A program made the position numbers and the translations under genes. DNA of 64,000 nt from assembly GCF_018882125.1 (NCBI RefSeq), contig NZ_JACVOZ010000001.1, positions 372,001-436,000 of the forward strand. Reading direction: 5' to 3'. Below, piece after piece: positions 1 to 64,000 of the stretch (its first letter is position 1; each line of letters opens with the position of its first letter). Under the pieces are notes generated by a model. The model searched no databases. It saw nothing but the letters and a program-made list of their open reading frames with translations, and was not told where the DNA came from. The DNA comes from Polynucleobacter sp. AP-Melu-500A-A1. GTDB taxonomy: Bacteria; Pseudomonadota; Gammaproteobacteria; Burkholderiales; Burkholderiaceae.

Positions 1-93
1 AAATCCACACTGGGGGAACTGGGCAGTACCTTTCATAAATAAAACCACAGGATGGCTTGTCACGATTTCTTTAATTTGAGCTTGTGTATCCAT
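1..93 (-). CDS. grxD: Monothiol glutaredoxin (Grx4 type), N-terminal part, cut by window edge
   Basis: Translation of the minus strand gives 31 residues that start MDTQAQIKEI and end in Cys-Gly-Phe, the first three residues of the CGFS active site of monothiol glutaredoxins. The lead-in VVLFMKGT is typical of the family. Such proteins carry or transfer [2Fe-2S] clusters in the cytoplasm with BolA partners. The gene follows prmC on the same strand after 99 bases, as in the hemA-prfA-prmC-grxD order of many Burkholderiales. The fourth active-site residue and the rest lie outside the window, so CGFS itself is inferred. Confidence 0.85.
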   Translation of the reverse strand, partial: MDTQAQIKEIVTSHPVVLFMKGTAQFPQCGF

Positions 94-192
94 AATTTCT
101 TTCCAGAAGAGCAGTATTTTGATTAACGCGTCTTTATAAATCAACGCATACCCAATTTTAAGACTTTATCCCAAAAAGGGTTATTCAAAGCT

Positions 193-1035
193 TTATTTCC
201 GGCCTGAAGCTACCCGGTGATGGCCTGCTAAATCCAGATGGGTTTGAATATCCCTCAAACCAGCAGTTCGCATGAGCTTGAGCACGGCATCGGACTGGTC
301 AAAGCCATGCTCGACAGCAATTAAGCCGTGAGGTTTTAAGAAGGATGTGGCCTGAGTGATGATGACTTCTAGGCAGCTTAGGCCATTTGATTGATCCGTT
401 AATGCTTCAAGAGGTTCAAAGCGAAGGTCGCCTTGGTTTAAGTGAGGATCGCCGCTTTCAATATAGGGTGGGTTGCTTAAGATGAGATCAAAGATGGCAT
501 CTTTACCGATTGCCTCATACCAACTACCTTGAAAGAATTGGACTTGTGCCTCTAAATGTAAATGCTTGGCATTCGTTTTTGCAATTGCTAATGCTTCTGG
601 AGACTGATCAGTAGCTATCACTAGCGAGTGAGGAGCAGCCTTCGCCACTGCTAGCGCAATTGCTCCTGAGCCAGTGCCTAAATCCAATAGCTTGGCTTTT
701 CCACCAAGCCGAGTGATTTCACGAAGACCAATTTCTACTAATAATTCTGTTTCTGGGCGAGGAATTAAGGCGCCCGGTCTCACTAATAATTCAATATTAT
801 GAAAGCCTTTCTTACCTACAAGATAGGCAATGGGCTCGCCATTTAGGCGCTTATTTTCAAGCAGCTTCCAGTCAGTAAGCGCATTCTCACTGAGCTTCAT
901 ATCATCTTGAGATATCAGGGCAGAACGAGGCAGTTGGTAATGTTGCTCGATTACATGGCCTAACAGGAGGCGCGCCTCACTTTGAGGAAGGGTAGAGTTG
1001 CGCAATAAGTCGCGCAAGGAAAAATCAGCCATCAT
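193..1035 (-). CDS. prmC: Peptide chain release factor N5-glutamine methyltransferase PrmC (HemK)
   Basis: Methylates the glutamine of the GGQ motif in release factors 1 and 2, using S-adenosylmethionine, in the cytoplasm. The 280-residue protein has the usual length: a helical N-terminal domain, then IPRPETE (about 91-97), the SAM-binding loop DLGTGSGAIA (about 118-127) and the catalytic NPPY (188-191). Its start lies 6 bases after the stop of prfA, which encodes its substrate, so the two are surely cotranscribed. Two consecutive ATG codons make the exact start ambiguous by one residue. Confidence 0.97.
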   Translation of the reverse strand: MMADFSLRDLLRNSTLPQSEARLLLGHVIEQHYQLPRSALISQDDMKLSENALTDWKLLENKRLNGEPIAYLVGKKGFHNIELLVRPGALIPRPETELLVEIGLREITRLGGKAKLLDLGTGSGAIALAVAKAAPHSLVIATDQSPEALAIAKTNAKHLHLEAQVQFFQGSWYEAIGKDAIFDLILSNPPYIESGDPHLNQGDLRFEPLEALTDQSNGLSCLEVIITQATSFLKPHGLIAVEHGFDQSDAVLKLMRTAGLRDIQTHLDLAGHHRVASGRK

Positions 1036-1041
1036 TCATTT

Positions 1042-2121
1042 TTAGCTATCGCCAAGGGCAGCGAGTAATTCTGCTTGGTGTTCGGATGCTAGTGCATTAC
1101 AAAGATCATCAATGTCACCATCCATCATCGCATCAATTTTATACAGGGTCAGATTGATGCGATGATCGGTGATGCGCCCCTGCGGGAAATTGTAAGTACG
1201 AATTCGATCACTACGATCACCGCTACCAACTAGCGATTTTCTAGTTTGGGCTTCCAATTGATGTTTTTCGCGTTCACGAGCATCCATGATGCGGGATACC
1301 AATACCTTCATCGCTTGTTCACGATTTCGATGTTGACTGCGATCATCTTGACACTCAACGACAGTGCCGGTGGGTAAATGCGTAATACGTACAGCAGAAT
1401 CTGTTTTATTAATATGCTGACCGCCAGCGCCAGAGGCCCTAAAAGTGTCGATTCGTAGTTCTGCTGGATTAATTTTGACGGCCTCTAGTTCATCAGCCTC
1501 GGGCATTACTGCAACAGTGCACGCAGAAGTATGGATACGCCCTTGGGTTTCAGTTTGGGGAACGCGCTGTACACGATGTCCACCAGACTCAAATTTGAGT
1601 CGTGAGTAGACCGATTGCCCTACTAAGCGTAGAACAACCTCTTTATAACCACCTAAATCCGATTCAGCAGCACTGACGATTTCTACTTTCCAACCTTGGC
1701 GTTCAGCAAAGCGGGTATACATGCGCAATAAGTCCCCAGCAAATAGGGCGCTTTCATCACCACCAGTACCAGCACGAATTTCTAGAAAGACGTTACGTTC
1801 ATCATTTACATCTTTTGGAAGTAGCAGCTTTTGTAGGGCACCCTCTAGCTCTTCCATCGTAGTGGCAGCTTGTTTTGCCTCATCATCTGCAAAGTCTTTC
1901 ATCTCTGGATCTTTGCGCATTTCTTCAGCTGCCTGGGCATCTGCTTCTGCTTGCTTATATAGACCAAATTGCTCAACCACTGTGGCAATATCAGAATGCT
2001 CGCGTGTGAGTTTCCGATAGGCATCCATATCTTTGGTTGCTTCTTCGGAGGTCAACAGGGAATTAAGTTCGGCTAAGCGTGTATCTAGGTAATCTAGCTT
2101 AGCCCGCATGCTGGGCTTCAT
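1042..2121 (-). CDS. prfA: Peptide chain release factor 1
   Basis: Recognises UAA and UAG stop codons and triggers release of the peptide on the ribosome. The 359-residue length is normal. The GGQ motif is at 233-235 within [13 protein letters not shown]. The codon-reading tripeptide of the RF1 P-x-T type is at 188-190 and reads Pro-Gln-Thr (Pro-Ala-Thr in E. coli). The start ATG directly abuts the stop of hemA, and prmC follows after 6 bases, giving a tight hemA-prfA-prmC operon. Confidence 0.98.
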
Positions 2122-3438
2122 TTAATGATCTTCTGGCTTGGAGTGCGTGGCAAATAACTTGGGTAACAACTTCATCAGAGCATCACGCTCAGCGCCATTC
2201 GAGTGCTGCAATGCATGAAGAGAGCCATGCAAAAATTTATTGGTCAGGCCTTGTGCCATCGCGTTCAATACTTCTTGTGGGTCGTCTCCGCGCATTAAGC
2301 GTTTCATGGCGCGCTCCAGCTCAAGTTGTCTTAAGTATTCGCCTTGCTGCTGTATATCCTGAATAATGGGCACAGCATTACGACCTTGCATCCAGTGCAT
2401 AAAATTACCAACCCGGTCCTCGATGATGGCTTCTGCTTGGCTAACAGCAGCTTGACGTAAATTGGCGCCAGTCTGAATCATGACTCCTAGATCATCTACG
2501 GTATAAAGATACACGTCAGCTAATCTGGAGATCTCTGGCTCAAAGTCACGCGGTACAGCCAAGTCAATCATGACCATGGGTTTACGGCGACGTAATTTCA
2601 GGGCACTTTCAACCATGCCCAGGCCGATGATAGGGAGTGAGGAGGCGGTGCTCGAAATAATGATGTCGAATTCATGCAGGCGCCCAGGTAGGTCAGATAG
2701 TCTAAAGGATTCAGTCTGTACATCTTGATCAGAAATAGAGTCTGCAAGCTCTTGACCCCGTTCAATTGTGCGGTTAGCAATCGCGACATTTTTGGGTTTA
2801 CGTGCCACAAAGTGAGTTGCGCACAAGCTGATCATGTCACCAGCCCCAATGAATAAAATACGCTGATCAGAAATTTTTTCGAAGATACGTTCGGATAGAC
2901 GCACAGATGCAGCAGCCATGGAAATAGAATGTGCGCCAATCTCTGTTGAGCCACGAACCTCTTTAGCTACGGCAAACGTTTTCTGAAAGAGTTGATTGAG
3001 GTAAGTGCCTAGTACCCCTGCATTATTAGCAGTACGTACTGCATCTTTCATTTGGCCCAAGATTTGGGTTTCACCAATCACCATCGAATCCAAACCGCAA
3101 GCCACCCTAAAAGCGTGACGTACGGCATCTGATTGGGGTAGGGAATAAATATGGGGCTCAAGGCTGCTGGGGGCTAGCCGTTGTGTTTTGGCTAACCAAT
3201 CAAAAGTAACTTCGTGTAATAGACTCTCAGCGCTGGCGTCATTCGCGGCGCAATAGACTTCGGTCCGATTGCAAGTTGACAAAATAGTTGCCTCGGGCAG
3301 GCCAGCCTGATTCTCGCCAACAAGGTGTTGGCGAAGATCGTGCAACGCTTCTTGAAGAAATTCAGGGTCAAAGGCGACTTTTTCCCGAATGGCGACCGGC
3401 GCTGTGTGATGATTGATGCCGAGTGTCAACAACTTCAT
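2122..3438 (-). CDS. hemA: Glutamyl-tRNA reductase
   Basis: First step of C5-pathway tetrapyrrole synthesis: reduces glutamyl-tRNA(Glu) to glutamate-1-semialdehyde with NADPH. The N-terminal GINHHTAPV signature and the catalytic cysteine C56 in STCNRTEVY are present. The NADPH-binding loop GAGDM lies at 198-202, followed by the C-terminal dimerisation helix region. 438 residues is the usual size. First gene of the hemA-prfA-prmC operon; it starts back to back with a plus-strand membrane protein gene with one base between the start codons, so promoters must lie inside the neighbouring coding regions. Confidence 0.98.
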
Positions 3439-3439
3439 A

Positions 3440-3736
3440 ATGGGGATTATAGATTTGATGACACTATTAATGGGGGTAACGATGGGGTTTTTGGCTTTTC
3501 TGCTAATTGGCGGGGTATCTGGTGCCTCAGCTTGGATTTTTTATCCCGGTAGCTCTAGTACACCAAAGCTAGGTAAGTTCATCCTGGCAAGCTTCTTAGG
3601 CTTTATTGCAGCAGCAGCCAGCTCTTATTTAGGTCAATACTTCGGGCTTTTTCAGTCTGGGCAGATGCTCGAGTGGGTGAGCGCTATATTTGCGTCTTGT
3701 TTGGTGGGGTGTGTCTTTACGGCTTTGGCTAAGTAG
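3440..3736 (+). CDS. Small membrane protein, YeaQ/GlsB-like
   Basis: 98 residues with three hydrophobic segments separated by glycines. A small-residue stretch GGVSGASAW is followed by YPG, a [16 protein letters not shown] helix and a last helix near the C-terminus. This layout resembles the GlsB/YeaQ/YmgE (transglycosylase-associated) family, whose function is unknown. I chose the ATG at 3440, just outside hemA. The same frame opens inside hemA at 3413, and a later ATG at 3458 sits after GGGGA, so the start is uncertain. Family assignment is by pattern only. Confidence 0.6.
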
Positions 3737-3743
3737 TTCGCAA

Positions 3744-4070
3744 CTATACTAATCCAAGCCAAAGCGCTAGAGCTCGGTTGACTCGAACTAATAGCGATTC
3801 TTCTATTTCCCCAATGACCGTACCAATCTTTTCTTTTTTAATACTCATGATTTTGTCCATCTGAATTTGACTATCTTTTGATAGGCCATTTAACTCGCTT
3901 GGGGCAATATCAAGGCGGAAAATCGGCCCCTGAATTAATCTGCTGGAAATTAATGCAACCGTAATCGTTTCGTGAATGTCATTGAATACATCTGACTGGA
4001 GGACTAAAGCAGGCCTTGGTTTGCCAAAATCTCCCTGTAGAGCGATAGTCACTATTGAGCCGCGCTTCAT
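3744..4070 (-). CDS. Type II toxin, MazF/PemK-like endoribonuclease
   Basis: 108 residues of the MazF/PemK fold: it opens KRGSIVTIAL, then GKPRPALVLQSD, which is the conserved beta-strand region of the family, and continues with TVALISS and the MDKIMSIKKEKIG segment seen in MazF toxins. Such toxins cut mRNA and are neutralised by a small partner. The gene overlaps the 3' end of the antitoxin gene by 4 bases, the standard translationally coupled arrangement. Activity and cut site cannot be read from the sequence. Confidence 0.85.
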   Translation of the reverse strand: MKRGSIVTIALQGDFGKPRPALVLQSDVFNDIHETITVALISSRLIQGPIFRLDIAPSELNGLSKDSQIQMDKIMSIKKEKIGTVIGEIEESLLVRVNRALALWLGLV

Positions 4071-4282
4071 AAGTCCTGTAAATCAGATAGAGCAAGATCT
4101 ATAAAGGCCATTAGCTCATGGTCTTCACGATCAGATTGAGCAGCTAAAGCAGACTGACGGCGACATTCTTCAACAAACCCTGTTGAACGTGTATCTGGAA
4201 CCCAAATTTGAACCGGTCTAAGTCCTGCTGCGCGCAGGGCAAGGCGGTGTTTTTGTACTCTTTTGGCTGTATTGGAGGGCAT
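4067..4282 (-). CDS. Antitoxin, MazE-like (DUF3018 type)
   Basis: 71 residues. The basic N-terminus and the stretch RAAGLRPVQIWVPDTRSTGF followed by EECRRQS match the DUF3018 'antitoxin MazE-like' family that pairs with MazF toxins. The acidic C-terminus (DREDHELMAFIDLALSDL) probably wraps the toxin. It precedes the toxin and overlaps it by 4 bases. A 14-bp perfect palindrome 20 bases upstream of the start is a likely autoregulatory operator. Confidence 0.85.
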   Translation of the reverse strand: MPSNTAKRVQKHRLALRAAGLRPVQIWVPDTRSTGFVEECRRQSALAAQSDREDHELMAFIDLALSDLQDL

Positions 4283-4301
4283 CTGCCTTATCCCTAGTAA
4301 T

Positions 4302-4315
4302 TGTTACATGTAACA
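4302..4315. promoter_or_regulatory. Perfect 14-bp palindrome, candidate toxin-antitoxin operator
   Basis: TGTTACATGTAACA is a perfect inverted repeat 20 bases upstream of the antitoxin start. On the minus strand it fits between a possible -35 (TTAAAA) and a possible -10 (TACTAG) spaced by 16 bases. MazE-type antitoxins commonly repress their own operon through such sites; that this one does so is inference. Confidence 0.55.
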
Positions 4316-4364
4316 TTTTAACTTCAGGGACAGATTCTATGTAAGCCCTATTTAAAGACTTACA

Positions 4365-5126
4365 TTAAATAAGATTGATTTGATGAGAGTCACTGCGATT
4401 TTCGATCCACTGAATGGCTGGTTTTCCATGTGCCTCTAACCATGCATTGGTTTTGCTAAAGTGGCCACAGCTTTTTTGACCACCGGGCTCTAAAAAAGGC
4501 TTATCCGTTTTATAGACACCTAAACCCGAAGGATGTGACGATTGCAAGATGAGCTGGTTCGAAGTATTAGCGATCAACGCTAACTTTGATTGGGCGTGTC
4601 CGCCCCAAAGCATCCATACGAGATTAGGTTTTTGCAGCGCTAACTTGCAAATCAACGGATCGATTAGACTTTTCCATCCTAAATTGGCATGGCTTCCTGC
4701 TTCACCTAATTTCACACTGAGCGCAGTATTGAGAAGTAGCACGCCTTGCTGAGCCCAGTGATGTAAATCGCCATTAGGAAGAGCACCAAAGTGTTCAAGC
4801 GCAAGTGCTTTACTCATATTACGAAGTGAACTCGGAAATGCACGCGAATTACTTGGAATGTCAGCAGGAATTGAAAACGCTAAGCCCTGTGCCAGTCCTG
4901 GTGAGTGATAGGGATCTTGACCCAAGATGACAACTTTTACCGAATGTACAGGTGTTAATTGCAAGGCCTTGAAAAAGTCTTCAGGCGCTGGCCGTACGAG
5001 CGCCACTCCTTGATCTAAAACGGTCTGTAAATTATTTTTTAATACACTCCATGCGCTTGAATGAAGATAATCACCAAGCAACTCTCGCCAATCTAGTGGA
5101 ATATCTTTTTCAGAAAAAGAGTGCAT
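4365..5126 (-). CDS. ung: Uracil-DNA glycosylase, family 1
   Basis: Removes uracil from DNA as the first step of base excision repair. The water-activating motif GQDPYH is at 69-74 (catalytic Asp71), and the uracil-binding LLNTALSV follows at about 131-138. The DNA-intercalation loop reads HPSGLGVYK (198-206) instead of the usual HPSPLS followed by a basic residue, and is followed by an insertion before CGHFSKTN. 253 residues is within the family range. It lies 5 bases after the M61 peptidase start region on the same strand. Confidence 0.96.
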   Translation of the reverse strand: MHSFSEKDIPLDWRELLGDYLHSSAWSVLKNNLQTVLDQGVALVRPAPEDFFKALQLTPVHSVKVVILGQDPYHSPGLAQGLAFSIPADIPSNSRAFPSSLRNMSKALALEHFGALPNGDLHHWAQQGVLLLNTALSVKLGEAGSHANLGWKSLIDPLICKLALQKPNLVWMLWGGHAQSKLALIANTSNQLILQSSHPSGLGVYKTDKPFLEPGGQKSCGHFSKTNAWLEAHGKPAIQWIENRSDSHQINLI

Positions 5127-5131
5127 TCAGT

Positions 5132-6916
5132 TTAAGGAGATTTGCTCGTTGAACTCAGTTCATATTGAGCGGGTAATTGACTATCCTGAAGCAGAGCCAT
5201 GCGCTCATGCATCAAATCATCTCGATAAAAGCAGATATTCATGCTTTGGCCCTCATGCAGACTGCCAAGAATCTTATCCCATCGGGTATTGGTAATGCGT
5301 TGACCATTAATACTGGCTAAAAGGTCTCCAGTTGCAAGGCCTGCAGATTGGGCTAGCCCTCCATCTAAGACATTAGTGACTTTAAGCCAGCCGCTAGATT
5401 CTGTATAGCGTATGCCAAATTGCAACTTCAGCTTTTCTAGTTTGGTTTGTGGCTTGGCTTTAACAGCAATTAGTTTTGAGCTAATCCATTTCTGAATCGG
5501 AATGTCTTCTGTGCCAAAAATATACTTAGATTTGATCTCATTCCAGGTTTTAGTAAATCCTCCACCGAGTAATGTGAAGATCAACTCATCTAATCCATCT
5601 TCAGCTATGCCATCTAAGGTAATGCCATGCTTTTGCCAAATTAGGCGCATGAGATCGTCTAAAGATTTTCTATTTTTTGAGAACGCTCGAATTTGCAAGT
5701 CCAATCCCAAAGCAAGTAAAGCGCCTTTTCCGTAATAACTCACGACAGCATTTGGGGTGTTTTCATCGGCTTGGTAATACTTAGTCCAGGCATCAAAGGA
5801 GCTATCTGCTAGGCTTTGTTTCTGCCTGCCAGGACCGCGCAAAATCCCATTCCAATTATCAGAAACTAATTTGAGATAGGTTTTGAGATCAATCCGTTTG
5901 CTGCGGAACAGTTGGAGATCATCGTAGTAACTGGTAAAGCCTTCAAACAGCCAAAGAAGGCGAGTGTGGTTTCTACGATCGAGTTGGTATGGCTGGAAAG
6001 CCTTCGGTTGAATGCGCTTCACTAGCCATGCATGAAAGTACTCATGACTGCACAAACCTAAAAATTCACGATAAGCATTTTCTTCGAAGAGCACCCTCTC
6101 TTGTGGAATTTGATCGCGACGACATAACAAAGCAGTGCTATTGCGATGTTCAAGGCCACCATAGCCATTGAGTACTGCATTGACTAAAAATAAATAACCA
6201 TTAAATGGTGCCTGTTTTGTTTTGGGCTCAAACAACGCAATAGTAGATGAACAAATGGCTTGCAGATCATCGGCAAGGCGGCTGATTTCGATCGGATTCG
6301 TACATCCTTGAATAGCCATACGGTGTGGCACACCTTGGGATTTCCAGCTCACTAATTGAAATTCACCCATCGCAACAGGGTGATCCAAGAGGTCGTCATA
6401 ATTTTGTGCAAGATAAAAACCAAAGCCTTGCGCATCCGTTTTCACGGCCCGCATGCTCGTTTGTACAGACCAGTGATCAGCAGACGCAGCTTCAGGCGCA
6501 ACAATGGCAAGGGAGCAGGGTAAATACTCTTGACCTTTTACTGCCAAGCATAGGCTGCTTGCATTGAAGAAAGCACGCTCAGTGTCAAGATAAGCCGCCC
6601 GAACTGAAGAATCAAAAGCGTAGACGGTAGTCAAAATATTTACCGCACCACTCCCCTTAGGAAGTCGCCACTGATCGTTATCAATTCGTTCTAAAGATAA
6701 CTTTTTTCTATTAGCCCCTGCGGAATGAGCCTCAATAGATTCAATCTGCTTACTGAAATCCCGAATTAAATAACTTCCCGGAATCCATGCGGGCATCTGT
6801 AAGACTTGTCCATCAGGATCAGGATTGGCAATATGCAGCTTGACCAAAAAGCGATGGCCATGAAGTTCAGCTGGCCATACGGTGTATTGAATTTGAGGTA
6901 GGTCGGATTGACTCAT
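5132..6916 (-). CDS. M61 family metallopeptidase with PDZ domain
   Basis: 594 residues. It has an N-terminal beta-rich M61 domain, a thermolysin-like catalytic domain with the zinc site HEYFH (291-295) and the third ligand Glu325 in LWLFEGFTSYY, and GGLEHRNS just before. A C-terminal PDZ domain (about 485-575) includes GLATGDLLASING. The family contains glycyl aminopeptidases; the natural substrate is unknown. No signal peptide is evident, so it is probably cytoplasmic. It is transcribed after the DsbC-like gene (5-base gap) and before ung. Confidence 0.9.
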   Translation of the reverse strand: MSQSDLPQIQYTVWPAELHGHRFLVKLHIANPDPDGQVLQMPAWIPGSYLIRDFSKQIESIEAHSAGANRKKLSLERIDNDQWRLPKGSGAVNILTTVYAFDSSVRAAYLDTERAFFNASSLCLAVKGQEYLPCSLAIVAPEAASADHWSVQTSMRAVKTDAQGFGFYLAQNYDDLLDHPVAMGEFQLVSWKSQGVPHRMAIQGCTNPIEISRLADDLQAICSSTIALFEPKTKQAPFNGYLFLVNAVLNGYGGLEHRNSTALLCRRDQIPQERVLFEENAYREFLGLCSHEYFHAWLVKRIQPKAFQPYQLDRRNHTRLLWLFEGFTSYYDDLQLFRSKRIDLKTYLKLVSDNWNGILRGPGRQKQSLADSSFDAWTKYYQADENTPNAVVSYYGKGALLALGLDLQIRAFSKNRKSLDDLMRLIWQKHGITLDGIAEDGLDELIFTLLGGGFTKTWNEIKSKYIFGTEDIPIQKWISSKLIAVKAKPQTKLEKLKLQFGIRYTESSGWLKVTNVLDGGLAQSAGLATGDLLASINGQRITNTRWDKILGSLHEGQSMNICFYRDDLMHERMALLQDSQLPAQYELSSTSKSP

Positions 6917-6921
6917 GGAGA

Positions 6922-7644
6922 TTATTTAAGAGAGCTAAATTTCTTTTCGATATCCGTGATCTGAACGGCACCTGGGAAACGACTGCCATCCGTGAAGAAA
7001 AGAGTGGGGGTACCAGTGATTCCATAGGACTTTGCAAAAGCCATATTTTTATCTAAAGGATTGATGCAATCACTCTTACCGCTGGGAGCGATGCCATTGA
7101 TCATCCAATCAATATAGGATTTATAGGGATCAGCAGAGCACCAAATTTGTTTAGATTTCTGGGCTGAGTCCGGAGACAAAATGGGGATCAGGTAAGTGTA
7201 GATAGTGACGTTATCGAGCTGCTGAAGGGATTTTTCCAGGCGTTTACAGTAGCCACAGTTGGGGTCTGAAAACACTGCCAACTGACGGCTTCCATTGCCA
7301 CGCACGGTCTTGATAGCATTGGCTTGAGAAAGATCGGACCATTTAATTCGATTAAGGTCAGCCTGTCTTTGCTCAGTAATATTTTTACCTGTTGCGAGCT
7401 CAATAATCTCACCTTGGATCAGATATTTACCGGCGCTATCGGTATAAAAGATGTCGTTACCAACCAATACTTCATATAAGCCGGCAACTGGTGCAGGGGA
7501 GACGCTACGAACTTTGGCATTAACCCCCAATTTCTTTTGCAGATCGGTTTTGAGTTGTTGCTCTGATTGCGCATGTACTAATGGCATGTATAGCAGGGTA
7601 ACAAATACCAATAAACAACTTGATAACAATTTATTCAAAATCAA
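6922..7644 (-). CDS. dsbC: DsbC-type periplasmic disulfide isomerase
   Basis: A signal peptide (hydrophobic residues 5-23, cleavage likely after VHA) exports the protein. The N-terminal dimerisation domain is followed by a thioredoxin fold with the active site CGYC (130-133), cis-proline Thr-Pro (212-213) and a second Cys pair (169 and 193). This is the layout of DsbC, which reshuffles wrong disulfides in the periplasm. 240 residues is normal. The start lies inside the end of the UbiH-family gene (14-base overlap), so the two are coupled. Confidence 0.93.
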   Translation of the reverse strand: MILNKLLSSCLLVFVTLLYMPLVHAQSEQQLKTDLQKKLGVNAKVRSVSPAPVAGLYEVLVGNDIFYTDSAGKYLIQGEIIELATGKNITEQRQADLNRIKWSDLSQANAIKTVRGNGSRQLAVFSDPNCGYCKRLEKSLQQLDNVTIYTYLIPILSPDSAQKSKQIWCSADPYKSYIDWMINGIAPSGKSDCINPLDKNMAFAKSYGITGTPTLFFTDGSRFPGAVQITDIEKKFSSLK

Positions 7645-8893
7645 TATCTCCTAAGGCGCGCTCAATGAGGCGCTGTTTTATAAAGTGACTTTTATTCACA
7701 AGACCAAGACCCCAATTGCGGAGTTGGCGCTCGGGTTTACTGGATGCGGAAAATAATTTCTTGAGCTTATCGGTGACCCAAAGCAGAGCACCGGTATCGC
7801 CCTGACGCTGACGTTCATAGCGACGTAAAAGAACAGGGTCACTTGGCGTGCGGAATGACTCCCGTTTACCAAGAATATTGAGCAATACAGCAACATCACG
7901 CAGACCAAGATTCAAGCCCTGTCCTGCTAGCGGATGCATGACGTGGGCAGCATCGCCAATCAAGACTACCTTTGGAGAAGATTCGGGGCCAATAAAGCGG
8001 TTCGCCCGAATTTTCCTTAATGGAAAGGATACAGGTGTCGAGTTAAGTGTGAGCTCTCCAAGTTGTTTTCTAATTGCACCATTCGCAATCGAAGAAAATT
8101 TCTCAGTCCATTGTGATTGATCTAATTTTAATAACTCTGCTGCATTTTCTGGAGAGGTCGACCACACCATGGATACTTGCTTACCTGGCAATGGCAGCAT
8201 GGCGACGATATCGCCGCCTGGTAAGAACCACTGAAAGGCTGTTTCTAAATGAGGATAGTGACAAATCCAATTTGCTACAACTGCACTTTGTGAATAACTT
8301 TCTTCACTAGCAGTAATACCGATTTCAGAGCGAATAGGTGAATTTGCACCATCAGCTGCAATTACTAGTTGAGCATGAATCGGTGTGCCATGCTTGAGGT
8401 GCAGCGTCGCACCTGCTTCATCAACCTCTATTTTTTCTACGACATTGGTAATGCGCTCTAATTTATTTTGAAAGCGTGACGCTTGATCAAGCGTATGTTC
8501 AATTAAATTGGATTCTCCAATCCATGCTAACTGTGGTGTGCCTGCTTCGAATGCGGAAAGATGGAGTTGGTCATTTTTTTCGCCACGATCTCCATAAATT
8601 CGCATATCTCGAACTGGCTGCAAGCGAATATGGTCAAGTGCATCCCATATCTGTAAATGGGCTAGTAACTTTTGAGTGCTGGGAGAAAAGGCATAAATAC
8701 GTTGGCCCCATTGACTTCCTTGCGGGCTGGAAACACTTTCCCCTAAATCGGGCGCAATTTCCACTGTTTGAAAACCGAGTTGAGCTAGGCCAAGCGCGCA
8801 AGCTTTACCAGCAATGCCGCCACCGATTACAGCCACATCGACTGAACGAATTTGGCCTGAATGGAGGGGGGTTTTTAAATGAACTTCTGACAT
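7631..8893 (-). CDS. FAD-dependent monooxygenase of the UbiH/UbiF/VisC/Coq6 family
   Basis: Aromatic-ring hydroxylase family acting in ubiquinone synthesis. The Rossmann motif VIGGGIAGKACALGL is at the N-terminus, and the FAD ribityl-binding motif GDAAHVMHPLAGQGLNLGL is in the second half. The start at ATG 8893 gives 420 residues; a frame-open extension of seven residues upstream lacks support. Which ring carbon it hydroxylates cannot be told from the sequence. It overlaps dsbC by 14 bases and is divergent from ychF with 53 bases between. Confidence 0.9.
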   Translation of the reverse strand: MSEVHLKTPLHSGQIRSVDVAVIGGGIAGKACALGLAQLGFQTVEIAPDLGESVSSPQGSQWGQRIYAFSPSTQKLLAHLQIWDALDHIRLQPVRDMRIYGDRGEKNDQLHLSAFEAGTPQLAWIGESNLIEHTLDQASRFQNKLERITNVVEKIEVDEAGATLHLKHGTPIHAQLVIAADGANSPIRSEIGITASEESYSQSAVVANWICHYPHLETAFQWFLPGGDIVAMLPLPGKQVSMVWSTSPENAAELLKLDQSQWTEKFSSIANGAIRKQLGELTLNSTPVSFPLRKIRANRFIGPESSPKVVLIGDAAHVMHPLAGQGLNLGLRDVAVLLNILGKRESFRTPSDPVLLRRYERQRQGDTGALLWVTDKLKKLFSASSKPERQLRNWGLGLVNKSHFIKQRLIERALGDIDFE

Positions 8894-8946
8894 AACTTGA
8901 TGATATCGAAACAAGCCCCTTCATAAAGCCCCTTTACAATGGAGAC

Positions 8947-10041
8947 ATGTCTTTGAAATGTGGCATCGTCGGCCTGCCTAACGTCGGCAAATCTACTCTC
9001 TTTAATGCGCTTACCAAGGCTGGAATCGCAGCGGAAAACTATCCTTTCTGCACGATCGAGCCTAATGTGGGCGTAGTTGAGGTTCCTGACCCCCGTTTAG
9101 CCTTTCTGGCTGAGATTGTGACTCCGGAACGCATATTGCCGGCCGCTGTCGAGTTTGTTGATATTGCGGGTCTAGTGGCTGGTGCCTCGAAAGGTGAGGG
9201 CCTGGGTAACCAATTTTTGGCTAATATCCGTGAAACAGATGCTATTACCCATGTAGTTCGCTGTTTTGAGGATCCTAACGTGATTCACGTTGCTGGAAAA
9301 ATAGATCCTATTTCAGATATCGCTGTGATTGATACCGAATTGGCTTTGTCTGATTTAACGACTGTTGAAAAAACACTCCAACGATCAAGTAAGGCAGCAA
9401 AGTCAGGCAATGATAAAGAAGCTTCAGCATTAGTGGCTATATTGACCAAGGTACAAGCCCATCTAGATCAGGCGCTACCAGTGCGTAGCATGAAGCTGAG
9501 TCAAGAAGAAAATCTCCTTTTAAAGCCACTCTGTTTAATCACTGCAAAACCGACAATGTATATCGCAAATGTTAAGGAAGATGGTTTTACTAATAATCCC
9601 CATTTAGAGGCCGTTATTCAGCATGCTGCTAAAGAAGGTTCACCAGTAGTGGCAGTCTGCGCAGCAATCGAGGCTGAGATCGCCGATTTAGATGATGCGG
9701 ATAAGCTTGAGTTTTTAGCTGACTTAGGTATGGAGGAGTCTGGATTAGATCGTGTTATTCGTGCAGGCTACAAGCTACTGGGCTTACAGACCTACTTTAC
9801 GGCAGGCGTGAAAGAAGTTCGCGCTTGGACTATTCATCAGGGCGATACGGCGCCACAGGCAGCAGGAGTTATTCATACTGATTTTGAGCGTGGCTTTATT
9901 CGGGCGCAGACGATTTCTTATGACGACTTCATTCAGTTCAAAGGTGAAGCAGGTGCCAAAGAGGCGGGCAAGATGCGCGCTGAAGGCAAGGAGTATGTTG
10001 TTAAAGACGGAGATGTATTGAACTTCTTATTCAATGTCTAG
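8947..10041 (+). CDS. ychF: Ribosome-associated GTPase/ATPase YchF
   Basis: Obg-related P-loop protein that prefers ATP and binds the ribosome. The P-loop GLPNVGKST (9-17), the G2/switch region [12 protein letters not shown] and the G3 motif [17 protein letters not shown] are present, followed by a coiled insertion and a C-terminal TGS domain. 364 residues is the standard length. It ends in a strong hairpin terminator shared with the next, convergent gene. Confidence 0.97.
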
Positions 10042-10057
10042 ATCAATACCCAGTCTT

Positions 10058-10100
10058 CCGTAATAAAAAAGCCCTCACTAGAAGGGCTTTTTTATTACGG
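10058..10100. terminator. Bidirectional intrinsic terminator
   Basis: An 18-bp perfect stem with a 7-base loop: arms 10058-10075 and 10083-10100, with a GC core GCCCT/AGGGC flanked by A-runs and T-runs. It has a U-tract in both directions, serving ychF (plus) and the winged-helix regulator gene (minus). Confidence 0.9.
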
Positions 10101-10124
10101 AAAAAATTGAGCAAAGAAGGTTTA

Positions 10125-10472
10125 TTAACTAGCTTTTGCAGCCTTCTCTAGGCATTTAGAAATCTCTTCGTAACGCTTAAGCGCTAGCTTAGTGGGTACA
10201 ACCTCTTTTTTGCGCCCATCAACATTGGCAGCCATCTTGATATAGCCCATTGCATTGAGATTTTTTAAGCGGCCATGTAAGGTAGCTTGAGAGCCCAGCG
10301 CGGAGAGTGAGATCAAATCCCCAACCAAGACAGACTCTTTCGCCTGATACGACAGAATGATCTTATCGAGCAGGCTTTCTTCTGTGCAGTCGAGTTTCTT
10401 ACCAAGATTCATACGGTCGAGCGCATCGAGCATATTGAGAAAGCGAAGGTATGAGATTTTATTGATGGACAT
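10125..10472 (-). CDS. Winged-helix transcriptional regulator (MarR-like)
   Basis: 115 residues. The middle part (KIILSYQAKESVLVGDLISL, then SQATLHGRLKNLNAMGYI) reads as a helix-turn-helix with recognition helix, followed by a wing with DGRKKEVVPT, the pattern of MarR-type winged helices. It is divergent from a membrane-protein gene, with repeated inverted motifs between them. A role as local autoregulator is inference; the ligand is unknown. Confidence 0.7.
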   Translation of the reverse strand: MSINKISYLRFLNMLDALDRMNLGKKLDCTEESLLDKIILSYQAKESVLVGDLISLSALGSQATLHGRLKNLNAMGYIKMAANVDGRKKEVVPTKLALKRYEEISKCLEKAAKAS

Positions 10473-10485
10473 TTTGCGTGTTCAC

Positions 10486-10573
10486 TGAAGTACTTCATTA
10501 GGGCTAGTGCTTACAAGTATATCCCTATTAGCCCTTAAGTAAACTTGTTCTGTACTTGTATGCACGTATAGAA
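10486..10573. promoter_or_regulatory. Divergent promoters with clustered inverted repeats
   Basis: The gap between the regulator and the membrane protein contains the 12-bp palindrome TGAAGTACTTCA (10486-10497), the inverted pair TACAAGTA (10512-10519) and TACTTGTA (10553-10560), and a related AAGTAAACTT (10538-10547). A minus-strand promoter fits TTTACT-16-TATACT (10516-10543) and a plus-strand promoter fits TTGTTC-16-TATAGA (10545-10572). The repeats overlap both, as expected for operators. Promoter calls are by eye. Confidence 0.5.
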
Positions 10574-10595
10574 AAAATAAACCATACTGTCAGGA

Positions 10596-11165
10596 ATGAC
10601 AAAATCACTATCAATTGCATCGGGGTGGTGTATAGAAATTGCCTTGTGCGCATTGGCATATGGCGCACTTTTTTATCTCAATTCTTGGTTAACCAGTTCC
10701 TTGGTTTTTGCAGATGGGGTTAATTGGATTTATTTGCCAGCAGGCCTTCGTTTATTTCTGACCCTAATTTTTGGCTTGCCTGGCGCTATTGGTATCTCCA
10801 TCTCCTCATTTCTGATTAGTTGTTATGGTGACCCCTCTTTGGGTCTGACAGCTTGCATCGGCATTGGTTTGATATCAGGGTTTGCTCCCTATCTAGCCAG
10901 AATTTTTGTTTTCAAGAATATTCATCTTGAACCAGATCTCAGCAACCTTAGTCTCCAAAAATTAGGTTTTTGCATCCTGATTTATGCTTTATGGAGTGCA
11001 GGCCTACATCAGTGGTGGTTCACGACTATGGGACTTGAGGATGCCGGAACATTCAATCACTTTTTAGTGATGATGCTAGGCGATATCTTGGGATCCGTAT
11101 TACTGATTGCCATCATTAAGTATGGCATCGACCTTTTGAGAAGATCTAGAAAAACAACTCGCTAA
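10596..11165 (+). CDS. Integral membrane protein of unknown function
   Basis: 189 residues with about five hydrophobic helices: 11-30, 45-75 with [20 protein letters not shown], 82-105, 125-140 and 155-175. The Leu-Pro-Ala-Gly-Leu-Arg segment recalls the MASE1-like sensory membrane domains, but no output domain follows, so this is only a resemblance. It is divergent from the winged-helix regulator and convergent with trpC, overlapping its 3' end by 20 bases. Confidence 0.65.
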
Positions 11166-11949
11166 GAGCAGCACCAGGATCTTGGGCTCGCATAAAAGCT
11201 TCTCCCACTAAAAACGCATTGACTTGGTGATCGCGCATAAGTTGTACATCTGCACGATTTAAGATTCCTGACTCGGTTACAAGTGTCTTATTACTAGGCA
11301 CCATTGATAGCAGTGAGAGAGTCGTCTGTAAAGTAACCTCAAAAGTCTTGAGATTGCGATTATTAATGCCGAGTAAAGGTGTCTTTAACTCAAGAGCTTG
11401 CTCAAGTTCAGGAGCATTGTGGACTTCAACCAAGACATCTAAGCCTAATTCATGGGCGCATGCTTCAAGCTCTTTCATTTGATTGAGCTCAAGGCAGGCA
11501 ACAATCAGCAAAATAGCATCTGCTGCAATTGCACGCGCTTCATAAACTTGATAAGGATCGATCGTAAAGTCTTTGCGCAATACAGGAATCTTGCAGGCAG
11601 CGCGTGCTTCCTGCAAATATGCATTACAACCTTGAAAGTACTCCATATCGGTTAAAACGGATAGACAGGCAGAGCTATGCTGTTCATAGGAGCGGGCAAT
11701 TTCTGCGGGATTAAAGTTTTCACGCAAGATGCCCTTGCTTGGACTAGCTTTTTTAATTTCGGTAATAACACCTGCTTTACCAGAAGTAATCTTTTGATTA
11801 ATAGAGTTAATAAAGCCGCGCGGTTGCAGCAAAGTATTTTGATTATTCGCAAGCGCTATTTCGCGTTGATTTTCCAAAGAGATCTTCTTAGATATCTGCG
11901 CAATCTCTACTTTTTTAGTGGCAACAATTTTGTCGAGAATATCGCTCAT
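11146..11949 (-). CDS. trpC: Indole-3-glycerol phosphate synthase
   Basis: Closes the indole ring in tryptophan synthesis (CdRP to indole-3-glycerol phosphate). A TIM-barrel of 267 residues with the family signature [29 protein letters not shown] and SESG-type phosphate loop (TESGI). It is the last gene of the rpe-trpE-trpG-trpD-trpC run, 6 bases after trpD. Its end overlaps the convergent membrane protein gene by 20 bases. It is monofunctional: there is no fused TrpF domain. Confidence 0.97.
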
Positions 11950-11955
11950 GAATAA

Positions 11956-12981
11956 TTACTTAGATTGAGTTGCAGCAATAAATGTATCAAGTTTTTGACG
12001 AGCGGCACCAGAGCTAATTGCATCTTTTGCAAGAGCGATACCGCTTGCGATGTCTTTGGCAACACCTGCAACGTACAGCGTAGCCCCGGCATTGAGACAA
12101 ACGATGTCACTTGCTGGCCCAGGCTTATTGTCAATAACATCTAAAACAATCCGCTTGGATTCTTCCGCATTGGCTACTTTAAAGCTGCTGCTAAGGGCGG
12201 TATTGAGCCCAAAGTCTTTGGGATGGATCTCATATTCACGTACTTCACCGTCTTTGAGCTCACCAACGAGTGTCGGACCTTCAAGGGAAATTTCATCTAA
12301 ACCATCGAGACCATAGACTACTAGAGCATGTTCCATACCTAGTGCTTGCAGCACCTGCGCTTGAATGCCGACTAAGTCTGCATGAAAAACTCCCATCAGA
12401 ATACGCTTGGCATCAGCTGGGTTGGTAAGTGGCCCCAAGATATTAAAAATAGTGCGCACACCTAATTGCTTACGAATAGGCACAACGTTCTTCATGGCAG
12501 GATGATGGTTCGGTGCAAACATAAACCCAGCACCTACTGTGGAGATGCAGTTAGCTACTTGCTCAGCTGAAAGGGCAAGATTGACCCCTAAGGCCTCTAG
12601 AACATCAGCACTGCCTGATTTGCTACTGACGCTGCGATTGCCATGCTTAGCAATCTTGGCACCAGCTGCTGCGGCAACAAACATGGCTGCAGTTGAAATA
12701 TTAAAGGTATGGGCACCATCGCCGCCAGTGCCTACAACATCAACCAGGTGCGTGCGATCTTCCACATGAACGGAAGTTGCAAATTCCCGCATCACTTGGG
12801 CAGCCGCGGCAATTTCGCCAACGGTTTCTTTTTTGGTGCGCAAGGCAACCAAGAGACCTGCTACTAATTCAGGTGACATTTCACCGCTCATGATGAGGCG
12901 CATCATTGCCGTCATCTCATCATGAAATAGTTCGCGGTGTTCAATACACCGTTGCAGGGCTTCTTGAGGGGTAATGGACAT
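11956..12981 (-). CDS. trpD: Anthranilate phosphoribosyltransferase
   Basis: Transfers phosphoribose from PRPP to anthranilate. The PRPP loop [14 protein letters not shown], the [21 protein letters not shown] segment and the anthranilate-site NHHPAMKNV are all present. 341 residues is the normal length for a free-standing TrpD without fused glutaminase. It sits 11 bases after trpG. Confidence 0.97.
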
Positions 12982-12992
12982 CGTGCGTTGAC

Positions 12993-13562
12993 TTATGTAT
13001 TTTGCAAAAAATTCTTGAGTAGAGCGTGACCATGCTCCGACAGAATGGATTCCGGATGAAACTGCACACCCTCTACTGCAAGCTCTCGATGACGTACGGC
13101 CATAATTTCTCCATCTGAAGAAGTGGCTGTCACTTCAAGCACTGCAGGTAATGAACTCTTTTCGATCGCGAGGGAGTGATAGCGGGTCACTTTAAATGGA
13201 TTAGGTAAGTTCTTGAAAACCCCTACGCCAGTGTGATGGATATCATCCGTCTTGCCATGCATGACCTTTTGCGCACGAATAATATTGCCCCCAAAGGCTT
13301 CACCAATCGCTTGGTGTCCAAGGCAAACCCCCAGAATAGGAATTTGTCCTGCATAGTGTTTAATGGTCTGAACAGAAATACCTGCTTCTGCCGGACTACA
13401 AGGGCCAGGAGAAATACAGATGCGCGCAGGATTAAGCTTGGCAATCTCTTCCACTGCAATTTCATCATTCCGAAATACTTTTACTTCTTCACCCAGTTCA
13501 GCAAAATATTGCACGAGGTTATAGGTAAACGAATCGTAGTTATCAATCATGAGGAGCATCAA
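12993..13562 (-). CDS. trpG: Anthranilate synthase, glutamine amidotransferase subunit
   Basis: Supplies ammonia from glutamine to TrpE; in many bacteria the same subunit also serves p-aminobenzoate synthesis. A class I amidotransferase with nucleophile C80 in GVCLGHQ, an oxyanion loop SPGPCSP and the catalytic His/Glu pair in VQFHPESIL. 189 residues. It overlaps trpE by 20 bases. Two adjacent methionine codons leave the start uncertain by a residue. Confidence 0.96.
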
Positions 13563-15048
13563 GACCTCCTTGTACTAAATCAGCTGCAGTGAGGACAGCG
13601 CGTGCTTTGGCTTCAGTTTCTTTCCATTCTGCCTTAGGGTCAGAATCTGCAACAACCCCAGCACCAGCCTGAGAGTGAAGCATGCCATCCCGAATTACCC
13701 CAGTACGGATAGCAATGGCGACATCCATATCACCTGAGAATGAGAGGTAGCCTACTGCGCCGCCATAAACGCCGCGTTTCACAATTTCCATTTCGTCAAT
13801 GATTTCCATGGCACGAATCTTGGGCGCCCCAGAGAGAGTACCTGCCGGAAAAGTAGCGCGTAATACATCCATATTGCTCATATTGTCTAAAAGATGTCCT
13901 TCTACTGAACTCACAATATGTTGAACATGTGAGTATTTTTCAATCGACATGGAGTCAGTGAGCTTCACTGTGCCAGTTTTGGCAATTCGACCAACGTCAT
14001 TGCGTGCCAAATCAATCAACATGACGTGCTCAGCTATTTCTTTGGGGTCAGCCAAAAGCTCTTGTGCAAGGCGCTCATCCTCTTCAGGATTTGCTCCGCG
14101 AGGACGCGTTCCTGCGAGCGGGCGAATGGTCACAATTTTTTCTGTAGCACGTTTTTCTTGGCGTACCAAAATCTCTGGAGAGGATCCGACAATTTGCATA
14201 TCCCCAAAATCATAGAAATACATATAAGGCGATGGATTGAGGGAGCGCAAAGCTCTATAGAGCGCCAATGGAGAATCTGTAAAGGATTTGCTGATTCGCT
14301 GACCTATGACTACCTGCATGCAATCACCAGCCAAAATATATTCTTTGGTTTTGAGCACCGCACTTTCGAAATCTTCCGCTTTAAATTTGCGGATTAACTC
14401 AGTCTTAGCGCTAGGCAATGATGCTGGCATGCTCACTGGCTTGTTCAGGCAAGCTAGTAACTCTTTTAATCTTGCTTGAGTACTCTCAAAGCTGTCAGGC
14501 TTACTTGGATCTGCATAAACAATCAAATAAATTTTTCCAGCGACGTTGTCAATCACTGCCAACTCTTCAGTCAACATTAATTGAATATCTGGTACACCCA
14601 ACTCATCTGGCAAAGTATTTTTGGCGAGACGCGATTCAATATAGCGAACAGTGTCATATCCAAAATAACCAGCGAGACCACCGCAGAAGCGCGGTAAGCC
14701 AGCTTCAACCGAAACCTTAAAACGTTTAAAGTAAGCATCTACAAAGTCGAGCGGATTATCAGTATTGGTTTCGACAACTTTGCCATCCGTGATCACTTGA
14801 TTTATAGGCGCTAAAGGCGTGCCAACAGTTTTTAATATCGTTTTAGCAGGAAGTCCAATAAAGGAGAAGCGTCCGAAACGTTCGCCACCTAAAACAGATT
14901 CCAAAAGATAGGTATTGGTTTTACCGAATGCTTGTGTCAGCTTGACATAGAGGGATAAGGGTGTTTCAAGATCAGCGAGCACTTCCTTGACCAAGGGAAT
15001 GCGATTGAAGCCCTGTTTAGCAAGGGCATTAAATTCTTCGCGCTGCAT
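13543..15048 (-). CDS. trpE: Anthranilate synthase component I
   Basis: Makes anthranilate from chorismate with ammonia from TrpG. The N-terminal tryptophan-binding motif LLES (about 48-51) and the chorismate-binding C-terminal domain with SPSPEIL-like [18 protein letters not shown], the [11 protein letters not shown] signature and GGAVGY are all present. 501 residues. The LLES element suggests feedback inhibition by tryptophan. The start ATG overlaps the rpe stop (TAATG), so trpE is coupled directly to rpe, with no phosphoglycolate phosphatase gene between them. Confidence 0.97.
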
Positions 15049-15773
15049 TACGCTTTACTCAACTTTCCTAATGCTGTTCGCATTGCCTCAATGACAGAGG
15101 TGTAACTATCTTGGCCAAAAATGGCTGAGCCAGCAACAAAAGTATCTGCGCCTGCTTGGGCAACTTGGGCAATGTTGTCAACCTTGATACCGCCATCCAC
15201 TTCAAGTCGAATATGACGCCCAGTTTCTGCTTGGTATTGATCCAAACGTGCACGCACCTGAGTAATTTTATTGAGAGTGCTAGGAATAAAAGACTGACCA
15301 CCAAAACCAGGGTTGACTGACATTAGTAAAACTAAGTCGAGTAGATCAAGAGTGTGGTCTAGATGATCTAAGGGTGTCGCAGGGTTTAAAACTAATCCTG
15401 CTTGACAGCCTTGATCTCGAATAAGGTTGAGCGTCCTATTAACGTGAGGACTTGCTTCTGGATGAAAGCTAATGAGATTGGCTCCGGCTTTAGCAAAGTC
15501 CGGAACAATTCGATCAACTGGTTCAATCATGAGATGAACATCAATTACTGCTGGTTTGCCATTTTTTAAGGCATGCGGACGAATTGCCTCACAAACTAAA
15601 GGGCCAATAGTGAGGTTGGGCACATAGTGGTTGTCCATCACATCAAAGTGAATCCAGTCAGCCCCAGCCATTAAGACATCTTGGACTTCCTTGCCCAGGC
15701 AGGCAAAGTCAGCCGACAAAATAGACGGAGCAATGACAAATTGGGGACTTGATGGTGATTTTTGGCTTTCCAT
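15048..15773 (-). CDS. rpe: Ribulose-phosphate 3-epimerase
   Basis: Interconverts ribulose-5-phosphate and xylulose-5-phosphate in the pentose phosphate pathway, which also feeds PRPP and erythrose-4-phosphate to tryptophan synthesis. A TIM-barrel of 241 residues with APSILSADF, the metal-binding [30 protein letters not shown] and VDGGI. It heads the trp operon; the upstream gap to the divergent apaG gene is 49 bases, so its promoter is short or lies in apaG. Confidence 0.97.
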
Positions 15774-15822
15774 CCCTAGATTCTAGCTTGCAGTTGGCCT
15801 TAGGATGGAGCAGAATTCGTGC

Positions 15823-16197
15823 ATGAACCCCCATGAAATCAGCATTACGGTCAAGACCCAGTACCTTCCAGAGCAATCTGACCCAGATAACCGCCAGTTT
15901 GCCTTTGCCTATACGGTCACTATTCGCAATACTGGTACCGCCAGTATTCAGCTGATAGCCCGCCATTGGTTCATTACAGACGGGGACAATGAGGTCCAAG
16001 AGGTTCGGGGATTGGGGGTAGTGGGTCAGCAGCCCTTATTGCGGACTGGAGAGCAATTTGAGTACACCAGCTGGGCCACATTGCCCACTCCAGCCGGCAC
16101 AATGCGTGGTGAATACTTTTGTGTGACGGAAGAGGCGCAATTTTTTCAGGCACCCATTCCTGAGTTTGCCTTAGTGATGCCTCGCACCTTGCATTAA
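15823..16197 (+). CDS. apaG: ApaG family protein
   Basis: 124 residues of the FN3-like ApaG fold: ITVKTQYLPEQSDP, YTVTIRNTG, ARHWFITDGD, VRGLGVVGQQP and GTMRGEYFC are all family hallmarks. ApaG is linked to cobalt/magnesium resistance in enterics, but its biochemical role is unsettled. I prefer ATG 15823, because it matches the family's usual N-terminus and has GGAG upstream; an in-frame ATG at 15805 would add six residues. Confidence 0.93.
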   Translation: MNPHEISITVKTQYLPEQSDPDNRQFAFAYTVTIRNTGTASIQLIARHWFITDGDNEVQEVRGLGVVGQQPLLRTGEQFEYTSWATLPTPAGTMRGEYFCVTEEAQFFQAPIPEFALVMPRTLH

Positions 16198-16201
16198 AAC
16201 G

Positions 16202-16315
16202 CTATTTTTTGCCTTTACCTGTCCACAGGACGATAAATAACAAAAGTCCTAATGCAATGGCGCCTTCAAGGACAAAGAGCAGCATGGGGTATTCATCGAG
16301 TAAATTGGCAATCAT
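16202..16315 (-). CDS. Possible 37-residue single-span membrane peptide
   Basis: A short minus-strand frame encodes an acidic start (MIANLLDEYP), one clean hydrophobic helix (MLLFVLEGAIALGLLLFIVLW) broken into about 20 residues, and a basic tail TGKGKK. Its start codon overlaps the mltA start codon on the other strand (CATG). No Shine-Dalgarno sequence is visible. It could be a real small inner-membrane protein or only the antisense of a hydrophilic leader; I lean slightly to the latter without conservation data. Confidence 0.35.
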   Translation of the reverse strand: MIANLLDEYPMLLFVLEGAIALGLLLFIVLWTGKGKK

Positions 16316-17465
16316 GTTTTCAATATTTAAATTTATACCGCTGGTAATAAAACAAACTTTAGCAACCAGTGTATTCGCTATCCTCACTGGAAGTTTGATA
16401 GCGGGTTGTTCAACTCCTCCTACTCGTGGCACCGGTAGCCGTTCTAGCTCAGGTGCGGTCCCAAGTAATTACAGTTCTCCCATAGCTAGTTTTAGCGCCG
16501 TTTCCTGGAGTGCGCTCCCCGGATGGCGGGATGATGATTTATCACAGGCTTGGCCTGCATGGTTAAGAAGTTGCGAAGCATTACGCAAGCGCAATAGCGA
16601 AATGAATTGGCGCCAGGTTTGCTCACAAGTTGCGGGTGTTTCTACAAGGGACTCTCAGGCTATTCGTCAATATTTTGAAGATCACTTTCAGGCTTATGAA
16701 ATTCGTAATAGTGCAGGCAGTGAAACAGGTCTAGTAACCGGGTATTACGAACCCGTCATGAACGGTTCACAAACTCGCACCAGCGTTTATAGCGTACCCT
16801 TATATGCCTACCCGAACGCATGGCGGCAGACAAGACCTAATCCAGGCCCGAGTCGTGCTGACTTGATGGCCTCAGGAGTATTGAAGGGAACTGAGATTGC
16901 TTGGGTGCAAGATCCAGTTGCAGCAGCCTTTATGCAAATACAAGGATCAGGAAAAATACGTTTACCAGATGGACGGGTATTACGCCTAGGTTATGCGGGC
17001 ACCAATGAGCAGCCATTTAAATCGTTTGCACAATGGCTGCTCGATAGAAAAGAAATTACTCGAAGCGAAGCAACCATGCAAGGTATTTCACAATGGGCGA
17101 AACGTAATCCCGATCGTGTGAATGAAATGCTCAATGCGAATCCGCGCTTTATATTTTTTAAAGAACTTCCTGGAAATGTGAGTGCTGATCTAGGCCCTAC
17201 GGGCGCCTTAAATGTGCCCTTAACTACCGAGCGTAGTATTGCAATCGATTTACAGGCGATGCCTCTAGGAGCACCCGTATTTTTGGCAACTACCAAACCG
17301 CTCAGTGACCAAGCCTTACAAAAATTAGTGATGGCCCAAGACACTGGGAAAGCGATTGTGGGAGGCGTAAGAGCAGACTACTATTGGGGTTCAGGGGACG
17401 CTGCTGGAGAAATGGCAGGGCGCATGAAACAAAATGGCAAGATGTGGGTATTGTTACCTCGCTAA
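16314..17465 (+). CDS. mltA: Membrane-bound lytic murein transglycosylase A
   Basis: Outer-membrane lipoprotein that cleaves the glycan strands of peptidoglycan with 1,6-anhydro product. The start at 16314 gives a lipoprotein signal with lipobox LIAGC (Cys32), supporting this ATG over upstream in-frame ones. The MltA domain shows VTGYYEPVMNGS, MQIQGSGKIRLPDG, GYAGTNEQPF, and the 3D domain ending with the catalytic Asp in AQDTGKAIVGGVRADYYWGSG. 383 residues. It follows apaG on the same strand. Confidence 0.94.
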   Translation: MFSIFKFIPLVIKQTLATSVFAILTGSLIAGCSTPPTRGTGSRSSSGAVPSNYSSPIASFSAVSWSALPGWRDDDLSQAWPAWLRSCEALRKRNSEMNWRQVCSQVAGVSTRDSQAIRQYFEDHFQAYEIRNSAGSETGLVTGYYEPVMNGSQTRTSVYSVPLYAYPNAWRQTRPNPGPSRADLMASGVLKGTEIAWVQDPVAAAFMQIQGSGKIRLPDGRVLRLGYAGTNEQPFKSFAQWLLDRKEITRSEATMQGISQWAKRNPDRVNEMLNANPRFIFFKELPGNVSADLGPTGALNVPLTTERSIAIDLQAMPLGAPVFLATTKPLSDQALQKLVMAQDTGKAIVGGVRADYYWGSGDAAGEMAGRMKQNGKMWVLLPR

Positions 17466-17490
17466 TTGAATACACCTTAGAAAGAGAGCT

Positions 17491-18267
17491 ATGAGCTACA
17501 AAACTATTTTGACTGATCTGGATGGCAAGGTTGCCACCATTACCCTAAATCGTCCTGAGGTACTCAATGCGCTAAACGATGAGCTGATGAATGAATTGGG
17601 TGCCGCCCTATTGGGTTTTGATGCTGATGACAATATCGGCTGCATCATCATTACTGGAAGCGAAAAAGCATTTGCTGCCGGTGCAGATATCGCTTCGATG
17701 GCGAAGTATGGATTTAAAGATGTCTACCGCGACGATTTCATTTCTCGTAACTGGGAAGAGATGAAGAAGGTACGCAAGCCAGTCATTGCAGCCGTCTCTG
17801 GCTATGCCCTTGGCGGTGGTTGTGAATTGGCCATGATGTGCGACACGATTATGGCTGCTGATAATGCCAAGTTTGCACAACCAGAAGTAAAGTTAGGAAT
17901 TATTCCGGGCGCAGGCGGAACGCAACGTTTACCACGCGCAGTATCGAAAGCAAAAGCCATGGACCTTGCTTTGACTGGTCGCATGATGGATGCAGCAGAG
18001 GCAGAGCGCGCTGGTTTAGTGGCACGTATTTTCCCGCAAGCGGATTTATTAAAAGAAGTAAAAGCGATCGCCAAGGGAATTGCTGACATGCCTTTACTCA
18101 CAGCGATGATGGTGAAAGAAGCGATCAACACAGCTTACGAAACAACGCTCTCAGAAGGTATACATTTTGAGCGTCGTTTGTTTCATGCTTGCTTTGCAAC
18201 TAACGATCAAAAAGAAGGTATGGCGGCGTTTATGGAAAAACGCCCAGCCAAATTTACGAACTCTTAA
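17491..18267 (+). CDS. Enoyl-CoA hydratase
   Basis: Crotonase-family enzyme of 258 residues. The oxyanion-hole loop [11 protein letters not shown] (about 60-70) and [12 protein letters not shown] are present, with both hydratase glutamates, Glu112 and Glu132 (in [13 protein letters not shown]). Having both favours true hydration of trans-2-enoyl-CoA in beta-oxidation or phenylacetate-type degradation. The substrate range cannot be read here. An AAAGAGAG ribosome site precedes the ATG. Its stop shares TTAA with the convergent M20 gene. Confidence 0.93.
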
Positions 18268-19460
18268 TTTTGCTCTAGGTAGCGTTGTGCTAGCTTGACC
18301 CAGTAGCTGACGCCTACGGGAATAAGCGCATCGTTAAAGTCATAAGAGGGGTTATGGAGGTGGCATGGCCCCATACCATGGCCTACCGAGCGATGATCAC
18401 CATCACCATTGCCTAAGAATACATAGCAACCAGGCTTCTCTAACAAGAAGAATGCAAAATCTTCTGCACCCATGGTTGGATCAATCGAACTGTTGACGTT
18501 TTGGGGACCAACAATTTCACCCATCACTTCAGCAGCAAAAGCAACTTCTTTATCATGATTGATTAATGGCGGATAACTTCTTCTGAACTCAATCTCAGCT
18601 TGACAATCGAATGCGCCAGCTACGCTGTGTGATATTTCTCGAAGGCGTTGCTCAATCAGATCTAAGACTTCTAATGTAAAAGTGCGAACCGTACCGCCAA
18701 TAAAAGCGCTATCTGGAATGACGTTACTTGTTTCGCCTGCATGAAATTGCGTAATGGACAATACCGCTGCATCGATCGGGCGCTTATTGCGCGTAATGAT
18801 GCTTTGCAGTGCCTGGACTACTTGCACTCCAGTAAGTACGGGATCTGCACTGTTATGCGGTAAGGCAGCATGACCACCTCTACCTTTAATCGTAATTTCA
18901 AAAGCATTACTGGAAGCCATCATCGGTCCAGCGGTAACGCCAAAGCTACCTTCGGCTAAACCAGGCCAATTATGTAAACCAAAAACGGCATCACATGGAA
19001 ATTCTTTAAAGAGACCATCTTTAATCATTTCTTTTGCACCAGCGCCACCTTCTTCAGCTGGCTGGAAAATAAAAATGACTGTACCTTTGAAATCCCGATG
19101 GTTGGATAAATATTGAGCGGCTCCCAACAACATTGCTGTGTGTCCATCATGGCCACAGGCATGCATCTTTCCTGGGTTGCGAGAAGTGTGTTCAAAAGTG
19201 TTGTGCTCTTGAAGTGGCAAAGCATCCATGTCAGCCCTCAGACCAATCATTTTTCCTGGACCAAGATCGCCATCCAAGCGCCCAACTACCCCCGTCTTGG
19301 CCATGCCGCGGAAAACTGAAATACCCCAACTAGAGAGTGCTTCAGCAACCAGGTCAGAAGTACGGTTTTCTTCAAAACGCAACTCGGGATGAGCGTGTAT
19401 ATTGCGTCGGATGTCTTGAATCGCTTCTGATGAATCGATGATTTCTGGAAGTAAATGCAT
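18264..19460 (-). CDS. M20 family amidohydrolase (hippurate hydrolase-like)
   Basis: 398 residues. Two-metal M20D aminoacylase/hippuricase type: [14 protein letters not shown], the metal-binding [45 protein letters not shown] and the final [10 protein letters not shown] motif are present. Likely cleaves N-acyl amino acids; the exact substrate is unknown. Convergent with the enoyl-CoA hydratase gene (4-base overlap) and 58 bases downstream of bioD's end on the same strand, so it may be read from the biotin operon. Confidence 0.9.
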
Positions 19461-19518
19461 GCCTTTATCTTATCCGAAAATGGATTGAGAGGCGCCTTGA
19501 AGGTTATCTAATAGGCGT

Positions 19519-20238
19519 TTAAGGCGTAGGCAGTCTAAGGTGCTGCGCAGCAAATGAGAGCGCTTCGATAGAATATGGTGCATTCACTGGTTTTTGGAGC
19601 GATTCTGGCAGAGTAGGAATACACCCCAAAAAAGGAATGGGTATTTTGGATTTGAGCGTTTGAATATTTTCTTGAAGTAGGGGCATTTCTGTTGATAAGC
19701 TATTGGCAATCCAGCCAGCGATCTTTATGTGGCGCGATTTAATGGCCTCATAAGTAAGAAGGGCATGATTAATACAACCTAATCTCATACCTACAACGAT
19801 GATGATTGGTAGATCCAAGTTTTGCGCCAAATCATCAAGACCTTCTTGCGCATTGAGTGGAACTAAAAAGCCACCAGCACCTTCAACAATAACAACGTCG
19901 CCATGCTTGCAAACCTCTTGATAAGATTTGGTAATGGTTTCAAGACTTAAGTGCAGCTGCTGTTTTTCAGCTGCAAGATGGGGAGCTGCGGCCATATTTA
20001 GTAGATAAGGACAAAGATCTAATTTGTCATGCTCTAGATTTGAAGCAATGCGTAAGGTTTCGACATCTTCATTAAGACACCTGCCTTGGACATCTTGGTA
20101 GCATCCAGCTGCTACAGGTTTAAAGCCTAAGGCTCTCATTCCTGCTGCACGCAGCTTCAAAATCAGAGCGCCAGATACTAAAGTTTTACCAACTTCAGTA
20201 TCTGTACCAGTAACAAAATATCCTTTAACTAAACTCAT
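19519..20238 (-). CDS. bioD: Dethiobiotin synthetase
   Basis: ATP-dependent carboxylation of 7,8-diaminopelargonate to dethiobiotin. P-loop GTDTEVGKT (11-19), the substrate loop KPVAAGC, the VEGAGGFLVPL switch and the IANSL nucleotide-specificity segment are present. 239 residues. It overlaps bioF by 4 bases (ATGA), the last of the bioA-bioF-bioD run. Confidence 0.96.
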   Translation of the reverse strand: MSLVKGYFVTGTDTEVGKTLVSGALILKLRAAGMRALGFKPVAAGCYQDVQGRCLNEDVETLRIASNLEHDKLDLCPYLLNMAAAPHLAAEKQQLHLSLETITKSYQEVCKHGDVVIVEGAGGFLVPLNAQEGLDDLAQNLDLPIIIVVGMRLGCINHALLTYEAIKSRHIKIAGWIANSLSTEMPLLQENIQTLKSKIPIPFLGCIPTLPESLQKPVNAPYSIEALSFAAQHLRLPTP

Positions 20239-21467
20239 GATGCGCTTGTCATTGCTTCTTGCTCAATCGTCTTTAGGGTACGAATCAGTTGACGCAAATC
20301 ATCAGCGCTATGGGTGGCTGAGAAGGTAATGCGTAAGCGTGCACTTCCTGCTGGTACTGTAGGCGGACGAATTGCCGGAATCCAGTATCCAGCCTTATCC
20401 AGCAAGCTTGATGCGAATAGAGCATTGGCATTACTACCCAAAATAACGGGCTGAATTGGTGTGCAAGAAGATGTTTTTTGCCATTGAGAAAAAATCATTT
20501 CTTCATGCCAAATATCAATGAGTTGGGCTAGCTGTGCACGGCGCCGTCTACCCTCTTCGCCTTCGATCATCTCAAGACTTTTGAGAAGTGCGTGGGCAAT
20601 CGCTGGAGGTGTAGCTGTGCTGTAGATATAAGGCCGACCTTTTTGAATAAGCCACTCAATAAAAAATTCTTGTGCACAAATAAAGGCGCCGCTGATGCCT
20701 GCTGCTTTGCCAAGAGTACCAATGTAAACAATCCGATCAGAGTTCAGCTTTTCTTGTTCCAAAATACCATGGCCTTGTTCTCCTAAAACACCAAAGCCAT
20801 GAGCATCATCAATCAATAACAGCGCATCAAATTCTTCAGCAATTTTTAATAATGCTGGTACTGGTGCAATATCACCATCCATGCTAAAAACACCATCAGT
20901 CACAATGATCTTTAAAGGCCTTGAGTCTTTTTGAAGATCTGCCCTTAAAGAATCTAGTTGCTGGTGATCAAACAGCGTAATGGAAGCTTTGTTTTGAGCG
21001 CTCGCTAAGCGAACCCCGTCGATGAGGGATGCATGATTTAGTTTGGCAGAATAAATACTTGCCTCTCCTGCTTGCCCCAGTCTTACAAGACCAGTAATTG
21101 CTGTGAGATTGGCTAGATAGCCTGTACTAAAAAATAATGCGCGTGCTTTAGGGATATGGTGACTCTGAAACGCTGCCAACTTTTTTTCTAATGACTCATG
21201 GGCAATGTTATGACCACTGATTAAGTGGGAGGCGCCACTTCCTGCGCCATATAGATGTGCACCCTCAGACAGTGCGCTGATTAGACCCGGGTGATTGGCA
21301 AAGCCCAGATAGTCATTACTGCAAAAAGCAGTTAATTCTCGTCCGTTGACTGTTGTCTTGATATCGCAAGCTGTGTCAGTGATACGTAACTTACGCCTCA
21401 GTAATTGCATGTCTAAATCTGCAATTTGTTTTTCTGCCATGCTCAAAGCATTAAACGAATGCGTCAT
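20235..21467 (-). CDS. bioF: 8-amino-7-oxononanoate synthase
   Basis: PLP enzyme joining pimeloyl thioester with alanine. It has FCSNDYLGFANHP, GAGSGASHLISGHN, LIDDAHGFGVLG (cofactor-binding Asp and His) and the PLP lysine in GTLGKAAG. 410 residues, slightly longer than the E. coli enzyme. It overlaps bioA and bioD by 4 bases each. Confidence 0.96.
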   Translation of the reverse strand: MTHSFNALSMAEKQIADLDMQLLRRKLRITDTACDIKTTVNGRELTAFCSNDYLGFANHPGLISALSEGAHLYGAGSGASHLISGHNIAHESLEKKLAAFQSHHIPKARALFFSTGYLANLTAITGLVRLGQAGEASIYSAKLNHASLIDGVRLASAQNKASITLFDHQQLDSLRADLQKDSRPLKIIVTDGVFSMDGDIAPVPALLKIAEEFDALLLIDDAHGFGVLGEQGHGILEQEKLNSDRIVYIGTLGKAAGISGAFICAQEFFIEWLIQKGRPYIYSTATPPAIAHALLKSLEMIEGEEGRRRRAQLAQLIDIWHEEMIFSQWQKTSSCTPIQPVILGSNANALFASSLLDKAGYWIPAIRPPTVPAGSARLRITFSATHSADDLRQLIRTLKTIEQEAMTSAS

Positions 21468-22810
21468 GACAAAACTTGTTCGAGTGCTATGGCAACATTT
21501 TTACCCATTTGCATTACTTCATCTGTGCTGAGGATATAAGGCGGCATAACGTAGATGGTATTACCGATCGGTCTAATTAATAAACCTTGATCAATGCATG
21601 CAGAAAACATATGGCGCGCAAAAGTTTTAGGATATTTTAGGAAACTTGCTTTTATATCAAAAGCCAAAATCATGCCTTGCTGGCGCCAATGTTCAATGCG
21701 CTCATCCCCTTTAGCCCACGCAAAAGCATTTGCTAAATCAGCAGATCGCACTTGATTTTTTTCTAATACTTTTTCAGTTTCAAATATCTCAAGACAGGCA
21801 AGCGCAGCGGCACACGCTAGTGGGTTGCCGGTATAAGAGTGGGAGTGTAAAAATCCCTGTTTTGTTTCTTCGCTATAAAATGCCTGATAGATTTTTTCCG
21901 TTGTAAGGCATAGGGAAAGCGGCAGATACCCACCACTAATTCCTTTGGAAAGCGTCAGGAAGTCAGGCCAAATCTGAGCCTGCTCGCAAGCGAAAAATGT
22001 GCCGGTACGTCCGCAACCTACTGCGATCTCATCTGCAATTAAGTGAATACTGAAGCGATTACAGAGCGCCCGTACTAAGCGAAGATATTCTGGTGAATAC
22101 ATTGCCATCTGTCCTGCACATTGCACCAGAGGCTCAACAATGATGGCAGCAATATTTTCATGTTCTTTTGTAAAAAGAATTTCTAACTCTGCTGCGGCTT
22201 GTTTAGCAATATCTTCTGCAGACTCTCCCGATTTGGCTTTGCGAGCATCTGGAGATGAAACAGTAAAGACATCTTGTAAGAGAGAGCCATAGGCCTCACG
22301 AAAAATAGCAACATCGGTAACGGCCAATGCACCAAGTGTTTCACCGTGGTAGCCATTTTGAAGGCAAACGAATTTTTTCTTTTGAGGCTTTTGATTGAGC
22401 ATCCAATAGTGATGACTCATCTTGAGCGCAATCTCTACTGCAGAGGCGCCGTCTGAAGCATAAAAAACGTGACCTAAATTGCCATGTGTCAGCGCTGATA
22501 ATTTTTCCGAAAGTTCAACTACTGGCTGGTGGGTGAATCCAGCGAGCATCACGTGTTCAATTTTTTCTAGTTGCTTAGTGATGGCTAGATTGATGCGAGG
22601 ATTGGCATGGCCAAATAAGTTTGTCCACCATGAACTAATGCAATCAAGTAGGGCATTACCATTTTCGTCATAAAGCCAAGGCCCTTTTCCGCTAGCAATG
22701 GCAACCAATGGAAAAGATTCGTGCTGCTTCATCTGGGTGCAAGGGTGCCAAACAGCAGCCAAACTGCGATCAACGAGCGATGATTGATTTAGATCGGAAA
22801 TAAGCTTCAT
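21464..22810 (-). CDS. bioA: Adenosylmethionine-8-amino-7-oxononanoate aminotransferase
   Basis: Class III PLP aminotransferase of 448 residues that converts KAPA to DAPA with S-adenosylmethionine as amino donor. WHPCTQMKQHE, DCISSWWTNLFGH, GYHGETLGAL, the cofactor Asp in HLIADEIAVGCGRTG and the PLP lysine in LSKGISGGYLPL are all typical of BioA. First gene of the minus-strand biotin operon, divergent from bioB across 89 bases. Confidence 0.96.
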   Translation of the reverse strand: MKLISDLNQSSLVDRSLAAVWHPCTQMKQHESFPLVAIASGKGPWLYDENGNALLDCISSWWTNLFGHANPRINLAITKQLEKIEHVMLAGFTHQPVVELSEKLSALTHGNLGHVFYASDGASAVEIALKMSHHYWMLNQKPQKKKFVCLQNGYHGETLGALAVTDVAIFREAYGSLLQDVFTVSSPDARKAKSGESAEDIAKQAAAELEILFTKEHENIAAIIVEPLVQCAGQMAMYSPEYLRLVRALCNRFSIHLIADEIAVGCGRTGTFFACEQAQIWPDFLTLSKGISGGYLPLSLCLTTEKIYQAFYSEETKQGFLHSHSYTGNPLACAAALACLEIFETEKVLEKNQVRSADLANAFAWAKGDERIEHWRQQGMILAFDIKASFLKYPKTFARHMFSACIDQGLLIRPIGNTIYVMPPYILSTDEVMQMGKNVAIALEQVLS

Positions 22811-22899
22811 GTTTGGTATTTGACCACTAGTTTTTACTAAATTAGGCCTGTATCTGTTATGTTTATGGCTTGAATTGACCTATTTTCTGGAATTTACCC
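22811..22899. promoter_or_regulatory. bioA/bioB divergent promoter region
   Basis: This 89-bp gap must carry start signals for bioAFD (minus) and bioB (plus). It is AT-rich, with TTGACC (22821) and several TA-rich stretches. I see neither a BirA-type operator (TTGTAAACC with a 16-base spacer and its inverse) nor a BioR-type palindrome, so the regulator is unknown. Confidence 0.5.
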
Positions 22900-23937
22900 A
22901 TGCTGGATACCCAAGCCTTAGAAAAACCCCTCACTCTAGTGAAGTCTCAAGCGAATGTACGTAAAGAGGTGGATGCATCTGGAGCATGGTCAGTTGCACA
23001 AATAGAAGCCCTATTCAATCTCCCTTTTAATGAATTGATGCTCAAAGCCCAGGAGACCCATAAGGCTTATTTTCCTGAGGGCGATGTGGAGCTGGCTACT
23101 TTGTTATCCATCAAGACTGGCGGGTGTCCAGAGGATTGTGGCTATTGCCCACAAGCGGCCCGTTATGACACAGATGTCAAAGCGCAAAAATTGATGGGCT
23201 TAGAGGAGGTGCTTGAGGCCGCTAAAGCTGCTAAGGCCGCTGGTTCAAACCGCTTTTGTATGGGGGCTGCTTGGCGCGAGCCCAAGGATCGTGACATTGA
23301 GAAGGTTGCTGCCATGATCAAAGGTGTAAAAGCCCTGGGGCTGGAGACATGCGCCACCTTGGGGATGTTAGAGGCTGAGCAGGCTGTGGCATTGCAAGAA
23401 GCTGGTTTAGATTTTTATAACCACAACCTAGATACCAGCGAAGACTTTTATCGCTCTGTAATTTCTACTCGTGGCTATCAGGAGCGTTTGGACACAATCT
23501 CCAATGTTCGTGCTGCAGGTATGTCTGTTTGCTGCGGCGGTATTGTAGGTATGGGCGAATCTCGTGAACAACGCGCTGCCTTTTTAGCCCGTTTGGCTAA
23601 TTTGAGCCCTTATCCGGAGTCCGTTCCTATTAACCACTTAGTACCGGTTGCCGGCACACCTTTGGCCGATCAAAAACCTTTGGATCCACTAGAGTTTGTA
23701 AGAACTATTGCAGTTGCGCGGATTACTATGCCTAAAGCGCGAGTGCGTTTATCTGCCGGGCGTCAGGAATTAGGACGCGCAGTTCAGGCAATGTGCTTTT
23801 TGGCGGGCGCCAACTCAATTTTTTATGGTGAGCAACTACTCACTACCGGTAATCCTGAGGCGGAACAAGACCGCGCGCTCTTGGCTGAACTTGGTTTAAA
23901 AACCAAACAAAGTTGTAAGGCCGAGGTTTTGGTCTAA
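22900..23937 (+). CDS. bioB: Biotin synthase
   Basis: Radical SAM enzyme inserting sulfur into dethiobiotin. The radical-SAM cysteines are C76, C80 and C83 ([12 protein letters not shown]), and the [2Fe-2S] ligands and Arg lie further on ([32 protein letters not shown]). 345 residues. Divergent from bioA; coq7 follows 5 bases later and probably shares the transcript. Confidence 0.98.
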
Positions 23938-23942
23938 TTTTT

Positions 23943-24578
23943 ATGTCTATGTCCCCAATAGATCGCCTAGTTATTGAGTTTGATACAGCATTACGTTCAG
24001 TGCTTGGTGGCGCTCATGCTCAACGCACCATCCCCGGTTCTGAGATCAATTCAAATTCAGTTTTGGATACCCAAGAGCGTAAGCATGCTGCTGGTTTAAT
24101 GCGCGTGAATCATGTGGGCGAAGTTTGTGCACAGGCGCTCTATCAATCCCAAAAATTAGTGGCCCGAAATCCGCAAATTCAGGAGATGTTAAGTCACTCA
24201 GGGCAAGAAGAAATGGATCATCTTGCATGGTGTGAAACGCGCCTTCAGGAACTTGGTTCCCACACAAGCTATCTCAATCCTTTTTGGTATGCTGGTTCCT
24301 TTGCGATCGGCTTGGCAGCTGGCTTAGCGGGCGATAAGTGGAGTTTAGGTTTTGTTGCCGAGACCGAAAAGCAAGTTGAAAATCATCTTGAGAGTCATCT
24401 TGAAAAATTACCTCAAGAAGATCAACGCTCACGCGCAATTGTTGAACAAATGCGAATTGATGAAATGGAGCATGGACAAGCGGCATTACTAGCAGGCGGA
24501 GTAGCGCTACCAAAGCCAGTTCAAAAAATGATGCAATTAATGTCCAAAGTGATGACTAAAACAGCATACAAAATTTAA
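23943..24578 (+). CDS. coq7: Demethoxyubiquinone hydroxylase, Coq7 family
   Basis: Di-iron monooxygenase for the penultimate hydroxylation in ubiquinone synthesis. The six iron ligands appear in order: Glu in NHVGEVCAQALY, the ExxH in EEMDHLAW, Glu in ETEKQVENH, and the ExxH in DEMEHGQAAL. 211 residues, membrane-associated through the GLAAGLAGDKWSLGF region. It sits 5 bases after bioB. Many Burkholderiales use Coq7 rather than UbiF for this step. Confidence 0.95.
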   Translation: MSMSPIDRLVIEFDTALRSVLGGAHAQRTIPGSEINSNSVLDTQERKHAAGLMRVNHVGEVCAQALYQSQKLVARNPQIQEMLSHSGQEEMDHLAWCETRLQELGSHTSYLNPFWYAGSFAIGLAAGLAGDKWSLGFVAETEKQVENHLESHLEKLPQEDQRSRAIVEQMRIDEMEHGQAALLAGGVALPKPVQKMMQLMSKVMTKTAYKI

Positions 24579-24817
24579 ACGCCAAAATAGCTAATCAAAA
24601 ATCAATTTACTATTTATTTAGATATATTTTTATTAACAGAACTGTTTTTAAACACAGTATATTTATACATTATCTAGCTCTATAGCTAAGATCTATTCTT
24701 AAGTATATTTTCCAAGCCCTTGTTTTAAGTGACTTTTTTAATATCATCATTTTGTGAACACATGGCGCTAAGTGTTTGTAAACGCTAGAGAATTTCCTAA
24801 AAAATGCCCAAAAACAC
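24579..24817. other. AT-rich intergenic region upstream of the dcw promoter
   Basis: No coding frame, tRNA or clear terminator is seen in these 239 bases, which are markedly richer in A and T than the surroundings. Two imperfect inverted repeats are visible: CTGTTTTTAAACACAG near 24642 and TAGCTCTATAGCTA near 24673. An UP-element or upstream regulator-binding role for the dcw promoter is possible but unproven. Confidence 0.4.
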
Positions 24818-24871
24818 TTGACCCCCCATTAACGATCCTCTAAAGTGGGAGGAAGTGTGAAAAAGTGGGGT
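24818..24871 (+). promoter_or_regulatory. dcw promoter with three MraZ-type operator boxes
   Basis: A promoter TTGACC-17-TAAAGT (24818-24823 and 24841-24846) is followed by three direct repeats at exactly 10-base intervals: GTGGGA (24845), GTGTGA (24855) and GTGGGG (24865). MraZ is known to bind TGGGN repeats separated by 5 bases upstream of its own gene. The last box doubles as the ribosome-binding site. The middle box deviates by one base (TGTGA). The promoter call is by eye; the repeat spacing is plain. Confidence 0.75.
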
Positions 24872-24876
24872 AATTG

Positions 24877-25305
24877 GTGTTTCAAGGTGCGTCAGCTCTC
24901 AATTTAGATGCAAAAGGCCGGATGTCTGTTCCAGCCAAGCATCGTGACGCCTTGTTAGTTCAAGGTGAGGGCCGTATCACGCTGACAAAACACCCCGATG
25001 GTTGTTTGCTGCTCTTTCCAAGACCTGAATGGGAGACTTTCAGATCTAGAGTTGCCCAATTACCAATGGATGCGCATTGGTGGCGCAGAATTTTTCTTGG
25101 TAATGCTGCTGAGCTTGATTTGGATACTGCTGGTCGTATTTTGGTGAGCCCTGAATTACGTACAGCTGCAGGTATCGAAAAAGAAGTCATTCTGCTGGGC
25201 ATGGGTAGTCATTTGGAACTGTGGGATGCGGCAACATACGCTGCAAAAGAACAGGCTGCGATTGCACAAGGCATGCCTGAAGCACTAAAGCAATTTAATT
25301 TTTGA
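24877..25305 (+). CDS. mraZ: Transcriptional regulator MraZ
   Basis: Two SpoVT/AbrB-like repeats form a ring-shaped DNA-binding protein that represses the dcw cluster. Both repeats are visible: [18 protein letters not shown] and [19 protein letters not shown] take the GTG at 24877, which gives an N-terminus (M)FQGAS aligned with other MraZ proteins and a GGGG ribosome site 6 bases upstream; TTG at 24874 would add one residue. 142 residues. First gene of the division and cell-wall cluster. Confidence 0.95.
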
Positions 25306-25317
25306 TGACAGGGTGCC

Positions 25318-26268
25318 ATGAACATAACTCATCGCCCAGTGTTACTGGCCGAGGCGGTGACGGCGCTAATCAGCGGGCCACTCCTTCAAAAACCAGATAC
25401 GGCAAAAAATATTTTGCTAATCGATGGAACATTTGGACGCGGTGGTCATACTCAAGCCTTACTAAAGCAATTGCCAGCATCAGCGCAGATGATTTCCTTC
25501 GACAAGGATTTGGATGCGATTGCAGTAGCTCAGCAGATCAACGATCCACGTCTGAAAATCGTGCACGACAGTTTTGCGCAAATGGATCAGTACGCAGAGC
25601 CAGCGACAGTCGATGGAATTTTATTGGATCTAGGAATCAGTTCGCCTCAGGTAGACGTGGCACATCGCGGTTTTTCATTTCGTCGCGAAGGTCCGCTCGA
25701 TATGCGTATGAACACGGATCATGGCTTAACGGCTGCACAGTGGTTAGAGCAAGCATCGCCAGAGGAAATCACCTACGTGATTAAGACTTACGGAGAAGAG
25801 CGTTTTGCATTTCAAATTGCGAAGGCTATTGTGGTCAAGCGTGAAGAAGGTTTGTCACCACAAACTACGACTCAACTTGCTAGTCTAGTGGCCAGCGTAG
25901 TGCGAACACGTGAAGCTGGACAAGATCCAGCTACTAGAACTTTTCAAGCATTACGAATTTTTATCAATCGCGAGTTAGAAGATTTGGAGCTAGGTTTGAA
26001 AGCTGCTCTACGATTGTTAAAACCAGGTGCTAGATTAGCGGTAATTAGTTTTCACTCCCTAGAAGACCGTATCGTGAAGCAATTTTTACAAGCCCATTCC
26101 AAGGTAGATGTGCCTCGAGGCTTACCGGTGCGTGAAAAAGATTTGCCACAAAGCGCCTTAGAAATCATCGGGCGCGTTAAACCCAGTGATGCAGAGGTCA
26201 TGGAAAATCCTCGTGCTCGCTCAGCAATCATGCGCATAGCAGAAAAGCGCATGGAGGTGGATGCATGA
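25318..26268 (+). CDS. rsmH: 16S rRNA (cytosine-1402-N4)-methyltransferase
   Basis: Methylates C1402 in the ribosomal P site. [10 protein letters not shown] at the N-terminus, the SAM loop [25 protein letters not shown] with [15 protein letters not shown], and [12 protein letters not shown] near the C-terminus are all diagnostic of RsmH/MraW. 316 residues. It starts 12 bases after mraZ and overlaps ftsL by 4 bases. Confidence 0.97.
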
Positions 26269-26531
26269 ATCGCGCCACGCTAACTTTACTTGCCTTGTTA
26301 TTAATTTGCGCGCTCTCACTAGTAGCTGCTCAGCAACGGGCACGTAAATTATTCCTTGCTCAGGAGCAGGCCCAAATTGAAGAGCGAAAGTTAAATCAAG
26401 AATGGCTACGTTTGGAATATGAGCAGCGCAACCTTTCTAAGTCTGCACGGATTCGTGATGTAGCACGCAATCAACTACGTATGTCACCGATTTCTCCTGA
26501 ACGTACTTTGTACTTGAGAGAGGTCAAATGA
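26265..26531 (+). CDS. ftsL: Cell division protein FtsL
   Basis: Small bitopic divisome protein of 88 residues: a hydrophobic segment at 4-22 followed by a periplasmic coiled coil ([19 protein letters not shown]... with heptad hydrophobics) and a conserved short end. It pairs with FtsB and bridges to FtsQ and FtsWI. It was identified by position between rsmH and ftsI as much as by sequence, as the family is poorly conserved. ATGA overlaps on both sides. Confidence 0.92.
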
Positions 26532-28297
26532 GACCCGTAGGATTTTCGACATCCCCTAATTTAGTTTTGCGTCTGCCAATGTGGCGGTCGCGCTTAATGC
26601 TATTCCTCTTATTCTTTGTCTTTATGTTGCTACTGATCCGCGCCTTTTGGATTCAGGGTCCAGGAAATGCATTTTATGAAGCTAAAGGCATACGGGGTAC
26701 TCAGCGTGAATTAGAGCTACCCGCTAGCCGTGGAAAAATTTTGGATCGTAATGGTCAGGTCATTGCTACCAGTTTGGAAGCAAAGTCTGTGATTGCCTAT
26801 AACGATACGGTGCCAGATGATCTATCTGCCGAGAAAGTAAAAAGCTTGGCCAATCTCTTGCAGATTAGTGAATCAGAGTTGCGTAAGAAACTCAAAGAAG
26901 AGCGTAAGCAAATTTTCTTAAAGCGTCAGGTCGATCCGGCAGTTGCACAACAAATAAAACTATTAGAAATTCCAGGCATTGGTTTAAATAATGAATATCG
27001 TCGCTTTTACCCAGAAGGGGAGGCGATGGCTCACGTCGTTGGTTTTACTAACGTAAACGATAAGGGTCAGGAGGGCATGGAGCTTTCCAGAGAGAAAGAG
27101 CTTGCCGGCCATCCAGGGCAAAGAAGGGTAGTAGTAGATCGTCTTGGCCGAGTAGTAGAGGAGATGGCGATTTTGCAGCTGCCACAAAACGGTAAAGACT
27201 TAAATTTATCGATAGATAGCAAGATTCAATTTCTTGCCTATAACGCTGTGAAGAATGCAGTTGAGCAACATCATGCAAAAGCTGGTGGTGCTGTAGTGCT
27301 TGATACGCAGACTGGTGAAATCTTAGCGTTAGCAAATTACCCCAGCTACAACCCAAATGATCGTAAATATTTAACGGGCGAACAATTACGTAATCGTGTC
27401 TTGACAGATACCTTTGAGCCAGGCTCAACAATGAAGCCATTTACGGTTTCATTGGCCCTGGAAAAAGGTCAAGTGCAACCAAACACGCAAATGGTTATTG
27501 GAGCGAAATATTTAATAGGACCTAAGCCCATTACCGATACCCATCCTTATGGAGTCCTCACTGTTGCACAAATTATTCAGAAGTCTAGCAATATTGGTAC
27601 AGCCAAGTTGGCAATGAATACCAGTCCTCAAGAAATGTGGGAACTCTATACAGCAGCCGGTTTTGGCCAGGTTCCAAAGATTGGTTTCCCTGGCGCAGTT
27701 TCTGGCACATTGCATCCTTATAAAAAATGGGTCCCGACTGATCAAGCGCGTATTGCATTTGGTTATGGTGTTTCCGCTTCACTATTTCAGCTAGCACGTG
27801 CCTATACGATCTTTGCACGTGATGGTGAGTTAGTGCCATTGACGATTGAGCGTAGTCCAGAATTAAAAGCAGGTACACCAGTCATTTCTGCTAAGACAGC
27901 TATTGAGATGCGTAACATGCTTGAGACAGTGACCGAGCCAGGCGGAACTGCAATTAAGGCGCAAGCTGAAGGCTTTCGCGTTGGCGGAAAAACAGGTACA
28001 GCACACAAATTGGTAGGTAAGGCATACGGCAATAGATACCGGGCTTATTTTGCTGGCTTAGCACCAATAAGTGCTCCTCGAATAGTTGTTGCAGTGATGA
28101 TTGATGAGCCAACTGGTGGTAGCCATTACGGCGGTGACGTTGCAGCACCAGTCTTTTCTACTATTGTTAGTGAAACCCTTCACACTTTGAATGTGCTGCC
28201 TGATTCCAAAGTTAAGCAAATGGTATTGCAAGATAAAACGCCAGAAGAGATTCGCACAGCAAATGTACAAACCCAGCATGTGGTTCTGAAAAGATGA
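26528..28297 (+). CDS. ftsI: Peptidoglycan D,D-transpeptidase FtsI (PBP3)
   Basis: Class B penicillin-binding protein that crosslinks septal peptidoglycan. A single N-terminal membrane anchor (about 18-40), a pedestal domain beginning near LPASRGKILDRNG, and the transpeptidase motifs: catalytic serine in GSTMKPF (SxxK), SSN in QKSSNIGTAK, and KTGTAHK. 589 residues. Coupled to ftsL and murE by 4-base overlaps. Confidence 0.98.
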   Translation: MRPVGFSTSPNLVLRLPMWRSRLMLFLLFFVFMLLLIRAFWIQGPGNAFYEAKGIRGTQRELELPASRGKILDRNGQVIATSLEAKSVIAYNDTVPDDLSAEKVKSLANLLQISESELRKKLKEERKQIFLKRQVDPAVAQQIKLLEIPGIGLNNEYRRFYPEGEAMAHVVGFTNVNDKGQEGMELSREKELAGHPGQRRVVVDRLGRVVEEMAILQLPQNGKDLNLSIDSKIQFLAYNAVKNAVEQHHAKAGGAVVLDTQTGEILALANYPSYNPNDRKYLTGEQLRNRVLTDTFEPGSTMKPFTVSLALEKGQVQPNTQMVIGAKYLIGPKPITDTHPYGVLTVAQIIQKSSNIGTAKLAMNTSPQEMWELYTAAGFGQVPKIGFPGAVSGTLHPYKKWVPTDQARIAFGYGVSASLFQLARAYTIFARDGELVPLTIERSPELKAGTPVISAKTAIEMRNMLETVTEPGGTAIKAQAEGFRVGGKTGTAHKLVGKAYGNRYRAYFAGLAPISAPRIVVAVMIDEPTGGSHYGGDVAAPVFSTIVSETLHTLNVLPDSKVKQMVLQDKTPEEIRTANVQTQHVVLKR

Positions 28298-29844
28298 GGG
28301 TGGCATTGAATATAGAGCCCAATCACTTGATTGAAAACATACAAAGCCTAGTGGATATATCTGCTAAGGTGTGCGCAGATAGTCGTCAGATTCGGTCTGG
28401 CGACATCTTTTTTGCATACCCAGTGGGTCATGGCAACGCCCTGCGTGATGGCCGCCAATATATTGATGCGGCCTTAGCAAATGGTGCGGCACTTGTGGTC
28501 TTTGACCCAGCAGGTGCTGATGATCAATATTTGAGTCACCCTCAGTGTGTTGCCGTGGAGAATCTTGCTGCAAATGCTGGGGAACTTTGCGCGCAATGGT
28601 ACGGCTATCCTAGCAAGCAATTACAAATCATTGGGGTTACTGGAACCAATGGAAAGACTAGTATTACTCAGTGGTTGGCAGGAGCGCTAGATAGCGCAGG
28701 TCATCGGACTGCGGTATTGGGAACTTTGGGATCTGGTTTTGTCGGAAGTCTTGTCCAGACTGGCTACACCACACCCGATGCGCCGCGTTTACAAACGCAA
28801 TTACAAGAGTTACTTGATGCGGGGGCTAAACAGCTGGTCATGGAGGCTTCCTCACACGCTCTTGAGCAAGGCCGCATTGCTGGCATTGACTTTAATTGCG
28901 CAGTGTTTACCAATCTCACCCAAGATCATTTGGATTACCACGGTACTATGGCCGCTTATGCAGATGCGAAAGCCAAGTTATTTCAGATGGCAGGTCTTGA
29001 GCACGCGGTAATTAATTTTGATGATGCCTTTGGACGTGAATTAGCCATGAAGCTTTTGGCAAAGGGTGCCGTCAAAGTCTGGGCATATGCTTTAGGCAAA
29101 GAGTCTTTAAGTGGTTTTGAAAAATTTGGTAACCAACTAGAACGTGTGTATGCAAATAATTACGTTCTCAATGGTATTGCCTATGATGCGCAATTTATTC
29201 ACGAGGGTGTAAGTTCCAATACTCTCCATATCCCTGTGGTTGGGGAATTTAATTTAAGTAATGCCTTAGCAGTATGGGCAGTTCTTCTTACGCAGGGGTT
29301 AAGTCCTGATGAGGCAAGCAAAAAAATTACACAGCTTCGTCCTGTTCCGGGGCGGATGGAATTAATACCATTGGGTAAGAATCCTAAAGCTGATGGCTTA
29401 TTAGTCATTGTTGACTATGCACATACACCAGATGCTTTGCAAAAAACCCTGCAAGCGATTCGTCCAATTGCAGAACAGCGCCATGGAAAAATTTGGTGTG
29501 TTTTTGGCTGTGGAGGTGATCGTGATATTGGTAAGCGCCCTCAAATGGGTACGGTTGCCCAGAAGCTAGCTAATCACATCATCATTACCAGTGACAATCC
29601 TCGCTCAGAGGATCCGCAAGCAATCATGAAGATGATTAAGTCGGGCACTACTGATCGTGCTAACAATATTCAAATGATTGCAGATCGCGCTGCTGCCATT
29701 ATGGCTGCGGTTCGTCATGCAGAACCGCAAGATATTGTTTTGGTAGCTGGCAAAGGTCATGAAACTTCGCAAGAAATTAATGGCAAAAAATTTGATTTTT
29801 CTGATCACGAGCATATTCTCTTGGCAGCCGGGGGAGTAGTCTGA
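28294..29844 (+). CDS. murE: UDP-MurNAc-L-Ala-D-Glu:meso-diaminopimelate ligase
   Basis: Adds the third stem residue to the peptidoglycan precursor. P-loop [10 protein letters not shown], the carbamylated-lysine region and, near the C-terminus, DNPRSEDP, the DNPR signature that marks meso-diaminopimelate specificity. 516 residues. The start overlaps ftsI by 4 bases; its stop overlaps the murF start (TGATG). Confidence 0.98.
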   Translation: MRVALNIEPNHLIENIQSLVDISAKVCADSRQIRSGDIFFAYPVGHGNALRDGRQYIDAALANGAALVVFDPAGADDQYLSHPQCVAVENLAANAGELCAQWYGYPSKQLQIIGVTGTNGKTSITQWLAGALDSAGHRTAVLGTLGSGFVGSLVQTGYTTPDAPRLQTQLQELLDAGAKQLVMEASSHALEQGRIAGIDFNCAVFTNLTQDHLDYHGTMAAYADAKAKLFQMAGLEHAVINFDDAFGRELAMKLLAKGAVKVWAYALGKESLSGFEKFGNQLERVYANNYVLNGIAYDAQFIHEGVSSNTLHIPVVGEFNLSNALAVWAVLLTQGLSPDEASKKITQLRPVPGRMELIPLGKNPKADGLLVIVDYAHTPDALQKTLQAIRPIAEQRHGKIWCVFGCGGDRDIGKRPQMGTVAQKLANHIIITSDNPRSEDPQAIMKMIKSGTTDRANNIQMIADRAAAIMAAVRHAEPQDIVLVAGKGHETSQEINGKKFDFSDHEHILLAAGGVV

Positions 29845-31292
29845 TGTCAGTAATGACAACACTCTCTTCGCTACAGGCAATGTTGCCTGGAAGTACGCTA
29901 GTGAATAGCTCAGAACTTGCTGCTCAGCAAATCAATATTTCAAGAGTTGGCACAGATAGTCGCCAAATTGAAAAAGATGAATTATTTGTTGCACTAACAG
30001 GGGAGCGTTTTGATGCGCATGACTTTTTGTCAGGCCTGATGAAAGCGGGTGCAGGTGCTGCACTCATTAGTGATCAAGATAAGTGCCCTAAGGATTTAGC
30101 TGCGATTTGTGTGCCCGATACCAGAGTTGGGTTGGGAGCTTTAGCCGCCGCTTGGCGAACAAAACATCCCATTCCTTTAGCTTTGGTAACTGGTAGTAAT
30201 GGCAAGACCACTGTAAAAGAAATGATTGCCTCTATTTTTAGGGCAGCCGTTGGCGAAGATTGCACCCTGGTTACAAAAGGTAATCTAAATAATGACATTG
30301 GCTTGCCATTAACATTATTAAAGTTACGCTCGACCGATCAACTTGCGGTAGTGGAATTGGGAATGAATCATCCCGGTGAGACAGCTATATTGGCTGCAAT
30401 TGCCCAGGCCAATATTGCATTAATTAATAATGCACAGCGTGAACATCAAGAATTCATGGCTACTGTTGCCGCTGTCGCTGAAGAGCATTCAGCAGCGATT
30501 AAAGCTTTGCCATTAAATGGCATTGCAGTTTTCCCTGCAGACTCAGAATTTGCTAATGTATGGCGCGAAGCTGCTGCTGGCCGCAAGATCATGGACTTCG
30601 TATTGCAATCAGGATCCGCAAGTGATCGAGCTTCTGTCACGGGGCGCCTTTTGAATAATGGTCGTGTACAGGTGCAAACTGAGCAAGGTACTATCGAGAT
30701 TCAGCTAAAGACATTGGGTAGTCATAACGTGCGAAATGCTTTGGCAGCAAGTGCTGTAGCACTTGCGGCAGGGGTAAGTCTTGAAAAAATTCAGCAAGGT
30801 CTTGAGGCTTTCGCGCCAGTGAATGGCCGTATGCAAGTCAAGCCCATGGACTCCAATCACACCTTAATTGATGATAGCTACAACGCTAATCCTGATTCGG
30901 TGAGGGCAGCCATTGATGCCTTGAAGTTAGCAGGCAATAGCTCTTGGTTAATTCTAGGTGATATGGGTGAAGTGGGTAATCAAGGTCCTGAGTTTCATCG
31001 TGAAGTAGGGGCATACGCTGCTTCGCAAGGTGTAGATAGATTATTTGCACTTGGTGAGCAATGTCAATTTGCTATTGCTGGTTTTGAAGATAGCAAAAAA
31101 GCACTTTCACTCACTTCTAGCTCTCAGCATTTTGCAGATATAGATTTGCTCATTTCTACATTAAGAAATGATTTGCAGAATCAAGCATTACATAGCAGTA
31201 GACATTTGAATATATTGGTAAAAGGTTCTCGTTTTATGCGTATGGAGCGTGTAGTGCAAGCCTTATTAGAGGAGGCTAAAGCATGCTCTTAA
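29844..31292 (+). CDS. murF: UDP-MurNAc-tripeptide:D-Ala-D-Ala ligase
   Basis: Adds D-Ala-D-Ala to complete the pentapeptide precursor. Mur ligase layout in 482 residues: N-terminal substrate domain with [18 protein letters not shown]-loop [22 protein letters not shown], the NAQREH metal region and a C-terminal domain with [11 protein letters not shown] and LGDMGEVG. It runs 10 bases into mraY. Confidence 0.98.
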
Positions 31293-32452
31293 TCTTGGCG
31301 CAGTGGTTACAGGATGATTTTAGATTTTTTCGGGTCTTTAACTACATCACTTTTAGAGCGGTGATGGCAACATTGACCGCTTTATTGATTGGCCTAGCAG
31401 CTGGCCCATGGGTTATTCGTAAATTGAGTGAATTGAAGATGGGCCAGGCAGTCCGTTCGGATGGACCTCAAAGCCATTTAGTGAAAACAGGCACACCAAC
31501 GATGGGCGGTGTACTTATTTTGATTGGAATTTTTGTTTCTTGTATGTTGTGGGCAGACCTGAGCAATCGCTTTATCTGGATTGTGATGATTGTTACTTTT
31601 GGCTTTGGACTGATTGGTTGGGTTGATGACTATCGTAAGGTTGCCAATAAAGATCCAAAGGGGATGGCCTCGAGAGAGAAATTTCTTTGGCAAACCTTCA
31701 TTGGTTTGTTTGCCGCAATCTATTTAGCTTTTTCAGTTTCAGAAGTAAATAACCTCAAAGTATTGCAACTTTTTTATGAATGGTTAAAGAGTGGTTTTGC
31801 ATTAGATCTTCCTGCTAAAACCAACTTACTCTTACCTTTCATTAAAGAAGTGAGCTATCCATTAGGCATGATGGGGTTCATTATTTTGAGTTACCTGGTT
31901 ATCGTGGGTAGCAGTAATGCAGTGAATTTGACGGATGGACTTGATGGCTTAGTCATCATGCCAGTCATCTTGGTGGGTGCTGCATTAGGGGCTTTTGCCT
32001 ATGTAATGGGTAATGCAATTTATGCCAAATATTTATTGTTTCCCTATATCCCAGGGGCTGGTGAACTCATGATCTTTTGTGGTGCTATGGGTGGTGCTGG
32101 CTTGGCATTCCTTTGGTACAACACTCACCCTGCGCAAGTATTTATGGGTGATGTAGGAGCGTTGGCTCTAGGGGGAGCCTTGGGAACCATTGCAATCATC
32201 GTGCGCCAAGAAATTGTGTTGTTCGTGATGGGCGGTATTTTTGTTGCTGAAACTTTTTCAGTGATGTTGCAAGTGTTCTGGTTTAAGTTCACCAAGAAAC
32301 GCTATGGTGAAGGCCGTCGTATTTTCCGCATGGCACCTTTGCATCACCATTTTGAATTAGGTGGCTGGAAAGAGACGCAAGTGGTAGTTCGTTTCTGGAT
32401 CATTACTATCCTTTTAGTCTTAATCGGCTTATCAAGCTTGAAATTACGGTGA
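31283..32452 (+). CDS. mraY: Phospho-MurNAc-pentapeptide transferase
   Basis: Makes lipid I at the inner membrane from UDP-MurNAc-pentapeptide and undecaprenyl phosphate. About ten transmembrane helices in 389 residues. Catalytic motifs: [17 protein letters not shown] and the HHHFE loop in [12 protein letters not shown]. The long loop around residues 150-185 is typical of proteobacterial MraY. It overlaps the end of murF by 10 bases. Confidence 0.98.
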
Positions 32453-32465
32453 GCCAATAATCAAT

Positions 32466-34088
32466 ATGCTGAATATAGAAAATACTTTCGCCAATCCTGC
32501 CGCTCTAACTGACTCGGGCTATGAGGCACCTCATCGTTTTCTGATTTTGGGTTTAGGAGAGTCTGGTCTAGCCATGGCGAAATGGTGCTTGCGTAATGGC
32601 GCGCAAGTGCGCATGGCTGATACTCGTAACCATTCTCAATTAAATGCACGCCAACTGGCCTGGGTTGATGAGTTAAGAGTAGCGGGCTTAAAAGATATTC
32701 AATTTGGCCCATTAAATGATGACTTACTAGTAGACATTGATGTGATTGGCATTAGTCCGGGCTTATCTCCTTTGGAAGAGCCAACTCAGTCATTCATAGT
32801 AAAAGCGAGAAAATCCAGAATAGATGTGTGGAGTGAGATTGAATTTTTTGCGCGAGCTATTGACGCATTAAGTCGTATGTCTCAATCAAGTCAGTCCTCC
32901 TATGCAACCACAGTGCTTGCAGTTACTGGCACTAATGGCAAAACAACTACTACCGCCTTGACCGGGCAATTGTGTGAGCGTGCTGGTAAGAAAGTCGCCG
33001 TTGCTGGAAACATTAGTCCAGCAGCCTTAGAAAAGTTAATGTCTTGTTTGGATATTTCTGATCAGCTGGAGGATATGCCCGATATTTGGGTATTGGAGCT
33101 ATCTAGCTTCCAGTTGGCCTACACCTATTCTTTAAATGCTGCGGCAGCCACGGTTCTTAACCTCTCACAAGACCATTTAGATTGGCATGGAGACATGCAG
33201 AGCTATGCAGCTGCAAAAGCCAATATATTCGGTAAAGACACGATTTGTATCTTGAATCGCGATGATCCCTTGGTAATGAATTTATTAACTGAGGATCAAA
33301 AGGTTCAGCATTCAGTTGTGACATTTGGTGCTAATCGCCCTGATGATCAGGGTGCCTTTGGCATTGAACATGATTTACGAGCTGGCGGTATTGATTGGTT
33401 AGTATGGGCAGAGGTAGACGAAGATTTTGAGCCAAAGCCTAAGCGTCGTCGTAAAGGTGCAGTCGTGCAGGAAGACGAGCCATTACGACTAAAACGTTTA
33501 ATACCTGCGGATGCACTCCGTATTCGGGGACGTCACAATGCCCTGAACGCTTTGGCTGCACTAGCGCTAGCAAGAGCAGCAAATTTGCCATTGAATGTTT
33601 TATTGCATGGATTGCGCGATTACCATGGCGAGCCACATCGTGTTCAAAGTATTGCAGTCGTGAATGATGTGGAATATATCGATGATAGTAAAGGCACTAA
33701 TGTTGGAGCAACTGTCGCGGCCTTAAATGGTTTGGGTAGTAGTGAGTCTGGCAAAAGAATTTGGTTGATTGCTGGTGGCGATGGCAAAGGTCAAAACTTT
33801 AATCCTTTGCGTGAACCAGCCTTACGATTTGTAAAAGGAATTTTTCTGATCGGCAAAGATGCTGAAAAGATCTCTGAGGTATTGAGCCAGGATGTGCCAT
33901 GCACCCTCAGCGGCACTTTACCAGCAGCCGTTCAAGCTGCTGCAGCCCAGGCACAGTCCGGGGATGCAGTGTTGCTTTCCCCAGCTTGTGCAAGTCTTGA
34001 CCAATTCCGTGACTACGTTGAGCGTGCTCAATTATTCGCTTCTGAGGTTGAAGAATTAGGCATGCGTTTCGAAGGAGTTCAAGCGTGA
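32466..34088 (+). CDS. murD: UDP-MurNAc-L-alanine:D-glutamate ligase
   Basis: Adds D-glutamate to UDP-MurNAc-L-Ala. P-loop [36 protein letters not shown], and C-terminal DDSKGTN and GGDGKGQNF. At 540 residues it is about 100 longer than the E. coli enzyme: extra stretches include a Ser/Gln-rich segment before the P-loop and a charged, lysine/arginine-rich insertion ([17 protein letters not shown], about 320-336). The 13-base gap before it is one of the few breaks in the overlapping chain. Confidence 0.97.
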
Positions 34089-35356
34089 GCTTAAGAGAAA
34101 AAATCTTTCCTGAAAACCGGATGGGATTAAATCGCTTCTGGAACTTTTCTCGCGGTGGAATTGATAATTTCCGAAGCGGCTTAAGAGATGCCGTCTCTGG
34201 TGTGGAGCAAACACGTTCGCGCATGATGGACTATGACCAATTGTTGGTGTGGGCAGTCTTGTCGTTGGCTCTCATTGGCTTGGTGATGGTGTATTCGGCC
34301 TCTATTACTTTGGCTGATGGGCCAAAGTATGCAAATTACAGCAGCAATTTCTTCTTAATTCGCCACATGATTTCTCTCGCGATAGCTGTTGGCGTAGGAA
34401 TTTGGGTATTTAAGATTCCAACAAAAGTTTGGGATCGCTACTCGCCAGTGATTTTTGGATTCACAGTGCTTCTTTTAATTGCCGTGTTAATTCCAGGTAT
34501 TGGTAAGGGTGTGAATGGCGCTAGACGCTGGATTCCATTGGGCCTCATGAACTTCCAACCTTCCGAGTTGATGAAGTTTGCAGCAATCATTTTTGCAGCT
34601 AGTTATACCGTGCAGCGCCAAGAATATCTTCACTCTTTTATGAAGGGAATGCTGCCAATGGGAGTTGCAGTTGCCTTGGTGGGCGGCCTTTTAATGGCTG
34701 AGCCAGATATGGGCGCTTTTGTGGTGGTAGCTTTAATTGCATTCGGGATTCTATTTTTAGGCGGCATTAATGCCAAACTATTTGGCGGCTTGATTGCAGT
34801 TGGCTTAATGAGTGCTGCCACGATGATTGCTTTATCTCCCTTCCGGCGCGGTCGAATGCTAGCGTTTATGGATCCATGGCAAGTGGATAACGCTGCGAAT
34901 AAGGGATACCAATTAACCCATTCTCTGATGGCATTTGGTCGAGGCGAATGGTTTGGAACAGGCCTTGGCGGTAGCGTTGAGAAACTTCACTATCTTCCAG
35001 AGGCGCATACCGATTTCATTATGGCCGTGATAGGCGAGGAACTCGGGTTTGTTGGTGTTGTAGTCGTGATTTTCCTTTTTTATTGGATTGTGCGTCGTGC
35101 CTTCATGATTGGTCGGACTGCGCTTCAGTTAGATCGAAGCTTTGCGGGACTCGCAGCAAAGGGTGTGGCCATTTGGATAGGTTGGCAAGCCTTTATCAAT
35201 ATGGGTGTGAACTTAGGTTTATTACCCACTAAAGGTTTAACGCTGCCTCTGGTGAGTTACGGCGGCTCAGGAATCTTAATGAATGCGGTAGCGATTGCAT
35301 TGCTGCTACGGATTGATTATGAGAACCGAATACTGATGCGTGGAGGGAAACTGTGA
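34085..35356 (+). CDS. ftsW: Septal peptidoglycan glycosyltransferase FtsW
   Basis: SEDS-family polymerase working with FtsI at the septum. 423 residues with about ten helices after a 45-residue cytoplasmic N-terminus. Hallmarks: [23 protein letters not shown], the catalytic Asp region MAEPDMGAF, the ending [23 protein letters not shown] start overlaps the murD stop (GTGA). Confidence 0.98.
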
Positions 35357-36426
35357 CCAGACCTTCTATTTTAGTAATGGCTGGCGGTACTGGAGGACAC
35401 ATCTTCCCGGGCCTTGCTGTCGCTGAATATTTGCGGATCTGCGGTTGGAATGTGTCATGGTTGGGTAACCAAAATGGCATGGAGTACCGCCTCGTCAAAG
35501 CCTGCGATTTTCCATTTGAAGCAGTTGAATTTGGCGGCTTGCGTGGCAAAGGGCTCAAAGCAAAGTTCATGTTGCCAATGAATTTAATGCGCGCCTCCTT
35601 CCAGAGTTGGAAAATTATGCGTCGCCTTAAACCTAGTGTAGTCCTAGGTATGGGGGGTTACATTACCTTCCCTGGTGGCTTAGTAACAAAGTTATTAAAG
35701 CGCCCCTTGGTATTGCACGAATCGAATTCGGTTCCTGGTAGCGCAAATCGAGCTCTCGCCAAAATTGCGATGCGGGTTTTAACTGGGTTTCCAAATACTA
35801 TGCAATCTGCAGAGTGGGTTGGCAATCCCATTCGTGAAGAATTTGATCATGTACCGGCACCCGCTTTGCGTTATGAGCAGCGCCAAGGTCCTTTATCTAT
35901 TCTAGTAGTGGGCGGCAGCTTAGGGGCTGCAGCTTTAAATGAACATATTCCTGCAGCCTTGGCTTTGATCGCGAAGCAAGAGAGGCCTATCGTCATTCAT
36001 CAGGCTGGTGATAAGCATTTAGCGGATCTAGAAAAGCGCTATGCACAGTTAGGGGTTGTAGCTGATATTCGACCTTTTATTGACGATATGCCAGCAGCTT
36101 ACGCACAGGCAGACTTGGTTATTTGCCGCTCTGGTGCTATGACAGTATCTGAATTAGCTGCATGCGGTGTTGCTTCTTGTTTGATTCCATTTCCGCATGC
36201 GATTGATGATCATCAAACTGCAAATGCAAAATTTTTGTCTGATGCAGATGCTGCCATTTTGTTGCCGCAGCAAAACCTCAATCCCCAAGATCTTGCGTTG
36301 ATGATTCAAAACTTCAACCGTGCTGATTTAAAGGAGATGGCAGTGCGAGCACATGCTTTATCTAAACCACACGCTACTCAGCGAGTAGCAGAGGTATGCG
36401 CGAATTGCGCGGGGGTAGGCACATGA
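35353..36426 (+). CDS. murG: UDP-GlcNAc:lipid I N-acetylglucosaminyltransferase
   Basis: Converts lipid I to lipid II on the cytoplasmic face. GT28 protein of 357 residues: [28 protein letters not shown], the GGSLGA loop and the UDP-GlcNAc-binding [15 protein letters not shown] followed by [18 protein letters not shown] start preceded by GGAGG overlaps the ftsW stop (GTGA). Confidence 0.98.
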
Positions 36427-37859
36427 AGCATATCGTTCAGCAAATCCATTTTGTCGGTATTGGTGGTGCAGGCATGAGCGGCATTGCTGAGGTCTTATTG
36501 AATTTGGGTTATCAAGTATCTGGCTCAGATTTGGCTGAAAGTACAACAACGAATCGCCTTCGTGAATTAGGCGCGCTGATCCATATTGGCCACGACCCTA
36601 AAAATGTGGGTACGGCAGAAGCAGTAGTGATTTCAACCGCAGTTGCTGGCAATAATCCAGAAGTACTAGCTGCACGCGCAGCCAAGATTCCAGTGATTCA
36701 GCGGGCGGTCATGCTGGGTGAGTTAATGCGTCTTAAGCAGGGTATTGCCATCGCTGGTACACATGGTAAGACCACTACCACCAGTTTAGTCGCTTCAGTA
36801 TTAGCTGAAGGTGGGTTGGATCCAACCTTTGTGATCGGCGGCAAGTTAAATTCTGCTGGTGCCAATGCACGCTTAGGACAAGGCGATTTCATTGTGGTGG
36901 AAGCGGATGAGTCCGATGCTTCTTTCTTGCAGCTATTCCCGGCAATGGAAGTGGTAACCAATATCGACGCCGATCATATGGATACCTATCAGCATGACAT
37001 GGCGAGATTAAAGCAGGCATTTGTGCAATTTATTCAGCGTATGCCGTTCTACGGCGTAGCAGTGCTTTGTATTGATGATGCCAATGTGCGCGACATTATC
37101 CCGTTTGTTTCACAGCCCGTTTTACGCTACGGTTTATCTGATGATGCGGACATCCGCGCAAGCAATGTTCGTGCTGATGGAACACAAATGCATTTCACAG
37201 CCGAGCGCCGTACGGTGCGCAGACACGGTAATAAACCAGGTCCTCTAAAGATCACTCTCAATTTGCCAGGTTTGCATAATGTGCAAAATGCTTTAGCAGC
37301 GATTGGTATTGCTACTGAGTTGGGTGTTAGTGATGAGGCTATTCAAAAAGCCTTATTTCAATTTGGCGGTGTGGGTCGTCGCTTTCAGCGTCATGGTGAT
37401 ATTGCTTTGCGTTCAGGCGGTAGCTTTACCTTAATCGACGACTATGGTCACCATCCTGTTGAGATGGCAGCAACCTTAGCTGCAGCACGTGGCGCTTATC
37501 CAAATCGTCGTTTGGTTCTTGCTTTCCAGCCACATCGGTTTACTAGAACACGGGATTGTTTTGGTGAGTTTGTGCAAGTGCTTAGAAATTTCGATGCTTT
37601 GGTATTAACCGAAGTCTATCCCGCTGGTGAAGCAAAAATTCCTGGGGCAGATGGCAAAAGCTTGATGAAGGCTGCGCTAGTAGAAGACAAGCAGTCCAAA
37701 GCATCACTCGATGCTAGTGCTGTGATGTTTGCAGCAAACGTGACTGAAATGCCAGAAAAGTTAAGTCAAGTATTAAAAGATGGAGATGTATTGATTGCGA
37801 TGGGTGCAGGTTCTATTTCGAGTTTGCCTTACACCTTGGTGGAGGCAAAATATGTCTAA
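36423..37859 (+). CDS. murC: UDP-MurNAc:L-alanine ligase
   Basis: First Mur ligase, adding L-alanine. [17 protein letters not shown] opens the protein; P-loop [37 protein letters not shown] and DDYGHHPVE follow. I chose ATG 36423, which overlaps the murG stop (ATGA) and gives [12 protein letters not shown]; the frame stays open nine residues upstream inside murG without a ribosome site. 478 residues. Confidence 0.98.
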
Positions 37860-38856
37860 ACAGTTGATGGATTGGGGACAGCGCGTCCAGGCGCAGTTGT
37901 CAGCATTAGATCTGAAATCCTTGGGTCGGGTTGGAGTCCTCTTGGGCGGCCGTTCAGGGGAGCGTGAAATTTCACTCATGTCGGGCAATGGAGTTTTCGA
38001 GGCGCTATTGGCTAAAGGTGTAGACGCGCATCCTTTCGATACCGGCTTACGTTGTCCTACTGAGTTAGCTAGCGAAAAATTTGATCGAGTATTTATTTCG
38101 TTGCATGGCCGATATGGCGAAGATGGAACTATACAAGGTCTATTAGAACTCTTGAATCTGCCCTATACAGGAAGCGCTGTATTAGCCTCAGCATTGGCAA
38201 TCGACAAAATCGCTACTAAACAAATTTGGTTGAGTAATGGTTTATCTACTCCTGAGTTTGAAGAGATTACTGCTGTAAGCGATTGGAATGCAGTAGTAAA
38301 AAAATTAGGCCTCCCTTTAATTGTGAAGCCTGCGCATGAGGGCTCATCGCTTGGTTTAACTAAAGTGAAGTCGGTAGATGAGTTGCCAGCTGCTTATCAA
38401 TTGGCTGCTGGGCTAGATAAAAAAGTAATTGCAGAGACCTGCATCATTGGCGATGAATTGACTTGCCCGCTAGTGGGTCAAGGTAATACTGCAGAGGCTT
38501 TGCCGGTGATTAAGATTATTCCACCTCAAGCCAATTATGACTTCCACAATAAGTACTTCTCAGATGAGACGCAGTATCTCTGTCCAACAGGGCTTGCTCC
38601 TGAGGTAAATGAGCAAGTGCAAGAACTTGCTTTGGCTGCTTACAAAGCTCTCGGTTGTCGCACATGGGGTCGCGCAGATGTCATGCTTGATCAAAAAACA
38701 GGCAAATCTTATTTGTTGGAAATGAATACCTCTCCTGGTATGACATCGCATTCATTGGTCCCAATGGCTGCAAAGGCTGCTGGAGTGAACTATGCCGACT
38801 TGGTGCTTTGGTTATTAAGTCAAACCTTACCCGCAAAAGAGGATGCCGCTAAGTGA
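37852..38856 (+). CDS. ddl: D-alanine:D-alanine ligase
   Basis: ATP-grasp enzyme making D-Ala-D-Ala for Mur[21 protein letters not shown], the [20 protein letters not shown] segment, the Ser-rich ATP-grasp loop [10 protein letters not shown], and the metal-binding end [16 protein letters not shown] chose ATG 37852, which overlaps the last codons of murC, giving 334 residues with a 23-residue lead before the core fold; longer frames run inside murC and look spurious. Confidence 0.97.
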
Positions 38857-39710
38857 GTAATTTCATGGATCGATTCGGCGAAATATTCTCTATGCTGATG
38901 GCACCGCTTTGGAATCATCCGGAGCGGATGCAAAAGCTGAGCCGCTTCTTGATGCGTTGTTTTGCGATCATGCTAGTTATTGGTGTCTTGGTATGGCTAA
39001 GTCAACGCCCAATCTTTGAATTAAAGCAAATTCAAATCGAACCCGTTGCTGGTCAAACCCTCAAACATATTAATAAACCCACCGTAAAGCAGCAGGTGCT
39101 TCAAACCGTACAAGGAAATTTCTTCAGCGTGCGCCTCGAAGACATTAAGCGCGGTTTTGAAAGCATGCCATGGGTGCGCCATGCCAATGTTCGCCGCGTT
39201 TGGCCAAACGGTCTAGTAGTCAGCATTGAAGAGCAAAAGCCATTCGGAACATGGGGCGGGACAGATAGTCACACTCTGATGAATACCCATGGCGAACTCT
39301 TTGCTGGGCGCGTATCTGAGGTTAGCGATGAAATACGCCTAATCGATTTTTATGGCCCAAGCGATGCTGGCAAAGAAGTGATGAGTTTGTATGAAAAAGC
39401 CACGGCATGGTTTAAACCATGGGATGTTGAAATCAAAAGCTTGGCGCTGACTGATCGCTATGCCTGGCATGTCAAGTTGTCGAACGGTATGAAAGTGGAA
39501 TTTGGGCGTGATGAAGAAAGCTCGGATAAGAACTTAACTGAAGAACGGGTTGCGCGCTTATTTAAGTATTGGCCACAAGTTCAAGAGAAATGGGCGAATC
39601 GTGTTGATGCAGTGGACTTGCGGTACGCCAATGGATTTGCAGTGCATTTGGCATCTGCAAGTGTGAAAAAAAATGATGAAGATGGCAAAAAAAGTGAGCA
39701 GAAGCAATGA
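38853..39710 (+). CDS. ftsQ: Cell division protein FtsQ
   Basis: Bitopic divisome scaffold: a cytoplasmic N-terminus, one membrane helix (about 31-48, [13 protein letters not shown]), a periplasmic POTRA domain beginning [12 protein letters not shown], then the beta domain with [21 protein letters not shown]. The C-terminal tail is rich in Lys/Glu. 285 residues. The GTG start overlaps the ddl stop (GTGA). Confidence 0.96.
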
Positions 39711-39719
39711 GGAATCGGC

Positions 39720-40949
39720 ATGAGTAAAGATAATCGCGATCTATTGGTAGGTTTAGATATTGGCACCTCCAAGGTAGTTGCCTTGGTAGCTGAATTAGCT
39801 CCCGACGGCCAATTTAATGTTGTGGGTGTTGGCCAAACTGCATCAAAAGGTTTGAAGAAAGGTGTAGTTGTCAATATTGAAGCAACTGTCCAGTCTATTC
39901 AGAAGGCGCTGGAAGAAGCCGAGGTAATGGCTGATCGCCAAATTGTCCAAGTCTTTACTGGTATTGCTGGTAATCATATTGTGAGTTTTAACTCTAGCGG
40001 TATGGTTGCGATTCGCGACAAAGAGGTTGGCCAAGGTGATGTAGAGCGCGTGCTTGAAACTGCCAAAGCAATCAATATTCCAACGGATCAACAGATTTTG
40101 CATATTTTGGTTCAAGAATTCATCATCGATGGTCAAGAGGATGTTCGTGAGCCAATTGGGATGAGCGGTCTTCGCTTGGAAGTCAAGGTACACATTGTTA
40201 CGGGCGCTGTGAGCGCTGCGCAAAATATTGTGAAGTGTGTTCGACGTTGTGGTTTAGAGGTGAACGATTTAATTCTCCAGCCTTTAGCTTCCAGTTTGGC
40301 AGTATTAACTGATGATGAAAAAGAACTTGGTGTTGTTTTGGTTGATATTGGCGGCGGTACAACGGATATCGCAATTTATTGCCAAGGATCTATTCGTCAT
40401 ACAGCAGTAATTCCTATTGCGGGCGATCAAATAACCAATGACATTGCCATGGCATTGCGTACCCCGACCATTGATGCTGAAGACTTGAAGATTGTGCATG
40501 GAATAGCCCGTCAAGAGATGGCTGATCCTACGGCGATGATTGACGTGCCTGGCGTAGGCGATCGCGAGCCTCGCCCGATGACTAAGCAAGCTCTGGCTGC
40601 AGTGATTGAGCCGCGTGTTGAAGAGTTATTTACTTTAGTGAGGGGTGTCGTTCGTGACTCTGGCTTTGAGGATATGGTCTCTTCAGGAATTGTTCTTACT
40701 GGTGGTACCTCATTAATGCCTGGAATGGTGGAACTTGCTGAACAAGTGTTCTTGCGTCCTGCTCGTATTGGTACGCCTGAATACCGCGGCCATTTGCATG
40801 AAGTGTTACGAAGCCCCAGATATGCCACCAGCATAGGTTTGTTGATGGAAGGCCAAGCGCAGTTATTGCGTGGTCGTCGTGTTTCTCAGTCAGGCGCGTT
40901 ACAAGGTGTTCTCTCGCGCATGAAGGAATGGTTTGCAGGAAATTTTTAA
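39720..40949 (+). CDS. ftsA: Cell division protein FtsA
   Basis: Actin-fold protein that tethers FtsZ to the membrane. VGLDIGTSKVVALVAEL (phosphate 1), VDIGGGTTDIAIY (phosphate 2), the 1C subdomain between and GIVLTGGTSLMPGM (adenosine) are visible. The C-terminal amphipathic tail LSRMKEWFAGNF ends the 409-residue protein, as in other FtsA membrane-targeting helices. Confidence 0.98.
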   Translation: MSKDNRDLLVGLDIGTSKVVALVAELAPDGQFNVVGVGQTASKGLKKGVVVNIEATVQSIQKALEEAEVMADRQIVQVFTGIAGNHIVSFNSSGMVAIRDKEVGQGDVERVLETAKAINIPTDQQILHILVQEFIIDGQEDVREPIGMSGLRLEVKVHIVTGAVSAAQNIVKCVRRCGLEVNDLILQPLASSLAVLTDDEKELGVVLVDIGGGTTDIAIYCQGSIRHTAVIPIAGDQITNDIAMALRTPTIDAEDLKIVHGIARQEMADPTAMIDVPGVGDREPRPMTKQALAAVIEPRVEELFTLVRGVVRDSGFEDMVSSGIVLTGGTSLMPGMVELAEQVFLRPARIGTPEYRGHLHEVLRSPRYATSIGLLMEGQAQLLRGRRVSQSGALQGVLSRMKEWFAGNF

Positions 40950-40988
40950 GTTTTTTTCGTCGTCGTCAATGTAGTAAGTTAATTACCT

Positions 40989-40995
40989 AGGAGGG
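40989..40995 (+). promoter_or_regulatory. Strong ribosome-binding site of ftsZ
   Basis: AGGAGGG, 3 bases before the ATG counting from its last G (about 6 from the core AGGAG). It is the strongest Shine-Dalgarno match in the dcw cluster, in keeping with the high FtsZ level needed relative to FtsA and FtsQ, and lies in the 49-base gap after ftsA. Confidence 0.75.
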
Positions 40996-40998
40996 TAT

Positions 40999-42330
40999 AT
41001 GGAATTTGAAATGTTAGATCAAGATACTGCTGGCAAAACCATTATTAAAGTGGTTGGAGTCGGTGGCGCTGGCGGTAATGCCGTCCAACATATGATCCGT
41101 CGTGGAGTGAATGGCGTAGAGTTCATTTGCATGAATACCGATGCAGGCGCCTTGCAGCGCTCTGAAGCATCTGTGAATTTGCAACTGGGCTCTAGCGGAT
41201 TAGGTGCTGGCGCTAAACCAGAAATTGGTGCTTCATCAGCGATTGAGGCGCGCGAGCGGATTGCAGATGCATTGCAAGGCGCTCATATGGTATTTATCAC
41301 TGCAGGTATGGGTGGTGGTACTGGAACTGGGGCAGCTCCTATCGTGGCACAAGTAGCCAAAGAGATGGGCATCCTGACCGTAGGCGTCATTAGCAAGCCA
41401 TTTGATTTCGAGGGTGTGAAGCGCTTGAAGGTTGCTGAGAACGGCGCTGCCGAGCTCGAGTCTTATGTAGATTCATTAATCGTGGTGCTCAATGAAAAGT
41501 TGTTTGAAGTCATGGGTGAAGATGCTGAGTTTGATAAGGCCTTTGCTTGTGCAGACGACGTATTGCATAACGCTGTTTCTGGAATTGCAGAAATCATCAA
41601 TGTTCAAGGTTTAATTAACGTTGACTTTGAGGATGTGAAAACTGTAATGGGTGAGCAAGGTAAAGCCATGATGGGTACTGCAACCGTATCTGGCATGGAT
41701 CGTGCACGCTTGGCTGCAGAAGCTGCCGTGGCTTCACCATTACTCGAGGGTGTTGATTTGTCAGGCGCACGTGGTGTGTTAGTCAATATCACAGCTAGCC
41801 GTTCATTGAAATTATCTGAAACGCGTGAAGTGATGGCTGCAATTCGTGGTTATGCTGCTGATGATGCAACGGTTATTTTCGGTACGGTATACGACGATAG
41901 CTTGGGTGATGCCTTGCGTGTGACAGTAGTTGCTACTGGCTTGAATAATCCGCAGGCTAGGCAAGCTCACCAGCCAGAAGTAGTGTGGAGACAAGCAACT
42001 GGAACGCATGATGCAATGCCAACCATGGCTGACCTCAATAGCTTTGCTCCTGCCAGCCCTTCTGCTGCTATGAGCAAAGTTGGCATGGACTCTAGCTTAG
42101 GTGCAAGCACTTCAATGGTTGGAGGTTTATCTTCCTTGCCTACCCAATCTGCTGCTACTGGGAGTGTTGATTACAGTCAATATGATTTGCCGCGAGTTTT
42201 TCGTAGCTCTCGCGAGGCGACTCCTGCGCCTACTTTAGGTGCAGATAGCTCTCCTCAGGCTAAATCCATGTTGGACAAGGGGGCTGATTACTATGAAATA
42301 CCAGCCTTTTTGCGTAAGCAAGCAGATTAA
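40999..42330 (+). CDS. ftsZ: Cell division protein FtsZ
   Basis: Tubulin-like GTPase of the division ring. VGGAGGNAVQHM, the GTP signature GMGGGTGTGAAP, the T7 loop with NVDFEDVKTVM, a 90-residue linker rich in Ser/Ala and the conserved C-terminal peptide YEIPAFLRKQAD that binds FtsA. 443 residues, somewhat longer than E. coli FtsZ because of the linker. Last gene of the dcw cluster. Confidence 0.99.
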   Translation: MEFEMLDQDTAGKTIIKVVGVGGAGGNAVQHMIRRGVNGVEFICMNTDAGALQRSEASVNLQLGSSGLGAGAKPEIGASSAIEARERIADALQGAHMVFITAGMGGGTGTGAAPIVAQVAKEMGILTVGVISKPFDFEGVKRLKVAENGAAELESYVDSLIVVLNEKLFEVMGEDAEFDKAFACADDVLHNAVSGIAEIINVQGLINVDFEDVKTVMGEQGKAMMGTATVSGMDRARLAAEAAVASPLLEGVDLSGARGVLVNITASRSLKLSETREVMAAIRGYAADDATVIFGTVYDDSLGDALRVTVVATGLNNPQARQAHQPEVVWRQATGTHDAMPTMADLNSFAPASPSAAMSKVGMDSSLGASTSMVGGLSSLPTQSAATGSVDYSQYDLPRVFRSSREATPAPTLGADSSPQAKSMLDKGADYYEIPAFLRKQAD

Positions 42331-42361
42331 TTGACTGCTCAATACAATAGATAGTTGCGAA

Positions 42362-42413
42362 ATGCCAGCGCGGGCGCCCCTCCGGACGACGAATCCCGCG
42401 CTTGCGTTGGCAT
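42362..42413. other. GC-rich stem-loop between ftsZ and the peroxiredoxin gene
   Basis: AGCGCGGG (42367-42374) pairs perfectly with CCCGCGCT (42395-42402); outer arms ATGCC (42362-42366) and GGCAT (42409-42413) add 5 pairs with a 6-base bulge on the 3' side. The loop is itself GC-rich. No U-tract follows, so it is not a canonical terminator; a processing site, attenuator or small repeat element are options. Confidence 0.5.
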
Positions 42414-42443
42414 ACTAACGAACAACTAATTATTGGAGACGTC

Positions 42444-42944
42444 ATGATTGCTGTTGGACAAAAATTACCAAATGCTACTCTTTATGAGTTTATGAACGAA
42501 GAGAGCGAAGGCTGCTCCTTAGGGCCAAATGCATTTGAAGTTGAGAAGCTTGTTGCTGGCAAAAAAATTGTCATTTTTGCTTTACCTGGTGCATTTACTC
42601 CTACGTGCTCTGCAAAACACACTCCTGGATATGTTGAGCACCACGACGCTATTAAAGCAAAGGGTGTTGATGAGATTTGGTGTATTTCGGTCAATGATCC
42701 ATTTGTGATGGGTGCATGGGGCCGCGATCTAAAAGTCGGCAAAAAAATTCGTATGTTGGGTGATGGCAGCGGAGAGTTCACTAAAAAAGTAGGCCTAGAG
42801 TTAGATTTAGTTGCTCGTGGTTTGGGTGTGCGCTCAGATCGTTATGCCATGATTGTTGAAGATGGCGTAGTAACGGCCTTAGAACGCGAAGCTCCTGGGA
42901 AGTTTGAAGTGAGCGATGCCGCCTCTATTTTGAAAAAACTGTAA
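42444..42944 (+). CDS. Peroxiredoxin, Prx5/AhpE-like (PF08534 type)
   Basis: Thiol peroxidase of 166 residues. The peroxidatic cysteine C55 is in PGAFTPTCSAKHTPGY, the hallmark of the Prx5 group, with the conserved Arg in ARGLGVRSDRYAMIV. These enzymes reduce peroxides using glutathione/glutaredoxin or thioredoxin. The start at 42444 follows GGAG by 5 bases; an earlier frame-open ATG at 42402 lies within the upstream hairpin and is unlikely. Confidence 0.94.
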   Translation: MIAVGQKLPNATLYEFMNEESEGCSLGPNAFEVEKLVAGKKIVIFALPGAFTPTCSAKHTPGYVEHHDAIKAKGVDEIWCISVNDPFVMGAWGRDLKVGKKIRMLGDGSGEFTKKVGLELDLVARGLGVRSDRYAMIVEDGVVTALEREAPGKFEVSDAASILKKL

Positions 42945-42973
42945 TTTCTCCTCCCTCTGAATAGAGATACATC

Positions 42974-43891
42974 ATGATGATGAAGCAACGCACTATCGCT
43001 ACTCCGGTGAAAACCGTAGGGATTGGCTTGCATTCTGGGCGCAAGGTGACGATATTGATCAAGCCTGCGCCCGTCAATTCAGGGGTTCAGTTTGTGCGTG
43101 TTGACACACCAGAGCATTCGGTGGTGCCTGCTACTGCTCTTGCTGTCTGCGATACGCGTCTTGCTTCGGTAATTCAAAAAGATGGTGTGAGAGTTTCTAC
43201 AGTGGAGCACTTGCTTTCTGCCTGTGCTGGCTTAGGTTTAGACAATCTCTTGATTGAATTAGATGGGGAAGAGGTTCCCATCATGGATGGTAGTGCCGCC
43301 TCATTTTTATTTTTAATTGAATCTGCTGGCATTGTGGAGCAAGATTCTCCACGTCAGTTTATGGTCATTAAAAAACCTATCGAGGTTCGTGAGGGTGATA
43401 AGCTTGCACGCTTAGAACCTTTCTTTGGGTATAAGTTAGATTTCACGATCGACTTTAAGCATCCTGCCTTAGATAAAACTGGTCAGCGATTTATTGTCGA
43501 TTTTGCAGAGCATGCTTATCGAAGTGAAATTGGGCGTGCTCGCACGTTTGGCTTCGCTCACGAAGTTGAAGCATTGCGCGAAATGGGTTTGGCCCGTGGA
43601 GGTAGTTTAGATAACGCAATCGTTTTAGATGAGCATCGGATTTTGAATAACGAAGAACTGCGTTACGAAGATGAATTTGTACGACATAAAATTTTGGATG
43701 CTATTGGCGACTTGTATTTAGTAGGTCATCCAATTATTGGCGCCTATGTGGCCGAGAAATCTGGGCATGCTTTGAATAACGCTTTGTTGCATAAGTTGTT
43801 AGAAGATCCAAGCGCCTATGAAATTTGCACTTTTTCGGTGAATAAGGCCCCTGAAGCCTACTCTCAAGAGAGTCAGCCACTCTTTTTCTGA
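42974..43891 (+). CDS. lpxC: UDP-3-O-acyl-N-acetylglucosamine deacetylase
   Basis: Committed step of lipid A synthesis. Zinc ligands: His in [12 protein letters not shown] and the [12 protein letters not shown] motif (HxxxD). [13 protein letters not shown] opens the protein and DGSAASF is present. 305 residues. Several in-frame ATGs in a row (ATGATGATG) make the first residues uncertain. Its usual place, downstream of ftsZ. Confidence 0.97.
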
Positions 43892-43904
43892 GAAATTCTT
43901 CTCA
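43889..43904. terminator. Small hairpin between convergent lpxC and dciA
   Basis: TGAGAA, loop ATTC, TTCTCA: a perfect 6-bp stem overlapping the lpxC stop, followed on the plus strand by ATTATTT. Low GC, so a weak terminator at best. Confidence 0.35.
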
Positions 43905-43905
43905 A

Positions 43906-44409
43906 TTATTTAGGTTTGTTTTGCAGTAATTTCTCAACTGCTTTGCGCAGGCTTGAGTCGGGAGCTAATTTTTCTAGCAATTCCTGCCAAGAAGATCTAG
44001 CCACCTCATTTAAACCGGTTGGTTTTCGCGCTGCTCCTGCATCGATGCGGGGTTTGACCTCCCAGCTTGCTGGTGCTGGCTTCAGTTGCACTTTAATGGC
44101 ACTGCAAACCAAGCCATTTTTCGATAACTCATTGATTAGGCTCGGTAAAACCTGCTGAAGACGGCTTGCAATACTGGCATTACTGACTAGCAGAAACAAC
44201 TCATTTTGGGTGCCTTGGCGCCATCCAGCCTCGATTTTTTGACTTAAGTGCCCTAAATCAAGGGCTGTTAAAGCCTGAGTTAGGGTCGATTTGAGTTGGG
44301 CTAGATCCTCGGTCCTTGCCAAAATGCTTCCCAAGCCTTCAGATTCTCGAAGGTAATCCACCCATTCATGGGCAGTTTGCTGACGTTTCGGTTTAGGGGG
44401 AAAGTTCAT
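43906..44409 (-). CDS. DUF721/DciA-family protein
   Basis: 167 residues. The middle carries the DUF721 pattern (GWRQGTQNELFLLVSNASIASRL split by a GTQNELF strand, then LPSLINEL). In many bacteria DciA proteins help load the replicative helicase DnaB. The C-terminal part (ARSSWQELLEKLAPDSSLRKAVEKLL) is a helical extension. Convergent with lpxC and divergent from secA, with 53 bases to the secA start; this neighbourhood is common in Burkholderiales. Confidence 0.75.
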   Translation of the reverse strand: MNFPPKPKRQQTAHEWVDYLRESEGLGSILARTEDLAQLKSTLTQALTALDLGHLSQKIEAGWRQGTQNELFLLVSNASIASRLQQVLPSLINELSKNGLVCSAIKVQLKPAPASWEVKPRIDAGAARKPTGLNEVARSSWQELLEKLAPDSSLRKAVEKLLQNKPK

Positions 44410-44462
44410 AAAAAAGAGGTTGCGGGTGATAAACTCAAGGTCTTCATTTTCTTCAATATCCC

Positions 44463-47222
44463 ATGGTAATCGGTCTTCTTAAAACCCTGGTCGGCAGTCG
44501 TAACGACCGCCTCTTAAAACAGTATCGCAAAGTGGTTGCTAAGGTTGGCGCTTTCGAGCCTAGTCTGCAAGCTTTGGATGATGCTGCACTGGCTGCAAAG
44601 ACGGAGCAATTTAAAGCTCGTTTAGCGGCTGGCGAAGCGCTGGACGATATTGCCCCTGAGGCATTTGCTGTCGTTCGCGAAGCCAGCGTACGCGTGATGA
44701 AGATGCGCCATTTTGATGCCCAGATCATCGGTGGTTTCGCTTTGCATCAAGGCAAGATTGCTGAGATGGGTACTGGCGAAGGAAAAACCTTAACTGCTAC
44801 GCTTCCGGTGTATTTGAATGCACTTACTGGCAAAGGCGTGCATGTAGTTACTGTGAATGATTACTTGGCACAGCGTGATGCTGAGTGGATGTCTAAGTTA
44901 TATAACTTTTTGGGTATGCAAGTCGGGGTCAATCTTTCGCAGATGGATCACGCTACTAAGGAAGCAGCTTACGCAGCAGATATTACCTACGGTACTAACA
45001 ACGAATTTGGATTTGATTACTTGCGCGATAACATGGTGCAAGACTTAGGTCAGCGCGTACAACGTGGTTTAGCTTACGCGATTGTTGACGAGGTTGATTC
45101 GATTTTGATTGATGAAGCGCGTACGCCATTAATCATTTCAGGCCAAGCTGATGACCATACAGATTTATATCTCAAAATTAATGCACTACCTACTTATTTA
45201 GACTTACAAATTGGCGAAGAAAAAGCTGATGGAACCGGTGTTGAAAAGCCAGGTGATTATTGGGTAGATGAAAAGTCTCAGCAGGTATATTTGACTGAGC
45301 AAGGTCACGATAAGGCTGAAACGGTATTGGTGCAATTAGGAGCCCTTAATGATGGCAACTCCTTATATGCTCCACAAAACATTACCTTGATGCACCATGT
45401 GTACGCTGCTTTGCGTGCACACTCTTTATTCCACCTCGATCAACATTACGTAGTGCAAAATAATGAAGTCATCATCGTTGATGAATTTACTGGCCGCTTA
45501 ATGCAGGGCCGTCGTTGGTCGGATGGATTGCACCAAGCAGTAGAAGCTAAAGAAGGCGTTCCGATTCAGAATGAGAATCAAACCTTAGCGACAATTACAT
45601 TCCAGAATTACTTCCGGATGTACGGTAAGTTGGCAGGTATGACCGGTACTGCCGATACCGAAGCATATGAATTCAAAGAAATTTACAATCTTGAAACCGT
45701 GGTGATTCCACCAAACAGAATCAGCCAGCGTAAAGATCGTCAGGATCAGATTTATAAGTCATCACGTGAGCGTTATGACGCCGTAGTTAAAGATATTGAA
45801 GATTGCTACGAGCGCGGTCAACCAGTGCTTGTTGGTACTACTTCGATTGAAAACTCAGAATTGATCGCAAAGCTTCTTGATCAACGCAAAATGCCGCATC
45901 AAGTTCTCAATGCGAAACAGCACCAGCGTGAAGCAGAAATTATTGCCCAAGCAGGGCGCCCTAAGATGATCACGATTGCTACCAATATGGCTGGTCGTGG
46001 AACTGATATTGTGCTGGGCGGTAACGTAGGTAAGCAATCCTCTTTGCTTGAAGCTGATGCAGCTTTAACTGATGCAGAGAAGGCTACGAAGATTAAGGGT
46101 CTTCAAGATGAGTGGCAAAGTATTCATGATCAAGTACTAAATGCTGGCGGTTTACACATTATTGGTACTGAGCGTCACGAGAGTCGTCGAATTGATAATC
46201 AGTTAAGAGGTCGCTCTGGTCGCCAGGGTGACCCAGGCTCATCCCGTTTTTATCTTTCTTTAGATGATCCTCTTTTGCGTATTTTTGCTGGAGATCGCTT
46301 ACGCGCTGTGATGGAGCGCTTGAAGATGCCTGATGGTGAACCAATTGAAGCAGGCATGGTGACTCGTTCTATCGAGTCAGCGCAACGCAAAGTAGAAGGT
46401 CGTAACTTCGATATTCGTAAGCAATTATTGGAGTACGACAACGTTGCAAATGATCAACGTAAAGAAACCTATCGCCTTAGAAATGAAGTTTTAGAGAGTA
46501 GTGATGTTGGCGGGTTGATTGCTAATCTGCTTGAAGACGTACTTCGCTCGGTATGCGCTATTTATGTGCCACAAGATTCTATGGAGGAACAGTGGGATTT
46601 GGTTGGCCTGGAAAATGCACTGGCAAGTGAATGGGGTCTTACTGTTGATTTACAGAAATGGGTTGAAAGTGCCGAGACGGTTGAAGATTCTGAAATCTTT
46701 GAGCGAGTATTACAGGCCGCTAAAGCGTCATACGATGCCAAAGTGGATTTGAGTGGTAGAGAGTCTTTTGCTGGTTTTGAGCGTTCAGTACTTTTATATA
46801 GCTTAGATAGCCATTGGCGTGAACATTTAGCTGCATTAGACCATTTGCGCCAAGGTATTCATTTGCGCGGCTATGCCCAAAAAGATCCTAAGCAAGAATA
46901 TCGTCGCGAAGCCTTCGAGTTGTATGGTGAACTCTTAGATGTGATCAAGAATGATGTAGTGAAAAGCATCATGACCGTGCAAATTCGGAGTGCTAGTGAG
47001 TTAGACCAGGCCTCAGAATCTATCAATGAGGATTTGGCTAAGTTATCTGATGTGAAATATCAACATGCAGACGCAGATGCTGCTATATCTAGTCCTGTAG
47101 ACCCAGCTGAAGTGGAATTAACGCCAGCGCCCTTACGTGCAGGTCCTAAGGTTGGCCGTAATGACCCATGTCCTTGCGGCAGTGGTAAGAAATATAAGAA
47201 TTGTCACGGTGCGCTAGCGTAA
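44463..47222 (+). CDS. secA: Protein translocase ATPase SecA
   Basis: Motor of the Sec pathway, binding SecYEG at the inner membrane. Walker A GTGEGKT (103-109), [19 protein letters not shown], the second nucleotide fold [14 protein letters not shown] with [17 protein letters not shown], and a C-terminal zinc-binding segment [14 protein letters not shown] that binds SecB. 919 residues. No secM is seen upstream. A strong hairpin terminator follows 27 bases after the stop. Confidence 0.99.
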
Positions 47223-47249
47223 AACGTCTAAATTCTGTAGAAACACCTT

Positions 47250-47275
47250 GGGGGCCGAACGCCCCCATTTCTTTT
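47250..47275 (+). terminator. Intrinsic terminator after secA
   Basis: GGGGGC (47250-47255) and GCCCCC (47261-47266) with a 5-base loop, then ATTTCTTTT. A second weaker stem GCCC/GGGC lies at 47288-47300. Confidence 0.85.
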
Positions 47276-47330
47276 GCCAAAACCTTGGCCCCTCTAGGGC
47301 TTTCCCTAACTATGCGCAGTCAAATTTTTG

Positions 47331-47365
47331 GTCGAATATCGACTTCTATATGCAAAAGATTGCAT
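47331..47365. promoter_or_regulatory. Inverted repeats upstream of the AOR operon
   Basis: GTCGA-ATA-TCGAC (47331-47343) is a perfect 5+3+5 inverted repeat, and ATGCA-AAAGAT-TGCAT (47350-47365) a second, 22 bases before the first gene's start. The two lie where a promoter would be and may be operator sites. AAAGGA at 47375 is the ribosome site. Confidence 0.45.
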
Positions 47366-47386
47366 TTATAAGTAAAAGGAATCGGC

Positions 47387-47863
47387 ATGCAAAAGTCATT
47401 GCAAATCAACGCGGATAAGTGCACTGGTTGTCTTCAGTGTGAAATGGCCTGTAGTTATGAGCACTACGGTGTTTTTAATACTTCTAAATCTCGAATTAAG
47501 GTATTTGAATTTCACAAAACTGGTAAAAAAGTTCCCTATACTTGTACACAATGTGATGAGGCTTGGTGTCTCCAAGCATGCCCAGTAGATGCCATTCGAG
47601 TGGATTTCATTACTGGCGCCAAAGTTGTTTCTGATGACACCTGTGTTGGTTGTAAGGTGTGCACAATCTCTTGCCCATTCGGAACAATTAATTATGTGCA
47701 AGACACAGGCAAAGTACAAAAATGTGATTTATGTGGAGGTGATCCAGCCTGCGCAACTGCATGTCCAACTGGAGCTATTACTTATGTAGATGCTGATTGG
47801 ACTGGTCTAGATAGGATGCGTGAGTGGGCCGATAAGCTTGGCAATCAAGATATCGCTAACTAA
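47387..47863 (+). CDS. Ferredoxin-like electron-transfer subunit of aldehyde oxidoreductase
   Basis: 158 residues with sixteen cysteines in four [4Fe-4S] motifs: C12/15/18/22, C53/56/61/65, C86/89/92/96 and C113/116/122/126. This is the polyferredoxin type (DMSO reductase B/HycB-like) that accompanies tungsten aldehyde oxidoreductases of the AorABC kind known from Aromatoleum aromaticum. It would wire the catalytic subunit to the FAD subunit. First gene of the operon, 21 bases before the catalytic subunit. Cytoplasmic: no signal peptide. Confidence 0.88.
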   Translation: MQKSLQINADKCTGCLQCEMACSYEHYGVFNTSKSRIKVFEFHKTGKKVPYTCTQCDEAWCLQACPVDAIRVDFITGAKVVSDDTCVGCKVCTISCPFGTINYVQDTGKVQKCDLCGGDPACATACPTGAITYVDADWTGLDRMREWADKLGNQDIAN

Positions 47864-47884
47864 TAAAGTATAGGAAAAAATATC

Positions 47885-49732
47885 ATGTCATGGGCTGGAA
47901 AACTTTTACGCGTTAACTTAAGCAAGGGCACTTGCCAATCCGAGCCACTCAATATGAAGTGGGCTAAAGAATATTTAGGGTCAAGAGGTATGGCTACTAA
48001 GTATTTTGTTGAAGAAGTAGATCCTAAGGTCGATCCGCTTTCTCCAGAGAATAAAATTATTTGGGCTACTGGCCCTTTAACTGGGACGATGGCATCTACG
48101 GGAGGGCGTTATACAGTTGTGACTAAAGGTCCTTTGACAGGCGCGATTGCTTGCTCAAACTCCGGTGGTTATTGGGGTGCGGAATTAAAGATGGCTGGCT
48201 GGGATATGGTGATCTTTGAAGGTAAGTCACCGAAGCCAGTCTATTTATATATTGAGAACGATAAAGCAGAGTTGTTAGATGCTTCTGATCTCTGGGGTAG
48301 ATCAGTCTGGGAGACTGAGCCTACTATCAAAATCAAACATCAAGATCCGCAGATCCGGGTGTCATGTATCGGGCGGGCTGGTGAAAATCAAGTCTTATAC
48401 GCTGCTATTGTGAATGACTTACATCGTGCTGCAGGCCGTTCAGGCGTTGGCGCTGTGATGGGTAGTAAAAATTTAAAAGCGATTGCAGTTAGAGGCACTA
48501 TAGGAGTAGGCAATCTCAAGGATCCTAAGGCATTTATGGCGGCTACTGCCGCAGGTAAGGCCGTATTGGCTGGACATGCTGTGACAGGACAAGGTTTGCC
48601 AACTTATGGAACCCAAGTCCTCATGAACGTGATTAATGAAGTTGGTGCATTGCCTACTCGTAATCATCAAGATGTTCAGTTCGAGGGCGCTAAGGATATT
48701 TCCGCTGAAGCAATGGCGGAACCTCGTGAGTCAGATGGCAAAGCCCATTTAGTGACAAACCAAGCATGCTTTGCTTGCACTATTGCCTGCGGCCGTATTT
48801 CTAAAATTGATGACACCCATTTTTCAATTGAAAATAAACCGCAGCATATGCATGCATCTGGTGGACTTGAATACGAGGCGGCCTGGGCTTTGGGTGCCGC
48901 AAATGGAGTGAATGATTTAGAGACATTGCAATACGCAAACCAGTTATGTAATGAACAAGGAATAGATCCCATTTCTTTCGGAGCAACTGTTGGTGCTGTG
49001 ATGGAGTTGTATGAAATGGGTGTTCTAACCAAAGAACAGATTGGAATCGAGGCGCCTTTTGGGTCCGCTAAAGCGCTTTGTTACTTGGCAGAAATTACTA
49101 CCGAAGGAACAGGTTTTGGAAAAGAGATGGGCCAAGGCTCAGCTCGTTTAACTAAAAAGTACGGTCACCCTGATCTTTCGATGAGTGTTAAAGGTCAAGA
49201 GTTCCCGGCCTATGACGGTCGAGTGATTCAAGGTATTGGCCTTGCTTATGCGACTTCTAATCGCGGAGCTTGCCATCTTCGGGGTTATACGATTGCCTCT
49301 GAAGTCTTGGGTATTCCAGTAAAAACTGAACCTGGTGATACCGATGGCAAACCTGAATTGGTTAAAGCCTTCCAAGATGCAACTGCCGCTTTTGATTCTG
49401 CTGGTATTTGTATCTTCACTAGCTTTGCATGGACGCTCGCAGACGTCGCGCCACAATTGCAGGCAGCTTGCGGGGATGAATTTACTGTGGAAAATTTGAC
49501 AACGATTGGTGAGCGTATCTGGAACATGGAACGCGACTTTAATAATCGTGCCGGCTTTACCAATAAAGATGACAAGCTACCTAAGCGCTTGATGACCGAG
49601 GCAGCTAAGACTGGACCAGGCAAAGGCTCTGTAAGCGGTTTAGACAAGATGTTGCCTGAGTATTACAAGATTCGGGGTTGGGATCCAGAAGGGCGCCCCA
49701 GCGCGGAAACAATGAAGCGTTTAGGCCTTTGA
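47885..49732 (+). CDS. Aldehyde ferredoxin oxidoreductase, tungsten-pterin catalytic subunit
   Basis: Oxidises aldehydes to acids at a W-bis-pterin site; the reverse reaction is also known in the family. 615 residues. The [4Fe-4S] ligands are C295, C298 and C302 (CFACTIAC) and C509, which sits in the pterin-binding DSAGIC (504-509). The N-terminus GKLLRVNLSKG and TGPLTGTMASTGGRY with AIACSNSGGYWGAELKMAG are standard AOR family N-domain motifs. It is of the AOR type rather than the GOR/FOR types only by overall look. Codon use resembles neighbouring genes. Confidence 0.93.
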   Translation: MSWAGKLLRVNLSKGTCQSEPLNMKWAKEYLGSRGMATKYFVEEVDPKVDPLSPENKIIWATGPLTGTMASTGGRYTVVTKGPLTGAIACSNSGGYWGAELKMAGWDMVIFEGKSPKPVYLYIENDKAELLDASDLWGRSVWETEPTIKIKHQDPQIRVSCIGRAGENQVLYAAIVNDLHRAAGRSGVGAVMGSKNLKAIAVRGTIGVGNLKDPKAFMAATAAGKAVLAGHAVTGQGLPTYGTQVLMNVINEVGALPTRNHQDVQFEGAKDISAEAMAEPRESDGKAHLVTNQACFACTIACGRISKIDDTHFSIENKPQHMHASGGLEYEAAWALGAANGVNDLETLQYANQLCNEQGIDPISFGATVGAVMELYEMGVLTKEQIGIEAPFGSAKALCYLAEITTEGTGFGKEMGQGSARLTKKYGHPDLSMSVKGQEFPAYDGRVIQGIGLAYATSNRGACHLRGYTIASEVLGIPVKTEPGDTDGKPELVKAFQDATAAFDSAGICIFTSFAWTLADVAPQLQAACGDEFTVENLTTIGERIWNMERDFNNRAGFTNKDDKLPKRLMTEAAKTGPGKGSVSGLDKMLPEYYKIRGWDPEGRPSAETMKRLGL

Positions 49733-49742
49733 GTTTCTATCT

Positions 49743-50996
49743 ATGAAGCATGTCATTTTGGGCAATGGCCCAGCAGGGGTTATTGCGGCTGAGACGCTTC
49801 GTAAGCGCGCGCCTAAGGATCAGATTGTGATGATTGGTTCTGAGGACGTACCCCCATACTCACGCATGGCCATCCCCTATCTCTTGATGGGCAATATCGA
49901 TGAGTCTGGCACTTATCTTCGCAAAGATGCCGGACATTTTGAAAAACTAAACATTGACCAAATACTTGGTAAAGCAACTGCGATTGATATTCAAGCTAAG
50001 AAGATTGAGCTAGATGGAAAGTCCATTAGTTTTGATAAGTTATTGATCGCTACGGGTTCAGTACCTGTCCAACCCCCGATTCCTGGAATTGATTTACCAG
50101 GTGTTCACCCTTGCTGGACTTTAGAGGATGCACGCGCTATTGCTCAGCTTGCTAAACCAGGTTCTAAAGTATTGCAGATGGGCGCAGGCTTTATTGGCTG
50201 CATCATTTTAGAGGCGCTTGCCAGTAGAAAAGTCGAGCTCACTGTTGTAGAGATGGGTGATCGCATGGTTCCTCGCATGATGACTGAAGTAGCTGGGGGA
50301 ATGATTAAAAAGTGGGTACAAGAAAAAGGGGTTCAGGTTTACACCGACACTAAAGTTGAAGCCATTACTAAATCTGGATCTGGATTAGCTGTCAAGCTCT
50401 CGAATGGTAAATCTATTGAAGTGGATCTAGTGATTTCAGCAACGGGGGTGCGACCCAATATTGCTTACTTAAAAAATTCTGGCCTTGACTTAAATACCGG
50501 AATTTTGGTAAATGATTTGATGCAAACTTCTCACCCTGACATTTATGCGGCCGGTGATGTCACTGAGAGCATTGATTTTTCAACAGGTAAGCGTATTGTC
50601 AATGCGATTCAACCAAATGCAGCAGAGCAAGCCAGAATTGCAGCAATCAGCATGACAGGTGGTGATGCACATAGTTTAGGAGCTCTTCAGATTAACGTGT
50701 TAGATACCTTGGGTCTGATTTCTTCTTCATTTGGTTTATGGTCTGGCGCTAAGGATGGTGATCATGTGGAGCTAGTTGATTCAGTGAATTACAAATACCT
50801 TCGCCTAGAGTTTTTAGGGGATGTATTGGTAGGTGCAACCTGTGTAGGTACCACTGAGCATATCGGTGTTTTGCGTGGCTTGATTCAAGGGAAGATTACC
50901 TTGGGTGATTGGAAAGATACCTTAATTGGCGATCCCACTAAATCCATGGATGCTTATTTGGCGGTTGGTCAAGCGCAATCAGTCTGGATGAATTAA
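49743..50996 (+). CDS. FAD/NAD(P)-dependent oxidoreductase subunit
   Basis: 417 residues of the pyridine-nucleotide disulfide oxidoreductase fold: VILGNGPAGVIAAETL (FAD), SRMAIPYLLMG, LLIATGSVPVQPPIPG, LQMGAGFIGCIILEAL (NAD), SATGVRPN and YAAGDVTES (second FAD). Placed 10 bases after the AOR subunit, it probably passes electrons between the ferredoxin subunit and NAD(H), as AorC does in Aromatoleum. No redox-active disulfide motif is seen, in keeping with a nitrite-reductase/rubredoxin-reductase-like NAD(P)H dehydrogenase. Confidence 0.88.
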   Translation: MKHVILGNGPAGVIAAETLRKRAPKDQIVMIGSEDVPPYSRMAIPYLLMGNIDESGTYLRKDAGHFEKLNIDQILGKATAIDIQAKKIELDGKSISFDKLLIATGSVPVQPPIPGIDLPGVHPCWTLEDARAIAQLAKPGSKVLQMGAGFIGCIILEALASRKVELTVVEMGDRMVPRMMTEVAGGMIKKWVQEKGVQVYTDTKVEAITKSGSGLAVKLSNGKSIEVDLVISATGVRPNIAYLKNSGLDLNTGILVNDLMQTSHPDIYAAGDVTESIDFSTGKRIVNAIQPNAAEQARIAAISMTGGDAHSLGALQINVLDTLGLISSSFGLWSGAKDGDHVELVDSVNYKYLRLEFLGDVLVGATCVGTTEHIGVLRGLIQGKITLGDWKDTLIGDPTKSMDAYLAVGQAQSVWMN

Positions 50997-51005
50997 GCTT
51001 TCGAT

Positions 51006-51260
51006 ATGCAAATTACTTTGAAGTTGTTTGCCAGCTTGGCAAGCTATCTCCCTCCTCATAAAAAGAATGGAATTGAAGCTGATATTGAAGTGGCGGAGGG
51101 CAGCACTATTGGCGACATGATTGAGCTCTACAAGATTCCAAGTAAGTCAGCACATCTGGTGATGGTAAATGGTTTCTATATCAAGCCAGAAGAGCGTAAT
51201 CAATATGTTCTAAAAGCCGATGATGCTCTGGCTATTTGTCCTCCAGTAGCTGGCGGATAA
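51006..51260 (+). CDS. MoaD/ThiS-family sulfur carrier
   Basis: 84 residues of ubiquitin-like beta-grasp type: TLKLFASLASYLPP, VAEGSTIGDMIE, VMVNGFYI, LKADDALAICPPVAGG. The C-terminal Gly-Gly is the site of thiocarboxylate formation, needed to put dithiolene sulfurs on molybdopterin. A dedicated copy inside an AOR operon suggests a role in the tungsten-pterin cofactor. It starts 9 bases after the FAD subunit. Confidence 0.88.
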   Translation: MQITLKLFASLASYLPPHKKNGIEADIEVAEGSTIGDMIELYKIPSKSAHLVMVNGFYIKPEERNQYVLKADDALAICPPVAGG

Positions 51261-51281
51261 GTTTTTCAGTAGCTAGTTCAG

Positions 51282-51578
51282 ATGCCAAAATTTGTCAGGG
51301 AGATGGGCTGTACGCCTGAAGATTTGGTGCGCTGGCTACCGCAAGCACTCGGTGACTTATATCCAAATTCGACTGTAGTGCTTGATGGAAATATCTTACT
51401 TTCAGCAAAAATCCCCGAATTGCAGATAGAGGGTAGAAGCAAGCCTTCTCGAAAAATAGCCCTCTTAGATATTCCAGTCCTAGATCTCAGGCTGAAGTTT
51501 GCTGAAAATTGGACTGCTATTCAGTGTGAGACAGCTTTAAAGCGATTTGATCTTTATACTCGCAGAGGTGGGGGTTAG
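51282..51578 (+). CDS. Unrecognised 98-residue protein of the AOR operon, C-terminal Gly-Gly-Gly
   Basis: I do not recognise it. It starts MPKFVREMGCTPEDLVRWLP, has alternating hydrophobic strands in the middle (STVVLDGNILLSA, ALLDIPVLDLRLKF), one helix-like stretch (IQCETALKRFDLY) and ends RRGGG. No membrane segment and two cysteines (C10, C80). It lies 21 bases after the MoaD-like gene and ends before argJ, so it belongs to the operon. It might help cofactor assembly or carry sulfur through its glycine tail, but that is only a guess. Confidence 0.7.
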   Translation: MPKFVREMGCTPEDLVRWLPQALGDLYPNSTVVLDGNILLSAKIPELQIEGRSKPSRKIALLDIPVLDLRLKFAENWTAIQCETALKRFDLYTRRGGG

Positions 51579-51623
51579 CTTGATGCCCCTTTTTCCTTTT
51601 ACCTTTTGATTATTGAGTTTTCT

Positions 51624-52859
51624 ATGTCAGTTAATCTACCTTTACCTCAAAAATCAGACCTCAAACCTATTTCTGGTTTTGAGATGGGCATTGCTCAGGC
51701 TGGAATCAAGAAGGCCAATCGCAAAGATTTATTAGTCATGACATTAGCGCCAGGATCTCAAGTGGCTGGGGTATTTACCCTCAATCGCTTTTGTGCGGCC
51801 CCAGTTCAAGTATGTCGAGAGCATTTAGCCCAAGATGGCCGTCATGGTGAGATTCGGGCCTTAGTTGTTAATACGGGTAATGCCAATGCTGGAACTGGTG
51901 AGCAGGGCATGCAGCATGCTCTAGAAACTTGCGCTGCTTTAGCAAAAGATCTCAAATTAAATCCAGAACAAATCCTACCTTTTTCTACTGGTGTGATTTT
52001 GGAGCCCTTACCGATTGGGAAAATTGTTTCTGCTTTGCCGAAAGCCGTAGCGCACTTAGGAGAAGACAACTGGTTGGACGCGGCGGAAGCTATTATGACA
52101 ACCGATACTCAACCGAAGGCTTGCTCAGCCACTGTTCAGACTTCTGCAGGGCTTGTGACGATGACTGGCATTTGTAAGGGCGCCGGAATGATTCATCCTA
52201 ATATGGCAACCATGTTGGGTTTCATTGCAACTGATGCAGGCTTTGCTCCTGGCTTATTGACAGCCTTGACTCGTGAAGTAGCCGACCAATCATTTAACGC
52301 TATCACTATTGATGGGGATACTTCGACCAATGATTCTTTCATCATTATGGCGACGGGAAAATCTCCTGTTCAGATTACCTCTACTGCCGATGCAAACTAT
52401 GCAATTGTGTGCGATGCACTGATTGCAATTGCTAAAAAGTTAGCGCAAATGATTGTGCGCGATGGTGAAGGTGCTACAAAACTGATGACCATAGAAGTTA
52501 TTGGTGGCAAGACAGTTGAAGAGTGCCGCCTAGTGGCCAAGGCAATTGCCCATTCTCCTTTGGTAAAGACTGCCTTTTTTGCTAGTGACCCTAACCTTGG
52601 TCGAATCTTGGCGGCAATTGGATATGCGGGTATCTTAGACTTAGATGTGGGTAAGGTTCAAATGTGGCTTGGTGATGTTTGGGTTGCCAAGGATGGTGGG
52701 CGGAACCCCAGCTATCAAGAGGCTGATGGTCAAAGAGTGATGCAAGAATCAGAAATTACCATCAAGATTGATTTAGGTCGCGGCACTGCTTCTCAAACCT
52801 TGTGGACATGTGACTTATCGCATGATTATGTTTCGATTAATGCTGACTACCGTTCTTAA
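51624..52859 (+). CDS. argJ: Bifunctional glutamate N-acetyltransferase / N-acetylglutamate synthase
   Basis: Cyclic arginine pathway enzyme moving acetyl from N-acetylornithine to glutamate. The precursor cuts itself before the nucleophilic Thr in [21 protein letters not shown] precedes it. [32 protein letters not shown] and the end [13 protein letters not shown] are family marks. I chose ATG 51624 (411 residues); a frame-open start 18 bases upstream looks spurious. Confidence 0.97.
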
Positions 52860-52871
52860 AAGTAAATAAAA

Positions 52872-53729
52872 ATGAATGAAAAACTAGAGCAGCTTCTAAC
52901 TCACCTTGAAACTTTCTTACCTAAGCCTCTAACAGAGGAAGATTGGAATTCTTCTACTGCATTTAGATGGCGTCGACGCGATAGCATCTTTGGCAGTATT
53001 GGTTTTATGCAGCCAGTGAAGCATGTTTCCGATATTACTTTTGAGGATCTGAAGAATATCGATCGTCAGCGTGACGCGATTCGGGACAATACCAAAAACT
53101 TCATTCAAAAAAAGCCAGCCAATAATATTTTGCTCACGGGCGCCAGAGGCACAGGCAAGTCTTCACTGATTAAAGCGAGCTTGCATGAATTTGCAAGCCA
53201 AGGCTTACGTTTGGTAGAAGTAGAGAAGGATCATTTAGCAGATCTAGCCGATATTGCCGATATCTTGGCTGAGCGGCCTGAGCGCTTTATTGTTTTCTGT
53301 GATGACCTCTCTTTTGACGAGGGTGAATCAGGCTATAAGGCCATGAAATCAGCTTTGGATGGCTCAGTTTCAGCTCAGGTCGACAATATTTTGATTTATG
53401 CCACATCTAATCGGCGTCATCTATTGCCTGAATACATGAAAGATAACGAAGGCTATGCTTATAGCGATGATGGAGAAATTCATCCGGGTGAAGTAGTTGA
53501 AGAAAAGATTTCTTTATCTGAACGATTTGGTTTGTGGCTATCGTTTTACCCACCCAAGCAAGATGAATATTTGGCTATCGTCGCCCATTGGTTAACCCAT
53601 TTTGGTTTAAGTGCGACGCAGATTGAAGCGGCACGCGCCGAAGCTTTGGTCTGGGCTCTCGAGCGAGGCTCACGTTCTGGGCGCGTAGCTTGGCAATTTG
53701 CAAAACATTGGGCTGGATCTCACGCCTAA
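52872..53729 (+). CDS. DUF815 AAA-type ATPase
   Basis: 285 residues. P-loop GARGTGKSSL (about 95-104), Walker-B-like VFCDDLSFDEGES, then TSNRRHLLPEYMKDN and RFGLWLSFYPPKQDEYL, the sensor-like features of DUF815 proteins. The biological role is unknown. It sits between argJ and mutT, an order also common in Burkholderia. 12-base gap after argJ. Confidence 0.88.
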   Translation: MNEKLEQLLTHLETFLPKPLTEEDWNSSTAFRWRRRDSIFGSIGFMQPVKHVSDITFEDLKNIDRQRDAIRDNTKNFIQKKPANNILLTGARGTGKSSLIKASLHEFASQGLRLVEVEKDHLADLADIADILAERPERFIVFCDDLSFDEGESGYKAMKSALDGSVSAQVDNILIYATSNRRHLLPEYMKDNEGYAYSDDGEIHPGEVVEEKISLSERFGLWLSFYPPKQDEYLAIVAHWLTHFGLSATQIEAARAEALVWALERGSRSGRVAWQFAKHWAGSHA

Positions 53730-53744
53730 AAGTATTTTATTTTC

Positions 53745-54161
53745 ATGACTGAAGATCAACGTCCCGTCACAGAGGTTGCCGCCGGTATCTTATTAGATAC
53801 TCAAGGCCGCTTTTTATTGGGGCAAAGGCCAGAGGGTAAGCCCTACGCTGGTTACTGGGAAGTGCCCGGTGGAAAAATTGAAAAAGGGGAGTCTGTTTTT
53901 GAGGCGCTCAAACGTGAGCTTCAAGAAGAGCTAGGTATTGAGATTGAATCTAGCGAAGAACTGACAGTTCTGGAGCATGATTACCCCCATGCTTATGTGC
54001 GCTTACATGTGAGCGTGATTCGACAGTGGTCTGGCACTCCCGTGGGTTGCGAAGGTCAGGCTTTATCTTGGGAGTTGATCTCAGCAAAAACCCCCTCAGT
54101 TGACCCCCTCCTACCAGCCGCTTGGCCAATGCTGGAAAGGCTTAGAGACTTACTCGCTTAG
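53745..54161 (+). CDS. mutT: Nudix hydrolase, MutT type (8-oxo-dGTP diphosphatase)
   Basis: 138 residues. The Nudix box runs 42-64 with the key residues Gly43, Glu49, Arg57-Glu58, Glu61-Glu62 and Gly64 in the GX5EX7REUXEEXGU spacing. WEVPGGKIE and the short C-terminal domain fit MutT, which hydrolyses oxidised dGTP. Convergent with zapD: the two stop codons share TTAG. Confidence 0.9.
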   Translation: MTEDQRPVTEVAAGILLDTQGRFLLGQRPEGKPYAGYWEVPGGKIEKGESVFEALKRELQEELGIEIESSEELTVLEHDYPHAYVRLHVSVIRQWSGTPVGCEGQALSWELISAKTPSVDPLLPAAWPMLERLRDLLA

Positions 54162-54910
54162 AACTGACAAAGTGTCAGTTTGAATGGCACATCGATATTG
54201 ACGTGCTGCGCTTTTTTATCCCGATCAGCTTTTAAAAACCGTACCGAGAGTAGATATTTGTTGGCACTAATTTCTGAGAAGACGGTGTCGTCCTCAACAG
54301 CTAAGCGCATTAATTGATAGACCTTACCCGATGGTGCTTGCTGAAAAGAACCATTATGTGCAACCACATCTTTTGCTTCACCGGATTGACGAAGTAAACG
54401 TAAAAATAATTGACAAGCTTCTTGCCATGGCAAAAGAGGTGCAACAAATTGATCAAGAAGCGCGCGCCGCTCACTAGATGGACTATTTTTCCAGGCATGA
54501 TAGCTTGGCAAATCAATCGGACTGGTGCCCCCCGGAATATTTAATCTAGTACGGATAGCATTTAACCATTCACTCTCGGAGATGACTAAATTTGGTCTAC
54601 CCATGGAGCTATTAATACTGCTGGCAACCCCATCAATTTCAGTAAGAGTTTGGGTAAGCGCTTCTTGATCTACTTTTTGCGAACCCTTTAGACCATTCAA
54701 GGCATATTTTTGACGCTCAAACTCTTTCAGGAGCAATGCTTTGATATCGCCGCGTGATCCAATATCGCCAAGATCAAACAGCATAGAGATTGCATTATGG
54801 TGAAGCTCGGGATCATCAGAGCGATTAAAGTGATTGAAACGGGCGAACAAATACTCCAGTCGAAGCATGCTTCGAACTAATTCGTTAAAGGGGTATTCGT
54901 AAACAATCAC
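54158..54910 (-). CDS. zapD: Cell division protein ZapD
   Basis: FtsZ-bundling factor of 250 residues. IVYEYPFNELVRSMLRLEYLF, the helical domain with SMGRPNL and a beta-rich C-terminal domain with ISANKYLLSVRFL and NIDVPFKLTLCQF match the ZapD (DUF1342) family. It lies 11 bases downstream of coaE, as in other proteobacteria. The small yacG gene that often accompanies coaE-zapD is absent here. Confidence 0.95.
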   Translation of the reverse strand: MIVYEYPFNELVRSMLRLEYLFARFNHFNRSDDPELHHNAISMLFDLGDIGSRGDIKALLLKEFERQKYALNGLKGSQKVDQEALTQTLTEIDGVASSINSSMGRPNLVISESEWLNAIRTRLNIPGGTSPIDLPSYHAWKNSPSSERRALLDQFVAPLLPWQEACQLFLRLLRQSGEAKDVVAHNGSFQQAPSGKVYQLMRLAVEDDTVFSEISANKYLLSVRFLKADRDKKAQHVNIDVPFKLTLCQF

Positions 54911-54921
54911 AAGCCCATATT

Positions 54922-55608
54922 CTATGACGAACTGAGTTTTGCTTTCTTAATCCCTAGGATTTTTTGGTGCAATTGTTCAACTGCTGATTTGAGCTCAGAC
55001 AAACTGCCCTGGTTCTCAACGACGGTATTTGCCAGTGCAAGTCGGGTTTGGCGGCTAGCTTGAGCTTCCAAAATCGCCTCCACCTCAAGTCTGGATAAAT
55101 TGCTGCGCTGCATCACTCTTTGAATTTGGGTCTCCTCAGGGCAATCCACCACCACCAGGTAGTCAATTTGGTCTGTCCAGTTCCCCGACTCAACGAGCAA
55201 GGGGACCACAAAGACGAGATATGGAACGGCAGCATCAGCTAGCAGCAAAGCCTGTCTGAGTGTTTCTTGGCGAATTAAGGGGTGGGTAATTTCCTCTAAA
55301 GATTTTCTGGCATCCAGAGTGCTGAATACCAGGGTGCGCATTTTGGCCCTATCTAAAGCGCCGCTAGGCTCAATAAATTCTGACCCAAAGCGCGCTTGAA
55401 TGAGGGGAATGGCACTTCCGCCAGGAGCAGTAATTTGATGCGCAATCAAATCGGTATCGATGACACCTGCACCTAATTGTGTAAGCAAATCACTTACAGC
55501 AGTTTTGCCAGAGCCAATGCCCCCGGTTAAGCCAACCAAGGGAAGGCGTTGCCTTAAGGCGCTTAAGTGAGATTGCCCAGTAGGAATGTTAGAAGATTCT
55601 GTGGCCAT
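54922..55608 (-). CDS. coaE: Dephospho-CoA kinase
   Basis: Last step of coenzyme A synthesis. P-loop [11 protein letters not shown] (29-39), [27 protein letters not shown] and [14 protein letters not shown]. 228 residues: a 24-residue N-terminal lead precedes the core, and its start overlaps the end of the prepilin peptidase gene by 46 bases. No later ATG precedes the P-loop strand, so this start is the only ATG choice. Confidence 0.95.
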
Positions 55609-56063
55609 AACAACTCAATAATGCCAGCAAAGGCAAGAAATGGTCCAAAAGGAAATGCATGGCAAGAGTTTTGCTTGTGCCATTTGAGATAGATCATGCC
55701 ACCAATTAAGCCGGAAATTGAGGCGATGAGGAGGATGCTAGGTAAGGCGCTCCATCCTAACCAGGCGCCAAGAGCTGCCAATAGTTTTGCATCACCCATG
55801 CCAATACCATCCTGTTGCTTTATCAGGTGATAAAGATAATTTAAGAGCCATAAACTTACATAACCCATGAGTGACCCAATAATAGAGTCGGTAACATCAA
55901 CATAATGAGAGGGTGACAGTAAATTAAAGACCATGCCGGCAACGATTAGTGGCAAGGTAATTGAGTCGGGAAGCCTAAAGCTGCGCAAATCAACATAGCT
56001 CAAATACAGCAGTATCACTATGAGCAATACACGAACGAGGTCGACGTTGTTGAGCAGGCTCAT
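55563..56063 (-). CDS. Prepilin peptidase (A24 domain only), PilD-like
   Basis: 166 residues with about five helices. The two catalytic aspartates of the A24 aspartic peptidases are D25 in DLRSFRLPD and D91 in GMGDAKLL. Canonical PilD/GspO is near 290 residues with an N-terminal zinc-cysteine and N-methyltransferase domain; that domain is absent here. It may process pilin leaders without N-methylation, or methylation is done elsewhere. It overlaps pilC by one base and coaE by 46 bases. Confidence 0.85.
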
Positions 56064-57121
56064 TACACAATTTGTCCAAGGCTAAAAATTGGGAGATATA
56101 GGATGATGACTAAGCTACCAATAATTATCCCAACAATCACAATTAAAAGGGGTTCTAGTGTTTGACTGAGGGTATTTAAGCGATTGCTAAGATCTGATCC
56201 TAAAGCATTAGCACGCTTACAAAGCATGCCGTCTAGGGAACCACTCTCCGCTGCAATCCTGAGTAACTGTAGGGTTTCAAGATCAAAGAGGATATGTTTA
56301 GGGTCGGCTTTTACTAATGCCTCTCCCAAAGGCCAGCCCCGTGTAAGCTGCTTAAATATCTCAGCACTGAAGTCATGGCTGAGCCAATGATTCGAGGATT
56401 GGGCTGTGACCCTAAGAGCATCGGGTAATGAAAGCCCAGATCTAATCAGATGACCTAATGTGCGACACCAATACGTTAATGTCGCTAATCTTAATAGAGG
56501 ACCCAGGAGTGGTAGTTGAAAACTGAGTCGATCGCATCGTCTTTGTAGGTGCACCGATTTTAGCCAACTGAAGTAAAAAATGAGGATACACAGCACTATA
56601 GATACGCCAAGCTCTAAAAAGTAATGCTCTATGAAAGATGAGAGCTGTATCAGAACTTGTGTAGGCAGCGGAAGATCTGCCTGAAAATGAGAAAAGACAT
56701 CTTTAAACACCGGCACAACCCAAACCATCATGACAATCATCAATGCCAGGGAAGTTATCAGTGTAATTATTGGGTAGGCAAGTGCTTGCTGCACTTTACG
56801 GCGTAATTCAATTTGTGCCTCAAGTTGTTCGCAGATAGTGGTAAGGGCAAGCCCAATATCACCCGTACGCTCACTAACGCTAATGAGATTAATAAATTCC
56901 ATCGAAAAAAGATGTGGATCTACTCGCAGACATTGTGACAAGCTATACCCATTTTTTAATTGCGAGTGAATATTATCTAACCATGCATGCCATGATTTTG
57001 GGGCGGTTTGATGTATGAGTTCGATTGCATTGAGAAGTGCGAGGCCAGCCTGCAGTAAGGTAAGGAGTTGTCGAGCAAAACCCAGCTGATCTTCCTTAGA
57101 GAGTATTCGTCTCATGACCAA
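56063..57121 (-). CDS. pilC: Type IV pilus/type II secretion inner-membrane platform protein (PilC/GspF)
   Basis: 352 residues with two repeats of the T2SSF domain, each with conserved GL-rich stretches: LLTLLQAGLALLNAI and LGHLIRSGLSLPDAL, and SVSERTGDIG and RIAAESGSLDGML. Three membrane helices are visible (about 118-140, 168-190 and 325-347). It anchors the assembly ATPase. It overlaps pilB by 10 bases. Confidence 0.9.
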   Translation of the reverse strand: MVMRRILSKEDQLGFARQLLTLLQAGLALLNAIELIHQTAPKSWHAWLDNIHSQLKNGYSLSQCLRVDPHLFSMEFINLISVSERTGDIGLALTTICEQLEAQIELRRKVQQALAYPIITLITSLALMIVMMVWVVPVFKDVFSHFQADLPLPTQVLIQLSSFIEHYFLELGVSIVLCILIFYFSWLKSVHLQRRCDRLSFQLPLLGPLLRLATLTYWCRTLGHLIRSGLSLPDALRVTAQSSNHWLSHDFSAEIFKQLTRGWPLGEALVKADPKHILFDLETLQLLRIAAESGSLDGMLCKRANALGSDLSNRLNTLSQTLEPLLIVIVGIIIGSLVIILYLPIFSLGQIV

Positions 57122-58188
57122 CTGTCCACTTCAGCATCTAGAGCATCTTGTTTAATCCAGCCTCTTTCAACATGATGCATGCCTGCAGCATGCATAGAGG
57201 GATAGCTAAGATTAGGATTGAATATATGTATGCCATCAAGTACTTCATGCACTCCGACACGACCAAAGTAGCCAGTCCCACAGCAGATTTCACAACTTGA
57301 TTGTTGCGAAGAGCCTTGTCCACGACAGTGGTAACAGGTTTTTCGCACTAAGCGTTGCGAACTAATGCTGCGAATGCATGATTCAAGTGAATTTTGATCG
57401 ATACCTAGATTGTGTAGTCTGGATACAGCAGCGCGAGCACTACGGGTATGAAGGGTACTTAACACCAGATGACCTGTATGCGCTGCTTGAATGGCCAGCT
57501 CTGCACTCGCCTTATCCCGAATCTCCCCAATCATGATGACATCTGGGTCTTGTCTGAGAATGGCTCGAATAATCGTCGAAAAGTCGAGTCCAGCCCGAGG
57601 ATGGAATGCGACTTGATTGATGCCTGGTAAACGAATTTCAATCGGATCTTCAATGGAGCAAATATTACGGTGAATGTGATTCAGACTCTGTAGGCAGCTA
57701 TACAAGGTGCGCGTTTTCCCGCTGCCAGTTGGGCCAGTTACTAGAATTAATCCGTTAACTTGACTTAGGGCATTCTTGAAAATATCTAACTGCTCAGGCA
57801 GTAAACCCAATTGCTCTAATGTGAGTTCTTCAATACGGTTGGGCAAAATGCGAATAACTGCCTTCTCTCCATAGAGGGTTGGCAGTATAGAAACTCGACA
57901 ATCTACATCTGGCCTTGAAAAATTATGGCCAATACAAAGCCGCCCATCTTGTGGAAGGCGCTTTTCGGCAATATCAAGACGTGCCAGAATCTTAATGCGG
58001 GTAATAAGGCGTTCGTGGAGCTCAGCAGAATACTGGGAGTGCTCTTGTAATAAGCCATCTACCCGAGTGCGTACTAGAGTGTTTCGCGCGCCTGCCTCAA
58101 TATGAATATCACTCGCCCTGGAATCCATCGCGTTAACAGCGATTTCATGCCAGATACGAATAATGAGTGAGTCATTATTTAAGCTCAA
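57112..58188 (-). CDS. pilB: Type IV pilus assembly ATPase, short PilB/GspE
   Basis: 358 residues. Retains the N2 domain (SDIHIEAGARNTLVRTRVDG), Walker A GPTGSGKT (152-159), Asp box DPIE, Walker B DVIMIGEIRD (216-225), His box and the zinc-binding cysteines C285, C288, C299 and C302 near VGVHEVL. Compared with the usual 560 or so residues it lacks the whole N-terminal MshEN region and ends soon after the zinc element. The zinc motif favours an assembly ATPase over the retraction type. It overlaps the CorC-like gene by 4 bases. Confidence 0.88.
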   Translation of the reverse strand: MSLNNDSLIIRIWHEIAVNAMDSRASDIHIEAGARNTLVRTRVDGLLQEHSQYSAELHERLITRIKILARLDIAEKRLPQDGRLCIGHNFSRPDVDCRVSILPTLYGEKAVIRILPNRIEELTLEQLGLLPEQLDIFKNALSQVNGLILVTGPTGSGKTRTLYSCLQSLNHIHRNICSIEDPIEIRLPGINQVAFHPRAGLDFSTIIRAILRQDPDVIMIGEIRDKASAELAIQAAHTGHLVLSTLHTRSARAAVSRLHNLGIDQNSLESCIRSISSQRLVRKTCYHCRGQGSSQQSSCEICCGTGYFGRVGVHEVLDGIHIFNPNLSYPSMHAAGMHHVERGWIKQDALDAEVDSWS

Positions 58189-59474
58189 TCTTGAGTATTA
58201 CTAAATTCGGGTCTATGCAGCTTTACAGTTTTAATACCCTGTTCATCGAATTGCACAATTTCCATCACAATTCCAGCAAGTCGAATGCTGACATCGTGAT
58301 CAGGAATGGCCTCAAGTTTGTTGAGTAGTAATCCGTTTAAAGTACGTGGGCCATCTACGGGTAAATTGAGATTTAGGAGACGATTAAGGTCCCGAAGAGA
58401 CGCGCTGCCGCTTGCCAAATAAGTACCATCTGCTAGCCAATGGGGATCAGTAGACAAGTTTGAAAAGGATGTCGTGAATTCGCCGATTAACTCTTCAACA
58501 ATATCTTCAAATGTGACCAGACCTAATACTTCGCCATATTCATTTACCACTAAGCTTAAACGTTGTTGATTGTCTTGAAAGAATTGCATCTGCTGTAGTA
58601 CGGGCGTACCGCTAGGGATAAAGTAGGGTTCATTTAATAATGACTTAAAGTCCTCATGCTGTAGATCGGAATCACCAAGAAGAGAGAGGGTTTTTTTGAC
58701 CGATAAAATACCAATAATGCGTTCTGAGTCTCCATCGCACACAGGTAACTTGTTGTGATAACAAGTCTCTAGTTGTTGAATCACTTCGTCGATAGGTCTA
58801 GATAGATCTAGTATCTCAATCTTCGATCGGGGCGTCATGACATCATCAACAGTAATATTTTCTAAATTAAAAAGATTTAGCAAAATATTGCGATGATGAG
58901 TTGAGACAAAACGATTAGATTCGAGTACCAAGCTTCGCAATTCTTCTTTGCTCATAGCTCGACTATCTGCTGATGACTGAAGGCCGGAGATTCTCATGAG
59001 TCCAGAGACAAAGCTATTGATAAACCATAACAGGGGCTTAAAAATAAAGGTTAAAGGCAGAATGAACCAACCAACACTAGAGGCAATTTTTTCTGGAAAC
59101 GCTGCACCAATCACTTTAGGTGTAATTTCACTAAAAACAATAATGAGTAGAGCCACAACAAGCGTAGCGATCGATAGGACAAGACCACTCTCTCCGAAGA
59201 TGTGAAGAGCGATACCGGTAACCAAGATAGGTAAGATGGTATTGATCAAATTATTGGAGATCAGCAACACTGAAAGTAATGAATCAATGCGTTTGAGTAA
59301 TCTCTCTGCTAATGCAGCCCCCGCATTGCCACCATTTGCCATGGCGCGTAGCCGATGACGATTGGAAGACAACATGCTTGTCTCTGCCATGGAAAAAAAT
59401 CCTGAGAGTGCGAGTAAAAAGAGGACTAGAGCAAGTTGGCCTAAAAAAGGCCAATCGTCAAAAAAGGTGTCCAT
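58185..59474 (-). CDS. HlyC/CorC family transporter with CNNM and CBS domains
   Basis: 429 residues. An N-terminal CNNM (DUF21) domain with four hydrophobic segments (LALVLFLLALSGFFSMAETSML starts it, cut here), then a CBS pair (DDVMTPRSKIEILDL; ILSVKKTLSLL; LVVNEYGEVLGLVTFEDIVEELIGE) and a C-terminal CorC/HlyC domain. The family is linked to magnesium/cobalt efflux; the real substrate is uncertain. I chose ATG 59474; a TTG start at 59507 overlaps a TATATT that may be its -10. Confidence 0.9.
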   Translation of the reverse strand: MDTFFDDWPFLGQLALVLFLLALSGFFSMAETSMLSSNRHRLRAMANGGNAGAALAERLLKRIDSLLSVLLISNNLINTILPILVTGIALHIFGESGLVLSIATLVVALLIIVFSEITPKVIGAAFPEKIASSVGWFILPLTFIFKPLLWFINSFVSGLMRISGLQSSADSRAMSKEELRSLVLESNRFVSTHHRNILLNLFNLENITVDDVMTPRSKIEILDLSRPIDEVIQQLETCYHNKLPVCDGDSERIIGILSVKKTLSLLGDSDLQHEDFKSLLNEPYFIPSGTPVLQQMQFFQDNQQRLSLVVNEYGEVLGLVTFEDIVEELIGEFTTSFSNLSTDPHWLADGTYLASGSASLRDLNRLLNLNLPVDGPRTLNGLLLNKLEAIPDHDVSIRLAGIVMEIVQFDEQGIKTVKLHRPEFSNTQD

Positions 59475-59591
59475 GGGTTCTGCCTGCAATAAGTAAGGAT
59501 GAACCAATATAGCAAAGTGTCATTTCACAAGCTATAGCTAGGGTAGAAAGCGAGGTCATCTGTTCTCTGAATCTATGTGAGAATCTTCCTT

Positions 59592-60101
59592 ATGGCCCCA
59601 TCCCACTCAAAATCATCTGCCGATCTCCAGTATTGCGTGATTCAGGCGCCCTTTGGATGCCTAGGAATTGAAACGGGAATGGTGGAGGGTAGTTTGATGG
59701 TCTCCAAAATTGACTATTTACCGGCAACGACTGCTTTAATCAAACCCCAGAATCAATTGGCCCGAGAGGTTGAGAAGCAATGCAAGGCTTATTTCAAGAA
59801 TCCACAATTTCAATTTGAATTGCCCTTAAGGCCCCAAGGTACCGAACATCAAAACAAAGTGTGGAAAAGTGTTTTGGATATTCCATTCGGACAAACAAGC
59901 ACCTATGGTCAGCTTGCCAAAAATATCAAGAGCGGAGCCCGTGCGGTAGGTACTGCTTGTGGTGCAAATCCCTACCCTTTAGTTACTCCTTGCCATCGCG
60001 TAGTTTCTGCACAAGGTATTGGGGGCTTTATGAAAGAGGATGCGCCTGGATTTTATCGTCAAATCAAAATCTGGCTTTTAAAGCATGAGGGAGTCATTTA
60101 A
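59592..60101 (+). CDS. ogt: Methylated-DNA-protein-cysteine methyltransferase
   Basis: Suicide repair of O6-alkylguanine. The acceptor cysteine is in LVTPCHRVV, with IPFGQTSTYGQLA (recognition helix) and ACGANPYP before it and IGGF after. About 169 residues from ATG 59592, preceded by GAGA; an in-frame GTG at 59577 would add five residues. No AraC/Ada domain is fused, so it is Ogt/MGMT-like. Convergent with the squalene-synthase-like gene, sharing TTAA. Confidence 0.92.
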   Translation: MAPSHSKSSADLQYCVIQAPFGCLGIETGMVEGSLMVSKIDYLPATTALIKPQNQLAREVEKQCKAYFKNPQFQFELPLRPQGTEHQNKVWKSVLDIPFGQTSTYGQLAKNIKSGARAVGTACGANPYPLVTPCHRVVSAQGIGGFMKEDAPGFYRQIKIWLLKHEGVI

Positions 60102-61072
60102 TCTCGTTTTAGATTTCTCAGTGAACTAGTAGATAGCCGAAAGAATGCTTTCATCAAGATATCGCTAGAAGCGGCGATCTTGGTAATACTGTAAAAGCTC
60201 ATCACGGCTCTGCGAGAGAGTTTGACCTCGTCTTTGTAGATAAATTGCTTGCGCTTGGCAATCTTGGAGAGAGTCATCACAGCTAAGCCAAATGCTAAAA
60301 AGCAAAATTGCCGCATCCCAATATCTTGCTTGGGAATGAGCAGGATGTAGCGCAAGGAATCTTGTAGTTTCTGATAGGCAATGCCAAGCAATTCAGTTTG
60401 ACTCATGCTGACTGGCTTCCAAGATACGCCACGAGCCCTATCTTCCGGGGAGTCCTTCAGGATATTAGTCATTTGAAGTGCTTGACCAAAAGCAATAGCC
60501 AGATCTTCGTGGCCGCGAATACGCTTAGCAAATGCAGGAGAGTGATTGCTAAAAATGGCGGTGAGTAGTTCACCAACGACCCCTGCAACAACATAACAAT
60601 ATTCTTCAAACTCTTGGAGATCTCTCAGTCCTTCTTCAGTTTGTTTACCATGAAAGTGCGACATGCCATTGGACATGATGGAAACGCAGCGACTGACAGC
60701 GACTTGATCGCTGATGGAGCAGGTATGCAAAATACGCAGAACAGTTGGTGTATTGAGAATTAGATCAAGCTCATCTTGGTTACTGTAATTTTTTAAGGCC
60801 TCCAGACAAGGGACCACAAAAGAACTTACTGGTGATTTTTCAAGGACTGCCTCTAAAAAAAGCTTAGAAAGTGCTTGTTTAGTGCTTGGGCTTAAATCCG
60901 CTGCATCTTCAATCGTATCGACGATACGGCAAAGCAAATAGGTGTTGCCAACCACTTTCTCCATCGTTGGGGGCAGAAGTGGAATGGTCAGCGCAAAGGT
61001 GCGAGAGACTGATCCCAGAATGGTTTTCTGATAAGCCAAATCGGCATTAAGGTTCTCTTTTGGGGCATCCAC
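60098..61072 (-). CDS. Squalene/phytoene synthase family protein
   Basis: Head-to-head prenyl transferase fold, 324 residues. First aspartate-rich motif DTIED (52-56) in YLLCRIVDTIEDA, second motif NILKD (203-207) followed by DRARG, and EEYCYVVAGVVGELL between them. The pattern is nearer to the squalene-synthase branch (single enzyme from farnesyl diphosphate) than to phytoene synthase, but product cannot be told. No carotenoid or hopanoid genes are near. GTG start at 61072. Confidence 0.85.
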   Translation of the reverse strand: MDAPKENLNADLAYQKTILGSVSRTFALTIPLLPPTMEKVVGNTYLLCRIVDTIEDAADLSPSTKQALSKLFLEAVLEKSPVSSFVVPCLEALKNYSNQDELDLILNTPTVLRILHTCSISDQVAVSRCVSIMSNGMSHFHGKQTEEGLRDLQEFEEYCYVVAGVVGELLTAIFSNHSPAFAKRIRGHEDLAIAFGQALQMTNILKDSPEDRARGVSWKPVSMSQTELLGIAYQKLQDSLRYILLIPKQDIGMRQFCFLAFGLAVMTLSKIAKRKQFIYKDEVKLSRRAVMSFYSITKIAASSDILMKAFFRLSTSSLRNLKRD

Positions 61073-61122
61073 TCATGAATTATGTCAGACCAGCTTGCCT
61101 CAAATCAGTACTTATTCCCTTA

Positions 61123-61170
61123 TTGCCAAAAGTGACATGGCCATATAATTTGACCAATTTCCTGAAGGAG
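61123..61170 (+). promoter_or_regulatory. Promoter and ribosome site of the symporter gene
   Basis: TTGCCA (61123-61128) and a perfect TATAAT (61144-61149) with a short 15-base spacer, then GAAGGAG (61164-61170), 10 bases before the ATG. Confidence 0.55.
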
Positions 61171-61180
61171 AAGCTGGACG

Positions 61181-62596
61181 ATGTTGATTTGGTTTGTCAT
61201 CATCTATTGGGTGATATCCGTAGGCATTGGCTTATGGGCAGCCTTGCGCGTGAAAAACACTGCAGACTTTGCTGCAGCGGGCCATAGCTTGCCCTTGCCT
61301 ATTGTCACTGCAACCGTTTTTGCTACTTGGTTCGGATCTGAGACTGTCTTAGGTATTCCAGCTACCTTTTTGAAAGAAGGTTTGGGCGGTGTTGTGTCTG
61401 ATCCTTTTGGTTCATCACTGTGTTTAATCCTCGTGGGACTTTTTTTTGCACGGCATCTCTATAACCGCCGCATGCTCACTATTGGTGATTTTTTTCGTGA
61501 AAAGTATGGCCGTACCGTTGAAGTATTAGTGACCCTATGTATTGTGGTTTCGTATTTAGGTTGGGTGGCTGCGCAAATTAAGGCCCTTGGCTTGGTATTT
61601 AATGTCGTTTCTGAAGGTGGTATTTCACAGACTGGTGGCATGTTGATCGGCGCAGGAAGTGTGTTGATCTACACGCTGTTTGGTGGTATGTGGTCTGTGG
61701 CAATTACAGACTTTATTCAGATGATCATTATTGTGATTGGCATGCTCTACATTGGCGGTGAGATGGCAGTACAAACTGGCGGTATCAGCGTTGTCATTGA
61801 GCATGCTGCCGCTGCAGGAAAATTTAGTAATTTCTGGCCCGATATGAATCTAGCGTCGATTCTTGGATTTACCGCAGCCTTATGCACCATGATGTTGGGC
61901 TCGATTCCACAGCAAGACGTTTTCCAACGCATCACCTCTTCAAAGAACGTCAATATTGCAGTGCAGGCCGCTATCTTAGGTGGCGTGCTCTATTTCATCT
62001 TTGCTTTTGTACCGCTCTATTTAGCCTACTCGGCAACACTCATCAGCCCTGACTTAGTAAAGCAATATTTGGATACCGATCCGCAAATGATTCTGCCGCA
62101 ACTGATTCTGCAGCACGCCCCTATATTTGCTCAAGTGATGTTCTTTGGAGCGCTGTTATCGGCTATTAAGAGTTGTGCAAGTGCGACCCTGTTGGCGCCA
62201 TCGGTGACTTTTGCAGAAAATATTATTCGTGGTTTTTTCAAACATTTGACTGATCACGAGTTGCTCAAAGTGATGCGTATTACGGTCTTGTGTTTTGCCG
62301 TAATTGTCACTTTTTTCGCTATCAACTCAGAGCTATCCATTTTTAAAATGGTAGAGAGCGCTTATAAGGTCACCTTGGTAGCCGCTTTTGTGCCGCTGGC
62401 TTTTGGGGTCTATTGGCCCAAAGCAAATTCTTTGGGGGGTCTATTGGCTGTGGTCTGCGGTTTAACCGTTTGGATCAGCTGCGAGATATTGGCCCCACAC
62501 GCTATCTTGCCGCCTCAATTAGCAGGCTTATTTGCCAGTATTGCAGGCATGTTATTGGGTAGTTTGGTGCCAAAAGATCTGCTCAAGGCAGCTTAA
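61181..62596 (+). CDS. Sodium:solute symporter (SSS family)
   Basis: 471 residues, about thirteen transmembrane helices. The N-terminal helix, FAAAGHSLPLPIVTATVFATWFGSETVLG and the conserved GGMWSVAITDFIQMIIIVIGM region are typical of SSS transporters; IPQQDVFQRITSSKN is the helix 7-8 signature. The substrate is not clear; relatives carry proline, pantothenate or acetate. No regulator or enzyme gene that would hint at the solute lies in the same operon, except that a ketopantoate-reductase-like gene follows. Confidence 0.9.
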   Translation: MLIWFVIIYWVISVGIGLWAALRVKNTADFAAAGHSLPLPIVTATVFATWFGSETVLGIPATFLKEGLGGVVSDPFGSSLCLILVGLFFARHLYNRRMLTIGDFFREKYGRTVEVLVTLCIVVSYLGWVAAQIKALGLVFNVVSEGGISQTGGMLIGAGSVLIYTLFGGMWSVAITDFIQMIIIVIGMLYIGGEMAVQTGGISVVIEHAAAAGKFSNFWPDMNLASILGFTAALCTMMLGSIPQQDVFQRITSSKNVNIAVQAAILGGVLYFIFAFVPLYLAYSATLISPDLVKQYLDTDPQMILPQLILQHAPIFAQVMFFGALLSAIKSCASATLLAPSVTFAENIIRGFFKHLTDHELLKVMRITVLCFAVIVTFFAINSELSIFKMVESAYKVTLVAAFVPLAFGVYWPKANSLGGLLAVVCGLTVWISCEILAPHAILPPQLAGLFASIAGMLLGSLVPKDLLKAA

Positions 62597-62603
62597 AGGA
62601 CCT

Positions 62604-62633
62604 GTTGCCTAAAATTTAGGCAACATTATTTTG
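62604..62633 (+). terminator. Terminator after the symporter gene
   Basis: GTTGCCTAAA (62604-62613) pairs perfectly with TTTAGGCAAC (62615-62624) around one central base, followed by ATTATTTTG. The tail is itself the left arm of the next inverted repeat. Confidence 0.75.
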
Positions 62634-62650
62634 TTCCACTCCAAAATAAT
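62625..62650. repeat. Second inverted repeat directly after the terminator
   Basis: ATTATTTTG (62625-62633) and CAAAATAAT (62642-62650), 9-bp perfect arms with an 8-base loop. It could be part of a bipartite terminator or an operator for the downstream gene, whose ATG is 50 bases away. Confidence 0.5.
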
Positions 62651-62700
62651 CTCCTCTAATATGGAACTAATTCAAAATTTTAAGTACTTATGGAGTTCCT

Positions 62701-63720
62701 ATGAAAATCTGTGTGATAGGCGGGGGTGGCGCGATTGGTGGTTACCTCGCTGTGATGTTGGCTCGAGCTGGCAATGAAGTAACAGTCGTAGCGCGTGGAG
62801 CAACTTTAGCGGCAATAAAAGAGCGCGGCCTTGCCTTAATCATGGATGACCAGCCAGAACCATTGGTGGCTGAAGTTAAGGCAGTTGAAAAAATCAGAGA
62901 TGCAGAAATTCCAGATGTCGTGATTCTGGCAGTGAAGGCGCATCAAGTTGAACCCATCATTGATGACTTAGCGGCAATCATGGGTCCCCAGACTATTTTG
63001 ATTCCAATGCAAAACGGAATCCCTTGGTGGTACTTCCAGAAATTGGGCGGAGACTATCAAGATCATGCCGTTGAAACAGTAGATGCTGGTGGCCTTGCAA
63101 AGAAAACTATTAACCCAAATAACATTATTGGTTGTGTAGTCTATCCAGCGACCTTTACTCAAGCGCCTGGTGTGATTCGTCACGTAGAGGGCAATCGTTT
63201 CCCATTGGGTGAGTTAGATGGCAAGCCAACAGATCGTATTCAAAAAATCTCTGAGATGATGACTGCTGCAGGATTTAAATCACCTATTCTGGATGACATT
63301 CGTTCTGAGATCTGGCTCAAGTTGTGGGGCAACATGACCTTTAATCCGATCAGCTCATTAACGCATGGCACGCTTGAGGGTATTTGTCAGAACCCATTAA
63401 CAAAAGAGTTAGCGCGCAATATGATGGCTGAAGCTCAAACCATTGCTGAAAAGCTGGGCGTTACTTTCCGGGTAGATATTGAGCGTCGCATTGCTGGCGC
63501 TGAAAAAGTCGGCAGGCACAAGACCTCGATGTTGCAAGACTTAGAGGCTGGTCGTAGTTTAGAGATTGATGCTTTGCTCGGATCGGTTATTGAGCTAGGC
63601 AAGATTACACAAACTCCCACACCTTGTTTAAATACTGTATTTGCTTTGACAAAATACTTGGATGAAAACGTTCAGGCTTCTAAAGGAAGTTTGGCATTAC
63701 CATCTGTTTCTGGTTACTAA
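62701..63720 (+). CDS. 2-dehydropantoate 2-reductase (ApbA/PanE) family
   Basis: 339 residues. NADP(H)-binding KICVIGGGGAIGGYLAVML at the start and the C-terminal helical domain with the Lys/Asn region LWLKLWGNMTFNPISSLTHG and RHKTSMLQDLEAGRSLEIDALLG. Family members reduce ketopantoate in pantothenate synthesis, but many paralogues act on other 2-keto acids, so no symbol is assigned. GGAG precedes the ATG by 6 bases. Ends in a strong terminator. Confidence 0.88.
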   Translation: MKICVIGGGGAIGGYLAVMLARAGNEVTVVARGATLAAIKERGLALIMDDQPEPLVAEVKAVEKIRDAEIPDVVILAVKAHQVEPIIDDLAAIMGPQTILIPMQNGIPWWYFQKLGGDYQDHAVETVDAGGLAKKTINPNNIIGCVVYPATFTQAPGVIRHVEGNRFPLGELDGKPTDRIQKISEMMTAAGFKSPILDDIRSEIWLKLWGNMTFNPISSLTHGTLEGICQNPLTKELARNMMAEAQTIAEKLGVTFRVDIERRIAGAEKVGRHKTSMLQDLEAGRSLEIDALLGSVIELGKITQTPTPCLNTVFALTKYLDENVQASKGSLALPSVSGY

Positions 63721-63746
63721 GCTAGTAGTAGTTAGTAGAGTGTATT

Positions 63747-63782
63747 AAAAAACCCTTGCTATGTGAGTAGCAAGGGTTTTTT
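63747..63782. terminator. Bidirectional intrinsic terminator
   Basis: Arms 63747-63761 and 63768-63782: A-run, ACCCTTGCTA and its inverse TAGCAAGGGT followed by a T-run, with a 6-base loop. Serves the reductase gene and the convergent FAH gene. Confidence 0.9.
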
Positions 63783-63800
63783 GTTGATTGCAGAATAGAT

Positions 63801-64000
63801 TTATTCGAAACGATTATCCAAGCGACCAACACCCTCAATGATGATGCTGACATTGCTGCCCGGTTTCATGGAGCCTACGCCTACAGAGGTGCCACAGGCA
63901 ATGATGTCACCAGGTTCTAATGGAACATCTTGCGAAATTAGGCTGACCAATTTTGCCGGTGGAAAAATCATATCTGCTACCGGATAATTTTGGCGCTCTT
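63801..64000 (-). CDS. Fumarylacetoacetate hydrolase family protein, C-terminal part, cut by window edge
   Basis: The minus-strand frame that ends at TAA 63801 reads ERQNYPVADMIF and goes on through SLISQDVPLEPGDIIACGTS, VGVGSMKPGS and VSIIIEGVGRLDNRFE. GDIIACGTS-x-GVG and the I-x-I-EGVG strand are hallmarks of the FAH fold C-terminus (beta-diketone or acylpyruvate hydrolases, decarboxylases). The catalytic glutamates lie outside the window, so the reaction cannot be stated. Confidence 0.85.
   Translation of the reverse strand, partial: ERQNYPVADMIFPPAKLVSLISQDVPLEPGDIIACGTSVGVGSMKPGSNVSIIIEGVGRLDNRFE

Follow-up and report, generated by a model that had tools for sequence, protein, structure and literature searches.

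A tungsten aldehyde oxidoreductase operon lies in a secA–argJ slot that holds alternative cassettes across Polynucleobacter

The stretch of DNA analysed here, which we call the window, spans 64,000 nucleotides of a contig from Polynucleobacter sp. AP-Melu-500A-A1. Its positions 47387–51578 hold aorABCDE, five plus-strand open reading frames whose limits agree with those in a sequence-only reading of the region, which had proposed a tungsten-type aldehyde oxidoreductase (AOR) operon inserted between secA and argJ. The first gene, aorA (47387..47863, +), encodes a putative four-cluster ferredoxin subunit of 158 amino acids; its 16 cysteines would fit four 4Fe-4S clusters, and a 21-residue C-terminal tail after Asp137 would fit the published filament helix of ~20 amino acids. 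It is followed by aorB (47885..49732, +; 615 amino acids), for the tungsten-pterin catalytic subunit, which matches PF02730 (E 6.9e-82) and PF01314 (E 1.9e-135) and aligns over residues 1–615 with residues 1–615 of PDB 8c0z chain A (1054 bits). All four Fe-S cysteines are in place (295, 298, 302 and 509), and 17 of the 18 residues named for the Aromatoleum enzyme are kept (C295, C298, C302, C509, E331, H464, Y468, F511, F514, N92, A182, R75, R181, D361, D504, G94 and I508), the sole change being V510 to I. One published histidine is printed as both His484 and His464; AorB here has histidine at 464 alone. The FAD/NAD subunit is encoded by aorC (49743..50996, +; 417 amino acids; Pyr_redox_2, 5.4e-58), which has Arg41 and Met42 and, by residue numbers compared without alignment, Met in place of the published Arg179, with Arg at 178.

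The remaining genes are aorD (51006..51260, +), for an 84-residue MoaD/ThiS-like carrier (ThiS, 3.9e-10) with a C-terminal GG, and aorE (51282..51578, +), whose 98-residue product belongs to a family without a Pfam model, ends in an invariant RGGG and gives no Pfam or NCBIfam match at E 0.1. Because the Aromatoleum operon for the NAD-dependent tungsten aldehyde oxidoreductase, as described in PMC6365974, also includes aorD and aorE, we identify the fifth gene, previously listed as encoding an unknown protein, as aorE; both genes lie downstream of aorABC as in Aromatoleum, a likeness of gene order and place. The domain matches, the full-length alignment of the catalytic subunit with 8c0z and the Fe-S cysteines all agree with the assignment of AorABC. 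Aromatoleum aromaticum AorABC(DE), a class III tungsten oxidoreductase, shares with the Polynucleobacter system its gene order, its catalytic and Fe-S residues except Val510, the AorA tail and AorC Arg41 and Met42; unlike it, the predicted Polynucleobacter system sits in another host genus and chromosomal place and is one of several exchange partners in a slot. We also drew on PMC10413684 and PMC13328260. Judged by its sequence, the block is a complete operon of the known Aromatoleum type for a tungsten aldehyde-oxidising enzyme. Its codon use had been called unremarkable, which holds for GC3, the one measure compared (0.31–0.39 in the aor genes vs 0.38–0.39 in five neighbours).

In such an enzyme, AorB would oxidise aldehydes at a tungsten-bis-pterin site, AorA would wire the electrons, AorC would hand them to NAD+, and AorD and AorE would help in making or inserting the cofactor. 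The fold predicted for AorE is like that of the C-terminal domain in 1v8c, a MoaD-related protein; because this match is middling (first by Foldseek rank, E 0.026; Z 6.7, level with unrelated chains), we treat it as a structural lead. AorE was not assignable to MoaD by sequence: against the PDB its profile found nothing better than E 1.2, while eight Pfam families each matched one of 52 members (best E 0.0018). MoaC is encoded in the genome. As to tungstate supply, a TupA-like binding protein (236.9 bits, below the equivalog cut-off of 400) has as its neighbours ModA, a Mop-like ORF and a regulator of ModE type, with ModB and a ModC-like ORF at another place; no TupB or WtpB was found among the 9 of 15 PF00528 permease hits scanned against NCBIfam. 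With the aor operon, tungsten use by a lake bacterium becomes testable.

The operon had been called unexpected in a small freshwater genome. This did not hold up: AorB is found in 37 of 151 Polynucleobacter genomes (own genome, partial and decayed copies counted), and a GTDB scan found 457 stretches that encode AorB relatives, the best 80 of which bear titles nearly all from Burkholderiales or Betaproteobacteria, including Limnohabitans and Hydrogenophaga. The surprise is the place of AOR, not its presence. At 57 AOR loci with titles other than Polynucleobacter (AorB ~79–83%), neither secA nor argJ was found in the flanks, which spanned 8 kb at most and were shorter near contig ends. A mobile element as the vehicle of AOR was considered and rejected: no viral contig matched AorB peptide patterns, a search that detects close relatives only; 87 plasmid records matched AorB, each below 60% identity; and the window holds no Rfam match at or above the gathering score of its family.

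To the left of the operon lies secA (44463..47222, +) and to the right argJ (51624..52859, +; the listed ORF begins at TTG 51606, the ATG is at 51624). Among 137 genus genomes with both genes on one contig (14 of the 151 being unscored), the joint was empty, with secA and argJ no more than 172 bp apart, in 73 and occupied in 64: by a molybdenum (Mo) cassette in 32, AOR in 21, an aldehyde dehydrogenase (ALDH) cassette in seven, MBOAT in two, and a decayed AOR and a TPR gene in one each. Thus 61 of the 64 occupied slots are of the AOR, Mo or ALDH kind, the other three holding other genes in low-identity genomes; in tblastn on 100 fetched regions, each of the 61 occupied ones matched one cassette set only. 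Slots in the main states measure 2.8–4.4 kb. With rows picked by slot state, the secA–argJ joint departed from its median length by more than 500 bp in 68 of 100 genomes, against 0/93, 0/95, 0/98, 0/97, 1/96 and 0/94 at six other joints nearby, so that of the seven it is the only one that varies. Beyond the genus, we examined the 28 best-scoring loci from 58 other genomes of the order; in 16 of them argJ follows secA at a distance of at most 1.5 kb, and in 14 of these at no more than ~220 bp. The proposal of an insertion at an otherwise close joint is therefore supported by both surveys; a single insertion is not, since sister species bear other aldehyde-type enzymes there, and we therefore regard the joint as an exchange slot. 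Of the 14 unscored genomes, G022 holds AOR beside secA at a contig edge and G054 holds ALDH.

The Mo cassette is a two-gene molybdenum hydroxylase whose large subunit is closest to that of the 8gy3 aldehyde dehydrogenase (residues 6–706 of 707); its next PDB relatives include enzymes for N-heterocycles and CO, and it is a putative aldehyde oxidase by similarity only. The ALDH cassette comprises an ExaC-type NAD aldehyde dehydrogenase (955.7 bits to NF050026, cut-off 900), a DUF779 gene and a divergent GAF-Fis regulator. The alternative enzymes are not homologous to AOR or to each other and probably perform the same kind of chemistry as AOR. In nine genomes, DUF779 genes of the same kind occur away from the slot; one of them is next to a Mo slot (G204), another is a second copy (G033), and one more (G029, 53%) neighbours an AOR located elsewhere.

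Each cassette would bring its own leader, and in the AOR state the usual argJ leader is replaced. A terminator-like hairpin after secA (47249..47267, +) is assigned to the cassette because the sequence there differs in other slot states; the count of terminator-like sites in the scan carries no evidence, since shuffles give as many (4.4 vs 4). The operon also gains a candidate operator, the palindrome AGGGCTTTCCCTA (47296..47308, +), which all 21 AOR slot cassettes have 90–91 bp upstream of aorA and which matches the window once against 0.07 expected. It occurs in 48 of 103 upstream stretches (some genomes twice in the set), 13 of the 48 being outside the genus; the slot exceptions in this set are L092, which is N-masked, and L086, with one mismatch. 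At AOR loci elsewhere in the genus, it is upstream in L103, L093 and L094 and absent in L088–L091, L095–L097, L169 and L170. An operator common to the three cassettes was discarded, the palindrome being absent upstream of Mo (0/32) and ALDH (0/7) genes, as were consensus promoters, with two in 47150–51750 against 7.6 in shuffles.

We scored slot state on a tree built from the genes adjoining the slot, with 100 chosen genomes: all 61 in which the joined slot holds AOR (the decayed one included), Mo or ALDH, plus 39 of the 73 with an empty joint, five of these 39 being deep. Parsimony gave 31–32 changes, and the nearest relative was in another state for 32 of 60 occupied genomes. AOR states were weakly clustered (17 changes vs a shuffled mean of 19.5; 29 of 500 shuffles as low). 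One transfer is sharp-edged: G051 and G172 share 94.6% identity in the cassette against 77.3% in the core, and the shift in identity falls inside the terminal ~60 nt of secA on one side and the opening ~60 nt of argJ on the other. In a second pair, G011/G189, edges were seen at the 300-nt scale. Recent transfer is clear in two pairs with Mo and a possibility in one with ALDH (G020/G083, 93.2 vs 87.6), and no AOR pair shows it, so most donors are unseen. Across 94 rows, the final 300 nt of secA were more alike in same-state pairs, by 0.57 points, with 0 of 300 permutations as high. In this flank test (18 windows, nominal p, six rows left out), a weak same-state effect appeared at the secA end and in argJ; coaE leaned likewise (+0.21, p 0.07), as did a single window inside secA (p 0.04), and no such effect was found in ftsZ, ftsA, lpxC or DUF815.

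These data suggest a single slot for three or more cassettes that can stand in for one another, AOR among them. The cassettes would swap with one another or with the empty joint through homologous recombination where the genes on either side are conserved, at the final codons of secA and the opening codons of argJ, these ~60-nt ends serving as left and right anchors. We give this reading a probability of roughly 70%. A single old AOR insertion, inherited vertically and lost many times, with other blocks landing later in the emptied joint, is improbable. Cassette identity does track core identity (r 0.82–0.87; AOR 0.84), a point against the exchange reading and in line with the earlier view that any transfer is old, and decayed AOR remnants exist (G161); against such a history, the seven ALDH rows need seven changes, AOR and ALDH are carried by pairs with 95.6% core identity, two sets share none of the 61 fetched cassette slots, and the Mo cassette has moved between distant species.

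More plausible, and still unlikely, is that the joint is a permissive landing site, its three aldehyde-oxidase-like occupants being the chance of three draws copied by descent. There are three kinds only, the pattern was noticed after the fact, three low-identity genomes carry other cargo, and as many as 114 of 151 genomes encode relatives of the Mo large subunit, most of those listed at 36–40% identity. Chance landing sits poorly with the share of occupied slots (61/64) held by those kinds, and with the slot-type Mo enzyme (≥78% identity), present in 32 genomes and in the slot every time. On the enzyme itself, it is highly improbable that AOR runs mainly in reverse, reducing acids with low-potential electrons: according to PMC6365974, acid reduction by the Aromatoleum enzyme is possible but slow, with very low backward rates, and AorC is an NAD-linked subunit.

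Under the exchange reading, we infer that the cassettes encode active enzymes of like function and that selection favours having one aldehyde oxidase; tungsten versus molybdenum supply, or the type of aldehyde, could decide which allele is favoured. A tentative extension, which we hold to be somewhat doubtful, is that secA–argJ is a multi-allelic locus of non-homologous enzymes for one task (tungsten, molybdenum or NAD aldehyde oxidation, or none), kept beyond species lifetimes and swapped via the ends of the flanking genes; such a polymorphism would be trans-species in function and not in sequence. One genome per species was compared, and the slot would be polymorphic within species. A comparable concept is non-orthologous gene displacement in situ, where an enzyme gives way to an unrelated one with a similar function, and non-homologous isofunctional mutases are reportedly a related case; the secA–argJ joint differs in its 31–32 changes at one place in one genus and in its empty state. 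Such replacement is usually asked about across distant taxa, and here it can be tested with three cassettes, one place and close relatives, some of them cultured. The replacement flexible genomic islands of aquatic bacteria, described for P. asymbioticus in PMC5644125, likewise place alternative contents at one locus and exchange them via homologous recombination in the flanks, as at the G051/G172 edges. That work names two of them, one a cell-surface island and the other a giant-gene region; unlike these, the secA–argJ slot is of 2.8–4.4 kb in its main states, which resemble alternative ways to a single metabolic function. Aldehyde, secA and argJ are all absent from the main text of PMC5644125. 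None of the papers searched mentions aldehyde ferredoxin oxidoreductase together with Polynucleobacter, or the genus along with both aldehyde and molybdopterin, and the best-ranked matches included nothing on a secA–argJ slot.

Lastly, in three genomes that each form a single contig and whose slot enzymes are decayed (G161, G164 and G017), moaC is absent or broken, which may reflect general gene decay only; G023 has a stop in its Mo enzyme, yet its moaC match is without a stop.

Scoring the secA–argJ joint wherever both genes share one contig (137 of 151 Polynucleobacter genomes) revealed that the gap falls into sharp size classes: 73 genomes are empty (gap ≤172 bp), 32 hold a molybdenum hydroxylase (Mo) block of 2.82–2.87 kb, 21 hold an AOR block of 4.36–4.41 kb and seven an aldehyde dehydrogenase (ALDH) block of 3.44–3.50 kb, the rest carrying an MBOAT block of ~2.1 kb (two genomes), a 3.7 kb block with aor fragments (one genome) or an 8.6 kb TPR block (one genome). 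Altogether 61 of the 64 occupied slots contain AOR (the decayed one included), Mo or ALDH. The AOR block is not universal between these genes, in line with the sequence-only reading, which saw it as an insertion there. AOR sits at another site in 10 of the 137 genomes, with the slot empty in each. Because argJ lies ≤1.5 kb downstream of secA in 16 of 28 loci examined across the order, adjacency is probably the ancestral state. Six other joints of the same stretch hardly vary; one genome (G153, locus L215) has ~0.7 kb extra between the DUF815 homologue and zapD, a joint that does not vary among the 95 remaining genomes measured.

Across 100 fetched regions, AOR, Mo and ALDH slots each match their own gene set and none another. 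The 2.8 kb Mo block encodes a 2Fe-2S subunit and a Mo-binding subunit of ~707 aa, whose start we take to be Tat-like and whose best solved relative is an aldehyde dehydrogenase large subunit (8gy3). The 3.4 kb block comprises a divergent GAF-Fis regulator, an ExaC acetaldehyde dehydrogenase and a DUF779 protein; DUF779 genes resembling this one also occur outside the slot (G204, G033, G059, G176, G040, G066, G150, G065 and G029). The 2.1 kb block (L072 from G158, L073 from G042) encodes an MBOAT protein and a protein of no assigned kind, and the 8.6 kb block (L074 from G015) has five ORFs, the one scanned being a long TPR-rich protein; argJ of these three genomes is just 65–67% identical to that of the window.

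In a FastTree phylogeny of 100 selected genomes, built from seven flank genes with the last 600 nt of secA omitted, parsimony requires 31–32 changes of slot state, compared to a shuffled mean of 49.4. ALDH takes seven changes for seven rows, and AOR is weakly clustered (17 changes vs a shuffled mean of 19.5; 29 of 500 shuffles as low). The nearest relative is in a different state for 32 of 60 occupied genomes, and close pairs that differ include the window genome (AOR) and G206 (Mo), G013 (AOR) and G052 (ALDH), G039 (AOR) and G166 (ALDH), and G165 (AOR) and G030 (empty). Judged by sequence, all three cassettes are old in the genus, since cassette identity tracks core identity (r 0.84 for AOR, 0.87 for Mo, 0.82 for ALDH); for AOR and Mo pairs the tracking is looser than for argJ or secA (r 0.92–0.94), a comparison of tightness for which ALDH, with 21 pairs, offers too small a sample. 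If the cassettes are old, recent changes between close species need either unsampled donors or several cassettes kept within a species. Our sample holds one genome per species, and this need is what underlies the boldest reading, a possible multi-allelic locus at which unrelated enzyme systems for one task may be kept longer than species last.

At 24 junctions, sequence is common to the states as far as the secA stop and state-specific beyond it. A short leader precedes argJ at 3/3 Mo, 4/4 ALDH and 6/7 empty junctions; at 0/10 AOR junctions is it found, the usual leader being replaced in the AOR state (window 51579–51623), and argJ may therefore be read through from aor and depend on aor transcription. 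Between G051 and G172, identity per 60 nt is 63–90% over the final 600 nt of secA; just inside the cassette, at either junction, it reaches 88–97% per 80-nt line. The opening 60 nt of argJ are 93% identical, and the sequence beyond them 65–90% per 60 nt. A similar jump, resolved at 300-nt scale, is seen between G011 and G189. Over all pairs of 94 rows, sharing a state goes with a gain of 0.57 points of identity over the final 300 nt of secA and of 0.16 to 0.32 in the four argJ windows (p 0.07, 0.003, 0.14 and 0); no such effect was seen in ftsZ, ftsA, lpxC or DUF815, and coaE shows a similar tendency (p 0.07). Exchange via flanks has a precedent within the genus: the flanks of P. asymbioticus replacement islands are recombination hotspots (PMC5644125). 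We read the secA–argJ slot as a variant of these islands, its enzymes being of predicted like chemistry; the literature, as far as searched, holds no description of a slot with exchangeable unrelated enzymes of this kind.

The AOR operon itself is already known. The five genes proposed at 47387–51578 were borne out as aorABCDE: AorB aligns end to end with the solved Aromatoleum subunit (8c0z) and keeps 17 of the 18 residues that the structural study singles out (Val510 is Ile), and AorA carries 16 cysteines as well as the C-terminal tail that forms filaments in Aromatoleum. The publication on the enzyme counts aorD and aorE as putative maturation genes (PMC6365974). The operon's presence in this 2.29 Mb genome, of which the window is C1:372001–436000, had been called unexpected, a view that did not hold: AorB occurs in 37 of 151 genus genomes, counting partial and decayed copies, PF01314 in 26 of 150 relatives, and a GTDB scan returned 457 stretches encoding relatives, with A, C and D alongside in 77 of the best 80 loci. 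The operon is thus ordinary for Burkholderiales. Within the genus it also occupies several non-slot sites, of which four or more belong to deep lineages (L088–L091, L095; L169, L170, L172, L173; L093, L094, L097; L096; L103).

Of the 151 genus genomes, 142 have a match to MoaC. In three single-contig genomes a decayed slot enzyme coincides with missing or broken moaC: G161 (decayed aor; L220) has none, and moaC is broken in G164 (stops in aorB; L221, L174) and G017 (broken Mo subunit; L187, L175). By contrast, G023 has one stop in its Mo subunit, yet moaC without a stop. The other eight moaC-less genomes are all drafts, four with AOR (G022, G061, G088, G195) and four without (G036, G069, G152, G205); the AOR carrier G182 has a partial moaC. 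In the window genome, ModA, ModE-like and TupA-like genes and a short Mop-like ORF are grouped on contig C5 (L167:5257–8196), where no adjacent permease gene was recognised, and ModB and a ModC-like ORF lie at a separate place; we infer that tungstate enters via the Mod permease.

AorE (51282–51578) belongs to a family without a Pfam model, in which a C-terminal RGGG and Cys10 are present in 52/52 aligned members, chosen from 103 matches. Its predicted model (pLDDT 92.7) finds as first Foldseek match, a middling one, the MoaD-related protein 1v8c; as the alignment spans residues 86–165, the C-terminal domain, AorD–AorE may be a split form of a 1v8c-type protein. Upstream of aorA, a palindrome, AGGGNTTTCCCTA (47296–47308), lies 90–91 bp before the start in 21/21 slot cassettes fetched, its N being C in 20 and A in one. 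In other genera, 13 aor loci have similar palindromes upstream.
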